A stretch of DNA of 48,598 nucleotides from Acidobacteriota bacterium. GTDB lineage: Bacteria; Acidobacteriota; Vicinamibacteria; Vicinamibacterales; UBA8438. The translations under genes and the position numbers were made by a program. The notes under the pieces are model-generated. The model did not search any database and had not been told where the DNA came from. It saw nothing but the letters and a program-made list of their open reading frames with translations. How positions within the stretch are numbered: position 1 is the stretch's first letter; each line of letters starts with the position of its first letter. Below, in pieces: positions 1 to 48,598 of the stretch. The DNA is taken from contig VXME01000099.1 in NCBI GenBank assembly GCA_009861545.1, forward strand, positions 1 through 48,598, read 5' to 3'.

Positions 1-117
1 CCCCCCCCCCCGCGCCCCGGCCGCCGGGGTGGGCTGTGTGCTGTGGCGGGGCCCCCCCGGGCCCCCCCACACCCCCCCCCCTCCCTCCCCCCCGCCCCCC
101 CCCCCCCCCCCCCCCGC
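1..117. other. Low-complexity contig end (poly-C)
   Basis: The first ~117 bases are almost only C and G, with long C runs and no codon structure. Homology between the minus-strand membrane gene and its paralogue at 3386-4416 continues until about position 118 and then changes into glycine codons, so true sequence seems to stop there. Read outwards on the minus strand this is poly-G, as at the other contig end. I treat it as a sequencing or assembly artefact rather than biology. Confidence 0.75.
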
Positions 118-981
118 GCCCGCGAACGACCCCGGGCTGAAGCGCTCGAGCATGCCGCAGAACCCGGCGAACACGAGGATGATCGCCATGTAGCCGGCTG
201 CGAACCCGCCAATCGGTATCCACATCACGCGGAGATACTCCGCGAGCTGCAGGTAGACCTGGAGTCGCGGCCGCAGCCACGCCGCCGCCGCGCGGGCGGA
301 CAGGAAGGCCGCAGCGGGCAGCAGCAGCAGCATGGTCGGCAGCAACAGGAGCGTGGTCTCCAGATTCGACCCTTCGAGCATCCCGACACCCGCCGCGATC
401 CCCATCTCGGCGAGGACTGCGACGATCAGCAGCACCGGCGGCCGACCGTGGCGCCGTCCTTCCCGATCGTGACTGAAGAAGCCCGCCACGAGCGCCGTCG
501 TCGGCACGCAGGCCAGGGCGATCATGATTGCGCCCCAGCGGACAGGTGCAGGAAGCAGGCCCAGCCCCAACAATGCGGCGATCGTGACGGACTCCAGGGT
601 CGCATCGCGGTAGCCCTGCGTGCGCGACGCCCCGAGCCCGTCGCACAGGCCGACGGTGAAGGGCAGGGACGGCCCGATCACGAACAGGAACCCCGCGCCG
701 CGCGGCAGGAGTCCGGCCAGGAACGCGATGATGACGCCGACGACCGAGCCGATCAGGATGCCGGCCGGCCGGCCGCCGTGATCGCCCATCCGCAGACTGA
801 GGCCGACGCCCACGGCGAAGCCTGCGCCCGCCGCCATCATGACCGAGTCGTGCACGGGCGTGATCGCGTAGCCGAACGGCACGACGACGAGGATCCCGGC
901 CGCCGCCTGCAGGGATCGCCAGAACGCGTGCCTCGCCGCTGACGGCCAGGGACGATCCGATTCGAGCTGGATGAGGGGCAT
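118..981 (-). CDS. Multi-span membrane protein, 3' end lost at contig end (partial)
   Basis: Reading the minus strand from an ATG at 981 gives 288 open codons that run into the contig end, so the C-terminus is missing. The protein is very hydrophobic with about seven or eight probable membrane spans. One span contains VVVPFGYA near residue 35, and a later conserved stretch contains YLRVMWIPIGGFA followed by a FSPGSF motif. It is clearly related to the protein encoded at 3386-4416, sharing QGYRDA, AGFFS, YLRVMW and AGF(C/Y)GML. It diverges from the acetyltransferase gene across ~110 bases. I do not recognise the family, and a transporter or membrane sensor role is only a guess. It is intact up to the contig end, which makes it the reference for judging the damage in its paralogue. 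Confidence 0.7.
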
Positions 982-1090
982 GGGCTCGGACGGATGGTAC
1001 CAGCGTCACCCTCGTGATGTGTCGTGACCCGCCAGTCGATGCAATGATGATCTCGGCACGCGGGTCTTCAACCCGCGAGGAGTGGCGACA

Positions 1091-1594
1091 ATGCCGGAAA
1101 CCGGGATGATCACCATTCGGCTGGCCGCTGCGGCGGACCTGCCCTTCATCGCCGCGGTCATGAACCACTACATCGCGACGTCGACGTGCACGTTCCATCT
1201 CGAGCCGCGCACCGCGGAGGAGTACGCGGCGTGGTTCCGCGACCGCACCGACCTCCATCCGGTGACAGTGGCGCAAGTCGATGGCACGGCCGCCGGATTC
1301 GCGTACCTCTCGCCGTGGCGACCGCGCGAGGCGTACCGGCGTTCGGTCGAGGGTTCGGTCTACGTCCACCCGGAGCGGCATCGCCGGGGCATCGGGCGAG
1401 CGCTGCTGGCGGACCTCGTCGAACGGGCGCGTTCACTCGGTCACCGCACCCTGATTGGCGGCGCCTGCACCGAGGCCGAGGCCAGCCTGGCCCTGCAGCG
1501 CGCGCTCGGCTTCAGGACGGTCGGCGTGCTGAAGGAGGTCGGCTACAAGTTCGGCCGCTGGCTCGACGTCGAGCACACGCAGTTGATGCTGTGA
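1091..1594 (+). CDS. GNAT-family N-acetyltransferase (phosphinothricin acetyltransferase-like)
   Basis: The 167-residue product has the single-domain GNAT fold: an N-terminal strand with IRLAAAADLPFI, then a central strand ending VEGSVYVHPE followed by the acetyl-CoA pyrophosphate loop RRGIGRA (about residues 98-104), and a C-terminal ALGFRTVGVLKEVGYKFGRW block. That tail and the NHYI-TST-F N-terminal pattern resemble the Pat/Bar subgroup, which acetylates small amines or amino-acid analogues with acetyl-CoA in the cytoplasm. The ATG at 1091 is preferred over the GTG at 1082 because GAGGAG at 1077-1082 lies 8 bases upstream. It diverges from the partial membrane gene and ends 10 bases before the convergent VapC gene. 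The substrate cannot be read from the sequence. Confidence 0.85.
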   Translation: MPETGMITIRLAAAADLPFIAAVMNHYIATSTCTFHLEPRTAEEYAAWFRDRTDLHPVTVAQVDGTAAGFAYLSPWRPREAYRRSVEGSVYVHPERHRRGIGRALLADLVERARSLGHRTLIGGACTEAEASLALQRALGFRTVGVLKEVGYKFGRWLDVEHTQLML

Positions 1595-1604
1595 GTCCCG
1601 AAGG

Positions 1605-2039
1605 CTATGCCGGCCGGGCCAGGTCGGCCGGGTCGACGCGCTCCACTGCTTCCAGTCGGTCGAAGTGCCGGTCCGCCGAGAGAATCCGGTGGATACCGTT
1701 GGTCTCCATGGTCGCTACGTGCAGGGCATCGCGCGCCGGCAGGCGCGAGTGCCGCAGGAGCAGCTCGAGCGCACGTTCCGTTTCCCGCTCCGTGATGGGC
1801 ACGATGTCCGAGCAGATGGCGGTCGCCGAGTCGTAGACCACTCGGGCGTCGTCGGGGCGATCCAGCGCGGAGTACCGATGGAGAATCTCCTGCAACACCT
1901 CCGCGCTGGTCACGAGCGCCATCTCCTGCTCGTCCGCCGCGCGGAGGGCTTCCCGGCATCGCGTGCGGAGGACCGGATCGCTGCCGGCCAGGTACATGAA
2001 GACGTTGGCGTCGACGAAGAGAGCCTCTACCCCGGTCAT
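1605..2039 (-). CDS. vapC: VapC-type PIN-domain ribonuclease toxin
   Basis: This 144-residue protein is a complete PIN domain. The acidic metal-binding residues are in the expected places: D10 in VDANVF, E47 in SAEVLQE, D104 in PARDALH and D123 in SADRHF. VapC toxins cleave RNA, usually tRNA or rRNA, when freed from the cognate antitoxin. Its start overlaps the stop of the upstream ribbon-helix-helix gene by 4 bases (ATGA), the usual antitoxin-then-toxin coupling. Transcription should come from the strong promoter in front of the antitoxin. Nothing suggests inactivation. Confidence 0.88.
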   Translation of the reverse strand: MTGVEALFVDANVFMYLAGSDPVLRTRCREALRAADEQEMALVTSAEVLQEILHRYSALDRPDDARVVYDSATAICSDIVPITERETERALELLLRHSRLPARDALHVATMETNGIHRILSADRHFDRLEAVERVDPADLARPA

Positions 2040-2347
2040 CGCCGTTTACGTGTCCCGACGCCGTCACCCTCGGAGCGAGGGGCGCAACCGGTCGCGAGTC
2101 CCGTCTTGAGGTTGCCGTAGTCTCTCTCCCACTGTTCCAGGTCGGTTGGCGCGGGCGCGGGCTCCATGGCGTAGAGCGCTTCGATCGCATCCAGCCGCCG
2201 CCGCCGCGCTTCGGGTGCGACGCAGTACCGCTCGACCGCCTCTCTCACGACTGCGGCCAGCTTCCGCCGGCCTGCGCGTGAAATGCGTGACACGGCGGCG
2301 TACTGCCGTTCGTCGAGCGTGACCTGGACCTTATGCGTCCTGCGCAT
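2036..2347 (-). CDS. vapB: VapB-type ribbon-helix-helix antitoxin
   Basis: The 103-residue product starts with a short basic strand (HKVQVTLDERQ) and two helices typical of ribbon-helix-helix DNA-binding antitoxins, followed by a middle segment ending DLEQWERDYG that would occupy the PIN toxin's active site. A 25-residue basic tail follows, longer than in most relatives. The ATG at 2347 is chosen because the strand-helix-helix domain begins there; an in-frame start further upstream would add residues translated from the promoter. The start lies only six bases after a -10 hexamer, so the mRNA is probably leaderless. Stop overlaps vapC (ATGA). Expected to repress its own promoter with the toxin. 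Confidence 0.8.
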   Translation of the reverse strand: MRRTHKVQVTLDERQYAAVSRISRAGRRKLAAVVREAVERYCVAPEARRRRLDAIEALYAMEPAPAPTDLEQWERDYGNLKTGLATGCAPRSEGDGVGTRKRR

Positions 2348-2353
2348 GTGTAA

Positions 2354-2382
2354 ATTGTAGTGAGTCAGTTGAAATGTGTCAA
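2354..2382 (-). promoter_or_regulatory. Near-consensus sigma-70 promoter for vapBC
   Basis: On the minus strand TTGACA (2377-2382) is followed by a 17-base spacer and TACAAT (2354-2359). The vapB ATG at 2347 begins seven bases after the -10 box, where transcription would be expected to start, predicting a leaderless message. The stretch is strikingly AT-rich for this contig. Two near-identical 9-mers, TTGACACAT (2374-2382) and TTTACACAT (2345-2353), flank the promoter and could be operator half-sites for the RHH antitoxin; that part is inference. Confidence 0.72.
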
Positions 2383-2628
2383 TTGGGATATGGATACCCT
2401 TGGGAGTCGTGAGCGTACCGGAAACCAAGCGCGATCGGGTCGGTCGGCGAGACGGGCGCCGTCAGCGCCCGCAGGTGCGTCATCAGTCGGACGAAAGCCG
2501 GTTGCGACGATCCAGGGCACACCGACTCGCTGCGAGCCGTTCACCAAGCCTTCCCGCCAGCGCTTGGCCGCTTCGTGGTCCGGTGCGCCGCCATTGTAGG
2601 CGTAGACCAGCAGGTTGATATCCGGCAC
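2379..2628 (-). pseudogene. Decayed PIN-domain (VapC) toxin, frameshifted and truncated
   Basis: From a GTG at 2628 the reading frame begins with a typical PIN N-terminus (PDINLLVYAYN, then HEAAKRWREGL and VGVPWIVATGF). After the phenylalanine at about 2494-2496 the expected continuation VRLMTHLRALTAP is found one base out of frame, as if one T had been inserted in TTTC. The shifted frame ends at a TGA (2379-2381), far short of the ~130 residues of the family, so the C-terminal catalytic acids are missing. The stop lies inside the -35 box of the vapB promoter. No antitoxin partner was found next to it. A sequencing indel could explain the shift but not the missing C-terminus. Confidence 0.65.
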
Positions 2629-2724
2629 GATCGCCGGACCACTCGGCTCGCTGCCAAGAACCGCGAACGACCGGGATCGAGTTGCACAACGGGCACGATG
2701 TTCTCTCGACGATCACCGCGCAGC

Positions 2725-3408
2725 CTATGGCAGCAGCCACGGGCCGACGTAGCCGGCGTATGCCACCAGACTGACAATCATCCCGACCACCATGGACACG
2801 GCCGCCACGATCCGTCTGCCGCGCGGCAGGTAGCGAAGCAGCCACGCGCCGGTGGCGGCGAGGAACACGAGGGCGAATCCAACAAGCAGGGGGACCGGGA
2901 CGCCGGTCAGTATGGCGACCCGCAACTCGTCGAAATTCGCGCCGGCCGCCATTGCCTCGAGGTCGCTCGGCAACTCGCTGTTGAACAAGCGTCGCCACGC
3001 GTACTGCGTTGCGACGTTGATGCGGGCCTGAGCGAAGTACGCGACAGCAACGAGCGCCGGGTGCGGACGCCAGGTCGCGCAGCCGTAGCAGCACGCGAGC
3101 ACGAGTACGTAGGTGGCCAGCGGGCCGGCGGCGTCCGAGAGCGCCACCCCCCAGAGCGGTGCGATAGTGGCGGCGGTCGCGTAGTCCTCACGCCAGACAG
3201 CAAGCCAGAACTCCTCCAGATCCCACGTGACCCCCACGAAGTGGAGCGTGAGATCGGGAACCCCGAGTGCAAGCAGGACGAGAAAGTGGCCGATCTCGTG
3301 CGGCAGGATGCCGAGAGGTGCGGCGACCAGTCCGCCCGCGAACCAACGCAGCGCCGTGCGCCCCGTCGAGTCCGCGGCAGCTACTTCACTCACCATCCCG
3401 CTCCGCAT
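2725..3408 (-). CDS. Putative M50-like membrane zinc metalloprotease
   Basis: The 227-residue protein has about five or six membrane spans. The first span holds LPHEIGHFLVLLALGVP, with the zinc-binding HEIGH at residues 37-41, and a later segment has SDAAGPLATY, similar to the AGP motif around the second half of the active site in site-2 protease (M50) families. Members cut membrane-embedded substrates or act as integral membrane peptidases of unknown target. The third metal ligand (an Asp in NxxPxxxLDG in classic M50) is not obvious, so activity is uncertain. Its start overlaps the 3' end of the split membrane gene by 23 bases; an alternative ATG four codons in gives a smaller overlap. Likely co-transcribed with that gene. 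Confidence 0.6.
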   Translation of the reverse strand: MRSGMVSEVAAADSTGRTALRWFAGGLVAAPLGILPHEIGHFLVLLALGVPDLTLHFVGVTWDLEEFWLAVWREDYATAATIAPLWGVALSDAAGPLATYVLVLACCYGCATWRPHPALVAVAYFAQARINVATQYAWRRLFNSELPSDLEAMAAGANFDELRVAILTGVPVPLLVGFALVFLAATGAWLLRYLPRGRRIVAAVSMVVGMIVSLVAYAGYVGPWLLP

Positions 3409-4237
3409 CGCGACGCGCGATCCTCTCGAGTTGCGGCTGGATGTGCGCCATCACGGCCGCGAACACCACCAACGCCCAGCCAATGGAGGGGATCAACTGT
3501 GCGCCCACCAGCGGCCGCGCGCCGGCCGAGACCGGAACGATGCTCGTGAAGTCGCGTCCCACACCAGTGAAGAAGGCGAACGACACCCATGCCATGATCC
3601 CCGCGTCTTCGGCGACACCGGTGAAGGCCCCGGGGCTGAAGTGCGCCAGCATGCCGTAGAACCCGGCGAAGAGGACGATGATGGCCAAGTAGCCGATCGC
3701 GAAGCTGCCGACAGGCACCCACATCACGCGCAGGTAGGCGACGAGCTGACTGTAGACCAGCAGGCGCGGATGGAGCCACACGGCGACGGCCCGCGCACAA
3801 AGAAAGACGGCGACCGGCACAGCGATGGTGTCCGCCAACACCGTCCGCGCTGCGGATTGAATGCCGGGTTGTTCCTCCAGCATCAGCAGCAGGCCGAGCA
3901 GGACCATCATCACCAGAGTCAAGGCAATCAGCCAGACCGGGGGCCGGACGTAGCGTCTCCCGCCGGCCGTCCGGCTGAAGAACCCGGCAATGACGGCGGT
4001 CGAGGGCATCAGAAACCAGGGGGCTACGAACAACGCGCTGTTTCCGGGCACGAACGCCAGCCCCGTGAACAGCAAACTTACGATGCACGTCTCTCGAATC
4101 GCGTCACGATAGCCCTGCAGGTGCGGTTCGCCGAAACCGTCGACCAGAGCCATCGTGAGGGCCATGGCCGTCGGCAGTGTCCGCGCCGGGCCCTGCAGGG
4201 AGGGAGGCAGGTCGGCAAGGACCTGAACAGTGGTCAT
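3386..4237 (-). CDS. Main part of a split multi-span membrane protein
   Basis: From an ATG at 4237 this frame encodes 283 residues with about seven hydrophobic spans, containing QGYRDAI, AGFFSRTAGGRRY, YLRVMWVPVGSFAIGY and AGFYGMLAHFSPGAF. These match the partial protein at 118-981 along their lengths. Against that paralogue, the N-terminal arm ending VVVPFGYA is encoded in a different frame just upstream (4234-4416), and about 45 residues that should join the two parts are absent. Start and upstream stop overlap as ATGA, so the two pieces could still be translated in sequence, but the simplest view is a deletion that also shifted the frame. The family was not recognised. Confidence 0.6.
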   Translation of the reverse strand: MTTVQVLADLPPSLQGPARTLPTAMALTMALVDGFGEPHLQGYRDAIRETCIVSLLFTGLAFVPGNSALFVAPWFLMPSTAVIAGFFSRTAGGRRYVRPPVWLIALTLVMMVLLGLLLMLEEQPGIQSAARTVLADTIAVPVAVFLCARAVAVWLHPRLLVYSQLVAYLRVMWVPVGSFAIGYLAIIVLFAGFYGMLAHFSPGAFTGVAEDAGIMAWVSFAFFTGVGRDFTSIVPVSAGARPLVGAQLIPSIGWALVVFAAVMAHIQPQLERIARRDAERDGE

Positions 4238-4416
4238 GCCGGGTAGTCGCCGGAGGCCGCATAGCCGAAGGGAACGACGACGACGAGGACGCTGACGACG
4301 ACCAGCGCGTACCGCCATGCGGTACGGATCACATTCAACGTGCGTTCACTGGGCAGAGTCAGCCCACGCGTACGGAAGCGATCCGGAGGGCTCGATCGCT
4401 CCGAAGCGTCCTCCAT
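4234..4416 (-). pseudogene. N-terminal fragment of the split membrane protein
   Basis: A 60-codon frame starts at an ATG (4414-4416), six bases after the stop of the ankyrin gene at 4422, and ends with TGA at 4234-4236 overlapping the ATG of the next piece. Its last third is one hydrophobic segment ending VVVVPFGYAASGDYPA, matching residues ~30-40 of the paralogue at 118-981 (VVVPFGYA). The segment that follows in the paralogue is missing here. I read it as the detached N-terminus of the gene at 3386-4237. Confidence 0.55.
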
Positions 4417-4421
4417 CGAGG

Positions 4422-5885
4422 TTACCGCGGAGGCTCGGGGGCCGTGGGTGACGTGGCGCCGAGCCCGAGCAGCAGCGCCTCCATGTCCGGCCAACGCCGC
4501 CCGAGGTTGGCGTAGAAGATGCCTTGGGCGATGGTCAGGGGCGTCCAGCCGCGCTCGTTGACCGGATTGAGCGCGGCGCCGTGCTCCAGCAGGTAGAGGA
4601 CCAGCTCCGGCGAGCCGCGCATGACGGCGCCGTGTAGCGCCGCGTCGCCGTTGTCGTCGACGGCGGTGACCGAATCGCCGAGCTCGACCATCAGCTTGAC
4701 GGCCTCGAGCGCTTCCTCGGCGCTGCCGGGGCTCTCGCTCGCCGACCAGATGCCGACGCCCGCGGCGACGAGCAGCGCGGTGGTGCCGTCCTCGTTCTCC
4801 AGCAGCGGGTCGGCGCCCAGCTCCAGCAGCAGGCGCATCATCCGCAGGTCGACCGCCTTGGCGGCGAGCAGGAACGGCGTGGCGCCGCTTCGGTTCAGCA
4901 TGTTGCGGTAGCCGTCGCGGGGCTCCGCGGTCTGGCGGGCGTCGACGTCCGCCCCGTGGGCGACGAGCGCGCGGGCCAGCTCCAGGTCGGTTACGGTGCC
5001 GGTCGGAAACGCGGCGGGATTGTTGTAGTGCCGGTTCGGGCGGCGGGTCCAGACGAGCTGGTGCAGCGGCGTCCAGCCCGGCTCGGCCGCGGCGGGATTG
5101 GCGCCCTGTTCCAGGAGTTGCAGCGCCACGTCGTACCGCGCGTTGATGACCGCCAGGTGCAATGGGCTCGTGCCGTCGGGCAGGGCGAGATCGACGTCGG
5201 CCCCGGCCTTCACCAGCGCCTCGACCGTGTCGCCGTGGCCGGCGCGCACGGCGAACGCGAGCGGCGTGAATCCGCCGTCGGAGCGCGCGTCGACGCCCGC
5301 TCCCGCCGCCGCGAGTGGCGCGACGACCGCCGCGTGGCCTTCGGCCGCGGCCCACATCAAGGCAGTCTGGCCGCGCCACCCCTCCCGCGCGTCGACCCCT
5401 GCCCCGGCGCCGTGCCGCAACAGCGCCTCGACACTGTCGACGACTCCGGTTCTGGCCGCGACCATCAGCGGGGTCTCGCCCTGTGGTGAAGTGCCGGTCG
5501 GGTCCGCACCGCCATCCAGCAGTGTCTCCACCACCGCCGCATGGCCGCGGGCGGACGCCAGGGCCAGCGGAGTCACCCCGTGACGTGTCGCGGCATCGAC
5601 TTCCCCGCCGGCATTCAGAAGAAGCTCGACGGTCGCCGCATCTCCCTCGTGGGCCGCCCAGTGCAGCGCCGTGGCATCGTCCGCCGCCTGTCCCGCGGCG
5701 GACACGGGCACGCCGACGACACCGACCACCAGCGCGACCATCGGGACCACGCGGAAACGCAAGAACCCGCAGAAAGAGCCCGGCTCGGCGCCCGACCGCC
5801 GAGGCAGCGGCACTCTACCATTCACGGAAGCCCCCGAACGTCGATACGCATGATGCCGACACCACGCACACTCGACTCTACACAT
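4422..5885 (-). CDS. Exported ankyrin-repeat protein, module copy 1
   Basis: About ten ankyrin units (pattern G-TPL-LAA--G---VE-LL-AGAD) fill the protein after a hydrophobic export signal ending VSAAGQA. From the ATG at 5885 it has 487 residues, and this start overlaps the HXXSHH stop by 8 bases; a GTG at 5825 would place the hydrophobic segment nearer the N-terminus and may be the true start. The middle has the GWRGQTALMWAAAEGHA unit and, later, an LLVAAGVG block shared with the ankyrin proteins of copies 3 and 4. Ankyrin repeats bind proteins, and here the partner is presumably the HXXSHH or PSCyt protein of the same operon in the periplasm (inference). No catalytic motif is visible. Confidence 0.85.
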   Translation of the reverse strand: MCRVECAWCRHHAYRRSGASVNGRVPLPRRSGAEPGSFCGFLRFRVVPMVALVVGVVGVPVSAAGQAADDATALHWAAHEGDAATVELLLNAGGEVDAATRHGVTPLALASARGHAAVVETLLDGGADPTGTSPQGETPLMVAARTGVVDSVEALLRHGAGAGVDAREGWRGQTALMWAAAEGHAAVVAPLAAAGAGVDARSDGGFTPLAFAVRAGHGDTVEALVKAGADVDLALPDGTSPLHLAVINARYDVALQLLEQGANPAAAEPGWTPLHQLVWTRRPNRHYNNPAAFPTGTVTDLELARALVAHGADVDARQTAEPRDGYRNMLNRSGATPFLLAAKAVDLRMMRLLLELGADPLLENEDGTTALLVAAGVGIWSASESPGSAEEALEAVKLMVELGDSVTAVDDNGDAALHGAVMRGSPELVLYLLEHGAALNPVNERGWTPLTIAQGIFYANLGRRWPDMEALLLGLGATSPTAPEPPR

Positions 5886-7233
5886 CCGCCAACCGCGCCA
5901 GCTCCTTCAGCCGCCCCGTGCTGTCGCCGAGCCCGTCGTCGAGCCGCACGCCGGCCTTGTCGAGCTGGCTGACGAGCAGGTTCGTCATCGGCGTGTCCCG
6001 CGGATACACGAGGTGCCGCCCGCCCTTCAGGTGTCCGCCGCTGCCGCCGACCAGCATCAGCGGCAGGTCGTAGTGCAGGTGCTTGTTGCTGTCGCTCAGC
6101 GACGCCCCGTACAGCAGCAGCGAGTGGTCGAGCAGCGAGCCGTCACCGTCCGGCGTCGAGGCCAGCGTCTCCAGGAAGCCTCGGAAGAGCGTGACGTGAT
6201 ACGTGTTGATCTTCGCGAGCTGGGCCAGCTTCAGCGGGTCGTAGCGGTGATGCGAGATGCCGTGGTGCGACTCCGGAATGCCGATCTCCGGATAGGCGCG
6301 GCCGTTCAGCTCGCGGCCCAGCATGAAGGTGAACACCCGGGTGATGTCCGCCTGCCAGGCCAGCGCCGTCAGGTCGAACATCAGGCCGACGTGCTCGGGA
6401 TAGGCTTCCGGGATGCCGATCGGCCGGGCCAGCTCCGGCAGTTCGGTGTCGCTCTGCTCGGAGAGCTGGATGCGCCGCTCGATGGCGCGCACCGCGTCGA
6501 GGTACTGCGTCACCCGCGCCCGGTCGCCCGCGCCGACCTCCCGCCGCAGCCGCGCGAGGTCGTCGGTGATGGCGTCCAGGATGCTGCGGTCCTTGCGGAA
6601 CTGCGCCCGCCGCTCGGCCGTGGAGCCGCCCTCGCCGAAGAGCCGCTCGAAGACGACGCGCGGGTTGTTCTCCATCGGCAGCGGCGTCGTCGAATCGCGC
6701 CACGCGATGGTGTTCATGTAGATGCAGCTATAGCCGTTCTCGCAGTTGCCCACCAGGAAGTCGCGGTCGATGGCCAGCTCCAGCGACGGCAGCGGCGTCG
6801 TCCGGCCGAGCTGCGCCGCCGCGATCTGATCGGCGGTCATCCCCGCCCGCACGTCGGCCCCCTCGGTCTCCTTCGGGTGGACGCCGTTCAGCCAGGTCGC
6901 CGTCGCCCGCGTGTGCTCGCCGTTGCCGTCGCCGAGCGCCTCGGCCTGCCCCTGGGCCAGCCCGCTGAGCACCACCATCCGGTCGCGGTAGTCGCCGAGC
7001 GGGCTGAGCGTGGGCGACAGCTCCAGCGCGGTCTTCGCCGCCGGCGTCCACGACTCCATCGCCATGCCGTTCGGCAGATAGACCCAGCCCAGCCGGCGCA
7101 CCGGCTCCGCCGCACGCACTGCGCCGATCCCGGTCAGCGCCGGCGCCATCGCATCCAGCATCGGCAGCGCAAGCGCAGCCCCGGCGCCGCGGAGGAACGT
7201 GCGCCGCGGCAGCGTCTTCCTGGTGATGATCAT
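5878..7233 (-). CDS. HXXSHH (DUF1552) protein with Tat signal, module copy 1
   Basis: The 451-residue protein starts with a twin-arginine signal (PRRTFLRGAGAALALPMLDAM) predicting folded export to the periplasm. The family-defining motif reads HGISHH at residues 324-329, preceded by IGIPES, and a later DHSLLLYGASLSDSN block is conserved. Family members always accompany PSCyt/PSD cytochromes in Planctomycetes and Acidobacteria; their reaction is unknown, although the metal-ligand-like histidines suggest an enzyme. The ATG at 7233 overlaps the PSCyt stop as ATGA, so translation is coupled, and the ankyrin gene overlaps the 3' end. Length is normal and nothing is broken. Confidence 0.9.
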   Translation of the reverse strand: MIITRKTLPRRTFLRGAGAALALPMLDAMAPALTGIGAVRAAEPVRRLGWVYLPNGMAMESWTPAAKTALELSPTLSPLGDYRDRMVVLSGLAQGQAEALGDGNGEHTRATATWLNGVHPKETEGADVRAGMTADQIAAAQLGRTTPLPSLELAIDRDFLVGNCENGYSCIYMNTIAWRDSTTPLPMENNPRVVFERLFGEGGSTAERRAQFRKDRSILDAITDDLARLRREVGAGDRARVTQYLDAVRAIERRIQLSEQSDTELPELARPIGIPEAYPEHVGLMFDLTALAWQADITRVFTFMLGRELNGRAYPEIGIPESHHGISHHRYDPLKLAQLAKINTYHVTLFRGFLETLASTPDGDGSLLDHSLLLYGASLSDSNKHLHYDLPLMLVGGSGGHLKGGRHLVYPRDTPMTNLLVSQLDKAGVRLDDGLGDSTGRLKELARLADV

Positions 7234-9716
7234 GATTCCGCTCTCCTCATCCTGAACGGCATGCTCTCGACGATCCCGACGATGAGCGACGAGAACCGGT
7301 AGTCGTTCTCCGCAGCCTTGCGCACGATGGCGCGGGTCGCCGGCGCGTCGTAGTGCTCCAGGCCGCGACCGAGCGCGTAGGTCATCAGTTTCTCGGTGAG
7401 GGTGCCGACGAAGCGCTCCGGATTGGCCGCCAGGGCCCGGCGCAACCCCGCGGCGCCGTCGAAACGCGTGCCGTCGGGCAGTTCGCCGGTGGCGTCGATA
7501 GGCGTGTTGGCGGCAGTGCGGGTACGGAAGCGCCCGACCGCGTCGAACTGCTCCAGCGCGAATCCCGGCGGGTCCATCAGCCGGTGGCAGCTCGCGCACA
7601 CCGGGTTCGCCCGGTGCCGCTCGGTCGCCTCGCGCATCGACAGCGCTTCCCCACTGTCGGTCGTCTCCTCCAGCGCCGGCACGTCGGGAGGCGGCAGCGC
7701 GGGCGGCGTCCCGAGCAGGTTCTCCAGCACCCACTTGCCCCGCAGCACGGGCGACGTCCGGTTCGGGTACGACGTGACCGCGAGGATGCTGGCGTGGCCC
7801 AGCAGGCCCCGCCGCGCCGCGTTCGCCACCGGCACCCGCCGGAAGTGGCTGCCGTAGATGCGCGGCATGCCGTAGTGACGGGCGAGGCGCTCGTTGACGA
7901 ACGTGTAGTCCGCGGTCAGCAGGTCGAGCACGTTGCGGTCTTCACGGAAGACGCTCTCGACGAACAGCTCGGTCTCGCGCCGCATCGCCTGCCGCAGCCC
8001 CTCGCCGACGTCGGGAAAGCGGTCCTCATCGGGCACGACGGCCGGCACGTTCCGCAGGTAGAGCCACTGGCTGGCGAAGCTCGTAACCAGGGCGCGCGCC
8101 CGCTCGTCGGCCAACATGCGGCGGACCTGCTGCTCCAGCACCGCCGGGTCGCGCAGGCGGCGGGCCGCGGCGAGGTCGAGCAGCTCGTCGTCCGGGATGC
8201 TGCTCCAGAGGAAGAACGACAGCCTCGACGCCAGCTCCAGGTCGCTGATGGCGTAGTTCGTCCCCGGCGCGACGCCGACGGGGTCCCGCTCGACCCGCAG
8301 CACGAACTCCGGACTGGCGAGGAGCCAGCGCAGGGCCATCTCGATGCCGGCGTCGAAGCCGCCCTCCCGCCGGCCTTCCTGGAAGAACCCGAGCAGAACG
8401 TCCAGATCGGCGTCCGTAACCGGCCGGCGGTAGGCGCGGCGCGCGAGGTTCGACAGGATCCTGCCGGCACACTCGGTGCGATCGGCGTCCGTGGCGCCGG
8501 CCGGGCGGCAGACGAAGATGCGCCGGCGGCTCGGCGGCTCCTCCCCCGGCGGCCCGCCGCTGGCGGCTAACGGCCCGGTGACGGTCACGCTGCCGAGGTA
8601 CGGCTGCACGCGCGTATCGCCGCCGGTGATGCTGGTGTACGGCCGCAGGTACGGCTGGCGCAACGTCTCCGGATAGGCCGCGGTCTTCCGCACGAACGTC
8701 ACGCGCAGCTCGTGCGGCCCCGCCTTGACCGGGAGGCGGAACTCCCAGTCGCCGTCGATGGTCCGCTGCCGGTCGCGCCAGGCGCGGTACTCGTCGCTGT
8801 CGCGCGGTGCATCCGACGGCGGCGGGCCGCCGACGGCGAAAGTACGAACCAGCGCGCCGTCCAGGCTCACCTCCAGCGTGTGCGGCGTCTCGAACACGGC
8901 CAGGTTGTCGCCGGCGTTGCGGGCCAGGCGGATGCGGAAGGCATAGTCGGCGTCCTCCGGGAACACGTGCCGGAACGCGCCGCCGCCCCGGGTGCCGAAG
9001 GGCATGCCCGCCACCCAGTCGTCCTGCGGCAGGTCGCTCGCGAGACGAAAGACCTCGGCGGTAGCCGACGGCGCTGGACGCCCGACCGCCACCCGGCTGA
9101 TTTTGCGTGCGGCGGCAAGGTAACGCTCCAGCAGCGTCGGCGACACGCCGAGCACGCCGGCGATGTTGTCGAACCCGTAGCTGGCCCCGTCGGCCGGCAG
9201 CAGCTCGGCGACGTCGACCTCCAAATCGAGCAGGTCACGGACCGCGTGGTGGTACTCCGTCCGGTTCAGGCGATGGAACGCCTCGGTCCGTCCCGGATTC
9301 GGATCGGCGTCCGCGGCCCGGTCGAGCTCGGCTTCCAGCCAGCCGACGAACCGGTCGTAGGTCGCCGCGTCCGGCCGCGGACGCGGCAGGGGCGGCATCG
9401 CGCCGGCCCGCAACTTGCGGACCACGGTCTCCCAGACGTCCGGCGCATCGGCGATGCGGGTCACGTCGTGGGTGTCCAGGGTGAGGTCGGCGGTGCGCAG
9501 CCGTTCGTTGTGACAGGCGACGCAGTAGCGGTCGAGAAGTGCCCGCTGCCAGCCCTCCGCAAGGGCGTCCTGCACGTGCGCGGCAGTCGCCGAACCGGAG
9601 GGCGCGGGCCCTGCCGCCCGGGCCGGAACTGCCGCGACTGCGAAGACGGCCAGCGTGCCGCCAAGCAGCATCGCGAGACACCCGGACACAGGGGCGGACG
9701 TTCCTTGTGAGGGCAT
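7230..9716 (-). CDS. PSCyt/PSD di-heme cytochrome-domain protein (DUF1592 type), module copy 1
   Basis: The 828-residue protein begins with a Sec signal peptide (hydrophobic to about residue 35, AxA before GPAPSG). A heme c motif CVACH lies at residues 65-69 in the PSCyt1 region, followed by the DUF1587 block (LNRTEYHHAVRDLLDLEVDV), a carbohydrate-binding-like beta region, DUF1595 and DUF1592 blocks (RAYRRPVTDADLD, RLSFFLWSSIPDDELL), a DUF1588 region with a second motif CASCH near residue 706, and the C-terminal DUF1585 region (EKLMTYALGRGLEHYD). Such proteins are assembled in the periplasm and assumed to transfer electrons, possibly to or from an HXXSHH partner; substrates are unknown. It heads the operon, with a good promoter at 9737-9766. 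Confidence 0.9.
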   Translation of the reverse strand: MPSQGTSAPVSGCLAMLLGGTLAVFAVAAVPARAAGPAPSGSATAAHVQDALAEGWQRALLDRYCVACHNERLRTADLTLDTHDVTRIADAPDVWETVVRKLRAGAMPPLPRPRPDAATYDRFVGWLEAELDRAADADPNPGRTEAFHRLNRTEYHHAVRDLLDLEVDVAELLPADGASYGFDNIAGVLGVSPTLLERYLAAARKISRVAVGRPAPSATAEVFRLASDLPQDDWVAGMPFGTRGGGAFRHVFPEDADYAFRIRLARNAGDNLAVFETPHTLEVSLDGALVRTFAVGGPPPSDAPRDSDEYRAWRDRQRTIDGDWEFRLPVKAGPHELRVTFVRKTAAYPETLRQPYLRPYTSITGGDTRVQPYLGSVTVTGPLAASGGPPGEEPPSRRRIFVCRPAGATDADRTECAGRILSNLARRAYRRPVTDADLDVLLGFFQEGRREGGFDAGIEMALRWLLASPEFVLRVERDPVGVAPGTNYAISDLELASRLSFFLWSSIPDDELLDLAAARRLRDPAVLEQQVRRMLADERARALVTSFASQWLYLRNVPAVVPDEDRFPDVGEGLRQAMRRETELFVESVFREDRNVLDLLTADYTFVNERLARHYGMPRIYGSHFRRVPVANAARRGLLGHASILAVTSYPNRTSPVLRGKWVLENLLGTPPALPPPDVPALEETTDSGEALSMREATERHRANPVCASCHRLMDPPGFALEQFDAVGRFRTRTAANTPIDATGELPDGTRFDGAAGLRRALAANPERFVGTLTEKLMTYALGRGLEHYDAPATRAIVRKAAENDYRFSSLIVGIVESMPFRMRRAES

Positions 9717-9736
9717 GAATCCAGTGAGACCCCCGT

Positions 9737-9766
9737 AGTATCCGGGGAACTTTCGGAGGGTGTCAA
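9737..9766 (-). promoter_or_regulatory. Predicted promoter of module copy 1
   Basis: On the minus strand a perfect TTGACA (9761-9766) is separated by 18 bases from GATACT (9737-9742), about 20 bases before the PSCyt ATG at 9716. An inverted repeat CCCCG (9731-9735) / CGGGG (9743-9747) brackets the -10 box and might be a regulator site. The leader would be short, around 14 bases. Confidence 0.5.
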
Positions 9767-9890
9767 TCTACCGAGCCGATGAGTCGTTCGGCGCAAACGA
9801 TGGCATCGTCGGAGTCCTTCGCCTGACGGAGCCAGTCGAGGAGCCTGGAAGCCACCACGGCATTCTAGCGATACGGTCTGGCGGCAGCCC

Positions 9891-12800
9891 CTATCGGCTC
9901 GGCCTCCGCCACCGCACCGGCGGCGCGGGCTCCTCCTTGAGCTCGACCTTCTCCGTCTCCAGCAACCGCAACGCTTCGCGGACGGCCGCCTCCAACTGCG
10001 GGTCGCCACCCGCGATCACCGGGGCCGGGTCGTTGCGGACCTCGATGTCCGGTGCGACGCCCTCGCCCTCCACGGCCCACTTGCCGTCGACGTCGAAAAA
10101 ACCGCCGCGGGGGGCAACGAAGAAGCCGCCGTCGACCAGCGGGGGCGTGTCCCACGACCCGACCAGCCCGCCCCACGTCCTCGTACCGACGAGGGGGCCG
10201 ATGCCCCGGAAGCGGAACAGGTAAGGCAGCAGGTCTCCCCCGGAGCCGGCGCTCTCGTTGATGATCATCACCTTCGGCCCGAAGAGCCCCGCCATCGGCT
10301 GGGTCCAGGGCTTGCGGCCGGCGCCGGGCGAATTGAAATAGCCGGTCAGCTCGCGGTCCAGCATGTCGACGATGTAGTCCGCGGCCGAGCCGCCGCCGTT
10401 GTTGCGCTCGTCGATGACCGCGCCCTCGCGATCCTTCTGCGCGTAATACATGCGGTTGAAGAACTCGTACCCGTTCCGAGAGGTGTTCGGGAGCCAGACG
10501 TAGGCGAGTCGTCCTCCGCTCAGCTCGTCCACACGTGCCTGGTTCGCCGCGACCCATGCCCACATGCGCTGGAAGGACTCGTTCGCGATCGGCTCGACGA
10601 CGATGTCCCGTGCTTGCTCCGCGGAAGGCGACGACGAGACGGTCACCGTGATCGTCCGCCCCGCCGTACCCTCCAGCAGGCGGTAGGGATTCGTCGGCGG
10701 ACGCAGCTCGACTCCATCGATGGCCAGCAGGTAGTCGCCCTCGGCGACCTCCAGCCCCGGCATTGAGAGCGGGCCGGTCGTGCCAGGCCACCACGCGTCG
10801 CCCGCGTAGATGCGCGCGAGGCGATAGAGCCCGTCGGCTTCCTCCAGGTCCGCGCCGAGCAACCCGGTGTGCGGATTCTCCAGGTCGGGATAGTCGCCGC
10901 CGAACACGTAGGAATGGCCGACCGCGATCTCTCCCGAGAGCATGTCCAGCAGGTGGTTGAAGTCCGCGCGGTGACGCACGTCGGGAAGCCACGCGGCGTA
11001 CCACTCCCACACGTCGTTCCAGGGCGCCCCGTGCTGGTTGTCGACGTACAGGAAGTCGCGCATGAAGCGCCAGCCGTCGCGCAGCATCTGGACATACTCG
11101 GCCCTCGGCTCGACGCGCACCCGCATGCCGCCCAGCTCGAGCCGTCCGTCGCCGTCCCCCGGCGGCTGCTCGGTGCCGACCACGCGCCAGTTGGAGCCGG
11201 ACCGGTAGAGCAGGTGCTTCCGATCATGCGAGGCGGCGATTTCGGTTCCCGGCGTCACGCGCGGACCTCCGGCGTGAACCAGCGTGAGGAAATCCTCCGC
11301 CGCGCGGTCCGCGACCGTGTACTTCAGGAGCGTCGCATCGCCCGCTTCCCCGCCGACCCGGGTCACGAAGACCGAGCCGCTCGGGCCGGGAACCAGCCCT
11401 CTGTAGTCCTTCGCCGGTAGTCCCGGCGCACCCACCATGCGCCGATCCATCCCCTCGAAGTCGATCTCTACGTCCGCCGGCGCCTCGTCTTCCTGTGCCT
11501 CCTCGCCCTCCTCTTCCTCCGACTCCTCCGACTCCCCTTCCGCCGCAACTTCCTCCTCGTCGCTGCGGGGCAGGAACGGGGAAGGCTCTCCTGCGGACAG
11601 CAGCGCCAGGTACAGGGTCCGGGTCACCGGACGGTCGTAGGAGGTCATGTCGAGCCAGCCCGTATTGAGAGCGTAGTCGGCCGACGCCAGGAAGTAGAGG
11701 TACTTCCCCGACCCGTCCCAAACGGGAGCGATCGCGTCGACCGTCCCGTCGGTGAGTTGGTGCGTCTCCCGCGCTTCGGTGTCGTGGATGAAGATGGCCC
11801 GCAACTGGTTGTCGAGGCGGCGCGCGTATGCGATCCACCTCGAATCGGGAGACCAGACCGGGTTCAGCGAGCGTTGCGGGTGGGCGTAGAGGTCGGTGTC
11901 GACGTGCTCCACGCCGCCTGACTCGACATCCAGGACGAGCACGCGGTAGTGCGTATCCGTGAACGCTAGCTTCGTGCCGTCGGGCGACCACTCGGGCCGG
12001 AAGTAGAACGTCGGATCGGGGATCTCGATGCGGCGCGGGTTCGACCCGTCCTGCTCGGCGATGACCAGGCCGTACTCGCCTCCGGCGTCGCTGAACCACG
12101 CGATGCGCGAGCCGTCGGGCGACCATGCCGGATGCCGGTCCGCCACCCCGGGGCTGCGGGTCAGGTTGCGCCAGGAACCTTCCTTCGCGGGCACGCTGAA
12201 GAGCTCTCCGCGCCACTCGAAGAGCGCGCGTCTCCCCGTCGGCGACAGACCGATGTTCTGGAACCGCGTCGGGGGGACCTCCTCCCACCGCGGCCGCGAC
12301 CAGTTCATGTCGCCTGCGACATGAATCTCCAGCTTTCGGGTGCAGCCCGACGCCGGATCGAGCTCGTGCAGGTACCCCGCCTGCTCGTACACCACGACGC
12401 CGGCGCCCGCGCCCAGCGACTTCACGTCGAAGTCCGCGTGGCGGGTGAGCTGCCGCTCCGCTCCCGTGCGCGGGTCGAACGACCAGACGTTGCCGGCCCA
12501 GTCGCGCTCGGACAGGTAGTAGACGAGCCCGTCCATCCACACGGGATGCATGTGGCGCTCGCCTTCCCAGGGTGCCGTCGCGCGCTCCCAGGTGGACGTG
12601 GACACGATGCTCACCGGCTGTGCCTGACCGCCCCGGTAGTTCCGCCACTCGGGGTCGTAGTACACGGTCTCCTGGTAGGCGATGTGGCCGCCGTCCGCGG
12701 ACATCTCCCCCAGGTACGCCTGCGGCAGCGGGAGTGGCGCCGGCAGCCCGCCCGAGCGGGGAACGGTGTAGAACTTCGAGAGCTTCGTGGGCAACGCGTC

Positions 12801-13211
12801 CCGGCCCGACTGGAAGAGGACCGCTCCCTCCGGGGTCCAGCCCTGGACGACGTCCGAAGCCGGATGCCACGTGAGCCGTTCCGGCTGTCCGCCCGCGGCG
12901 GGCATCACGTAGACGTCGGTGTTGCCGCCGTACTGTCCGGAGAACGCGATCCACCGCCCGTCGGCACTGAACGCCGGATCGGTCTCGGCCCCCTCCGAGC
13001 TGGTCAGCCGGACGGCGTTGCCGCCCGCACGCCCCACGATCCACAGATCGTTGGCGTGCACGAAGACGACGTGCGACGAGCTGACGTCCGGTTGCCGCAG
13101 GAAGCGGGTGCCCTGGGCCTGCACGGCTGAAGGTGTCGCAACGGCCGCCGTGCAAAGGAAGGCGAGGAATGCCGTCAGGCGGCCTGGAGGCGTGGCTTCG
13201 CGGTGGAACAT
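9891..13211 (-). CDS. Exported tricorn-type serine protease
   Basis: The 1106-residue protein has a Sec signal (hydrophobic stretch ending AVQAQG) and, in order, a WD40/TolB-like beta-propeller region with repeated WSPDG units (about residues 30-600), a very acidic loop of Glu/Ser near residue 500-540, a second propeller part, a tricorn core-1 region with GHSYVFGG (His about 766), a PDZ-like domain (GDYLLAIDGVELR) and the C-terminal tail-specific-protease-like domain with NESAGSGGD (serine about 990) and EGVAPDIEV. Tricorn proteases degrade peptides; exported bacterial versions are common in Acidobacteriota. ATG at 13211 was chosen because the signal peptide begins there. It is divergent from the MBL-fold gene. 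About 174 bases separate it from module 1. Confidence 0.9.
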   Translation of the reverse strand: MFHREATPPGRLTAFLAFLCTAAVATPSAVQAQGTRFLRQPDVSSSHVVFVHANDLWIVGRAGGNAVRLTSSEGAETDPAFSADGRWIAFSGQYGGNTDVYVMPAAGGQPERLTWHPASDVVQGWTPEGAVLFQSGRDALPTKLSKFYTVPRSGGLPAPLPLPQAYLGEMSADGGHIAYQETVYYDPEWRNYRGGQAQPVSIVSTSTWERATAPWEGERHMHPVWMDGLVYYLSERDWAGNVWSFDPRTGAERQLTRHADFDVKSLGAGAGVVVYEQAGYLHELDPASGCTRKLEIHVAGDMNWSRPRWEEVPPTRFQNIGLSPTGRRALFEWRGELFSVPAKEGSWRNLTRSPGVADRHPAWSPDGSRIAWFSDAGGEYGLVIAEQDGSNPRRIEIPDPTFYFRPEWSPDGTKLAFTDTHYRVLVLDVESGGVEHVDTDLYAHPQRSLNPVWSPDSRWIAYARRLDNQLRAIFIHDTEARETHQLTDGTVDAIAPVWDGSGKYLYFLASADYALNTGWLDMTSYDRPVTRTLYLALLSAGEPSPFLPRSDEEEVAAEGESEESEEEEGEEAQEDEAPADVEIDFEGMDRRMVGAPGLPAKDYRGLVPGPSGSVFVTRVGGEAGDATLLKYTVADRAAEDFLTLVHAGGPRVTPGTEIAASHDRKHLLYRSGSNWRVVGTEQPPGDGDGRLELGGMRVRVEPRAEYVQMLRDGWRFMRDFLYVDNQHGAPWNDVWEWYAAWLPDVRHRADFNHLLDMLSGEIAVGHSYVFGGDYPDLENPHTGLLGADLEEADGLYRLARIYAGDAWWPGTTGPLSMPGLEVAEGDYLLAIDGVELRPPTNPYRLLEGTAGRTITVTVSSSPSAEQARDIVVEPIANESFQRMWAWVAANQARVDELSGGRLAYVWLPNTSRNGYEFFNRMYYAQKDREGAVIDERNNGGGSAADYIVDMLDRELTGYFNSPGAGRKPWTQPMAGLFGPKVMIINESAGSGGDLLPYLFRFRGIGPLVGTRTWGGLVGSWDTPPLVDGGFFVAPRGGFFDVDGKWAVEGEGVAPDIEVRNDPAPVIAGGDPQLEAAVREALRLLETEKVELKEEPAPPVRWRRPSR

Positions 13212-13441
13212 GGTTCGACTCCGTCTGTCTCGCGGGATCGTCGATGAAGCGTGGCGTGCGGGTCCCCGGGGCACCGCGCCGCTCGCACCCTTTCCCCTAT
13301 ACGACCACGGCCGCCGCGGTGTTGCAAACGCTCGGCACCGCCGAGCCGCCCGCGCCGGCGGGACGGCCGATGGAGTGGTGTTCCCCGGCCACGGCTCCTC
13401 TGCTAGCATGGCGCCCTACCGAATCCATGGGGAGGGAAAAC

Positions 13442-14356
13442 ATGAAACGCATCATCGTTCTGGCGGCGGTGCTCGGCGCCGGCGTCCTGTCGCTCGGGAT
13501 CGTCGGCGCGCAGGACGCCATGGTCATCGAGGTCGAGCAGCTCGAGGACAACCTGTACGTCCTGCGCGGGCAGGGGGGCGGCGGCAACACGGCGGTCTTC
13601 GTCACCAGCGGCGGGGTCGTCGTCGTCGACTCCAAGAACCCCGGCTGGGGCCAGTCGATCCTCGACGCGATCGGGGAGCTCACCGACAACCCGGTGACCA
13701 CCCTCGTCAACACCCACAGCCACCATGACCACGTGAGCGGCAACGTCGCGTTCCCGGCCAACGTCGACATCGTCACCCACGAGGTCACCGCGGCCAACAT
13801 GCAGGTGATGCGGGCCTACAGCGGCCGCACGGAGCCGCCGGCCAACGTCTTCGCCGACTCGATGGGCCGCGGGCTGCCGACGCAGACCTTCTCGGAACGC
13901 ATGTCGATCGGGACCGGCGACGACCGGGTCGACCTCTACCACTTCGGGCGGGGACACACGGGCGGCGACGCGTGGATCGTCTTTCCCGTGCACGGGACGC
14001 TGCATTCCGGCGACATCTTCCCGGGCAAGAACCTGCCCTTCCTCGACGCCAACAACGGCGGCAGCGGCGTGGACATTCCGGACAGCCTGCAGAAGGCGCA
14101 CGACAACATCCCGGGCGTCGACACCATCATCACCGGGCACAGCACCCAGATGACGTGGAGCGACCTGCACGAGTACGCGGCGTTCAACCGCGACTTCCTG
14201 TCCGCCGTGCGGGCCGGGCACGCCGCGGGCCGGAGCGTCGACGAGATCGTGGCCGGCTGGACGATGCCGGAGGGCTACGAGGGGTACCGCGCCCCGGCGC
14301 CGGCCGGCCTGACGAACAGCGTCCAGGTGATCGTCGACGAGCTCAAAGGGAACTGA
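13442..14356 (+). CDS. Exported metallo-beta-lactamase-fold hydrolase
   Basis: The 304-residue product has a Sec signal peptide (KRIIVLAAVLGAGVLSLGIV, cleaved near GAQ). The zinc-site motif is THSHHDH with H92, H94, D96 and H97, followed by H172 in GHTGGD, D191 in HSGDIF and H233 in ITGHST, all in the order of the MBL fold. This arrangement fits a dinuclear zinc hydrolase of the subclass-B/glyoxalase-II type; the substrate is not evident, and a lactamase role should not be assumed. GGAGG (13431-13435) lies six bases before the ATG. It is divergent from the tricorn protease across 230 bases, and is followed by a strong stem-loop. Confidence 0.85.
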   Translation: MKRIIVLAAVLGAGVLSLGIVGAQDAMVIEVEQLEDNLYVLRGQGGGGNTAVFVTSGGVVVVDSKNPGWGQSILDAIGELTDNPVTTLVNTHSHHDHVSGNVAFPANVDIVTHEVTAANMQVMRAYSGRTEPPANVFADSMGRGLPTQTFSERMSIGTGDDRVDLYHFGRGHTGGDAWIVFPVHGTLHSGDIFPGKNLPFLDANNGGSGVDIPDSLQKAHDNIPGVDTIITGHSTQMTWSDLHEYAAFNRDFLSAVRAGHAAGRSVDEIVAGWTMPEGYEGYRAPAPAGLTNSVQVIVDELKGN

Positions 14357-14375
14357 GTCCGGTCGAGCACGGCGA

Positions 14376-14409
14376 GCGGGGCTGTCCGGCGGGAGCCGGG
14401 CGGCCCCGC
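14376..14409. terminator. Stem-loop between convergent genes
   Basis: GCGGGGC (14376-14382) pairs with GCCCCGC (14403-14409), and inside it CCGGC (14386-14390) pairs with GCCGG (14395-14399) around a GGGA loop, separated by a symmetric 3x3 internal loop. It lies 20 bases after the MBL gene stop and before the convergent DUF1499 stop. There is no T-tract on either strand, so a termination or mRNA-end-protection role is inferred from position. Confidence 0.4.
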
Positions 14410-14505
14410 GCCGTCGCGAGGGAGCCGGGCATGCCCTTCGTCGCGCCTTGCCCGGGGGGAGGCGCCTCGCCGCTCCGGCTGCCAGGCGGCGTTCACGACA
14501 GGCTC

Positions 14506-15210
14506 CTACTCCTCGCTCAGCGCATCCAGGAACTCCCTCACGCGACGGGCATTGACCCCGAGGTCGCCGACACCCACGCGCGACAGCGAGCGCACGTCGA
14601 CCCGGCTGCCGCCCTCGCCGGCCGCCGCGACCCGGATCACGATGTCGTCGTGGAACCCGAACCAGAACGTGCGATCCGTCGCCTCGATCCGGAACGTGTC
14701 CGGATCCGTCGCCAGGACCTCCCAGTCCATCCGCCGCACGACCGCCAGAGCCCGGCGGAACGCGTCGGCCGGCGCTACCGACAGAATCGCGGGGCTCAGG
14801 CCCGGATAGGCGGCCCGCTGCCGCTCGGCGAGGCCCGGGCCGCCGTAGTCGGTACGCCCCGGCGTGTTCAGCGCGACGGCCGCGACGAACGACGGCGGAT
14901 CCTCGGTGTCGGTCGTGACGTCGTGGATCGGCGGTGCGCCCAGCGACGAGACCAGCGTCGCCACCGGAACGGCGCCCACCGCCACCGCCGCAACCAGAGC
15001 CGACCGGGCTGTCCAACCCTTGGGCCCCGTTTCGCGCGCCATCCGCGCGCCGAGGACTCCCGCGCTGACGGCGATGAGCAGCACGCCGCCGGCCAGCAGC
15101 AAGAACGCCGGCCCGAGCGGCGCGATGCCGATGCGGTATCCGAGCGGAGCGGCGATGACGGCGACGGTGCCGGCCGCCGCACCCCACGTCGCCCAGCGTG
15201 CCACCCTCAT
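14506..15210 (-). CDS. DUF1499 domain membrane protein
   Basis: The 234-residue protein has three N-terminal membrane spans (about residues 5-25, 35-60, 75-95) followed by a DUF1499 domain: PPIHDVTTDTEDPPSF, then QRAAYPGL, MDWEVLATDPDTFRIEATD and FGFHDDIVIRVA ending SRVGVGDLGVNARRVREFL. These blocks are the hallmarks of the family, whose function is unknown. The ATG at 15210 overlaps the stop of a small upstream frame as ATGA. It is downstream of the PQQ dehydrogenase on the same strand and might be in its transcript. The stop codon lies inside a 30-base repeat also found near 42823. Confidence 0.8.
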   Translation of the reverse strand: MRVARWATWGAAAGTVAVIAAPLGYRIGIAPLGPAFLLLAGGVLLIAVSAGVLGARMARETGPKGWTARSALVAAVAVGAVPVATLVSSLGAPPIHDVTTDTEDPPSFVAAVALNTPGRTDYGGPGLAERQRAAYPGLSPAILSVAPADAFRRALAVVRRMDWEVLATDPDTFRIEATDRTFWFGFHDDIVIRVAAAGEGGSRVDVRSLSRVGVGDLGVNARRVREFLDALSEE

Positions 15211-15329
15211 CGCGTCGACGCCATGCCGATGAACGTGAACTCCTGCACATCCACGTGCTCGATCGCGCAACGCTGGAGGTGCTGGACCAGTGCGACTGCC
15301 GGCAAGCCGGCGATGATTCTCCCGTGCAT
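15207..15329 (-). CDS. Possible 40-residue small protein coupled to DUF1499 gene
   Basis: An ATG at 15329 preceded by the purine-rich AAGGGGAAG opens a 40-codon frame (MHGRIIAGLPAVALVQHL...) ending in TGA that overlaps the DUF1499 ATG. The ribosome-binding site and the coupling favour real translation, but the peptide resembles nothing I know and might be a leader ORF or a gene remnant. No membrane span or cysteine pair is present. Confidence 0.35.
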   Translation of the reverse strand: MHGRIIAGLPAVALVQHLQRCAIEHVDVQEFTFIGMASTR

Positions 15330-15407
15330 GTCTCTTCCCCTTGTACAACTCCGGCGGCGCGTGACGACTCTTCCCTCCGTGGCGGGCACTTGCGGCTCCG
15401 GTCCCGC

Positions 15408-17120
15408 TCAACGGGCCGAGACGGCACGTTCCGGGAGGGCGAACACGTAGACCGCGTTCGCCCGGCCGCCTCCGACCGGCGCCGCCAGGTACTGCCGGCC
15501 GTCGACCGCGTAGGTGATCGGGAAGCCCTGCACCGAGCCGGGCAGGCGTGTCCGGAACAGCACCTCGCCGGTCTCCACATCGTGGACGAACAGGTTGCGG
15601 TCCGTGTCGGCGCTCACCACCAGGCCGCCGGCTGTGGTCAGGGCCGCCCCGCCCGGACGCGTGGCCGTCGAGTGGCGCCAGACGATCTCGCCGCTGTCGA
15701 TGTCCATTGCGATGAGGTGTCCCGCATGCTCACCGCTGTCCGGGTGCACCCGGCTCCCGCGGGAGAACCAGCCGCGGTCGGCGTAGTAGTCGTTCCCCTC
15801 GACCTGCTCCAGCTCGGTGAACATGCCCGTCACGCAGGTCGGGTGGATCGGGATGTAGAGCGCCTGCGTCTCCGGGTGGTAGGCGCTCGCGCGCCAGTTG
15901 CGGACGCCGCCGAAGTCGGGACAGAAATCGAGCTCGACGCCGGCCACCGGAATCATCTCCGGCCGGTAGGTCACCTCGCCGGTCTGCGGGTCGACGTCCA
16001 GGACGTTCTGGTAGCCGAGGTCGTGCGCGGCCACGAACGCGCCGGTGGCCCGGTCGAGCTCCCAGAGGATGCCGTGCTTGCCCATCTTGAACAGCGACCT
16101 CCGCCCGCGGTGGTCGATGAGCACGCTCTCGAAGACGTCGTCGAGGTCGTGCGTCTCGCCCGGCACGAACTGGAAGTACCACGCCAGCTCGCCGGTCGCC
16201 GGATCGAGCGCCAGCACGCTGTTCGTGTACAGCGCGTCGCCGTCCGTCTTGCGCGAGACGCGCGCCCACGGCTTGGCCTGCGAGGTCGACCAGTAGGTCA
16301 GGTTCGTCTCCGGGTCGTAGCTGCCCGGAATCCACGAGTCGGCGCCGGCGCGGAACGTCAGCGGCAGGTCGCCCCACGTGTCGCCCCCCGGCTCGCCGGG
16401 GCGCGCGATGGTGGACGTGCGCCACACCTGCTCACCGGTGTCCGGGTCATGGGCGGAGATGAAGCAGACGTCGTTCTTGTAGTTCTGGCAGCCGGTCATG
16501 CCGGAGACGATGTTGCCGTTCACGACGATAGGGCCGCTCGTGTAGCGATACCCCAGGCGGTAGTCGGCGACGGTGTGATCCCAGACCACCTCGCCGGTGG
16601 CCGCGTCGAGGGCCACGATATGGGCGTCCGAGGTGTTGGCGAAGATCTTGTCGCCGTAGATCGCGATCGAGCGCGTCCGCATGCCGGCGCCGACCGAATC
16701 CAGGAAGTCCGTCGACGCGTCGAACTCCCGGCTGTACTCCCAGATGCGGTCCCCGGTCACCGCGTCCACCGCCTGCACGATGTTGCGCGGACTGGGGATG
16801 AACATCACCCCGTCGTGCACGAGCGGCGCCGCCTGGCTGAGCCCCGGTCCGAGCTGCCAGCCCCAGACGAGCTGCAACTGGTCGACGTTGTCCCGGTCGA
16901 TCTGATCGAGCGGGCTGTAGCCCCAGCCGTCGAGGGTGCGGCGCCAGTTCAGCCAGTCGGCCGGGTCGGGGTTCTGCAGCATCTCGTCGGTGACCGGCGA
17001 GATGTCGCGGTCCTGGGCACCCGCCGCGGCGCAGCCGAGGAACACGATGAGCGCCGCCCCCGCCGCGCGTTCGATCCGCTTCGCCAACAGACTCCGCGCC
17101 CGTCTCTCCGCTGCGGTCAT
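15408..17120 (-). CDS. PQQ-dependent (quinoprotein) dehydrogenase
   Basis: The 570-residue protein has a Sec signal ending AAAGAQ and then the eight-bladed quinoprotein propeller, seen as repeated A-D--TGE--W tryptophan-docking motifs (for example VDAVTGDRIWEY, LDAATGEVVWDH, LDPATGELAWYF, MDIDSGEIVWRH). This is typical of periplasmic PQQ alcohol dehydrogenases, which oxidise alcohols or aldehydes and pass electrons to a cytochrome c. There is no C-terminal CxxCH, so it is a non-heme type needing a separate electron acceptor. Two cysteines in TGCQNYKNDVC sit where other members have the adjacent-cysteine disulphide, but six residues apart. The ATG at 17120 has GGGAGGG upstream. Substrate specificity cannot be assigned. 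Confidence 0.85.
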   Translation of the reverse strand: MTAAERRARSLLAKRIERAAGAALIVFLGCAAAGAQDRDISPVTDEMLQNPDPADWLNWRRTLDGWGYSPLDQIDRDNVDQLQLVWGWQLGPGLSQAAPLVHDGVMFIPSPRNIVQAVDAVTGDRIWEYSREFDASTDFLDSVGAGMRTRSIAIYGDKIFANTSDAHIVALDAATGEVVWDHTVADYRLGYRYTSGPIVVNGNIVSGMTGCQNYKNDVCFISAHDPDTGEQVWRTSTIARPGEPGGDTWGDLPLTFRAGADSWIPGSYDPETNLTYWSTSQAKPWARVSRKTDGDALYTNSVLALDPATGELAWYFQFVPGETHDLDDVFESVLIDHRGRRSLFKMGKHGILWELDRATGAFVAAHDLGYQNVLDVDPQTGEVTYRPEMIPVAGVELDFCPDFGGVRNWRASAYHPETQALYIPIHPTCVTGMFTELEQVEGNDYYADRGWFSRGSRVHPDSGEHAGHLIAMDIDSGEIVWRHSTATRPGGAALTTAGGLVVSADTDRNLFVHDVETGEVLFRTRLPGSVQGFPITYAVDGRQYLAAPVGGGRANAVYVFALPERAVSAR

Positions 17121-17191
17121 CGGCGTCCCTCCCCTGTTGCGTTCCCGACTATAGCCCGACAATCGTCGCACACCGCTTGCCCGCGCCGAAT

Positions 17192-17243
17192 GCGGCAGAT
17201 CCTCAACAAGGCACGGATCTGCCGCAAATATCTGGCAGATCCG
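17192..17243. repeat. Three alternating inverted copies forming two exclusive hairpins
   Basis: GCGGCAGATCC (17192-17202) and GGATCTGCCGC (17215-17225) form a perfect 11-bp stem with a 12-base loop. A third copy, GGCAGATCCG (17234-17243), can instead pair with the middle copy (CGGATCTGCC, 17214-17223) in a 10-bp stem with a 10-base loop. The region lies between the PhoD-like stop and the PQQ dehydrogenase start, both on the minus strand. It could be an attenuator-like switch or a mobile-element remnant. Confidence 0.55.
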
Positions 17244-17424
17244 TAGTAGACGCCATCCGTCTGACCGGCTCCCAGAGCTACCAGGTGATGGCAGGCGTGG
17301 CGGAGACCCTCGCGGCGCGCGTGGGCGGGAGAGCGACTCTCTGATCGAGCGCGACGGGTCGGACCTGGCCGGTCGAGGTCACGCTCGGCTGGCCCGCTAC
17401 GACCGTCTGCCGCGGCTGGACGCC

Positions 17425-19068
17425 CTAGCCGGGCGCGGGCAGCTCGACCGTGTGGAACGCCTCGATCGTGTCGATGGCCTCGATCGGCTGCCGGTCGACG
17501 TCCCACCGGAACTGGCGCAGCACGATGCGATCGGGCAGGAAGTCGGCAATGGTGAACCCGTGGTCCTCGATCGGCGCCACCGATTCCTCCATGTCGAGGT
17601 GCTCGGGCGGCGTAGCGCCCACCCCCCGCACCACGGACGGAAAGCCCCGCACCGAGGTGCCGATGGGGCCGCTGAGTACTGCCGTGACCGGCCGGGCATT
17701 GAGGTTGAGCGCACCGGCGCGATGCATCCGGCCCATGCCGATGGCGTGCAGGTCGCCGCTCACCACCAGCGGCACGCGCTCTTGCTGGGCAGCGATCGCC
17801 GCCACCAGCCGGTCGTGCTGCCGCAGCCAACCCTCCTGCCAGTAGCCCTTCTCGATGGCCGTCGTCAACTCGCCGGTGTCGCGGTCGAGCACGTCCGGGT
17901 ACCACTCGCCCCACTTGCCGGCGCTCCACCCGAAGGGGTTCGACGGCGCGTGGACCAGGTGCCGCGTGTCGGTCGCCGCGGTACGATCGAGCAGCCAGTT
18001 CTCGACCTGCCGGTCGATGAACACCGCGTTCCGACCCGCGAGGCTCACCGTGCGTCGCACGTCGTAGAGCAGGATCTCGGTCAGGTTGCCGTAACGCAGC
18101 GTGCCGAAGCTCTCCGAGAGGTCGCCGCGATCGCTCGTCCCCGACCACGGCAGGCCGGCGGGGCGCCGGGCGTCGGGCAGGAACTCGGGGTAGTAGAGCT
18201 GCTGCGTGGCGCGCGCGAGCTGGAGCTGGAACCACGGGATCGGGAAGTTGGCGATGTCGTCGGTGACCGCGTCGTTCTCCCAGTGGTCGTGGTCGTCCTG
18301 CAGGAAGCAGATGGGCGTCGAACGGAAGTCCGTGCCGTAGACCGGCACGATCTGCGGGCCGGCCGCCGCCTTCATCGCCGCCTCGTTGCTGGCGCCGAAC
18401 ACCGACGCCGAGAAGTCGAAGTTCGACTGCCGGCCGCTGGGACTGAGCTGGCCCGCGTTCTCGCCCTGCCAGGTGTGGAGGTCCCAGTAGATGTGGTCGC
18501 CGTTGGCGATCGCCGCGTCCGGTTCGAACGACAACGCGCGGCGGAGGAGCCGGTTGCGGATGGCGGTCGGCAGGAAGCCGCTCCGGTCGCCGATGCCGGA
18601 GTAGGTGCCGCCGGGGCCGCCGGCGCACGTGAAGAAGAGCATCCGGAACCGCTCGGGACGCGCGTCCGGCGACGGGAACGTCGACAGCGGCCACGGCTCG
18701 CACAGCGCGGCCCCGTCGGCTGCGGTCAGGGACAGCTCGTAGCGGCGCGCCGGGTCGAGGCCGGTAGCGTGGAACTGCCAGTACTCCCCCGCCGTGTCGT
18801 TCATGCGGCCGGTGACGCCGGCGCTTCCGACCCGCAGCGTCGGCGCGCCGGACAGCGGACCGTCGAACGACGCCTTCAGCAGAACGCGCGAGTCGTTGAC
18901 CGCCGGCAGCAGGTGACGCACGCGCCCGGCGTCCCAATCCCGGGCTTCCGGCGGCGCGCCCTGCTCCGCCAGCAGATCCAGCGGCAGCCGCCCGAAGACG
19001 GCGGCGCCCAGGGCGCCGGCACTGCCGGCGAGGAATCTTCGACGATCGACGGGCCATGGCGTGGTCAT
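17425..19068 (-). CDS. PhoD-like alkaline phosphatase / metallophosphoesterase with Tat signal
   Basis: The 547-residue protein starts with a Tat signal (VDRRRFLAGSAGALGAAVFG), as in PhoD enzymes that are folded around metals before export. An N-terminal Ig-like part is followed by metallophosphatase motifs: NGDHIYWD (Asp about 191), DDHDHWEND (from about 258) and SGDLHAIGMG (about 438-445). PhoD enzymes hydrolyse phosphate mono- or diesters in the periplasm. A GGAGGAG sequence precedes the ATG at 19068. The sequence is complete. It is divergent from the gene at 19409. Phosphatase subclass and metal (Ca/Fe in classical PhoD) are not determined here. Confidence 0.8.
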   Translation of the reverse strand: MTTPWPVDRRRFLAGSAGALGAAVFGRLPLDLLAEQGAPPEARDWDAGRVRHLLPAVNDSRVLLKASFDGPLSGAPTLRVGSAGVTGRMNDTAGEYWQFHATGLDPARRYELSLTAADGAALCEPWPLSTFPSPDARPERFRMLFFTCAGGPGGTYSGIGDRSGFLPTAIRNRLLRRALSFEPDAAIANGDHIYWDLHTWQGENAGQLSPSGRQSNFDFSASVFGASNEAAMKAAAGPQIVPVYGTDFRSTPICFLQDDHDHWENDAVTDDIANFPIPWFQLQLARATQQLYYPEFLPDARRPAGLPWSGTSDRGDLSESFGTLRYGNLTEILLYDVRRTVSLAGRNAVFIDRQVENWLLDRTAATDTRHLVHAPSNPFGWSAGKWGEWYPDVLDRDTGELTTAIEKGYWQEGWLRQHDRLVAAIAAQQERVPLVVSGDLHAIGMGRMHRAGALNLNARPVTAVLSGPIGTSVRGFPSVVRGVGATPPEHLDMEESVAPIEDHGFTIADFLPDRIVLRQFRWDVDRQPIEAIDTIEAFHTVELPAPG

Positions 19069-19408
19069 GATCTCCTCCGCAGCGAAACGGGACGGTGGCG
19101 GCGGCCGGTCAGCCGGTGGTGACCGGACGAACGGTGGCGGCCCCCATTGTAGTGCGACCCTCGCCTGTGCTATCACCAGCGCGGCGCGTAGCGAAACGCC
19201 AGGCGCCCGCGTCGGCGGCGGGTCCGGCGGCGACCGGAGGGCGACGACCGAAACCCGGTTCGTCGCGGCGTGGTCGGCCGCACGTCGAAGCATGCCCGTC
19301 GAAGCATGCCCGCCATGGCAAGTGATACGACCGCCGGCTGCTACAATGGGCTCTCTCCAGGAGGCGTCCAGCCGTTCGTGACAGCCGCTCGTGGCCAGGA
19401 GGTTGCTC
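19069..19408. promoter_or_regulatory. Divergent intergenic region with 14-bp tandem repeat
   Basis: This 340-base gap separates the divergent PhoD-like gene and the gene at 19409, so it should hold both promoters. CGTCGAAGCATGCC occurs twice in exact tandem (19283-19310). A TACAAT hexamer follows at about 19341-19346, 60 bases before the downstream ATG, without a convincing -35 box. No coding potential was seen on either strand. Confidence 0.4.
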
Positions 19409-20395
19409 ATGACCCGTAGACTCTCGAACGCCGCCGGCGCCGCCGCGATGGCGGTTGCCCTCGTCGCTCTCCTGCCCGCCGGCGCCGCCGGCCAGGAGAC
19501 GTCGTTCCGGACCCCCGACGGTCACCCGGACCTGCAGGGCGTCTGGAACTTCTCGACCGCCACGCCGATGGAACGGCCGGAGGACCTGGCCGGTCAGACG
19601 ACGTTGACGGCGGAGGAAGCCGCCGCCTGGGAGCAGCGGCTCGCGGAGCAGCGCGCCGCCAACGAGTCGGAGCGCGAGGACGCCCCGCTGGGAGCGCGCC
19701 TCGGCTACTCGGTCCGTGTCTGGTTCGAGCACGGCCATACGCTCTCCGAGCAGCGGACCTCGCTGGTCATCGATCCGCCGGACGGACGCATTCCCGCGGT
19801 GCGGCCGGAGGTAGCGGCGCGGGCGGAGCTGCGCAGCCTCCTGCGCGGGAGGCACGCCCACGGCCCCGAAGACCGCGGCGCCTCGGAGCGGTGTCTGCTC
19901 GGGTTCAACTCCGGGCCGCCGATGACCCCGAGCGCCTACAACAACAACGTGCAGCTCTTCCAGACCGCCGACCACGTGGTCATCCTCAACGAGATGGTGC
20001 ACAACGCGCGCATCGTTCCCCTGGACGGCCGCCCGCACCTGCCGGCGCATCTTCGACAGTGGGTCGGCGATTCCCGGGCGAGCTGGGACGGCGACACGCT
20101 CGTGATCGAGACGCGGAACTTTCTCGGCGAGACCTCCCTGCGGGGCTCGAGCGCCAACCTGCACCTGGTCGAGCGGTTCACGCGCGCCGGCGCCGACACG
20201 CTGATCTACGAGTTCACGGTCAACGATCCGACGAGCTGGGCGGGCCCCTGGACCGCACAGGTGCAGATGAACCGGACCTCTGAACCGCTGTACGAGTACG
20301 CGTGTCACGAAGGCAACTATTCCATGGCCAGCTCGCTCTCGGGTGCGCGCGCGATGGAAGCGAGGGAGGCCGCGGCAGGCGACGACTCACCCTGA
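19409..20395 (+). CDS. Exported protein of unknown function (DGHPDLQGVW family)
   Basis: The 328-residue protein has a clear Sec signal (AMAVALVALLPAGAAGQ) followed by RTPDGHPDLQGVWNFSTATP, a start motif I know from many acidobacterial and planctomycete exported proteins with no assigned function. Other conserved-looking blocks are GPPMTPSAYNNN, DHVVILNEMVHNARI, WDGDTLVIETRNF and the C-terminal YEYACHEGNYSM. The ATG at 19409 is preferred over a GTG at 19391 because AGGAGG (19397-19402) lies six bases before it. It is followed on the same strand by the cytochrome/PHM/TPR gene, suggesting a two-gene transcript. A beta-rich periplasmic fold is likely; no catalytic motif stands out. Confidence 0.75.
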   Translation: MTRRLSNAAGAAAMAVALVALLPAGAAGQETSFRTPDGHPDLQGVWNFSTATPMERPEDLAGQTTLTAEEAAAWEQRLAEQRAANESEREDAPLGARLGYSVRVWFEHGHTLSEQRTSLVIDPPDGRIPAVRPEVAARAELRSLLRGRHAHGPEDRGASERCLLGFNSGPPMTPSAYNNNVQLFQTADHVVILNEMVHNARIVPLDGRPHLPAHLRQWVGDSRASWDGDTLVIETRNFLGETSLRGSSANLHLVERFTRAGADTLIYEFTVNDPTSWAGPWTAQVQMNRTSEPLYEYACHEGNYSMASSLSGARAMEAREAAAGDDSP

Positions 20396-20412
20396 CGGGC
20401 AACCGTCGTGTA

Positions 20413-20470
20413 GCAGCCGCAAAGCGGCTGCCGCACTGGCGTCCGATGCTGGACTGGCGTCCGATGCTGG
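20413..20470. repeat. Hairpin plus exact 18-bp tandem duplication over the next start codon
   Basis: GCAGCCGC (20413-20420) and GCGGCTGC (20424-20431) form an 8-bp stem with an AAA loop just after the upstream stop. Immediately after, ACTGGCGTCCGATGCTGG is present twice in exact tandem (20435-20452 and 20453-20470), each copy holding an in-frame ATG (20446 and 20464) for the downstream gene. Confidence 0.7.
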
Positions 20471-22632
20471 CTGGGCTGTTCGACGGTCCGATCCGCGGCG
20501 GAGCACGGTACGCTCCGGCGTCTATCGGTACGGTCGTCGGACTACTCGTGGCAACGAGTCTGGCGGCGTCTGCGGAGCCGGCCCCGACGCAGCGGCGCGC
20601 AACCCGCCCGGCGGCGGACGCCGCCCGCGCCATCACGTTCAACAGGGACATCGCACCGCTCGTCTTCGAGCACTGCGCCACCTGTCACCGCCCCGGCACC
20701 GCCGCTCCGTTCAGCCTCCTGACCTACCGCGACGCCCGGCCCTGGGCCCGCGCCATCAAGCAGGCGACTCTGAGCCGGTCGATGCCGCCCTGGAAGCCGG
20801 CGCCGGGATACGGCGGCCCGTTCATCGGCGACCGGCGGTTGAGCGACGCCCAGATCGCTCTGATTGCCAGGTGGGTCGATGCCGGCGCGCCTGCGGGCGA
20901 CCCTGCCCACCTTCCGCCGCTGCCGGAAGGGTTCGGGGCATGGCGGCTCGGCGAGCCGGACCTGGTGATCGAAATGCCCGAGCCCTTCCTGCTACAGGCC
21001 GACGGGGACGATGTCTTTCGCAAGTTCGCGATTCCGATCCCGATCGAGGAGACGCGATTCGTGGAGGGCCTCGAGTTCCAGCCGGCCGTCCGGGGCGCGG
21101 GTTCCACGTGGGCGTCGAACCCCAGGGTCATCCACCACGCCAACATGCGGCTCGACCCGACGCCGGCCTCCCGCACGCTCGACGCGCGCGATCCCGCACC
21201 CGGCTTCGACGACGTCACGCCGTTCGACGCACAGTTTCCCTTCGGCCACCTGCTCGGCTGGACGCCCGGACAGGACCGGCCGCTGGTCGCGGAAGGGATG
21301 GCCTGGCGCCTGGACGCGGGCACCGACATGCTCCTCGAGCTGCACCTGATGCCGAGCGGGCAGCCGGAGGTCGTGCAGTCGCGCATCGGCTTCTATTTCA
21401 CCGATGAACCCCCGACGAAGATCCCGTTCACGATCCGGCTGGGCAAGCAGGATCTCGACATCCCGCCGGGGGCGACCGACTACCGCAGCCGGGACGCGTA
21501 CGTGCTCCCGGTCGACGTCGAGGTGCACGGCATTCATCCGCACGCGCACTACCTGGCGCAGGAAGTCAGGGCGCTGGCGACGCTTCCCGACGGGACGCGC
21601 CGTTGGCTCCTCTACATCCGGGACTGGGACGCCTCCTGGCAGGATTACTACTACTACGCCGAGCCCTTCGTGCTTCCCAGGAGCACGGAGCTGACCATGG
21701 AGTTCCGGTTCGACAACTCCGCCGGCAACCGGCGCAACCCGCACTTCCCCCCGCGGCGGGTCACCTGGGGCCCGCGGTCGTCGAACACGATGGGCGACCT
21801 GTCGATTCAGGTCCTGGCGCGGAGCGATTCCGACCGCGAGATCCTCGCCGCCGACCGCCGGCCGCTCGAGATGGCCGAGGACATCGTGGGATTCGAGACG
21901 GTCCTCGACGCCGAGCCCGGCAAGGTGACGGTGCACGACGACGTGGCCCGCCTCTACCTGCTGTTCGGGGAGGTCGCGAAGGCCCTCGCCCACTTCCGGG
22001 AGTCGGCGCGCCTGGAGCCCGACTCTCCCGCCGCGCAGTACAACGTGGGGACGACGCTGCTCCGGATGGGAGAGCTCGACGAAGCCGTCGCCCGTTTCGA
22101 GCGGGCGCTCCGGCTCGATCCCGACTACGCGCCGGTGCACAACAATCTCGGCGCGGCGCTGCGGTCGCAGGGCAGGCTGGACGAGGCGACCCACCGCTTT
22201 CGGCAGGCGGTACGGGCCCGCCCCGACGACGAGGACGCCCTCTACAACCTGGCGAGCACGCTGACCCTGCGGGGGGAGTTCACCGAGGCGATCGCGCTCT
22301 ACCGGCGGGTGCTCGCGCTGCTGCCGGATTCGCCGGAGCCGTTCGCCGAGCTCGCCTGGCTTCTGGCGACCCACCCGGATCCCACGCCGCGCGACGTGCA
22401 AGAGGCGGTGAGCCTTGCCGAACATGCCGCGCAGCTCACCAGTCGCCGGGACGCGCGCGTGCTCAACACGCTCGCGGCGGCCCATGCCGCGGCGGGCCGC
22501 TTCGACGAGGCTGCCGCGACCGCTCGCGCGGCCCTCGCGTTGCCGCACGACAGCGGAAGCGACCTCGCTGCCACGATCCGGCAACTGCTGGACCTGTACT
22601 CGGAGGGCCGTCGATACCGGCGCCCGCGCTGA
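20446..22632 (+). CDS. Cytochrome c / PHM-like copper monooxygenase / TPR fusion protein
   Basis: The 728-residue protein has three parts. After an export signal (TVVGLLVATSLAASA), a cytochrome c-like domain carries CATCH at 77-81 with a downstream MPPW as possible axial-Met region. The middle part looks like a type II ascorbate-dependent copper monooxygenase: H230-H231 (IHHANM), H300 (LELHL), H364/H366/H368 (HPHAH) and M449 (NTMGDL), in the order and approximate spacing of the PHM copper ligands (HH, H, HxH, M). The last ~235 residues are about six TPR units (NVGTTLLRMGELDEAVARF and others). I infer a periplasmic oxygenase with its own electron-transfer heme and a docking arm. Start choice: ATG 20446 or 20464; a start at 20302 would overlap the upstream gene. 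A clear ribosome-binding site is lacking. Confidence 0.8.
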   Translation: MLDWRPMLAGLFDGPIRGGARYAPASIGTVVGLLVATSLAASAEPAPTQRRATRPAADAARAITFNRDIAPLVFEHCATCHRPGTAAPFSLLTYRDARPWARAIKQATLSRSMPPWKPAPGYGGPFIGDRRLSDAQIALIARWVDAGAPAGDPAHLPPLPEGFGAWRLGEPDLVIEMPEPFLLQADGDDVFRKFAIPIPIEETRFVEGLEFQPAVRGAGSTWASNPRVIHHANMRLDPTPASRTLDARDPAPGFDDVTPFDAQFPFGHLLGWTPGQDRPLVAEGMAWRLDAGTDMLLELHLMPSGQPEVVQSRIGFYFTDEPPTKIPFTIRLGKQDLDIPPGATDYRSRDAYVLPVDVEVHGIHPHAHYLAQEVRALATLPDGTRRWLLYIRDWDASWQDYYYYAEPFVLPRSTELTMEFRFDNSAGNRRNPHFPPRRVTWGPRSSNTMGDLSIQVLARSDSDREILAADRRPLEMAEDIVGFETVLDAEPGKVTVHDDVARLYLLFGEVAKALAHFRESARLEPDSPAAQYNVGTTLLRMGELDEAVARFERALRLDPDYAPVHNNLGAALRSQGRLDEATHRFRQAVRARPDDEDALYNLASTLTLRGEFTEAIALYRRVLALLPDSPEPFAELAWLLATHPDPTPRDVQEAVSLAEHAAQLTSRRDARVLNTLAAAHAAAGRFDEAAATARAALALPHDSGSDLAATIRQLLDLYSEGRRYRRPR

Positions 22633-23287
22633 CCGAGCACCGGCGCGCACGATGCCCGCTCGCAACGGGATCCGTTGGTCACCTGGAGCTCCGACGGCGC
22701 CGGGGACCTGCGGTTCGCGTGCGTGTACGCGTGCGGGCTGGTCGCCGCGTCTGCGCCGATACCCATTGCGTTTCCCGCGGGGCAGGCGTAGGATGACGTG
22801 GGCGGGCGTCGCCAGGAGACAGGGCTGAAGGCGCGCGAGCATCCGAGTCCTGGAGCGGCGACGGGGTGCCTGTGGGGATTCAGGTCTCGCGGCTTGCCAC
22901 CCGGGCCGCTGGCCGGCTCGCACCGGGAAGCCGGCCGACCCGGACGCCGTCCCGGCGGGAAGCCGCCGAGGTTGCGCCACCTCCGTACCCGATCACGACG
23001 CTCCGCAGCGCCCGCGCCGTCCGTTGCCGGCGCAGGGGGCGGTTTCCCGGCAACCCGCTCTGTACTCCCCGTCGTCCTGTACCTCGATCCTCTCCCGGCG
23101 CTGCGGGCTTTTCCGTTCTCCCGTCGTCGCGTGCTTTCCCGCTCCCGTTGCTTCGCATCGGCACAGACGTCCCGAACCCGCAATCTCGTGGTCTGCTTTC
23201 CGGCCGCCATCCGGTAGACGAATACCGGCGCCACTATCGGCCGCACGACGCGCAGTACGCCACACAGCACGGTTTGGAGGTGTTCAG
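22633..23287. other. 655-bp non-coding stretch before the TonB-dependent receptor
   Basis: No frame in this stretch looks protein-coding on either strand. It contains short inverted repeats such as GCCGGC...GCCGGC near 22910-22945 and fragments resembling a cobalamin-riboswitch box (GGGAAGCCGG followed by CCGG and CCCG near 22925-22960), but the invariant parts of that riboswitch are not found. The final 20 bases carry the GGAGG of the receptor gene. It probably holds the receptor's promoter and a long leader. Confidence 0.35.
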
Positions 23288-26257
23288 ATGCTGCATCGCA
23301 AGTTCCGGGCGGATCCGAGAGGTCTGACGATCTGTCTCGGGCTGACGCTGGCTCTCGTCGGCGCATCGGAGACGAACGCGCAGGTGGTCAACGCGTCCGG
23401 CATCGAAGGGATCGTGACGGACGCGACCGGCGGCGTGCTGCCGGGCGTGACGGCAACGCTCGAGAGCCCGCAGTTGACCGTGCCGCAGGTCACTCGGATA
23501 ACCGATGGCGAGGGCGCCTATCGGTTCACCGATCTGGGCATCGGGATGTACACGGTCACGTTCGCGCTGCCCGGCTTTTCCACGGTCATCCGCGAAGGGA
23601 TCCGGCTCACGGATCGGTTCACGGCGCGGATCAACGTCGAACTGGAGCTCTCGACCGTCCAGGAGACCATTACGGTCAGCGGCCAGAGCCCCGTCGTCGA
23701 CGTGACGAGTGCGGCCACTGTGCAGACCCTGACGCGGGAAGTGATCGAGTCGGTCCCCAACTCGGGCAGCCAGTTCGAGCTGATGGCCATGGCGCCCGGC
23801 ATGCGCGTCGGCCGGATCGACGTCGGCGGCAGCACGATGGCCAACTACCAGTCCGCGCGCGCCTACGGCCAGCGCGGCCAGATCACGCCGACCCTCGACG
23901 GGATCAACACCAGGCAGTACACGTCCTCGATGGGCTCCTACTACGACTACGCGTCGCTGGACGAGGTCACCATCACCGCCGTCGGCAACACCGCGGAGGT
24001 CGCGACGGCGGGCATGAACTTCGCCGCCATCATCAAGTCCGGCACCAACGAGTTCCACGGACGCTACTTCGGCGCGTACCAGAACCGGCGGATGCAGTCG
24101 GACAACCTGGATGCGGCGCTGATGGAACGGGGCGTCACCCAGGGCAGCTCGTTCAAGGACTACAGCGACATCTCGGGGTCGCTGGGCGGGCCCATCTGGA
24201 GGAACCGGATCTGGTTCTACGGCGACTACAAGCGCCAGCGAAAGGCGCAGAACGAGGTCAACTTCGCGCTCGACGGCGGGCCCGACGGCATCTACCTGAC
24301 GCCGGACGACACAACCGAGGACGGGCGCGGCGACGGCCGGCGGGAGCTCAACAGCCAGACCATCAAAACCACGTTCCAGCTCTCGCAGGGCTACCGGATG
24401 GACGCGTTCTATCACCGCAGCGGCAAGGTCATGCCCGAGCGGTTCGGCACCCAGTTCCGGCCGCTCGAGACCACGAACGACTACCTATTCAACCCGCAGA
24501 CCGGCAAGATCGAGCTCAACGGAACGCCCAGCAGCCGGCTCGTGTACACCCTCACACTGGGCCGTCACTACTACCTCGCCGACTACCAGCCGCGGGCCGG
24601 CGTCGACACCCCCACCCGCTTCGATCGCGTCTCCCGCCTGTATACGGGCTCGGCGGCCCGCGCCGACAGGCGCCCCCGCAACCGGTGGCAGTACCTGGGA
24701 AGCGTCACCTACTATCCGGGAGGGGCCCACGCGATCAAGAGCGGCGTCCAGATCTATCGGGAGACGCACGGCACGGGGCAGGCCAGTCACGCGGGCGGCA
24801 ACTTCATCCTGGAGTACGAGGGAGCGACCCTGTTCGATACGGGGATGGCGGGCAATCCGTACCGGGTCAGGTTGTTCAACTATCCTCTGGATCCCACCAA
24901 CCGGGTGGACGTGAACTCGGCGTACGTCACGGACGAATGGCGTGTGACCAGGCGGCTGACCGCCAACATCGGCTTGCGGTACGACCACTACCTCTCCTAC
25001 GTACCGGAGCAATTCAAGGGTCCCGACGACTTCGGGATCTTTTTCCAGGGAAACGTCGACAGACTCGACGTGGTGGACTGGAAGGGCCTGGCGCCGCGCA
25101 TAGGGCTCGCCTATGACCTGCGCGGGGACGGCAGGACCGTGATCCGGGGCGCGTACAACTACTTCCAGCAGTCGCTCGGCGACAGCTTCGCCTCGACGTA
25201 CAACCTCAACGCGATCGCCTCGGCGACGTACGTCTGGAACGACGCGATCCCCGACAACACCTACACGCCGGGAGAAGTGGACCTCAGCCTGAACGGCCCC
25301 GACTTCGTCAGCATCACCGGGGCGGCCAACTCCATCCTCCCGAACGACCCGCGATTCGGCCGCGAACTCTACCAGTCGAACACGCAGGAAATGTCGGTCG
25401 GCGTCCAGCACGAGCTGATGCCCTCGGTGGCAGCTCGTGCCGTGTACGTCTACAAGCGCGAGGCGGGCCTGTTCGACACGCGGGGATCGACGGCCTCGGG
25501 GACGCAGGGCGGTCCGAACATTCTCCGCCCCCTCAGCGCCTATACCATTCCGGTGAGCCGCCGGGATCCCGGACCTGACGGGGTGCTGGACACCGCCGAC
25601 GACACGGGCAACATGATCCACTTCGCCGACTACGGCGACGAGTACCGGGGCGCCGAGTTCGTCGGGAACCAGCGGATCAACTACCCGGAGCCGGACTTCT
25701 ACCACAGCTACGAGTTCACCCTGGAGAGACGGTTGCGGGACGGTTGGCAGGGCCTCGTGTCGTTCATCGGCACGCAGAACCACCGCTGGCTCCCGAACGC
25801 CGCCCTGACCGACTTCGTCCCCCCGCAGGTTGCCCTCAACGGGCTCGACGAGTCCTGGGAGTGGGGCCTCAAGGCGCACGGCAGCTACATGTTCCCGGGC
25901 GACATCCAGCTCGGCGTCTTCTATCAGGCCCTGAGCGGCTTCCCGCTGCAGCGGACCGCGCGGTTCCTGCGGAACGACCCCGACGGGCTGTTCCACTTCC
26001 GCAACCAGGGCACGCAGACGATCCGGGTGGAGCCGTACGGCGCGTCGAAGCTCACCGCCCAGCACGTCTGGAACGTCCGCCTGTCGAAGTTCCTGGACAT
26101 GGGGCCGGGCCGGTTCCAGATGGCGGTCGAGGTGTTCAACCTGCTCAACGCCAACGACATCCTGCGCGTTCAGCAGGTCTCGGGCCCGTCGTTCGGCAAC
26201 GTGCTCGAGAACATCCCGCCGCGGATCGCGCGGATCAGCGCGACCTACGATTTCTAG
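23288..26257 (+). CDS. TonB-dependent outer-membrane receptor with carboxypeptidase-regulatory-like domain
   Basis: The 989-residue protein has a signal peptide (to about residue 32, ETNAQ), an Ig-like carboxypeptidase-regulatory domain (IEGIVTDATGGVLPGVTA to about residue 115), a plug domain (about 130-250, with VDVTSAATVQTL and LDGINTRQ) and a long beta-barrel ending in ATYDF, whose terminal Phe is the outer-membrane assembly signal. Such receptors take up large substrates such as glycans, peptides or metal chelates with TonB energy. No SusD partner is adjacent. GGAGG (23276-23280) lies seven bases before the ATG at 23288. A strong terminator follows. The ligand is unknown. Confidence 0.9.
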   Translation: MLHRKFRADPRGLTICLGLTLALVGASETNAQVVNASGIEGIVTDATGGVLPGVTATLESPQLTVPQVTRITDGEGAYRFTDLGIGMYTVTFALPGFSTVIREGIRLTDRFTARINVELELSTVQETITVSGQSPVVDVTSAATVQTLTREVIESVPNSGSQFELMAMAPGMRVGRIDVGGSTMANYQSARAYGQRGQITPTLDGINTRQYTSSMGSYYDYASLDEVTITAVGNTAEVATAGMNFAAIIKSGTNEFHGRYFGAYQNRRMQSDNLDAALMERGVTQGSSFKDYSDISGSLGGPIWRNRIWFYGDYKRQRKAQNEVNFALDGGPDGIYLTPDDTTEDGRGDGRRELNSQTIKTTFQLSQGYRMDAFYHRSGKVMPERFGTQFRPLETTNDYLFNPQTGKIELNGTPSSRLVYTLTLGRHYYLADYQPRAGVDTPTRFDRVSRLYTGSAARADRRPRNRWQYLGSVTYYPGGAHAIKSGVQIYRETHGTGQASHAGGNFILEYEGATLFDTGMAGNPYRVRLFNYPLDPTNRVDVNSAYVTDEWRVTRRLTANIGLRYDHYLSYVPEQFKGPDDFGIFFQGNVDRLDVVDWKGLAPRIGLAYDLRGDGRTVIRGAYNYFQQSLGDSFASTYNLNAIASATYVWNDAIPDNTYTPGEVDLSLNGPDFVSITGAANSILPNDPRFGRELYQSNTQEMSVGVQHELMPSVAARAVYVYKREAGLFDTRGSTASGTQGGPNILRPLSAYTIPVSRRDPGPDGVLDTADDTGNMIHFADYGDEYRGAEFVGNQRINYPEPDFYHSYEFTLERRLRDGWQGLVSFIGTQNHRWLPNAALTDFVPPQVALNGLDESWEWGLKAHGSYMFPGDIQLGVFYQALSGFPLQRTARFLRNDPDGLFHFRNQGTQTIRVEPYGASKLTAQHVWNVRLSKFLDMGPGRFQMAVEVFNLLNANDILRVQQVSGPSFGNVLENIPPRIARISATYDF

Positions 26258-26288
26258 GATTCCAGGATCCAGGTCTGGCCGACTGGCC

Positions 26289-26322
26289 GACGGGCCGCGT
26301 TCCGATCGGGGCGCGGCCCGTC
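26289..26322 (+). terminator. Terminator-like hairpin after the receptor gene
   Basis: GACGGGCCGCG (26289-26299) and CGCGGCCCGTC (26312-26322) form a perfect 11-bp GC-rich stem with a 12-base loop, starting 31 bases after the receptor stop. Only a weak T-rich stretch (GTCTTC) follows, so intrinsic termination may be incomplete and the next gene partly read through. Confidence 0.5.
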
Positions 26323-26346
26323 GTCTTCGGGCCGGGGGAGGTCGGG

Positions 26347-27060
26347 ATGCGTGGAACGAAGCCAGGGGCTTGCGCCGTAGGAGTCTTGAGCCGTCGAGAC
26401 TCCCAACGCGACCGCGGGGTCCCGCCGGGAGCCCTGGGCAGCAGCCCCGCCGCAATCGAGCAGCGGTGCATTCCCCCCGGATGGCGGCACTCCCCGGTCA
26501 TCGGTATGCTGCTCGCCGGCGCACTGATCTCCTGCACCGCTTCGGTCCTCGCCCAGAGCCGGCCTGCCGGACCCGAGCGCTTCGAAGGACGCATCGCCAA
26601 CACGGGCACGTTCGGCAACGCGGGCAGCAACTTCTTCAGCATTCAGGTCGACGAGTACACGAGCGACGAGGAGTTCATCGAGTTCCTGGAGATCCTGGCC
26701 GGCGGCGGTCCGCGCCGGCTCGAGGACGCGTTCCTGCGGTCGCAAAAAGGGCGGATCGTCATCAACAGCCTGGGCTACGACATCGCCTTGGCGCGCTCCA
26801 CGCCGACGGAGAGCGGGCGCGTGGTGCGGGTGTTCACCGTGCGGCACCTCGGTTTCGACGAGTCGGTGGGTCGGGCCCGGAGCCGCGAATACCCCTTCGG
26901 CATGATCGAGCTCCGGCTCGGCCACAACGGCAGAGGCGACGGCGTGCTGGTGGTGGCCGCCCGGCTTCACCTGGATCCGGACGGCCGGCTCGCGGTCGAG
27001 ACGTTCAGGGAGACGTTCGGCACCCCGGCGTTTCGGCTGCTGAACGTGGAGGCGAGGTAG
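26347..27060 (+). CDS. Small exported protein of unknown function
   Basis: The 237-residue frame from ATG 26347 (GGAGG five bases upstream) has an unusually long N-terminus before a hydrophobic segment MLLAGALISCTASVLAQ; LISC there could be a lipobox, or Ala-Gln a normal signal-peptidase site. The mature part (about 160 residues) has FEGRIANTGTFGNAGSNFFSIQVDEYT, DEEFIEFLEILAGGG and a basic RVFTVRHLGFDES stretch, suggesting a compact alpha/beta domain. I do not recognise the family. Starting further in would give a more typical signal peptide. It ends nine bases before the convergent HXXSHH gene of module 2. Confidence 0.65.
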   Translation: MRGTKPGACAVGVLSRRDSQRDRGVPPGALGSSPAAIEQRCIPPGWRHSPVIGMLLAGALISCTASVLAQSRPAGPERFEGRIANTGTFGNAGSNFFSIQVDEYTSDEEFIEFLEILAGGGPRRLEDAFLRSQKGRIVINSLGYDIALARSTPTESGRVVRVFTVRHLGFDESVGRARSREYPFGMIELRLGHNGRGDGVLVVAARLHLDPDGRLAVETFRETFGTPAFRLLNVEAR

Positions 27061-27069
27061 CGCCCCCGG

Positions 27070-28416
27070 TCAGATCCCGGCCAGCGGCCTCGGAGGCGCA
27101 TCGAGGTCGAGCGGGCCGCTGCTGTTGGCAATCCGCTCGACGGGCACGCCGAGCTTGTCCAGCACGGTGACCAGCAGCGATGCCGCCGGCCCGTGCTCGT
27201 ACCGCAGGTGGCGCCCGCCCTGGAAGCGGAAGTGCTCCCGCGAACCAATCAGCATCAGCGGCAGATTCTGCGAGTCATGGGAGTTGCCGTCCGCCATGCC
27301 GGCCCCGTACAGCAGCAGCGTGTGGTCCAGCAGCGATCCATCGCCGTCCGGCGTCCGGTGCAGCTTCTCCAGGTAGGAACCGAACAGCGCGGCGTGGTAC
27401 GTGTTCAGCTTGGCGAGCAGCGCTTTCTTCTCGGGATCGTCCTGGTGATGCGACAGCGGATGATGGGCCTCGGCGATGCCGATTTGCGGGTACGTCCGCC
27501 CGCTGTACTCGCGACCGAGCATGAACGTCACGACCCGCGTCAGATCGCACTGGTAGGCCAGCACCTGCAGATCGCACATCAGCGCACAGTAGTCTTCGTA
27601 GTCCGCGGGGATGCCGCCGGGCTGCTCCACCAGCGGCAAATCCATCGCGCTCTGCGCCTCGGCGTTCTGGATGCGGCGCTCCACGTCGCGCACGGCGGTC
27701 AGGTACTCGTCGAGCCGGGACCGGTCGCCCGAGCCGAGCTCCCGCTCCAGGTCCGAGAGCGAGTCCAGCAGCGAGTCGAGAATGCTGCGGCTGCGCCGCA
27801 GGCGCACCTTGCGCTCGGCCGGGTCGGTCGTCCCGCTGTCGCCGAACAGCCGCTCGAAGACCACGCGGGGGTTGTCCTCGGCCGGCGCCTGCGTCGTCGG
27901 ACTGGTCCACGAGAGCGAGTTGATGAAGGCGCACGTGGTGTTGTCGCACGTGCCGACGAGATCGAGGCGATCGAGCGCGAGCTCGAGCGAGGCCAACTGC
28001 GTGTGTCGCCCGAACTGCCGGGCCGCGATCTGATCGATCGACGTGCCCGCCTCGATCCCCTGGGCGGTCCGCTTCCCGACCACGCCGGTCAGGAATCTCG
28101 TCGCCGCGGTCGTATGGGTCCCGCCGCGGTTCTGCACGCCGTCCAGCCCCGAGAAGACGAGCATGCGGTCCTTGAAGGGCGCGAGCGGCTGAAGCACCGG
28201 CGACAGCTCGAGCGGGCCCTCGGCGGGCGGGGTCCAGGCCGGCATGATCATCCCGTTGGGCACGTAGACCACGCCGAGGCGCCGGACCGGGGCCGCCGGC
28301 GTCTTCGCGAACGCGGTGAGCGCGGGCGCCATCGCATCCAGCAGCGGCAGCGCCACCGCAGCGCCTGCACCGCGCAAGAAAGTACGCCGCGGCAACGCCG
28401 TCTTCGTGATCATCAT
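27070..28416 (-). CDS. HXXSHH (DUF1552) protein with Tat signal, module copy 2
   Basis: The 448-residue protein opens with MMITKTALPRRTFLRGAGAA, a twin-arginine signal. HPLSHH at residues 319-324 is the family motif, preceded by IGIAEAH, and DHTLLLYGAGMADGN near the C-terminus is conserved. The spacing to the PSCyt stop is 74 bases, unlike the overlap in copies 1 and 3, so translation is not directly coupled. The C-terminus ends in a proline-rich tail rather than the GDSTGRL block of copies 1 and 3. Function is unknown but presumed tied to the adjacent cytochrome. Complete and intact. Confidence 0.9.
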   Translation of the reverse strand: MMITKTALPRRTFLRGAGAAVALPLLDAMAPALTAFAKTPAAPVRRLGVVYVPNGMIMPAWTPPAEGPLELSPVLQPLAPFKDRMLVFSGLDGVQNRGGTHTTAATRFLTGVVGKRTAQGIEAGTSIDQIAARQFGRHTQLASLELALDRLDLVGTCDNTTCAFINSLSWTSPTTQAPAEDNPRVVFERLFGDSGTTDPAERKVRLRRSRSILDSLLDSLSDLERELGSGDRSRLDEYLTAVRDVERRIQNAEAQSAMDLPLVEQPGGIPADYEDYCALMCDLQVLAYQCDLTRVVTFMLGREYSGRTYPQIGIAEAHHPLSHHQDDPEKKALLAKLNTYHAALFGSYLEKLHRTPDGDGSLLDHTLLLYGAGMADGNSHDSQNLPLMLIGSREHFRFQGGRHLRYEHGPAASLLVTVLDKLGVPVERIANSSGPLDLDAPPRPLAGI

Positions 28417-28490
28417 GGTCGGGCTCTCCGCTTCGGTTGAACCGTTCTCCGCGCCGGTTGCACAAGGGTCCGCATGGCGGCCGGCACTCC

Positions 28491-30962
28491 TCAGGGGTTG
28501 GCGGCCGCCGCCGACCGTGCCGGCACGGGATCCCCGGCCGCGCGCCGCATCTGGAACGCAGGGCTCCGGACGATGCCCAGAATGATATCGGACAGGCGAT
28601 GGTCGCTCGCCGCGGCTTCCCGCACGATGCCCCGCACCGTCGGACGATCATAGTACTCGAGCCGGCGGCCCAGGGAATACGCCAGCAGCTTCTCGGTCAT
28701 CGCTTCGACGAACTGCCGGCGCTGCTCCACCAGGAACGCGCGGAGTCCGGCCGGGCCCCGAAACCGCGTACCGTCCGGCAGCACGGCCGAGCTGTCCACG
28801 GGCGCTCCGCCCTCGGCGTCGCGCCAGCCGCCCACCGCATCGAAGTTCTCCAGCGCGAAGCCCAGCGGATCCATGGGCGCGTGACACGTGGAGCAGGCGG
28901 GGCTCTCGCGGTGCCGTTCCAGCCGCTCGCGCACCGACGCCGGCCGTCCGTCTTCGCCGCGGTCCGGCAGACCCGGCACGTCCGCCGGCGGCGAGGGCGG
29001 CGGCGTGCCCAGCAGGCTCTCGAGTACCCAGCGGCCCCGCAGCACCGGAGACGTGCGATTCGGATACGACGTCACCGTCAGAAAGCTCCCCTGCCCGAGC
29101 AACCCGCCGCGCGGCTCGTCATCGCCGAAAGTCACGCGCCGGAAGTGGCTGCCGTACACGTTCGGGACGCCGTAGTGCCGCGCCAGTCTCTCGTTCAGGA
29201 ACGTGTAGTTGGCCCGCAGGAGGTCGACCACGCTCCGGTCCTCCCGGAACATGCTCTCGACGAACAACCTCGTCTCCCGCTCGAACGCCTCGCGCAGGTT
29301 CTCGTCGAACGCGGGAAAGGCGTTCGGATCCGGCGCCGCGCTCGGCAGATTGCGCAACAGCAGCCACTGGCCGACGAAGTTGTCCACCAGGGCCTGCGAG
29401 CGCTCGTCGGCCAGCATCCGCCGCACCTGCCGCTCGAGTTCGCCGGGAGCGCTCAGTTCCCCGCGGGCCGCCGCGCCGAGCAGCTCAGCGTCGGGAATGC
29501 TGCTCCACAGGAAGAACGACAGACGCGCTGCGAGATCCAGATCGCTGACGGCATAGACCGTCCCCGGGGCGATGTCGACCGGCTCCCGCTCGATACGGAA
29601 CAGGAACTTCGGGTCGGCCAGGAGCCGCTCCAGCGCGAACTGCACGCCGTCATCGAACGTGCCGTCGCTGCGGCCCTCCCCGTAGAACCGCAGGAGCGTC
29701 CGCACCTCGCGCGCGGTCGCGGGCCGGCGATACGCCTCGCCGGCGAGCGTCGTCAGAATCCGCTCCGCGCAGGGCTCCTCCTCGCGCGGTTCCGCCGGTC
29801 GGCAGACGAAGATCTTGCGACGGCTCGGGGTATCGCCCGGGCCCGACACGCCGTACGGGCCGCGGATGGCGACGGTGTGCACCCACGGGTTGCTCTCGAG
29901 CGACTCGTCGCGCTCGGGGTATCTCGGCGGGTGCGGAACGCCGTCCTCGACCTCGGTCGGGCGCCCGAGGAACGAAACGGTCAGCAGACGCCAGCCGGCC
30001 TGCGCCGGGAACCGCACTTCGAGGCCGGCGTCGGCGTTGCGCGCGTACCGTTCCCAAGCCGGACTTCCGAAGATGTCGCCTACGAATCCGGCCGGCGGGG
30101 CGCCGCCGGTCTCTTCGCCGCCGACCACCGACGAGAGAATCCGTTCGCCGTCCACCCGGATCTCGACCTCGTGCGGCGACCCGAGTCCGACGACCACGTC
30201 GAACAACTGGCGGTACAAGCGGACGTCGATGACGTACTCGCCATCGACCGGAAAGCGATGGCGAATCGCGGCGCCTCCCCGCGACCCGAACGGCAGGTCC
30301 TCGCCCAGGTACTCGTCCTGATCGAGCCGGACCCGGTACTCGTCGGTGGTGGGTGCGGCCGGAGGCAGTCCGACCGCCAGCCGGCTCAGCCGCCGCGCGG
30401 CCGACAGGTACCGGTCCAGCAGCGTCGGCGAGACCGACAGCATGCTCGCGATGTTGTCGAAGCCGTGCTCGTCCGCGCTGTCGGCCGGCAGCAGCGACGT
30501 CACGTCGACGTCCAGCGCCAGCAGGTCGCGAATCGCGTTCCGGTACTCGGCGCGATTGAGCCGGTGGACGCTGTCCGTCCGGCCCGGGTCGGGATCGAGC
30601 GCGGCGCCGCCGTCCAGCTCCGTTTCCAGCCACGCGAGCACGTCCTCGACGACCGCCGCGTCGGGCCGCGGCCGGCCCGGCGGCGGCATCGCGCCGCTCC
30701 GCAGCTTGCGGATGACCTTCTCCCACACCTCCGCGCCCCCGGCGACGTGGACGGCATCCATCGCCTCCAGGGAAAGGTCCGCCGTCAGGAGCCGGTCATT
30801 GTGGCAACCGACGCAGTAGCGGTTCAGTACGGGACGCAGCGGTGAAGGTTCCGCCGGCGAAGCCTGCGGGCGTGAAGCGGCCGTCTGGCCGGCTGCCGGC
30901 GGCGCCAGTAGAACGAACCACGCCGCCGCGACGAGCCCGCCGACGGAGCGCCAGCGCGACAT
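28491..30962 (-). CDS. PSCyt/PSD di-heme cytochrome-domain protein, module copy 2
   Basis: The 823-residue protein has a Sec signal (VGGLVAAAWFVLLAPPAAGQ), heme motif CVGCH at 50-54, the DUF1587 block LNRAEYRNAIRDLLALDVDV, a beta-rich middle, DUF1595/DUF1592 blocks (EAYRRPATAREVR, RLSFFLWSSIPDAELL), a second heme motif CSTCH near residue 688 and a DUF1585 C-terminus (EKLLAYSLGRRLEYYD). ATG 30962 was chosen because GGGAGG lies seven bases upstream and the signal peptide begins there; an in-frame ATG at 30995 lacks this. It is divergent from the ankyrin gene across 165 bases. A CTATCATGCG sequence near 31000 on the minus strand resembles the -10 regions of copies 3 and 4. Confidence 0.9.
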   Translation of the reverse strand: MSRWRSVGGLVAAAWFVLLAPPAAGQTAASRPQASPAEPSPLRPVLNRYCVGCHNDRLLTADLSLEAMDAVHVAGGAEVWEKVIRKLRSGAMPPPGRPRPDAAVVEDVLAWLETELDGGAALDPDPGRTDSVHRLNRAEYRNAIRDLLALDVDVTSLLPADSADEHGFDNIASMLSVSPTLLDRYLSAARRLSRLAVGLPPAAPTTDEYRVRLDQDEYLGEDLPFGSRGGAAIRHRFPVDGEYVIDVRLYRQLFDVVVGLGSPHEVEIRVDGERILSSVVGGEETGGAPPAGFVGDIFGSPAWERYARNADAGLEVRFPAQAGWRLLTVSFLGRPTEVEDGVPHPPRYPERDESLESNPWVHTVAIRGPYGVSGPGDTPSRRKIFVCRPAEPREEEPCAERILTTLAGEAYRRPATAREVRTLLRFYGEGRSDGTFDDGVQFALERLLADPKFLFRIEREPVDIAPGTVYAVSDLDLAARLSFFLWSSIPDAELLGAAARGELSAPGELERQVRRMLADERSQALVDNFVGQWLLLRNLPSAAPDPNAFPAFDENLREAFERETRLFVESMFREDRSVVDLLRANYTFLNERLARHYGVPNVYGSHFRRVTFGDDEPRGGLLGQGSFLTVTSYPNRTSPVLRGRWVLESLLGTPPPSPPADVPGLPDRGEDGRPASVRERLERHRESPACSTCHAPMDPLGFALENFDAVGGWRDAEGGAPVDSSAVLPDGTRFRGPAGLRAFLVEQRRQFVEAMTEKLLAYSLGRRLEYYDRPTVRGIVREAAASDHRLSDIILGIVRSPAFQMRRAAGDPVPARSAAAANP

Positions 30963-31127
30963 GTCCTTGCCTCCCTGCAGCCGATCAAGTCGCATGATAG
31001 CATCGCGGCCGCGGAAAGCTCAGTGTTTTCGAGTACGGGCAGCGCTCGGCCCGCGTGGTAGACTCGGCAAACCAGCGGGTTTTCCGGTCGCGTACGCGTC
31101 GAGTCGCGGTACAGGGAGGGCACGAAC

Positions 31128-32645
31128 ATGCGCATCTCGACGAGACGGCTTTGCAGACTGTCGATCCGCCTGCTGACCATCGCGACACTCGCGGCAAGCG
31201 CCGCCAACGGCGCGAGCGCCGCCGATGTCGAGCTGATTCAAGCGGTCAAGAACGGCAATGCGACCGCGGTGCGCGCGCTCCTCGACAGGGGCGCCGACGT
31301 GGATGCGCGGCAGGGCGACGGCGCGACCGCCCTCCACTGGGCCGCCCACCTGAACGACCTCCAAGCGGCGGACTTGTTGATCCGGGCCGGCGCGGCCGTG
31401 GACGCGGCGAACGATCTGGGCGTCACCCCGCTCTGGGTCGCGACGACGGGCGGCAGCGCGGCAATGGTCTCGAAACTGCTCGAGGCGCGCGCCGAACCGG
31501 ACATCGCGCCGGACACCGGCGGCACCCCCCTCATGATCGCCGCCCGCCAGGGCAACGTCGCCGCGGTTCGGGCGTTGCTCGCTCACGGCGCCGACATGAA
31601 CGCGACGGAGGGCGCACAGGGACAAACCGCGCTCATGTGGGCCGTTGCGCGGCGGCATCCGCAGGTCGTGCGGGTCCTGCTGGAAGTCGGAGCGGATCCG
31701 CACGCCCGGACGAAGTCGTCACGCCGGCATGTCCTGTTGTGCTGCCAGAAGAGTCTCGGCAAGACCGAGGGAACCATCTGGATCGAGCAGGGCGGCTTCA
31801 CGCCGCTGCTGTTCGCCGCGCGGCACGGGGCCGCGGCTTCGGCCGATCTCCTGCTGGCCGCCGGCGCGCCAGTCGACGACACGGCCGCAATCGGCACCAC
31901 CCCGCTGGTCGTCGCGGCCCAGCACGGCTTCAACGAGGTCGCCGCGGTGCTGCTGAAGAGGGGAGCGGACCCCGACGCCGCCGGCGCGGGGCAGGCCGCC
32001 CTGCACTGGGCCGCGTTGCGCGGCGACCGTGCGCTGGTGGAGACCCTCCTGGCCCACGGCGCCGATCCGGATGTGCGGCTCACGCAGGGCTCGTTCCTCA
32101 AGCACGACCGGGGTGCGTTCGCTTTCGACAAGTTCCTGGTCGGCGCGACGCCGTTCGTGCTGGCGGCCCGGCGGTCCGATACCGGGATCATGCATCTGCT
32201 CGCGGCCGGCGGCGCCGACATGTCGCTGCCGCTGCAGGATGGCCGAACGGCGGCAATGGTCGCGGCGGCCGGGAAGAACACGGGCCTTCGTCGACTCCGG
32301 ATCGCGGAATGGCAGATCCTGGAAACGGTCCGGTCGGCCCTCGATCTCGGTGTGGACGCGAACGCCGCGAGTCAGTCGGGCGACACCGCCCTGCACGTAG
32401 CGGCGGACAGCAAGTTCGACAGCGTCATTCGGCTCCTCGCCGAGCGCGGCGCGCAGGTGAATGCGCGCAACCGGATGGGACAGACACCGCTGGCGGTTGC
32501 GCTCGCGCCGCCCGAGGCACCCGACGGATCGGCCATCGGCGGGGCCGCCCTCGGGCGCTATCGAGAGATCTACGCCGCCTGGGCGGCCAGCCAGGGACGG
32601 ACGCCCACGGCGAACCTGCTCCGCTCCCTCGGCGGCACCGAATAG
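31128..32645 (+). CDS. Exported ankyrin-repeat protein, module copy 2
   Basis: The 505-residue protein has a Sec signal (LLTIATLAASAANGASA) and about eleven ankyrin units. It is the most divergent of the four: between units it has an insert with a cysteine pair (LLCCQKSLGKTEG, about residues 203-215) and it lacks the LLVAAGIG block seen in the other three, carrying MVAAAGKNTGLRRLR instead. The ATG has GGGAGGG seven bases upstream. It is divergent from the PSCyt/HXXSHH pair, so its expression could be set apart from theirs. The role as binding partner is inferred from linkage in all four modules. Confidence 0.85.
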   Translation: MRISTRRLCRLSIRLLTIATLAASAANGASAADVELIQAVKNGNATAVRALLDRGADVDARQGDGATALHWAAHLNDLQAADLLIRAGAAVDAANDLGVTPLWVATTGGSAAMVSKLLEARAEPDIAPDTGGTPLMIAARQGNVAAVRALLAHGADMNATEGAQGQTALMWAVARRHPQVVRVLLEVGADPHARTKSSRRHVLLCCQKSLGKTEGTIWIEQGGFTPLLFAARHGAAASADLLLAAGAPVDDTAAIGTTPLVVAAQHGFNEVAAVLLKRGADPDAAGAGQAALHWAALRGDRALVETLLAHGADPDVRLTQGSFLKHDRGAFAFDKFLVGATPFVLAARRSDTGIMHLLAAGGADMSLPLQDGRTAAMVAAAGKNTGLRRLRIAEWQILETVRSALDLGVDANAASQSGDTALHVAADSKFDSVIRLLAERGAQVNARNRMGQTPLAVALAPPEAPDGSAIGGAALGRYREIYAAWAASQGRTPTANLLRSLGGTE

Positions 32646-32694
32646 CGGGATCCCGCGGTCATCGCCCGCCGGCAGCCGTTCGGATCCGGCGCCA

Positions 32695-35046
32695 TCAGTC
32701 GCCCTTCAGGGCGATGACCGGATCCAGGCGCGCAACCCGTCGAGCCGGCACCAGCGTGGCGCAGAGTGCGCCTCCCATCACCAGGAGGGCGACGCCGAAA
32801 AAGGTCAGCGGGTCGTAGGGGCTCACGCCGTAGAGCAGACTGGCGAGCCCGCGACCGGCCGCTGCGGCCGCCCCCAGACCGGCAAGGAGGCCCGCGGTTG
32901 CAATGGCGAGACTCCCGGCCGCGACCAGGCGGACGAGTCGCCCCGGAGAGGCGCCGACGGCGGCGCGAATGGACAGTTCGTGCCGGCGCTCGGTCACGGC
33001 GCGCCCGAGGGCCCCGAACAGCCCGACCATCGACACGGCCAGCGCCAGCGCAGCCACCGTCACGGTGGGCACGAGCTGCAGGCGGCGGCCCGCGATCGAG
33101 TCGGCGACGTGATCTTCCAGCGTGCGCACCTCCGGGAGCGGCAGCGTCGGGTCGAGCCGGGCGATGAGCCGCCGGAGGGTCGGGACGAGGGCCGCGGGAT
33201 CGCCGCTGCTGCGAACCACGAGGTAGGACATCCCCATCGGGCGTTGCGACCAGGGCACGTAGATCGAGGCGTCCCGATCGGCGGCGAGCCCGCGATACTT
33301 CATGTCGCCCACCACCCCGAGCACGGTGGTGTCGCGGGTCAGTCCCATCCGTTCCACGGCCCACCCCATCGATTGGCCGAGCACGCTGTCGTCCCGGAAG
33401 ATGAACCGCGCGGCCGAGTCGCTCAGGATCGCGTTCGGGACCACCGCCCGTTCGTCCTCGACCCGGAAGCGGCGTCCACTCTCGAGCGACGTGCCGAGCG
33501 CTTCGAAGAACCCGGACGTGACGGCGCCCCAGGAGAGGACCATCCGATCGTCGCGCGTGTCGCCGCGCATCCAGAGATTGATCGAGATCGGAGCGTCAGC
33601 CGGGGGCAGCATGCTGCCGACTCCCGCCGCGGTCACCGTGGGCAGCGTCCGCACCTCGCCCAGCAACCGATTCACGAAGTCCACCAGCGCGCGGTCGTCC
33701 GGGAACGGGGTGTCGTCCAACAGCAACCGGGCGGTGACGACCCGGCCGGTATCGTACCCGCCATCCTCGGCCAGCAGCGCACCGACGCTGCGGGTGAACA
33801 GTCCTGCGCCGGCCAGGAGAACGACAGCCAGCGCGATCTGCCCCGCCACCAGGCTCGCCCGCAGATGCCGGGTCGCGGGAGACACGGCCCGGCCGGCGCC
33901 GGCGATCAGCTCGCTGCCCCGGCTGCCGAGCGCCCCCACCGCCGATGCGCCGCCGCAGGCCAGCGCGGCGAGCAACGCCACGATCGAGGCAGCCACCAGG
34001 ATCGGCAGGTCGAGACCGATCTCCGGCAGGCGGGGAAGCACGGTCGTCGCGCGCGCCTTGAACAGCTCGATCCCCGCCGCGGCCAGGGCCAGACCTATAG
34101 TCAGGCCCGCCGCGGCCAGGATCAGGCCCTCGACCACGGCCATCCTCACGAGCTGCATCGTCCCGGCGCCGAGCGCCTGTCGCAGCGCGAACTCCCGCCG
34201 GCGGGCGACCGAACGGCCAATCAGCATCGTGATGACGCTAAAGCAGGCGACGATCAGAACCAGCCCCGCCGCAGCCTGCGCCGCCAGCAGCGCCGGTCGG
34301 CGATCACCCGTCAGCACGTCATCGAGACGGTTCGTCACCGCGCTCCAGTCGTCGCCGCGCAATTCCCGGCTGATGCGGCTTGCTTCCTGCGTGAGCTGGA
34401 CCTGCGTCGTGCCCGATCGAAGCCGAGCGACGAGTTCGAACCGCCCGTCGGATGGGTCCCGTCCCGGTGGCGGAGCGGTCCACACGTCGACGGCGCCGGA
34501 AGGCAACCCCAACGCGTCCGGCATCACCGCCACGATCTCCAACAGCTCGTCTCCGACCGCGAGCGTCTGCCCGACTACGTCGCTCTCGCCGGCGATCTGT
34601 CGGGCCATCCTGCTGCTGACCACCGCGCGGCCATCCCCCGGCGCCAGGCGGGGCGCAGGACCCCGGACCGCCCCGACCCCCAGCACGTCGAAGAAGTTCT
34701 CGCTCACCCATGCCGTCGCCGTGATCCGGGCCGGGCCGTTCCCGCGGACGCTGCGCTCGCGCTGCTGGACCCCGGCCAGATCCGCGCCGCGGAGTCGATC
34801 CGACCAGTCACGATACCAATCGGCTCGTACGCCGCCGCTCCGCTCGCCGCCGTGGGTCAGCTCGATCGTGACGAGACGGTCGGGCTCGGGGTACGGCAGG
34901 GGGCGCCACAACACCGTGTAGGCCACGGCGAAGACCGCGGCGTTGAGCCCGACGCCGAGCGCCAGCGTCCCCACGATGATCGCGGTCAGCCCGGGTTGCC
35001 GGCCGAAGGACCGCAGTGACCGCCGGAGCTGATGAATGGCATCCAT
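32695..35046 (-). CDS. ABC transporter permease of the ADOP (MacB/FtsX-like) family
   Basis: The 783-residue protein has two MacB-PCD/FtsX units in tandem: an N-terminal span (GLTAIIVGTLALGVGLNAAVF), a periplasmic domain, three spans, then a second span, a second periplasmic domain and three final spans ending PARRVARLDPVIAL. This tandem layout with no ATPase next to it defines the acidobacterial duplicated orphan permeases. Relatives move lipids, peptides or toxins or act as mechanotransmitters; no substrate is assigned. ATG 35046 starts directly before the conserved LRRSLRSFGRQPGLT. A 29-residue longer start at 35133 is possible but has no family support. Convergent with the ankyrin gene of module 2. 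Confidence 0.85.
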   Translation of the reverse strand: MDAIHQLRRSLRSFGRQPGLTAIIVGTLALGVGLNAAVFAVAYTVLWRPLPYPEPDRLVTIELTHGGERSGGVRADWYRDWSDRLRGADLAGVQQRERSVRGNGPARITATAWVSENFFDVLGVGAVRGPAPRLAPGDGRAVVSSRMARQIAGESDVVGQTLAVGDELLEIVAVMPDALGLPSGAVDVWTAPPPGRDPSDGRFELVARLRSGTTQVQLTQEASRISRELRGDDWSAVTNRLDDVLTGDRRPALLAAQAAAGLVLIVACFSVITMLIGRSVARRREFALRQALGAGTMQLVRMAVVEGLILAAAGLTIGLALAAAGIELFKARATTVLPRLPEIGLDLPILVAASIVALLAALACGGASAVGALGSRGSELIAGAGRAVSPATRHLRASLVAGQIALAVVLLAGAGLFTRSVGALLAEDGGYDTGRVVTARLLLDDTPFPDDRALVDFVNRLLGEVRTLPTVTAAGVGSMLPPADAPISINLWMRGDTRDDRMVLSWGAVTSGFFEALGTSLESGRRFRVEDERAVVPNAILSDSAARFIFRDDSVLGQSMGWAVERMGLTRDTTVLGVVGDMKYRGLAADRDASIYVPWSQRPMGMSYLVVRSSGDPAALVPTLRRLIARLDPTLPLPEVRTLEDHVADSIAGRRLQLVPTVTVAALALAVSMVGLFGALGRAVTERRHELSIRAAVGASPGRLVRLVAAGSLAIATAGLLAGLGAAAAAGRGLASLLYGVSPYDPLTFFGVALLVMGGALCATLVPARRVARLDPVIALKGD

Positions 35047-35155
35047 CCCGATTGCGGATCTTATGTCGTCGACGTGGTCGGCTCGCACGGAGTGATCGGC
35101 GGTCGCCACGCGAGGCGCGACCGCCGCGAGCACGTCTTCGTACGAACCCCTCGGT

Positions 35156-35725
35156 CTATCCGAGCGCCTCGAGCTCTGCCGTCACCTCCTCCGGCAGCCG
35201 TAGCTCGTTGGTGACCGAGAAGGCGTTGAACTGCCCGGCGAGCGCCCTGGCCAGTTGCCGGTCCATCTCGTTGTCGACGACGCCGGTGAGCGTCACGTGC
35301 CCCCGATTCACCACGATGTGAATCGACGGATTCGCGCTCGTGGCGTAGCTCCAGAAGTTGGGATTCCCGTAGATCGCGCGGGCGACGACGTATCGCAACC
35401 GGTCATCGAACCCCGACACCGGAAGCACGGTGATCTCGTTGCCCACCGTGGTCACCCCGTCGAGCGCTTCGACGCGCTCCTCAATGCTCTTCGCCTTGTG
35501 CCCCGCGGTGACGTGGCCGCTGAGCACGACGTGTCCCTCGCCGGCGATTTCCACGTCGATGTTGTCGAACACCGTGAAGAACGAGTACCGGAGCACCTGT
35601 TCCTGCACTCGCTGGAACAGATCGTACTTCGGCCCGTCGGCGGCCGCCGGCGACACCGACAGGGCCGCGATGGCGAGCGCCATCAGCGGCAGAGCGATTC
35701 GGTGTGTATTCGACAGAGTGTGCAT
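35156..35725 (-). CDS. Periplasmic BON-domain protein
   Basis: The 189-residue protein has a Sec signal (IALPLMALAIAALSVSPAAADG) and two BON domains (about residues 40-110 and 115-180): each has a helix followed by GHVVLSGHVTAGHKAKSIEERV or GHVTLTGVVDNEMDRQLARA. BON domains bind membranes or small ligands and stabilise the envelope, as in OsmY. Chosen start: ATG 35725, directly before the signal peptide. It is upstream of the ADOP permease on the same strand with 109 bases between, possibly co-transcribed. No lipobox. Confidence 0.85.
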   Translation of the reverse strand: MHTLSNTHRIALPLMALAIAALSVSPAAADGPKYDLFQRVQEQVLRYSFFTVFDNIDVEIAGEGHVVLSGHVTAGHKAKSIEERVEALDGVTTVGNEITVLPVSGFDDRLRYVVARAIYGNPNFWSYATSANPSIHIVVNRGHVTLTGVVDNEMDRQLARALAGQFNAFSVTNELRLPEEVTAELEALG

Positions 35726-36071
35726 CGTGAGTATCCTCTCCGCGCGTGCGTGTCTCACCGGACTCGATGGCCGCGCGCGCTACCGCACTTGAGAGCAAGA
35801 CACGTGCCAAGTGAATCGCGGCCGGAAGCAAGCGCTGTTCCCCGGCGGGGTGTGCGCGATCTGGTTCCGCGAGCGGCACGAATCGTCCCCGAAAGAGGAC
35901 AGGCTGGAAGGCGCGCTGCCCCGCCTCTGCGAGACTGACGCGCTAGGAAAGCGAGGAGTGGCGGCGCGCCGCGGGATTCACTCGCCGCTTCGGAGCACCT
36001 CCGCCAAGTCGGTCGACGCCGCCCGTCGGGCGGGAATCCAGCACGCCGGCCCGGCCAGGATCGATTCGCGA
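35726..36071. other. 346-bp gap without a gene
   Basis: No convincing coding frame. It should hold the BON-gene promoter and the 3' end of the module 3 HXXSHH transcript. A compact palindrome CCGCCCG-T-CGGGCGG (36019-36033) lies ~40 bases after the HXXSHH stop; it lacks a T-tract and is only a weak terminator candidate. Confidence 0.4.
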
Positions 36072-37412
36072 TCAGAGGCCGGTCAGCCGCCCCGTGCTGT
36101 CGCCGAGGCGCTCGGGCCGTACCCCGGCCATGTCGAGCATGCTCAGCAGCAGGTTCGTCATGGGTGTCTCGGGCTTGGCGCGCAGGTGTCGACCGCCCTT
36201 GAACCTGCCGGCCGCACCGCCGGCCAGCACGATCGGCAGCGGCGAGTGGTTGTGCAGGTTGCCGTCGCTCATGCCGCTCCCGTAGAGGAGCAGCGTGTGG
36301 TCGAGCAGCGTGCCGTCGCCGTCCGGCGTCGCCTGCAGCTTCTCCAGGTACGACGCGAAGGTCGCGACGTGGTGCGCGTTGACCTTGCCCAGCCTGGCGA
36401 GCTTCCCCTCGTCGTTCTGGTGGTGCGACAGGGCGTGGTGCGGATCGTTGATGCCGATGGCCGGAAAGGTCCGGTAGCTGGCCTCGCGGCCGAAGGCGAA
36501 GGTGGTCACGCGCGTGAGATCGGCCTGGTAGGCCAGCACCTGCAGGTCGATCATCAGTCCGGCGTGCGTCTCGAAGTCCTCCGGCACGCCAATGGGCCGG
36601 TCCGGGACCGGAAACTCCGTCGTACGGTTGTACTGCTCGGTCTTGCGAATGCGCCGCTCGGTCTCGCGAATGGCTTCGAGGTACTCGTCCACCCGCCGCT
36701 TGTCCTGCGCGCCCAGATCCGTGTGCAGCCGGCCGATCTCCTGCGTGACCGAGTCGAGCAGGCTGCGATCCATCTCCATCTCGCGCAGCCGGTCGGCCGT
36801 GCTGTCGCCGTCGCCGAACAGGCGCTCGAACACCGCGCGCGGATTGCGCTCCATCGGGTTGGGCGTGGTCGGCGTGCGCCACGAGATGGTGTTCATGTAG
36901 GCGCAACTGTAGCCGGCGTCGCAGTGGCCGACGATGTCGGCGGCATCGAGGGCGAGCTCGAGCGACGCGAGCGGCGTCACCGTCCCGATCTCCCGCGCCG
37001 CGATCTGGTCGGCGGTGGTGCCCACCTCGACGTCGGCTCCCTCGGTCCGCTTGGCGTGCACGCCGCTCAGCCACCCTGCGCTCGCCCGGGAGTGGTCTCC
37101 CCCGCCGTCGCCGAGCGACTCGAGCTGGCGATGGGCCAGATCGGTCACCACGACGACCTGCTCGCGGAACGGCGCGAGCGGCTGGAGAGAGGGCGACCAC
37201 TCGAAGTCACGGCCCGTGCCCTTCGGAGTCCACGCCGCGTGGTAGGCGCCGTTCGGGATGTAGATGAAGGCGAGCCGGCGCGCGGGGTGCGCGGGCGTGC
37301 GGGTCATGGCCGTCAGCGCCGGCACCATGGCGTCGAGCAACGGGAGAGCGACCGCTGCTCCCATGCCCCGGAGCACCGTCCGGCGAGGCAAGGCCTTCTT
37401 CGTGATGATCAT
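36072..37412 (-). CDS. HXXSHH (DUF1552) protein with Tat signal, module copy 3
   Basis: The 446-residue protein has the twin-arginine start LPRRTVLRGMGAAVALPLLD, HALSHH at residues 326-331 after IGINDP, and DHTLLLYGSGMSDGN. The ATG at 37412 overlaps the PSCyt stop as ATGA, as in copy 1. It is closest to copy 1, sharing GDGGGDHSRASAGWLSGVHAK-like and GDSTGRL segments. Unlike copies 1 and 4 there is no ankyrin gene downstream; that gene is placed divergently beyond the PSCyt gene. Function as for the family: unknown, presumed periplasmic enzyme or substrate-handling partner of the cytochrome. Confidence 0.9.
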   Translation of the reverse strand: MIITKKALPRRTVLRGMGAAVALPLLDAMVPALTAMTRTPAHPARRLAFIYIPNGAYHAAWTPKGTGRDFEWSPSLQPLAPFREQVVVVTDLAHRQLESLGDGGGDHSRASAGWLSGVHAKRTEGADVEVGTTADQIAAREIGTVTPLASLELALDAADIVGHCDAGYSCAYMNTISWRTPTTPNPMERNPRAVFERLFGDGDSTADRLREMEMDRSLLDSVTQEIGRLHTDLGAQDKRRVDEYLEAIRETERRIRKTEQYNRTTEFPVPDRPIGVPEDFETHAGLMIDLQVLAYQADLTRVTTFAFGREASYRTFPAIGINDPHHALSHHQNDEGKLARLGKVNAHHVATFASYLEKLQATPDGDGTLLDHTLLLYGSGMSDGNLHNHSPLPIVLAGGAAGRFKGGRHLRAKPETPMTNLLLSMLDMAGVRPERLGDSTGRLTGL

Positions 37413-40075
37413 GGCTGTACTCTCCGCATCCGAAACGGCTTGCTGTCGACGACGCCGCGAATCAGCGACGAGAAGCGGTAGGCGTCGCCGGCGGCGTCGC
37501 GGACGATCCGCCGTACCACGGGCGCATCCGTCAGCTCCACCCCCCGGCCGACGGCGTAGGTCAGCAGCTTCTCGGCCAGCGTCGTTACGAACTCCTCCGC
37601 GCGGCTCTCCAGCACGGTCCGCAGCCCCTGGGGCCCGTCGAACCGGGTGCCGTCCGGCAGCACCCCGGAGGCATCCACCGGTTCGTCCGACTCGCTTCGT
37701 TCCCGCCAGCGGCCGACCGCGTCGAAGTTCTCCAGCGCCAGCCCCAGCGGGTCCATCTGCGCGTGACAGACCGCGCAGCTCGGATTCTTGCGGTGCTGTT
37801 CCATCCGCTCCCGCATCGACCGCACCCGGCCGTCGGCGGTCTCCTCTTCGAGTTCCGGGATATCCGGTGGTGGCGGCGGAGGAGGCGCGCCGATGATGTT
37901 CTCCAGGATCCACTTGCCGCGGGTCACCGGTGACGTCCGGTTCGCGTAGGAGGTCGCCGTCAGCAGGCTGGCATGTCCCAGCACGCCCGACCGGTTCCGA
38001 TCCGTCAACGTCACGGGGCGGAAGTGGCTGCCGTAGACTCGCGGAATCCCATAGTGCCGGGCCAGCCGTTCGTTGAGGAACGTCGTGCGCGACGTCAGGA
38101 ACTCCAGCGCGCTGCGGTCCTCGCGGATCACCCGGTCGAAGAACAACTCCGTCTCCCGCTGCATCGCCTGCCGCAGGTTCTCGTCGAAATCCGGAAACTG
38201 GATGGGATCCGGCGCCGTGCCGGCCAGGTTGCGCAGGTACAGCCATTGCCCCCCGAAGTTGTCCACGAGCGCCTTCGAGCGCGGGTCCCGCAGCATCCGG
38301 CGCACCTGCCCGTGGAGCACGCCGGGATCGCCGAGCCGCCCGGCCTCGGCCACGTCGAGCAACTCGTCGTCGGGAATGCTGCTCCACAGGAAGAACGACA
38401 GGCGCGACGCCAGCTCCAGGTCGCGCAGCGGCCTCGCCGTGCCGGCGCTGTCTGTCGGGGCGTCGCGCTCGATGCGGAACAGGAACTCCGGGCTCACGAG
38501 AACGCGCTGCAGCGCCCGCCCGATGCCGTCCTCGAAAGTGCCTTCCCGGCGCCCTGCCGCGTAGAACCCGAGCAATACCTGAAGGTCCGCCGCGGTCACC
38601 GGCCGGCGATAGGCGCGACGAGCGACCTGCGCCATGATTCGCCGCGCGCACGCCGTTTCCTCTTCCGCATGATCCGGACGGCAGACGAACAGCCGGCGCC
38701 GGCTCGGCGTGTCCCCCGGTCCTGTCGCGCCGTACGGTCCGCCGATGGCCACGCTCCGCACGTGCGGCGGGCCCGACGTGTCGGCCGGATCGATGTTGCT
38801 GCGCAGCAGCGGCTGGCGAATCGTGGCCACTTGCGCCGAGGTCTTCCTGAGGAACGCCACGGCGAGCGTGCGGGTTCCGGCCTGGACCGGCAGCCGCACC
38901 TCCAGTGCCGCATCCGCGTTCATCGAGTACGCCAGCGCCGCTTCCCGCGCGGCTCGCCGCGCCGCCTCCCGCGCCTCCTCGTCGGCGTCGTCATCCACCT
39001 CGAACGCGTCCGCCCGCGGCTGGGCGCCGCCGATGGTGAAGAGCCGCACACGCTCGCCGTCCAGGCTGACCTCGAGTTGGTGCGGCTCTCCCAATCCCCG
39101 AATCGTGTCTATGACCGTTCGCAGCAGGCGCACGCGGACGACGTACTCGCCGTCGAGCGGAAACCGGTGCCGCACGGCGATGCCGCCCCGCGTGCCGAGC
39201 GGCAGACCGTCGAGATGGTCGTTCTGGGTCAGCACCGTCGGCACGAGGTAGGTTGAAATGGCCGGACTGATCGCTGCGCTGCCGACGGCCAACCGGCTGA
39301 TGCGCCGGGCCGCGCCGAGGTAGCGCTCGAGCAGCAGCGGCGATACGCCCAGCGCATCGGCGATGTTGTCGAACCCGTAGCTCGCATCGTCCGGCGGCAG
39401 CAGGGACGCGACGTCGACGTCCAGGGCCAGCAGATCCCGTATGACGCTGGCGTACTCGGCGCGGTTGAGCCGATGGAAGACGGCAGTCCGCGGCAGATCG
39501 GCCCGCGCCGCCCAGGCGGCATCGAGATCGGCCTCGAGGCGCGCGAGAAACGCGTGGCGCATCTCCGCGTCCGGGCGCGGACGGCCGGCGGGCGGCATGG
39601 CCCCCGCACGGAGCTTGCGGACGACCCTTTCCCAGATCTCCGGGTCGCGGCCGACGTTCGACAAGTCGAGCGTGTCGAGGGTCAGCCCGACCGCGCGGAG
39701 CTGCGCGGCGAGCGGCGACGCCGCGCCGCCACGGCCCTGCACGACCCGCTCGTTGTGGCAGGCCACACAGTAGCGGTCGAGGAGCTCGCGCGACGGAGCG
39801 GCATCGCCGCCGGATGCCCCATCCTCCTGCTGCGCGAGGACTGCCTCCTGCCGCGGGCCGCCGACGGCATGGAAATTCGACGCGGACGCCAGAAGGAACA
39901 CCAGACAGCAGGCGCCCAGGACGCCCGGGCAGATCGCCCGAGGGCAGCGCCGTTCTTCCGGAAGAGCCGCCCCTCCGGCCGGGTGTTTGCGCCCGAGCAG
40001 TCTCCTGCGGAGCAGACTCCCGGCGCTCCGGAACAGTCGCCGCAATCCGTTTGGCCCGGCCAAGTTGCCGTGCAT
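37409..40075 (-). CDS. PSCyt/PSD di-heme cytochrome-domain protein with insertions, module copy 3
   Basis: At 888 residues it is the longest of the four. A basic N-terminus of about 55 residues precedes a hydrophobic span (GVLGACCLVFLLASASNF), so it may stay membrane-anchored. Heme motif CVACH is at 103-107, followed by a ~17-residue insert (VQGRGGAASPLAAQL) absent in the others. An Ala/Glu/Arg-rich helical insert (EEAREAARRAAREAA) interrupts the middle beta region. DUF1587, DUF1595, DUF1592, DUF1588 (second motif CAVCH near residue 767, after a run of seven prolines) and DUF1585 blocks are all present. ATG 40075 is the first reasonable start after the upstream palindrome, but no good ribosome-binding site precedes it, so the N-terminus is uncertain. 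Confidence 0.85.
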   Translation of the reverse strand: MHGNLAGPNGLRRLFRSAGSLLRRRLLGRKHPAGGAALPEERRCPRAICPGVLGACCLVFLLASASNFHAVGGPRQEAVLAQQEDGASGGDAAPSRELLDRYCVACHNERVVQGRGGAASPLAAQLRAVGLTLDTLDLSNVGRDPEIWERVVRKLRAGAMPPAGRPRPDAEMRHAFLARLEADLDAAWAARADLPRTAVFHRLNRAEYASVIRDLLALDVDVASLLPPDDASYGFDNIADALGVSPLLLERYLGAARRISRLAVGSAAISPAISTYLVPTVLTQNDHLDGLPLGTRGGIAVRHRFPLDGEYVVRVRLLRTVIDTIRGLGEPHQLEVSLDGERVRLFTIGGAQPRADAFEVDDDADEEAREAARRAAREAALAYSMNADAALEVRLPVQAGTRTLAVAFLRKTSAQVATIRQPLLRSNIDPADTSGPPHVRSVAIGGPYGATGPGDTPSRRRLFVCRPDHAEEETACARRIMAQVARRAYRRPVTAADLQVLLGFYAAGRREGTFEDGIGRALQRVLVSPEFLFRIERDAPTDSAGTARPLRDLELASRLSFFLWSSIPDDELLDVAEAGRLGDPGVLHGQVRRMLRDPRSKALVDNFGGQWLYLRNLAGTAPDPIQFPDFDENLRQAMQRETELFFDRVIREDRSALEFLTSRTTFLNERLARHYGIPRVYGSHFRPVTLTDRNRSGVLGHASLLTATSYANRTSPVTRGKWILENIIGAPPPPPPPDIPELEEETADGRVRSMRERMEQHRKNPSCAVCHAQMDPLGLALENFDAVGRWRERSESDEPVDASGVLPDGTRFDGPQGLRTVLESRAEEFVTTLAEKLLTYAVGRGVELTDAPVVRRIVRDAAGDAYRFSSLIRGVVDSKPFRMRRVQP

Positions 40076-40153
40076 CACCTGCTGCAAGACGCCGCGAGAC
40101 TCCCGACGCCGTCGACCCGAATCAAGCTGTGGAAGCGAGTTCCCGTAGTCTAT

Positions 40154-40201
40154 GGGTCTGCGCCGTAGAACGCAACGGAACGAGTTCCACGGTGCAGACC
40201 C
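40154..40201. repeat. Long imperfect palindrome in the divergent promoter region of module 3
   Basis: GGGTCTGCGCCGTAGAAC (40154-40171) and GTTCCACGGTGCAGACCC (40184-40201) pair over 18 positions with two non-Watson-Crick pairs around a 12-base loop. Seventeen bases of the left arm (GTCTGCGCCGTAGAACG) recur inverted in the hairpin at 42903-42939, so this is a dispersed element rather than a single operator. Confidence 0.6.
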
Positions 40202-40249
40202 GTGGGGCGGTGGACCCGAACACGGAGCCTTGCGACGGGTTGGCGGCGC

Positions 40250-40255
40250 TATACT
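40250..40255 (+). promoter_or_regulatory. Candidate -10 box for ankyrin gene of module 3
   Basis: TATACT lies 55 bases before the ATG at 40311, within CTATACTGCG, the same ten bases as the -10 region of module 4 (minus strand, 48406-48415). The best -35 (TTGCGA) is only 14 bases away, so an unusual spacing or an activator would be needed. Confidence 0.35.
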
Positions 40256-40310
40256 GCGGCTGATCGTTTCCGCCACCGCCGTCCGCTCATTCTTATCGGA
40301 GGGCATCGAC

Positions 40311-41798
40311 ATGCGCGTCACCTGCCTGTACGGGTTGTTGATTCTCCTGCTTTCGTCAGCCGGTCCCGCGGTTGCAGCCGCCGCCGAGCGACTCGTCGAC
40401 GCGGTACGGAACGGCGATTCCGCCGCCGTCCGGGCGCTGGTGGAAGCAGGTGCAAACGTCGACGTGGCCGAGCCCGACGGCACGACCGCCCTGCACTGGG
40501 CGGTGCGGCAGGACCGGTCCGGGATCGCCAAGCTGCTGCTGCGGGCCGGGGCCGACGCCAACGCGGCGAACCGTTACGGCATCACTCCGCTATCGCTGGC
40601 CGGCACGAACGGAAACGCCGAGACCGTCGCGCTCCTGCTCGACGCCGGCGCGGATCCGAACCTCGCCGCCCCGGAGGGCGAGACCCCGCTGATGACCGCG
40701 GCACGCACCGGGAACCCGGAGGTGCTCCGCCTGCTGCTGGCTGGTGGCGCCGGCGTCAACGGGGCCGAAGCCTGGCGCGGACAGACCGCGCTGATGTGGG
40801 CGGCGGCGGAAGGCAACGCCGAGGCCGCGGGGGTGCTGGTCGAGGCGGGAGCCGACGTGGCCGCGCGCTCCTCCCGAGGATTGACGGCACTGTTGTTCGC
40901 GGCGCGTAGCGGCGACCTGCATACTGTCCAGGCGCTGCTGGCGGGCGGCGCGAGCATCGACGAGACGGCCATGGACGCCATCCCGGCGCGGCGCCGTGAG
41001 GAGCACGCCGACGAAAACGTGCCGCCGCGCCTCGGCTCGAGCGTCCTGGCCACGGCCATCGAGAACGCGCACTACGACCTGGCGGCCTGGTTGGTTTCGG
41101 AGGGTGCCGACCTGAACGCGGACGGCCCGCGCGGAACCGCGCTGCACGGCCTGGTGCGGACGCGCAACTGCGAGCGGACCGCCCTCCCCTGCCCGGTGCG
41201 CTCCGGCCCGCTGGACAGCGTTGCGCTGGCCGAGCTGCTGCTTGCCCGCGGCGCCGATGTCAACGCGCGGATGAGCGCCGATCCACCGAAGAACGGGACC
41301 TACGACTACACCTACATGAGTCACGTCGGGGCGACACCGCTGTTCCTCGCGGTGAAGGCCTCGGACACCACGATGACCCGCCTCCTGCTCGATCATGGCG
41401 CCGACCCGGCGATCGGGAACGACGAGAACACGACGCCGCTGCTCGTGGCGGCCGGTATCGGCTACATCGAAGGCCAGATCATCGCGTCGGAGGAAAAGGC
41501 GTTCGAAGCGGTCCGCATGCTGGTCGAGCGGGGCGAGGACGTCAACACGACCAACGACAAGAACGAGACGGCGCTCCACGGCGCCGCCTACCGGGGTGCG
41601 AACTCCATCGCGATGTACCTGATCGACCACGGCGCCCGGCTGGATATCGAGGACGATCTGGGGCGCATGCCGGTCACGATCGCCGACGGCGTCGTCGCGG
41701 GCCCCTATTTCCGGGCGCACGACGAGACAGCGGCGCTGTTGCGCAAGTTGATGGGTCCGAGCGCCCCGCCGAGGCCGACCTCGCAGGGCGCCCGGTAG
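40311..41798 (+). CDS. Exported ankyrin-repeat protein, module copy 3
   Basis: The 495-residue protein has a Sec signal (LYGLLILLLSSAGPAVAA) and about eleven ankyrin units. It shares with copies 1 and 4 the WRGQTALMWAAAEGNA unit, the SHVGATPLFLAVKASDTTMT unit and the TTPLLVAAGIGYIEG block followed by EAVRMLVERGEDVNTTND and ALHGAAYRG. GGAGGG (40298-40303) is seven bases upstream of the ATG. It faces away from the PSCyt/HXXSHH pair. A single short insertion with an RNCERTALPCPV cysteine pair interrupts the array. Role inferred: periplasmic partner of the cognate proteins. Confidence 0.85.
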   Translation: MRVTCLYGLLILLLSSAGPAVAAAAERLVDAVRNGDSAAVRALVEAGANVDVAEPDGTTALHWAVRQDRSGIAKLLLRAGADANAANRYGITPLSLAGTNGNAETVALLLDAGADPNLAAPEGETPLMTAARTGNPEVLRLLLAGGAGVNGAEAWRGQTALMWAAAEGNAEAAGVLVEAGADVAARSSRGLTALLFAARSGDLHTVQALLAGGASIDETAMDAIPARRREEHADENVPPRLGSSVLATAIENAHYDLAAWLVSEGADLNADGPRGTALHGLVRTRNCERTALPCPVRSGPLDSVALAELLLARGADVNARMSADPPKNGTYDYTYMSHVGATPLFLAVKASDTTMTRLLLDHGADPAIGNDENTTPLLVAAGIGYIEGQIIASEEKAFEAVRMLVERGEDVNTTNDKNETALHGAAYRGANSIAMYLIDHGARLDIEDDLGRMPVTIADGVVAGPYFRAHDETAALLRKLMGPSAPPRPTSQGAR

Positions 41799-41940
41799 CA
41801 GCGCCGCCCCGATCCTCCTGGAGTGTGGGCATCAAGGCTTCCGATCTGCTGTCTGTAACTCGTACAGCCCGTCGATTCGCACCGTCAAGTTGTCGATGCG
41901 CTTGTTCAGACTCACGAATAGCCAGGCGTGGGCGGCCGAC

Positions 41941-42265
41941 TCACTCGAATGTCTCCGGATCGATCTCATCGTGCATTCCGGCGACCATGACTCTTGCGAA
42001 GTCGGACAGGTCGTCCAGATGGTCTCGAATCACTGCCTTGATGATGTCGAGGTCCAAATCCTGATACTGATGGACGACGACGTTGCGCAGGCCGACCATC
42101 GCCTTCATGTTCGCCGCCATCTGCACCGGGATTACTCCCGCCCGCGCGAGCAGATCGAAACTCTCCCCGCTGGTCCGAGGCCAGCCGAGCCTCCTCAGGT
42201 TTACGACGCACGCGCAGCAGACAGCGATCGAGGCTCTGCTGCTTCCCGATCAGGACATCGCTCAC
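41941..42265 (-). pseudogene. hepT: Broken hepT HEPN-domain toxin (internal deletion plus frameshift)
   Basis: A GTG at 42265 overlapping the mntA stop (GTGA) opens a typical HepT N-terminus (SDVLIGKQQSLDRCLLRVRR). After about 30 codons the frame leaves the family; the expected C-terminal half is found in another frame: ESFDLLARAGVIP, then NMKAMVGLRNVVVHQY, which contains the R-x4-H-x-Y RNase motif of HEPN toxins, and a normal end at 41941. About 40 residues between the halves (the DYTRQDAIVLNLQRA-type helix of relatives) are missing. The junction is near 42160-42195. The gene therefore cannot make an intact toxin unless a fragment from an internal ATG (42126, 61 residues) is active. Confidence 0.75.
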
Positions 42266-42714
42266 GGTGCCGGCGCCCGTGCGCTCTCGACGATCGCAGC
42301 GCGGATCCCGGCGCGTTCGTCGTTCAGCCTCTGATACATCGACAGGACAAGTGTTTCGAACTCCAGCCGGACACCGTCGTCCTGGCAGTACACCAAGCGA
42401 CCGGTGCGCAGGATCTCCGCCTGAAGCGTCGTGTCGGCGCGCCGCAGATTGACGAGATCCACATGCTCCGTGCCTGCCGCGCCGGCGAGCCTCACCGCGA
42501 GCAGATGCCACTGCCAGCGATCAACCCGCATTGCCTCGCCATACGGCAGGAGCACGGCGATATCCAGGTCGCTGTCCGGACGGTGGGCAGCGGTCGCCCA
42601 GGTGCCGTACCGATAAATCGCCTGCGTGGTGGGATGGGCTTCGAGGCTGAGGTGGATGAGCCCGTCGACGAGCGCGTCCGAGCCGCTGGCGGCCCGACCA
42701 ATCCTGGCACCCAC
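42262..42714 (-). CDS. mntA: MntA-type minimal nucleotidyltransferase antitoxin
   Basis: The 150-residue protein has a Pol-beta-like nucleotidyltransferase core: YRYGTWATAAHRPDSDLDIAVLLP, where the family motif GS-x-(9-10)-D-x-D appears as GT and DLD, followed by the third strand HVDLVNLRR supplying the last Asp. MntA antitoxins neutralise HepT by adding AMP to its HEPN site. The GTG start at 42714 is the only reasonable one and has no ribosome-binding site. Its stop overlaps the hepT start. With hepT broken, it is now an orphan antitoxin. The serine of the GS motif is threonine here, which may be tolerated. Confidence 0.75.
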   Translation of the reverse strand: MGARIGRAASGSDALVDGLIHLSLEAHPTTQAIYRYGTWATAAHRPDSDLDIAVLLPYGEAMRVDRWQWHLLAVRLAGAAGTEHVDLVNLRRADTTLQAEILRTGRLVYCQDDGVRLEFETLVLSMYQRLNDERAGIRAAIVESARAPAP

Positions 42715-42745
42715 CGGATCAGTCTAACCCGGGAGCCGCGATACG

Positions 42746-42774
42746 GAGCCGGGGAGGCCATCGCCTCCCCGCTC
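42746..42774. repeat. 12-bp stem-loop upstream of mntA
   Basis: GAGC-C-GGGGAGGC (42746-42758) pairs with GCCTCCCCGCTC (42763-42774), one bulged C and a 4-base CATC loop. It sits 32 bases upstream of the mntA start and downstream of the ankyrin gene of module 4, both on the minus strand. No T-tract follows, so a terminator role is only possible, not shown. Confidence 0.45.
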
Positions 42775-42822
42775 AGGTCTTGTTCTTGCCGGCAGAAAAC
42801 CGGTGTGAGGCCAGATTATTCC

Positions 42823-42869
42823 CTGCCACGCGGCGTTTCACGACGGACTCCTAGCCCGACAATCGTCGC
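42823..42869. repeat. Dispersed intergenic repeat
   Basis: Positions 42823-42853 match 14479-14508 at 27 of 31 aligned positions, and the adjoining TAGCCCGACAATCGTCGC (42852-42869) is identical to 17152-17169. Each copy lies at a gene end or in a gap. TGCGGCTCCG right after (42871-42880) also recurs at 15391-15400. Looks like pieces of one short dispersed element. Confidence 0.5.
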
Positions 42870-42902
42870 CTGCGGCTCCGATTGCCGCCCAACCGGGCCT
42901 GA

Positions 42903-42939
42903 CTAGGAGTCTACGCCGTTCTACGGCGCAGACTCCTAG
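42903..42939. repeat. 16-bp palindrome overlapping the stop of the module 4 ankyrin gene
   Basis: CTAGGAGTCTACGCCG (42903-42918) and CGGCGCAGACTCCTAG (42924-42939) form a stem with a single mismatch and a 5-base TTCTA loop. The right arm includes the ankyrin stop codon (42936-42938). Its core is shared with the palindrome at 40154-40201. It may protect the mRNA end or be a REP-like element. Confidence 0.6.
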
Positions 42940-44405
42940 CGCGCGTCCGGCTCCCGCACGATGTCCGGCGGGCTCCGCTCCGCGCCCAGCGAGCGCAGCA
43001 GCGCGGCCGTCGTGTCGGACTTCGCGAAATTGCCGCCGGTGTGGATGCCCTCGGCGACTACGAGCGGCGTCCACTCTCGGTTGTTCTTCGCGTCGATGTC
43101 GGCGCCGCGGTCGATCAGGAACTGCACGATCGAGTCCGCGCGTTCCCGCCACGCCGCGCCGTGCAGCGCGGTGTCGCCCCGGTCGTTGGCCACGTTCACG
43201 TCACCGCCCATCTCCACGATCAGGTGGATGGCGTCGAGCGCCTCGACTTCGGTCGACCGGGTGATGCCCGGCTCGTGGCCGATGCCGGCCGCGTGCATCA
43301 GCGGCGTCGTCCCGTCGACGGTGGGAATGAACGGATCGGCGCCGGCGTCGAGCAGCGCCCGCATCACCGGCAGGTCGTTCGCCTTGGCCGCGATCGCGAA
43401 CGCGGTCGCCCCGCGCATGTTCCCCAGATGGCCCTTCACCTGGATGTGGAACCCGGGGGTCCGCGCCGTCTGGCGGTCCGGGTCGGCGCCGTGCTCGAGG
43501 AACGCGCTGACCATCCGTAGCCGGTCGGCCGCGTGCAGCCCGCCGAACGGGCTCCACTGGTTGCCCTCGGCGACGCCGTTGGAGAGGTCGTTCAGCTCCG
43601 TGTCCCACTTCCCCGCGGCCCAGTGCAGCGGCGAGAAACCGGGCCCGAGGTTCGGGTTCGCCCCCTGGTCCAGCAGAAACTCCGCGTAGTCGAGATGCCG
43701 GCGAACCGTGGCGACGAGCAGGGCGGTGGTGCCGTCCACCGCCGAGGCGTTGACGTCCGCGCCCGCTTCCAGCAGCAGTTCGGTTACCTCCCGATAGCCC
43801 TCCCGCGCCGCGAGCACCAGCGCCGTGTATCCCGTGGTCGTGCGCGCATCCACCTCGGCCCCGTGCGCAAGCAGCGTACGGATCACGTCCGTGTGCCCTT
43901 CCCACGCGGCCCACATCAGCGCCGTCTGGCCGTTCGTGGCTTCGCCCGCGTTCACGTCGGCGCCGCGGTCGAGCAACGAGGTCACGGTATCCAGCACGCC
44001 GCCGCGCGCGCACGTCATCAGCACGGTCTCGCCCGTCGCCTGGCCACCGTGCGGATCCGCTCCGGCTTCCAGCAGCCGCTCGACCATTCCGGGACTGGCG
44101 TTCGTGCAGGCCAGCACCAGCGGGGTGACTCCGTAGCGGTCGGCCGCATCCACGTCCGCGCCGGCGCCGATGAGCAGGTCGGCGAGGTCCGTGCGATCCC
44201 ACTGCGCCGCCCAGTGCAGCGCGGTGAAGCCGTCGGCCTGGACGCCGTCCACCGCGGCCCCGGCCTCGAGCAACGCACGGACCGCCTCCACGCTCTGGCT
44301 CCTCGCCGCGTCGGCCACCCGCGGATCCGGCGGGGCTGCGACGGCAATGGCGGATGACAACAGAACGACGGCCGGGACGCTCATGAGTCGGATGATTGTG
44401 CGCAT
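42936..44405 (-). CDS. Exported ankyrin-repeat protein, module copy 4
   Basis: The 489-residue protein has a Sec signal (IIRLMSVPAVVLLSSAIAVAA) and about eleven ankyrin units. It shares with copies 1 and 3 the GQTALMWAAWEGHT unit, the RGATAFAIAAKANDLPVM unit, a TTPLMHAAGIGHEPG block, and the final EWTPLVVAEGIHTGG...TTAALLRSLGAE end. A longer spacer (FSPLHWAAGKWDTELNDLSN) interrupts the array in the middle. It starts nine bases after the HXXSHH stop, the same gene order as module 1. Its stop is inside a strong palindrome. No enzymatic motif visible. Confidence 0.87.
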   Translation of the reverse strand: MRTIIRLMSVPAVVLLSSAIAVAAPPDPRVADAARSQSVEAVRALLEAGAAVDGVQADGFTALHWAAQWDRTDLADLLIGAGADVDAADRYGVTPLVLACTNASPGMVERLLEAGADPHGGQATGETVLMTCARGGVLDTVTSLLDRGADVNAGEATNGQTALMWAAWEGHTDVIRTLLAHGAEVDARTTTGYTALVLAAREGYREVTELLLEAGADVNASAVDGTTALLVATVRRHLDYAEFLLDQGANPNLGPGFSPLHWAAGKWDTELNDLSNGVAEGNQWSPFGGLHAADRLRMVSAFLEHGADPDRQTARTPGFHIQVKGHLGNMRGATAFAIAAKANDLPVMRALLDAGADPFIPTVDGTTPLMHAAGIGHEPGITRSTEVEALDAIHLIVEMGGDVNVANDRGDTALHGAAWRERADSIVQFLIDRGADIDAKNNREWTPLVVAEGIHTGGNFAKSDTTAALLRSLGAERSPPDIVREPDAR

Positions 44406-44414
44406 CTTGTTCTC

Positions 44415-45773
44415 CTACACACCCGACAGGATCGGCAGCTCGCCGGTGCTGTCGCCCAAACGCTCGGCCGGCATGCCCATCTTCTCCAGCAGCGTCAGGT
44501 GCATGTTGGCCAGCGGCGTGCCTTCCGGCAGGCGGACGTGGCGGTTGCCCTTCAGCGTGCCTGCTCCGCCGCCCGCGACCACCATCGGCAGGTCGAGCGG
44601 GTCGTGCGCGTTGCTGTTGCCCATGCCGGCCCCGTAGACGACCATCGACTGATCGAGCAGCGTTCCGTCGCCGTCGGTCGTCGCCCGCATCTTCTCCAGG
44701 AAGCGCCCGAAGATGGACATGTGGAACGTGTTGATCTTGGCCAGCTTGACCAGTTGCTCCTCGCGGAACCGGTGGTGCGAGACGGGGTGGTGCGGCTCGG
44801 CGACCCCGATCTCGGGGTAGGTGCGCACGCTCTTCTCGCGACCCACCAGGAAGGTGGAGACGCGGGTCAGGTCGGCCTGGAAAGCGACCAGCATCAGGTC
44901 GAACATCAGGTCGGCGTACTCCTCGAAGTCGCCGGGGATGCCGGCCGGCTGCTCCACCTCCGGAAGTGCGCGATCGCTCTGCGACTCGGCGATCTGGATG
45001 CGCCGCTCGATGTCGCGGACGGAATCGAGATAGCCGGCGAGCTTCGAGCGGTCGCCGCGGCCGAGCTGCCGCTGCAGGTCGGAGATCTCGGCGTTCACCG
45101 AGTCGAGGATGCTCTTGTCCCGGCGTAGCGCCCGCGCCCGCGCGGCCGGCTCCGTGCTGTCGACGGCCCCGAACAGATGCTCGAACACCGCGCGCGGGTT
45201 CGTCTGCATCGGCATCGGCGTGTTGGCGTCGCGCCAGGCGATGGTGGCGCTGTAGGCGCAGCCATAGCCGTCCTCGCACTGCCCCACCAGCTCGTTGGCC
45301 TCCAGCGACAGCTCCAGCGAGGCAAGCTGCGTGTCCTCGCGGAGCTCGCGCGCCGCGAGCTGATCCATCGACACGCCCACTTCGAGGGTGCTGTTGGTCC
45401 CGGACGCTTTCACCGCATGCGCGCCCGTCAGATAGGCCGCCTGGCACCGCGAATGGTCGCCGTCGCCCTCGTCCAGCCGCTGCTTGGCCTCCTTGTTGGC
45501 CATGCCGCTCAGCACGAGCAACTGGTCCTTCACAGGGGTCAGCGGCGAGAGGACCTGGCTCATCTCGAGGCGGCCTTCGGCGGGCGGCAGCCAGCGGGCC
45601 ATGCTCATGCCGTTCGGCACGTAGATGGCGCCGAGCCGCTTGACCGGCCTCGCCGCGGTGTTCCGGATGGCGGCGAACGCCGGCACCATGCCGTCGAGCA
45701 ACGGGAGCGCGATGCTGGCCCCGAGGCCCCGCAGCATCGTTCGGCGTGACAGCGACTTCTTCGTGATTACCAT
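44415..45773 (-). CDS. HXXSHH (DUF1552) protein with Tat signal, module copy 4
   Basis: The 452-residue protein starts MVITKKSLSRRTMLRGLGAS, a twin-arginine signal with SRRTML. The family motif is HPVSHH at residues 329-334 after IGVAEP. The late block reads LLDQSMVVYGAGMGNSN, where the other three have DHxLLLYG, making this the most divergent HXXSHH member; it also has a longer TGAHAVKASGTNSTLEV segment. It is separated from the PSCyt gene by 45 bases and precedes the ankyrin gene by nine. Complete; function unknown as for the family. Confidence 0.9.
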   Translation of the reverse strand: MVITKKSLSRRTMLRGLGASIALPLLDGMVPAFAAIRNTAARPVKRLGAIYVPNGMSMARWLPPAEGRLEMSQVLSPLTPVKDQLLVLSGMANKEAKQRLDEGDGDHSRCQAAYLTGAHAVKASGTNSTLEVGVSMDQLAARELREDTQLASLELSLEANELVGQCEDGYGCAYSATIAWRDANTPMPMQTNPRAVFEHLFGAVDSTEPAARARALRRDKSILDSVNAEISDLQRQLGRGDRSKLAGYLDSVRDIERRIQIAESQSDRALPEVEQPAGIPGDFEEYADLMFDLMLVAFQADLTRVSTFLVGREKSVRTYPEIGVAEPHHPVSHHRFREEQLVKLAKINTFHMSIFGRFLEKMRATTDGDGTLLDQSMVVYGAGMGNSNAHDPLDLPMVVAGGGAGTLKGNRHVRLPEGTPLANMHLTLLEKMGMPAERLGDSTGELPILSGV

Positions 45774-45818
45774 CAGGGACTCCTCATTGCCGGGTCAGAG
45801 CAAGGTCTGCATTACGGG

Positions 45819-48320
45819 CTATTGTTGTGCGACGGTCGCCGGCTCCTCGCGCACCCTGCGCATCTGGAACGGCGGACTCTCCACGATACCGAGAACCAGC
45901 GACGACCAGCGGTGGTCCTCCGCGGCCGCGTCGCGCAGGATGGAGCGGACCGCCGGGATGTCGTAGTGCTGGACGGGCCGGCCGAGGGCGTAGGTCAGGA
46001 GCTTTTCCGCGAACGTGCGCACGAATTCCCCGCTCCGGTCCAGCAGCGCCTCACGGAACTCGACTGGGCCGTCGAACGCCGTTCCGTCGGGCAGCACGCC
46101 CGAGGCGTCTATCGGTGTCGGGCCGTCCATGTCCCGCCACCGGCCGATGCCGTCGAAGTTCTCGAGCGCGAACCCCAGCGGGTCCATCCGCAGGTGACAG
46201 GTGGCGCAGGCCGGGCTCCGGCGGTGCGTGGCCATGAGCTCGCGAATCGACGCGGGCTCGTGCCCGTCGCCGGCGGCGTCCTCGAGCGCCGGCACGTTGG
46301 GCGGCGGCGGCGGCGGCGGCGCACCCAGGATGTTGTCGAGCAGGTACTTCCCGCGCACCACCGGCGACGTCCGCGTTGCGTAGGACGTGACCGTCAGCAC
46401 GCTGCCGTGGCCCAGCAACCCGGCCCGGTTCGGATCGCGCAGCGGCACGCGGCGGAAATGCGCCCCATACACGTTGCGCACACCGTAGAACCGCGCCAGG
46501 CGCTCGTTCAGATACGAGTAGTCGGCCGTCAACAGCTCCGTCAGCGGACGGTCGTCGCGCATCTGGCTCTCGATGAACAGCTCGGTCTCGCGCTGGAACG
46601 CCTCGCGCAGGTTGTCGTCGAACTCCGGATAGGCGCTGGCGTCGGGATCGACGGCCTGCAGGTTGCGGATGTACAGCCACTGGCCGCCGAAGTTGCGGGC
46701 CAGGGCCGCCGCCCGCGGGTCGGCCAGCATGCGGCGCACCTGGGCGCCCAGCACACCGGGGTCGCGGAGCTTGCCGTCCGCGGCGATGGCGAGCAACTCA
46801 TCGTCGGGGATGCTGCTCCACAGGAAGAAGGACAACCGCGAGGCGAGCTCCAGGGCGCTGATCTCGTATACGCCGCCGTCCGCAAGCTGCGCCGGGTCGC
46901 GCTCGATGCGGAACAGGAACTGCGGCGAGACCAGCAGCCGCGCCAGCCCCTCCTGAATGCCCCGTTCGAATCCGCCCTCGCCGTATCCGGACCGGTAGAA
47001 CTGCAACAGCGTATCGATGTCGGCGTCGGTCACCGGACGGCGATAGGCGCGCCGCGCCAGCGTGCCGAGAATCTCCCGCGCACACGGCTCCGCGTCGGCC
47101 TCTCCCGCGGGACGGCAGACGAAGATGCGCTGACGGCTGGGTGTGTCGCCCGGCCCCGTCGGGTCGAACGGTCCCTCCAGCCGCACGGTGTCGACGTCCA
47201 TGCGCGGCGCTTCGTAGGTGGAGCTGGTGTGCCGCGGCGGCAGCAGCGTCGGCGCCATGCCCTCGGTCAGCACGCTCTTGCGGACGAACGCCACCCCCAG
47301 GTCGTGCATGCCCGCAGACGCCGAGAACCGCACCTCCAGGGTGTCGTCCGCCGTCAGGTGATACGGGGACGTGCGGTATATCCCGGACCCCGTGCACAGC
47401 GGCGAGTCGGAGTCGGCGTCGTTGCACTCGCCGCCGATCGCGAACCGGGTGACGAGCGCCCCGTCGAGCAGCACGTCGATCTCTTCGCGCGTCCTGATGG
47501 CGCGGATGCGCGAGTTCGTGAAGTTCCGGCCGAGCCGGATCTTCACCAGGTACTCGCCGTCCAGCGGGAAGTAGTGGCGAATGAGCGTGCCGCCGCGCGT
47601 GCCGTACGGCAGGCCCTCGTTCATCCGCTCGTCCTGCCGCAGTCCGCGCGACAGGTTGAACGTCTCGACCGCCGGCCCGATGGTCGGATCGCCAACCGCA
47701 AGCTGGCTGATGCGCCGCGCCGCGAACATGTAGCGGCCGAGCAGCGTCGGCGACATCGACAGCACCTCGGCGATGTTGTCGAAGCCCTGGTCCGACTCGT
47801 CGGCCGGCAGCAGCTCGTCGGTGTCGATCTCCAGCGCCAGCAGGTCGCGGACGGCGTTGCCGTACTCGTAGCGGTTCAGGCGGTGATCGGCGACGCGGCC
47901 CGGATTCGGATGCGCGGCGGCGTAGCTGTCGAGCTCGGTCTCGAGCCAGGTTACGAACGAGTCGAGCGCGGCCGGCTCGGGCCGCCGGCGGCCGGCCGGC
48001 GGCATCGCGCCGCTCCGCAGCTTGCCGACCACCTTCTCCCAGGTCGCAGCGCCGGCGCCGATGTGAGCTACGTCGGCCTCGTCGAGCAGCAGGTTGGCGG
48101 TCCGCAGCCGGTCGTTGTGGCAGGCGACGCAGTGGCGGTCGAGGAAGGCTCGCGCATCGGTCGCAGGCGATGCGGAGCCGGCGGAGACCGCCTGAACCGT
48201 GGGGGCCTGCGCCGGACCCGGCCCGGCCTCCGCGGCTTGGAGCGGCGTGGCGCCCAGGGAGAACGCCGCCGCCAGGACGACGATGCACCCCAACGGAACG
48301 ACGCATAACGGCCTGAACAT
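45819..48320 (-). CDS. PSCyt/PSD di-heme cytochrome-domain protein, module copy 4
   Basis: The 833-residue protein has a Sec signal (CIVVLAAAFSLGATPLQAA), heme motif CVACH at 64-68, DUF1587 block (LNRYEYGNAVRDLLALEIDT), a middle beta region with two extra cysteines (GGECNDADSDSPLCTG) not in the other copies, DUF1595/DUF1592 blocks (RAYRRPVTDADID, RLSFFLWSSIPDDELL), a seven-proline linker, second heme motif CATCH near residue 705 and the DUF1585 C-terminus (EKLLTYALGRPVQHYD). ATG 48320 follows GGAGGAGGG and opens the signal peptide; an upstream ATG at 48428 lies within the promoter. It heads the operon with HXXSHH and ankyrin genes. Confidence 0.9.
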   Translation of the reverse strand: MFRPLCVVPLGCIVVLAAAFSLGATPLQAAEAGPGPAQAPTVQAVSAGSASPATDARAFLDRHCVACHNDRLRTANLLLDEADVAHIGAGAATWEKVVGKLRSGAMPPAGRRRPEPAALDSFVTWLETELDSYAAAHPNPGRVADHRLNRYEYGNAVRDLLALEIDTDELLPADESDQGFDNIAEVLSMSPTLLGRYMFAARRISQLAVGDPTIGPAVETFNLSRGLRQDERMNEGLPYGTRGGTLIRHYFPLDGEYLVKIRLGRNFTNSRIRAIRTREEIDVLLDGALVTRFAIGGECNDADSDSPLCTGSGIYRTSPYHLTADDTLEVRFSASAGMHDLGVAFVRKSVLTEGMAPTLLPPRHTSSTYEAPRMDVDTVRLEGPFDPTGPGDTPSRQRIFVCRPAGEADAEPCAREILGTLARRAYRRPVTDADIDTLLQFYRSGYGEGGFERGIQEGLARLLVSPQFLFRIERDPAQLADGGVYEISALELASRLSFFLWSSIPDDELLAIAADGKLRDPGVLGAQVRRMLADPRAAALARNFGGQWLYIRNLQAVDPDASAYPEFDDNLREAFQRETELFIESQMRDDRPLTELLTADYSYLNERLARFYGVRNVYGAHFRRVPLRDPNRAGLLGHGSVLTVTSYATRTSPVVRGKYLLDNILGAPPPPPPPNVPALEDAAGDGHEPASIRELMATHRRSPACATCHLRMDPLGFALENFDGIGRWRDMDGPTPIDASGVLPDGTAFDGPVEFREALLDRSGEFVRTFAEKLLTYALGRPVQHYDIPAVRSILRDAAAEDHRWSSLVLGIVESPPFQMRRVREEPATVAQQ

Positions 48321-48408
48321 CCTGCCCTCCTCCCGCGCCGAGCCGGACGGTAAACGGACGAGCGGCCTTCCGGGAAGGTCGTCGGACTGCGAGTTCGCTA
48401 TTCCGCGC

Positions 48409-48438
48409 AGTATAGGCTGTTTTCGCAACGTTTCTCAA
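48409..48438 (-). promoter_or_regulatory. Predicted promoter of module copy 4
   Basis: On the minus strand TTGAGA (48433-48438), an 18-base AT-richer spacer and TATACT (48409-48414) give five of six matches in each box. Transcription would start near 48402, leaving an ~80-base leader before the PSCyt ATG at 48320. The bases around the -10 box (CTATACTGCG) recur upstream of the ankyrin gene of module 3. Confidence 0.55.
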
Positions 48439-48516
48439 GCCTCGACCGGACTGCCCGCCCGCGAATTCCGGGCGAAAGCAGGGGAGCGCCGTCCACCCGG
48501 CCCCTGTGACGTATAC

Positions 48517-48598
48517 ACATCAGCGAGCCCACCGGACAAGAGGGAAGCTGCGGAGGGCGGGGGGGGTGGTATATAAATAGGCGGGGGGGGGGGGGGGG
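48517..48598. other. Low-complexity contig end (poly-G)
   Basis: The last ~80 bases move from ordinary sequence into G-rich sequence and then 18 uninterrupted Gs. A short AT stretch (GTATATAAATAG) sits inside it. With the poly-C at the other end, both contig ends are poly-G in the outward direction, as expected for no-signal calls in two-colour sequencing chemistry. Confidence 0.65.

Follow-up and report, generated by a model that had tools for sequence, protein, structure and literature searches.

We identified, in a 48,598-nucleotide stretch of DNA from an Acidobacteriota bacterium (the whole of it is hereafter called the window), a gene whose product joins a cytochrome c domain, a region resembling the two-copper core of peptidylglycine alpha-hydroxylating monooxygenase (PHM) and a TPR array. 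We consider it probable, at roughly 60%, that this bacterial protein is exported and works as a monooxygenase of the copper type II (PHM/DBM) superfamily, taking in electrons through its covalently attached cytochrome c. By its fold and its copper ligands it is a member of this superfamily, although it is not a PHM in the strict sense. The parts of the protein are known, while their combination and the scale on which it occurs are apparently undescribed, as far as the literature that we searched shows.

The gene and its accessory domains

The open reading frame (20446-22632, forward strand) encodes a protein of 728 aa. It starts with an ATG at 20446, has a possible alternative start at the ATG at 20464, and ends with the stop codon at 22630-22632. 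The product consists, in this order, of a leader, a cytochrome c domain, a central region of ~310 residues and a TPR array that begins at about residue 482. Orthologues are 87-91% identical to the gene at the DNA level, and the comparison with two full-length ones gave a dN/dS of ~0.19 (0.072/0.371 and 0.066/0.353). Hence, judging from these alignments, this is a real gene, kept under purifying selection. The N-terminal leader (residues 1-43; 20446-20574, forward strand) contains a hydrophobic stretch that is common to the orthologues and resembles a signal peptide, and the protein is probably exported.

The cytochrome c domain covers approximately residues 60-155 (20623-20910, forward strand). 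The Pfam model Cytochrome_CBB3 matches this segment of the window protein at 6.3e-5, under the cut-off, and matches 62 of 66 relatives; residues 55-161 were modelled by AlphaFold2 with a pLDDT of 86. An earlier note on this DNA had placed a CATCH heme domain ahead of a dicopper region, and this is confirmed: C77, C80 and H81 of the CATCH heme-attachment motif (20674-20688, forward strand) are invariant in 66 intact relatives. More generally, the residues for which the note had given positions (H230, H231, H300, H364, H366, H368 and M449) are all where it had put them, and H361 is present as well. The MPPW motif at residues 113-116 (20782-20793, forward strand) is likewise invariant in the 66 relatives, and its M113 is a candidate distal ligand of the heme. 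C77 and C80 are the only cysteines of the whole protein. Structure comparison with the heme domain alone gave weak matches, the best with FoxE (Z 6.0) and another with the hydrazine synthase cytochrome (Z 4.7), and found no convincing closest structure.

The TPR array (21889-22530, forward strand), which had also been proposed to follow the dicopper region, has strong Pfam support. TPR models match the protein down to 4e-28, among them TPR_2 at 1.9e-27 over five stretches, and the array has about five to six repeats. In the tree of the family, TPRs are essentially a trait of one clade, and most members outside this clade lack them. One other locus of the same genome (L081, G000:C115:65768-69720) is a direct tandem of two TPR-bearing members of the family.

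The dicopper region and its relationship to PHM

The relationship of the central region to PHM is visible only by family profiles or by structure. Single-sequence searches of Pfam, NCBIfam and the PDB, with the whole protein or with the central domain, returned no copper monooxygenase, and the central region had no match in Pfam at E-values up to 10 and none to a PDB sequence. A profile of 27 family members, run against the PDB, identified rat PHM at 3.6e-7. A larger profile of 66 members (A2), which excludes fragments, duplicates and the decayed copies L006, L020 and L055, identified PHM at 4.6e-12, in a match that spans both jelly rolls, and human dopamine beta-hydroxylase (DBH) at 4.4e-6, the only other rows being two weak cytochrome fragments.

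In the alignment of A2 to 1OPM, in which PHM numbering is the chain index plus 44, the six copper ligands of PHM are matched one to one and in order. More precisely, the putative CuH ligands are H230 and H231 (PHM H107 and H108; 21133-21138) and H300 (PHM H172; 21343-21345), and the putative CuM ligands are H366 and H368 (PHM H242 and H244; 21541-21549) and M449 (PHM M314; 21790-21792), all on the forward strand. The family profile thus gives the same mapping onto the HH, H, HxH and M of PHM as the earlier note had given. The note had written the third of these motifs as HxHxH, of which H366 and H368, equivalent to the HxH of PHM, are conserved, whereas position 364 varies (Q, Y, F, S and others). 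Ten residues, namely C77, C80, H81, M113, H230, H231, H300, H366, H368 and M449, are invariant in 66/66 relatives, a count that comprises intact relatives only. This invariance of the six copper-ligand columns and of the heme ligands excludes chance as an explanation of the pattern. When fragments and decayed copies are counted, all six copper ligands are found in 67 of 77 distinct members.

The three decayed copies, L006 (G000:C132:13770-15869), L020 and L055, have lost most or some of the copper ligands and kept CxxCH and MPPW; they are apparent pseudo-enzymes. Since they keep the heme and lose the copper ligands, the heme part may serve without copper.

Searches with the Pfam models of copper type II ascorbate-dependent monooxygenases, one of which the earlier note had put forward as a check, succeeded with the relatives and not with the window protein itself, which matches neither model. 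Cu2_monooxygen (PF01082) matches 8 of the 66 relatives (best 6.2e-7), and Cu2_monoox_C (PF03712) matches 46 of them (best 1.6e-9), some over the curated cut-off. In the six frames of the window's own genome, PF03712 matched 12 places at E-values up to 1, all of which are members of the family, one of them over the curated cut-off.

The AlphaFold2 model of residues 40-488, built from a 27-row alignment (mean pLDDT 86, pTM 0.84), predicts a PHM-like double jelly-roll at residues 169-478 (20950-21879, forward strand). A Foldseek search with this model listed nothing but PHM and DBH in its first 31 rows (E 2.9e-11 to 1.4e-7). VIA-align superposed the model on PHM with Z 20.9 (rmsd 3.1 A over 268 residues) and on DBH with Z 19.9, and the next unrelated fold was peptide:N-glycanase, with Z 7.2. 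The prediction and its superposition therefore agree with the PHM fold that had been expected, and not with a fold unlike it. From the superposition and the residue alignment, the side chains of the copper ligands would lie close together in space.

In line with these comparisons, the window protein resembles rat PHM (1PHM and 1OPM) in the double jelly-roll (Z 20.7-20.8) and in the order of the six copper ligands, but is ~16% identical to it, adds the cytochrome c and the TPRs, and lacks the lyase domain. The positions of R240, N316 and Y318, which we take to be the peptide-contact residues of PHM, are occupied by H364, D451 and S453 in the window protein and are variable in its relatives. Because of these replacements, a glycine-extended peptide should not be assumed to be the substrate. 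PHM has disulfide-forming cysteines; none of its disulfides is possible in the window protein, since both cysteines serve the heme. The family of DBH and MOXD (human 4ZEL) is similar in its catalytic core, with the structure and profile scores given above. DBH carries an N-terminal DOMON domain before this core, where the window protein has a cytochrome c with covalent heme instead.

A survey of the fold published in 2022 treats PHM as eukaryotic (PMC8812541). Neither a bacterial nor a heme-fused PHM is described in the literature searched, which is weak evidence since subscription journals were mostly outside its coverage. Presumably, sequence databases already flag some members of the family, very likely through Pfam or structural superfamily models.

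Distribution of the family, co-occurrence of heme and copper motifs, and genomic context

The family is present in Acidobacteriota, Planctomycetota and Verrucomicrobiota. The window's own genome (G000, 6.35 Mb), which its nearest named relatives place in the Vicinamibacterales (Acidobacteriota), has ~25 paralogues, its 25 matches corresponding to about 25 genes. Among genomes of the same bacterial family as this one, each of the 28 that we searched has between 12 and 54 matches at E-values up to 1e-20, and split matches may inflate some of these counts. Elsewhere, the distribution is patchy, and the family was found in 41 of the 199 genomes sampled from Acidobacteriota and in 57 of the 149 from Planctomycetota. 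Several Planctomycetota proteins (L110-L116 and L119) have the heme-PHM core in common with the window protein, but start with an AhpC/TSA redoxin domain and, in some cases, end in EF-hands, where the window protein has TPRs.

The query with which the family had been gathered spanned both domains. Hence, we searched again, this time using no profile but that of the PHM C-terminal domain in Pfam. This gave 29 loci in 16 of 247 genomes of the phylum, all over the cut-off, and none in 14 control genomes. All 29 loci belong to the family: 28 have a CxxCH in frame, 27 of these have MPPW as well, and the remaining one is a broken gene with a CASCH upstream in another frame. TPRs, EF-hands and redoxin vary as accessory parts of the family, whereas practically every member has the cytochrome, the only addition that stays constant, and CxxCH occurs in all full-length members seen. 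This constancy is our main argument for electron entry through the heme, which we infer, on good grounds, to be the route to the coppers. In PHM, ascorbate is the source of the reducing equivalents, of which each of the two coppers delivers one (PMC6123673); a one-electron carrier fused to the enzyme suits this scheme.

The flanking genes differ between close orthologues, and the gene therefore looks self-standing. Neither the flanks of the orthologues nor the other family loci yielded a clue to the substrate among neighbouring genes. Of 22 family loci, 6 have a PQQ-type dehydrogenase at a distance of up to ~6 kb, and we rejected this enzyme as such a clue because ~4 loci are expected by chance from the ~98 matches in the genome. 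These matches to the PQQ-dependent alcohol dehydrogenase model (E up to 1e-20, most under the curated cut-off) make up a second very large redox family in this genome. The window also encodes, on the reverse strand at 7230-9716 and 37409-40561, two cytochrome-bearing proteins of planctomycete type with DUF1587/1595/1592/1588/1585 (PSD/PSCyt3). A 334-aa protein ('RTPDGHPDLQGVWNFSTATP...'; 19391-20395, forward strand), which has no Pfam or NCBIfam match, is related to open reading frames near several other family loci. At the orthologous locus L018, a spermidine-synthase-like membrane protein with TPRs (8190-11732, reverse strand) is encoded between the heme-PHM gene and a TonB-type receptor; it is absent from the window.

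Proposed working and alternative explanations

In the working that we propose, for which we infer copper loading, the electron path, monooxygenation, the substrate, the TPR role and the cell location, the heme (C77/C80/H81, M113) would receive electrons from periplasmic respiratory carriers and hand them on to CuH (H230/H231/H300). From CuH they would pass to CuM (H366/H368/M449), where O2 would be activated, followed by C-H hydroxylation of a substrate other than peptidylglycine. The role of the C-terminal TPRs would be to bind a partner or to keep the enzyme within an assembly.

Heme and copper are also the inventory of oxidases, peroxidases and reductases, and the protein might use them in one of these capacities (acting, for example, on O2, H2O2 or NO), as a redox protein of PHM fold that hydroxylates no organic compound. 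This explanation would suit both the replacement of the residues by which PHM binds its substrate and the abundance of periplasmic-type redox proteins in the host genome (the ~98 quinoprotein matches). Yet the two copper sites of PHM are invariant in intact members, down to the CuM methionine that marks the site of O2 and substrate, and the full PHM set would not be expected over three phyla without C-H chemistry, so that we regard it as unlikely. The protein could also be a conventional monooxygenase driven by ascorbate or another small reductant, as PHM runs on ascorbate without a heme (PMC6123673), in which case the heme domain would be only structural or regulatory, for example in redox sensing. 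The variation of accessory domains in the family agrees with such a role, but the heme domain is precisely the accessory part that does not vary. Moreover, exported enzymes that run on ascorbate are not known as a bacterial trait, and this explanation seems to us quite improbable.

We also give little credence to a scaffold that reuses the PHM fold for binding copper (in storage, delivery or sensing) or for recruiting partners, with the TPRs as the working part. Partner recruitment is typical of TPR arrays, and some relatives persist after the loss of copper ligands; however, the conserved ligands are the full catalytic set, and the restriction of TPRs to essentially one clade leaves most of the remaining members without the supposed working part. 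Our preferred reading is thus that of an exported copper monooxygenase fed by its own cytochrome. For the family as a whole, the chances seem about even that it forms a class of bacterial PHM-type dicopper monooxygenases in which the fused cytochrome c replaces ascorbate by a connection to respiration, with dozens of paralogues per genome acting on different substrates.

The two-copper fold of the window protein is the one by which animals finish their peptide hormones, and the dozens of versions in related bacteria suggest a large group of bacterial copper oxygenases with an electron wire of their own. If this is true, these proteins would represent another way of feeding two separated coppers, and the transfer from heme to CuH to CuM would be traceable by heme spectroscopy within one polypeptide. 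They would also provide bacterial, disulfide-free expression targets. For this bacterial family, it would mean an oxidative chemistry to which single genomes devote as many as dozens of genes.
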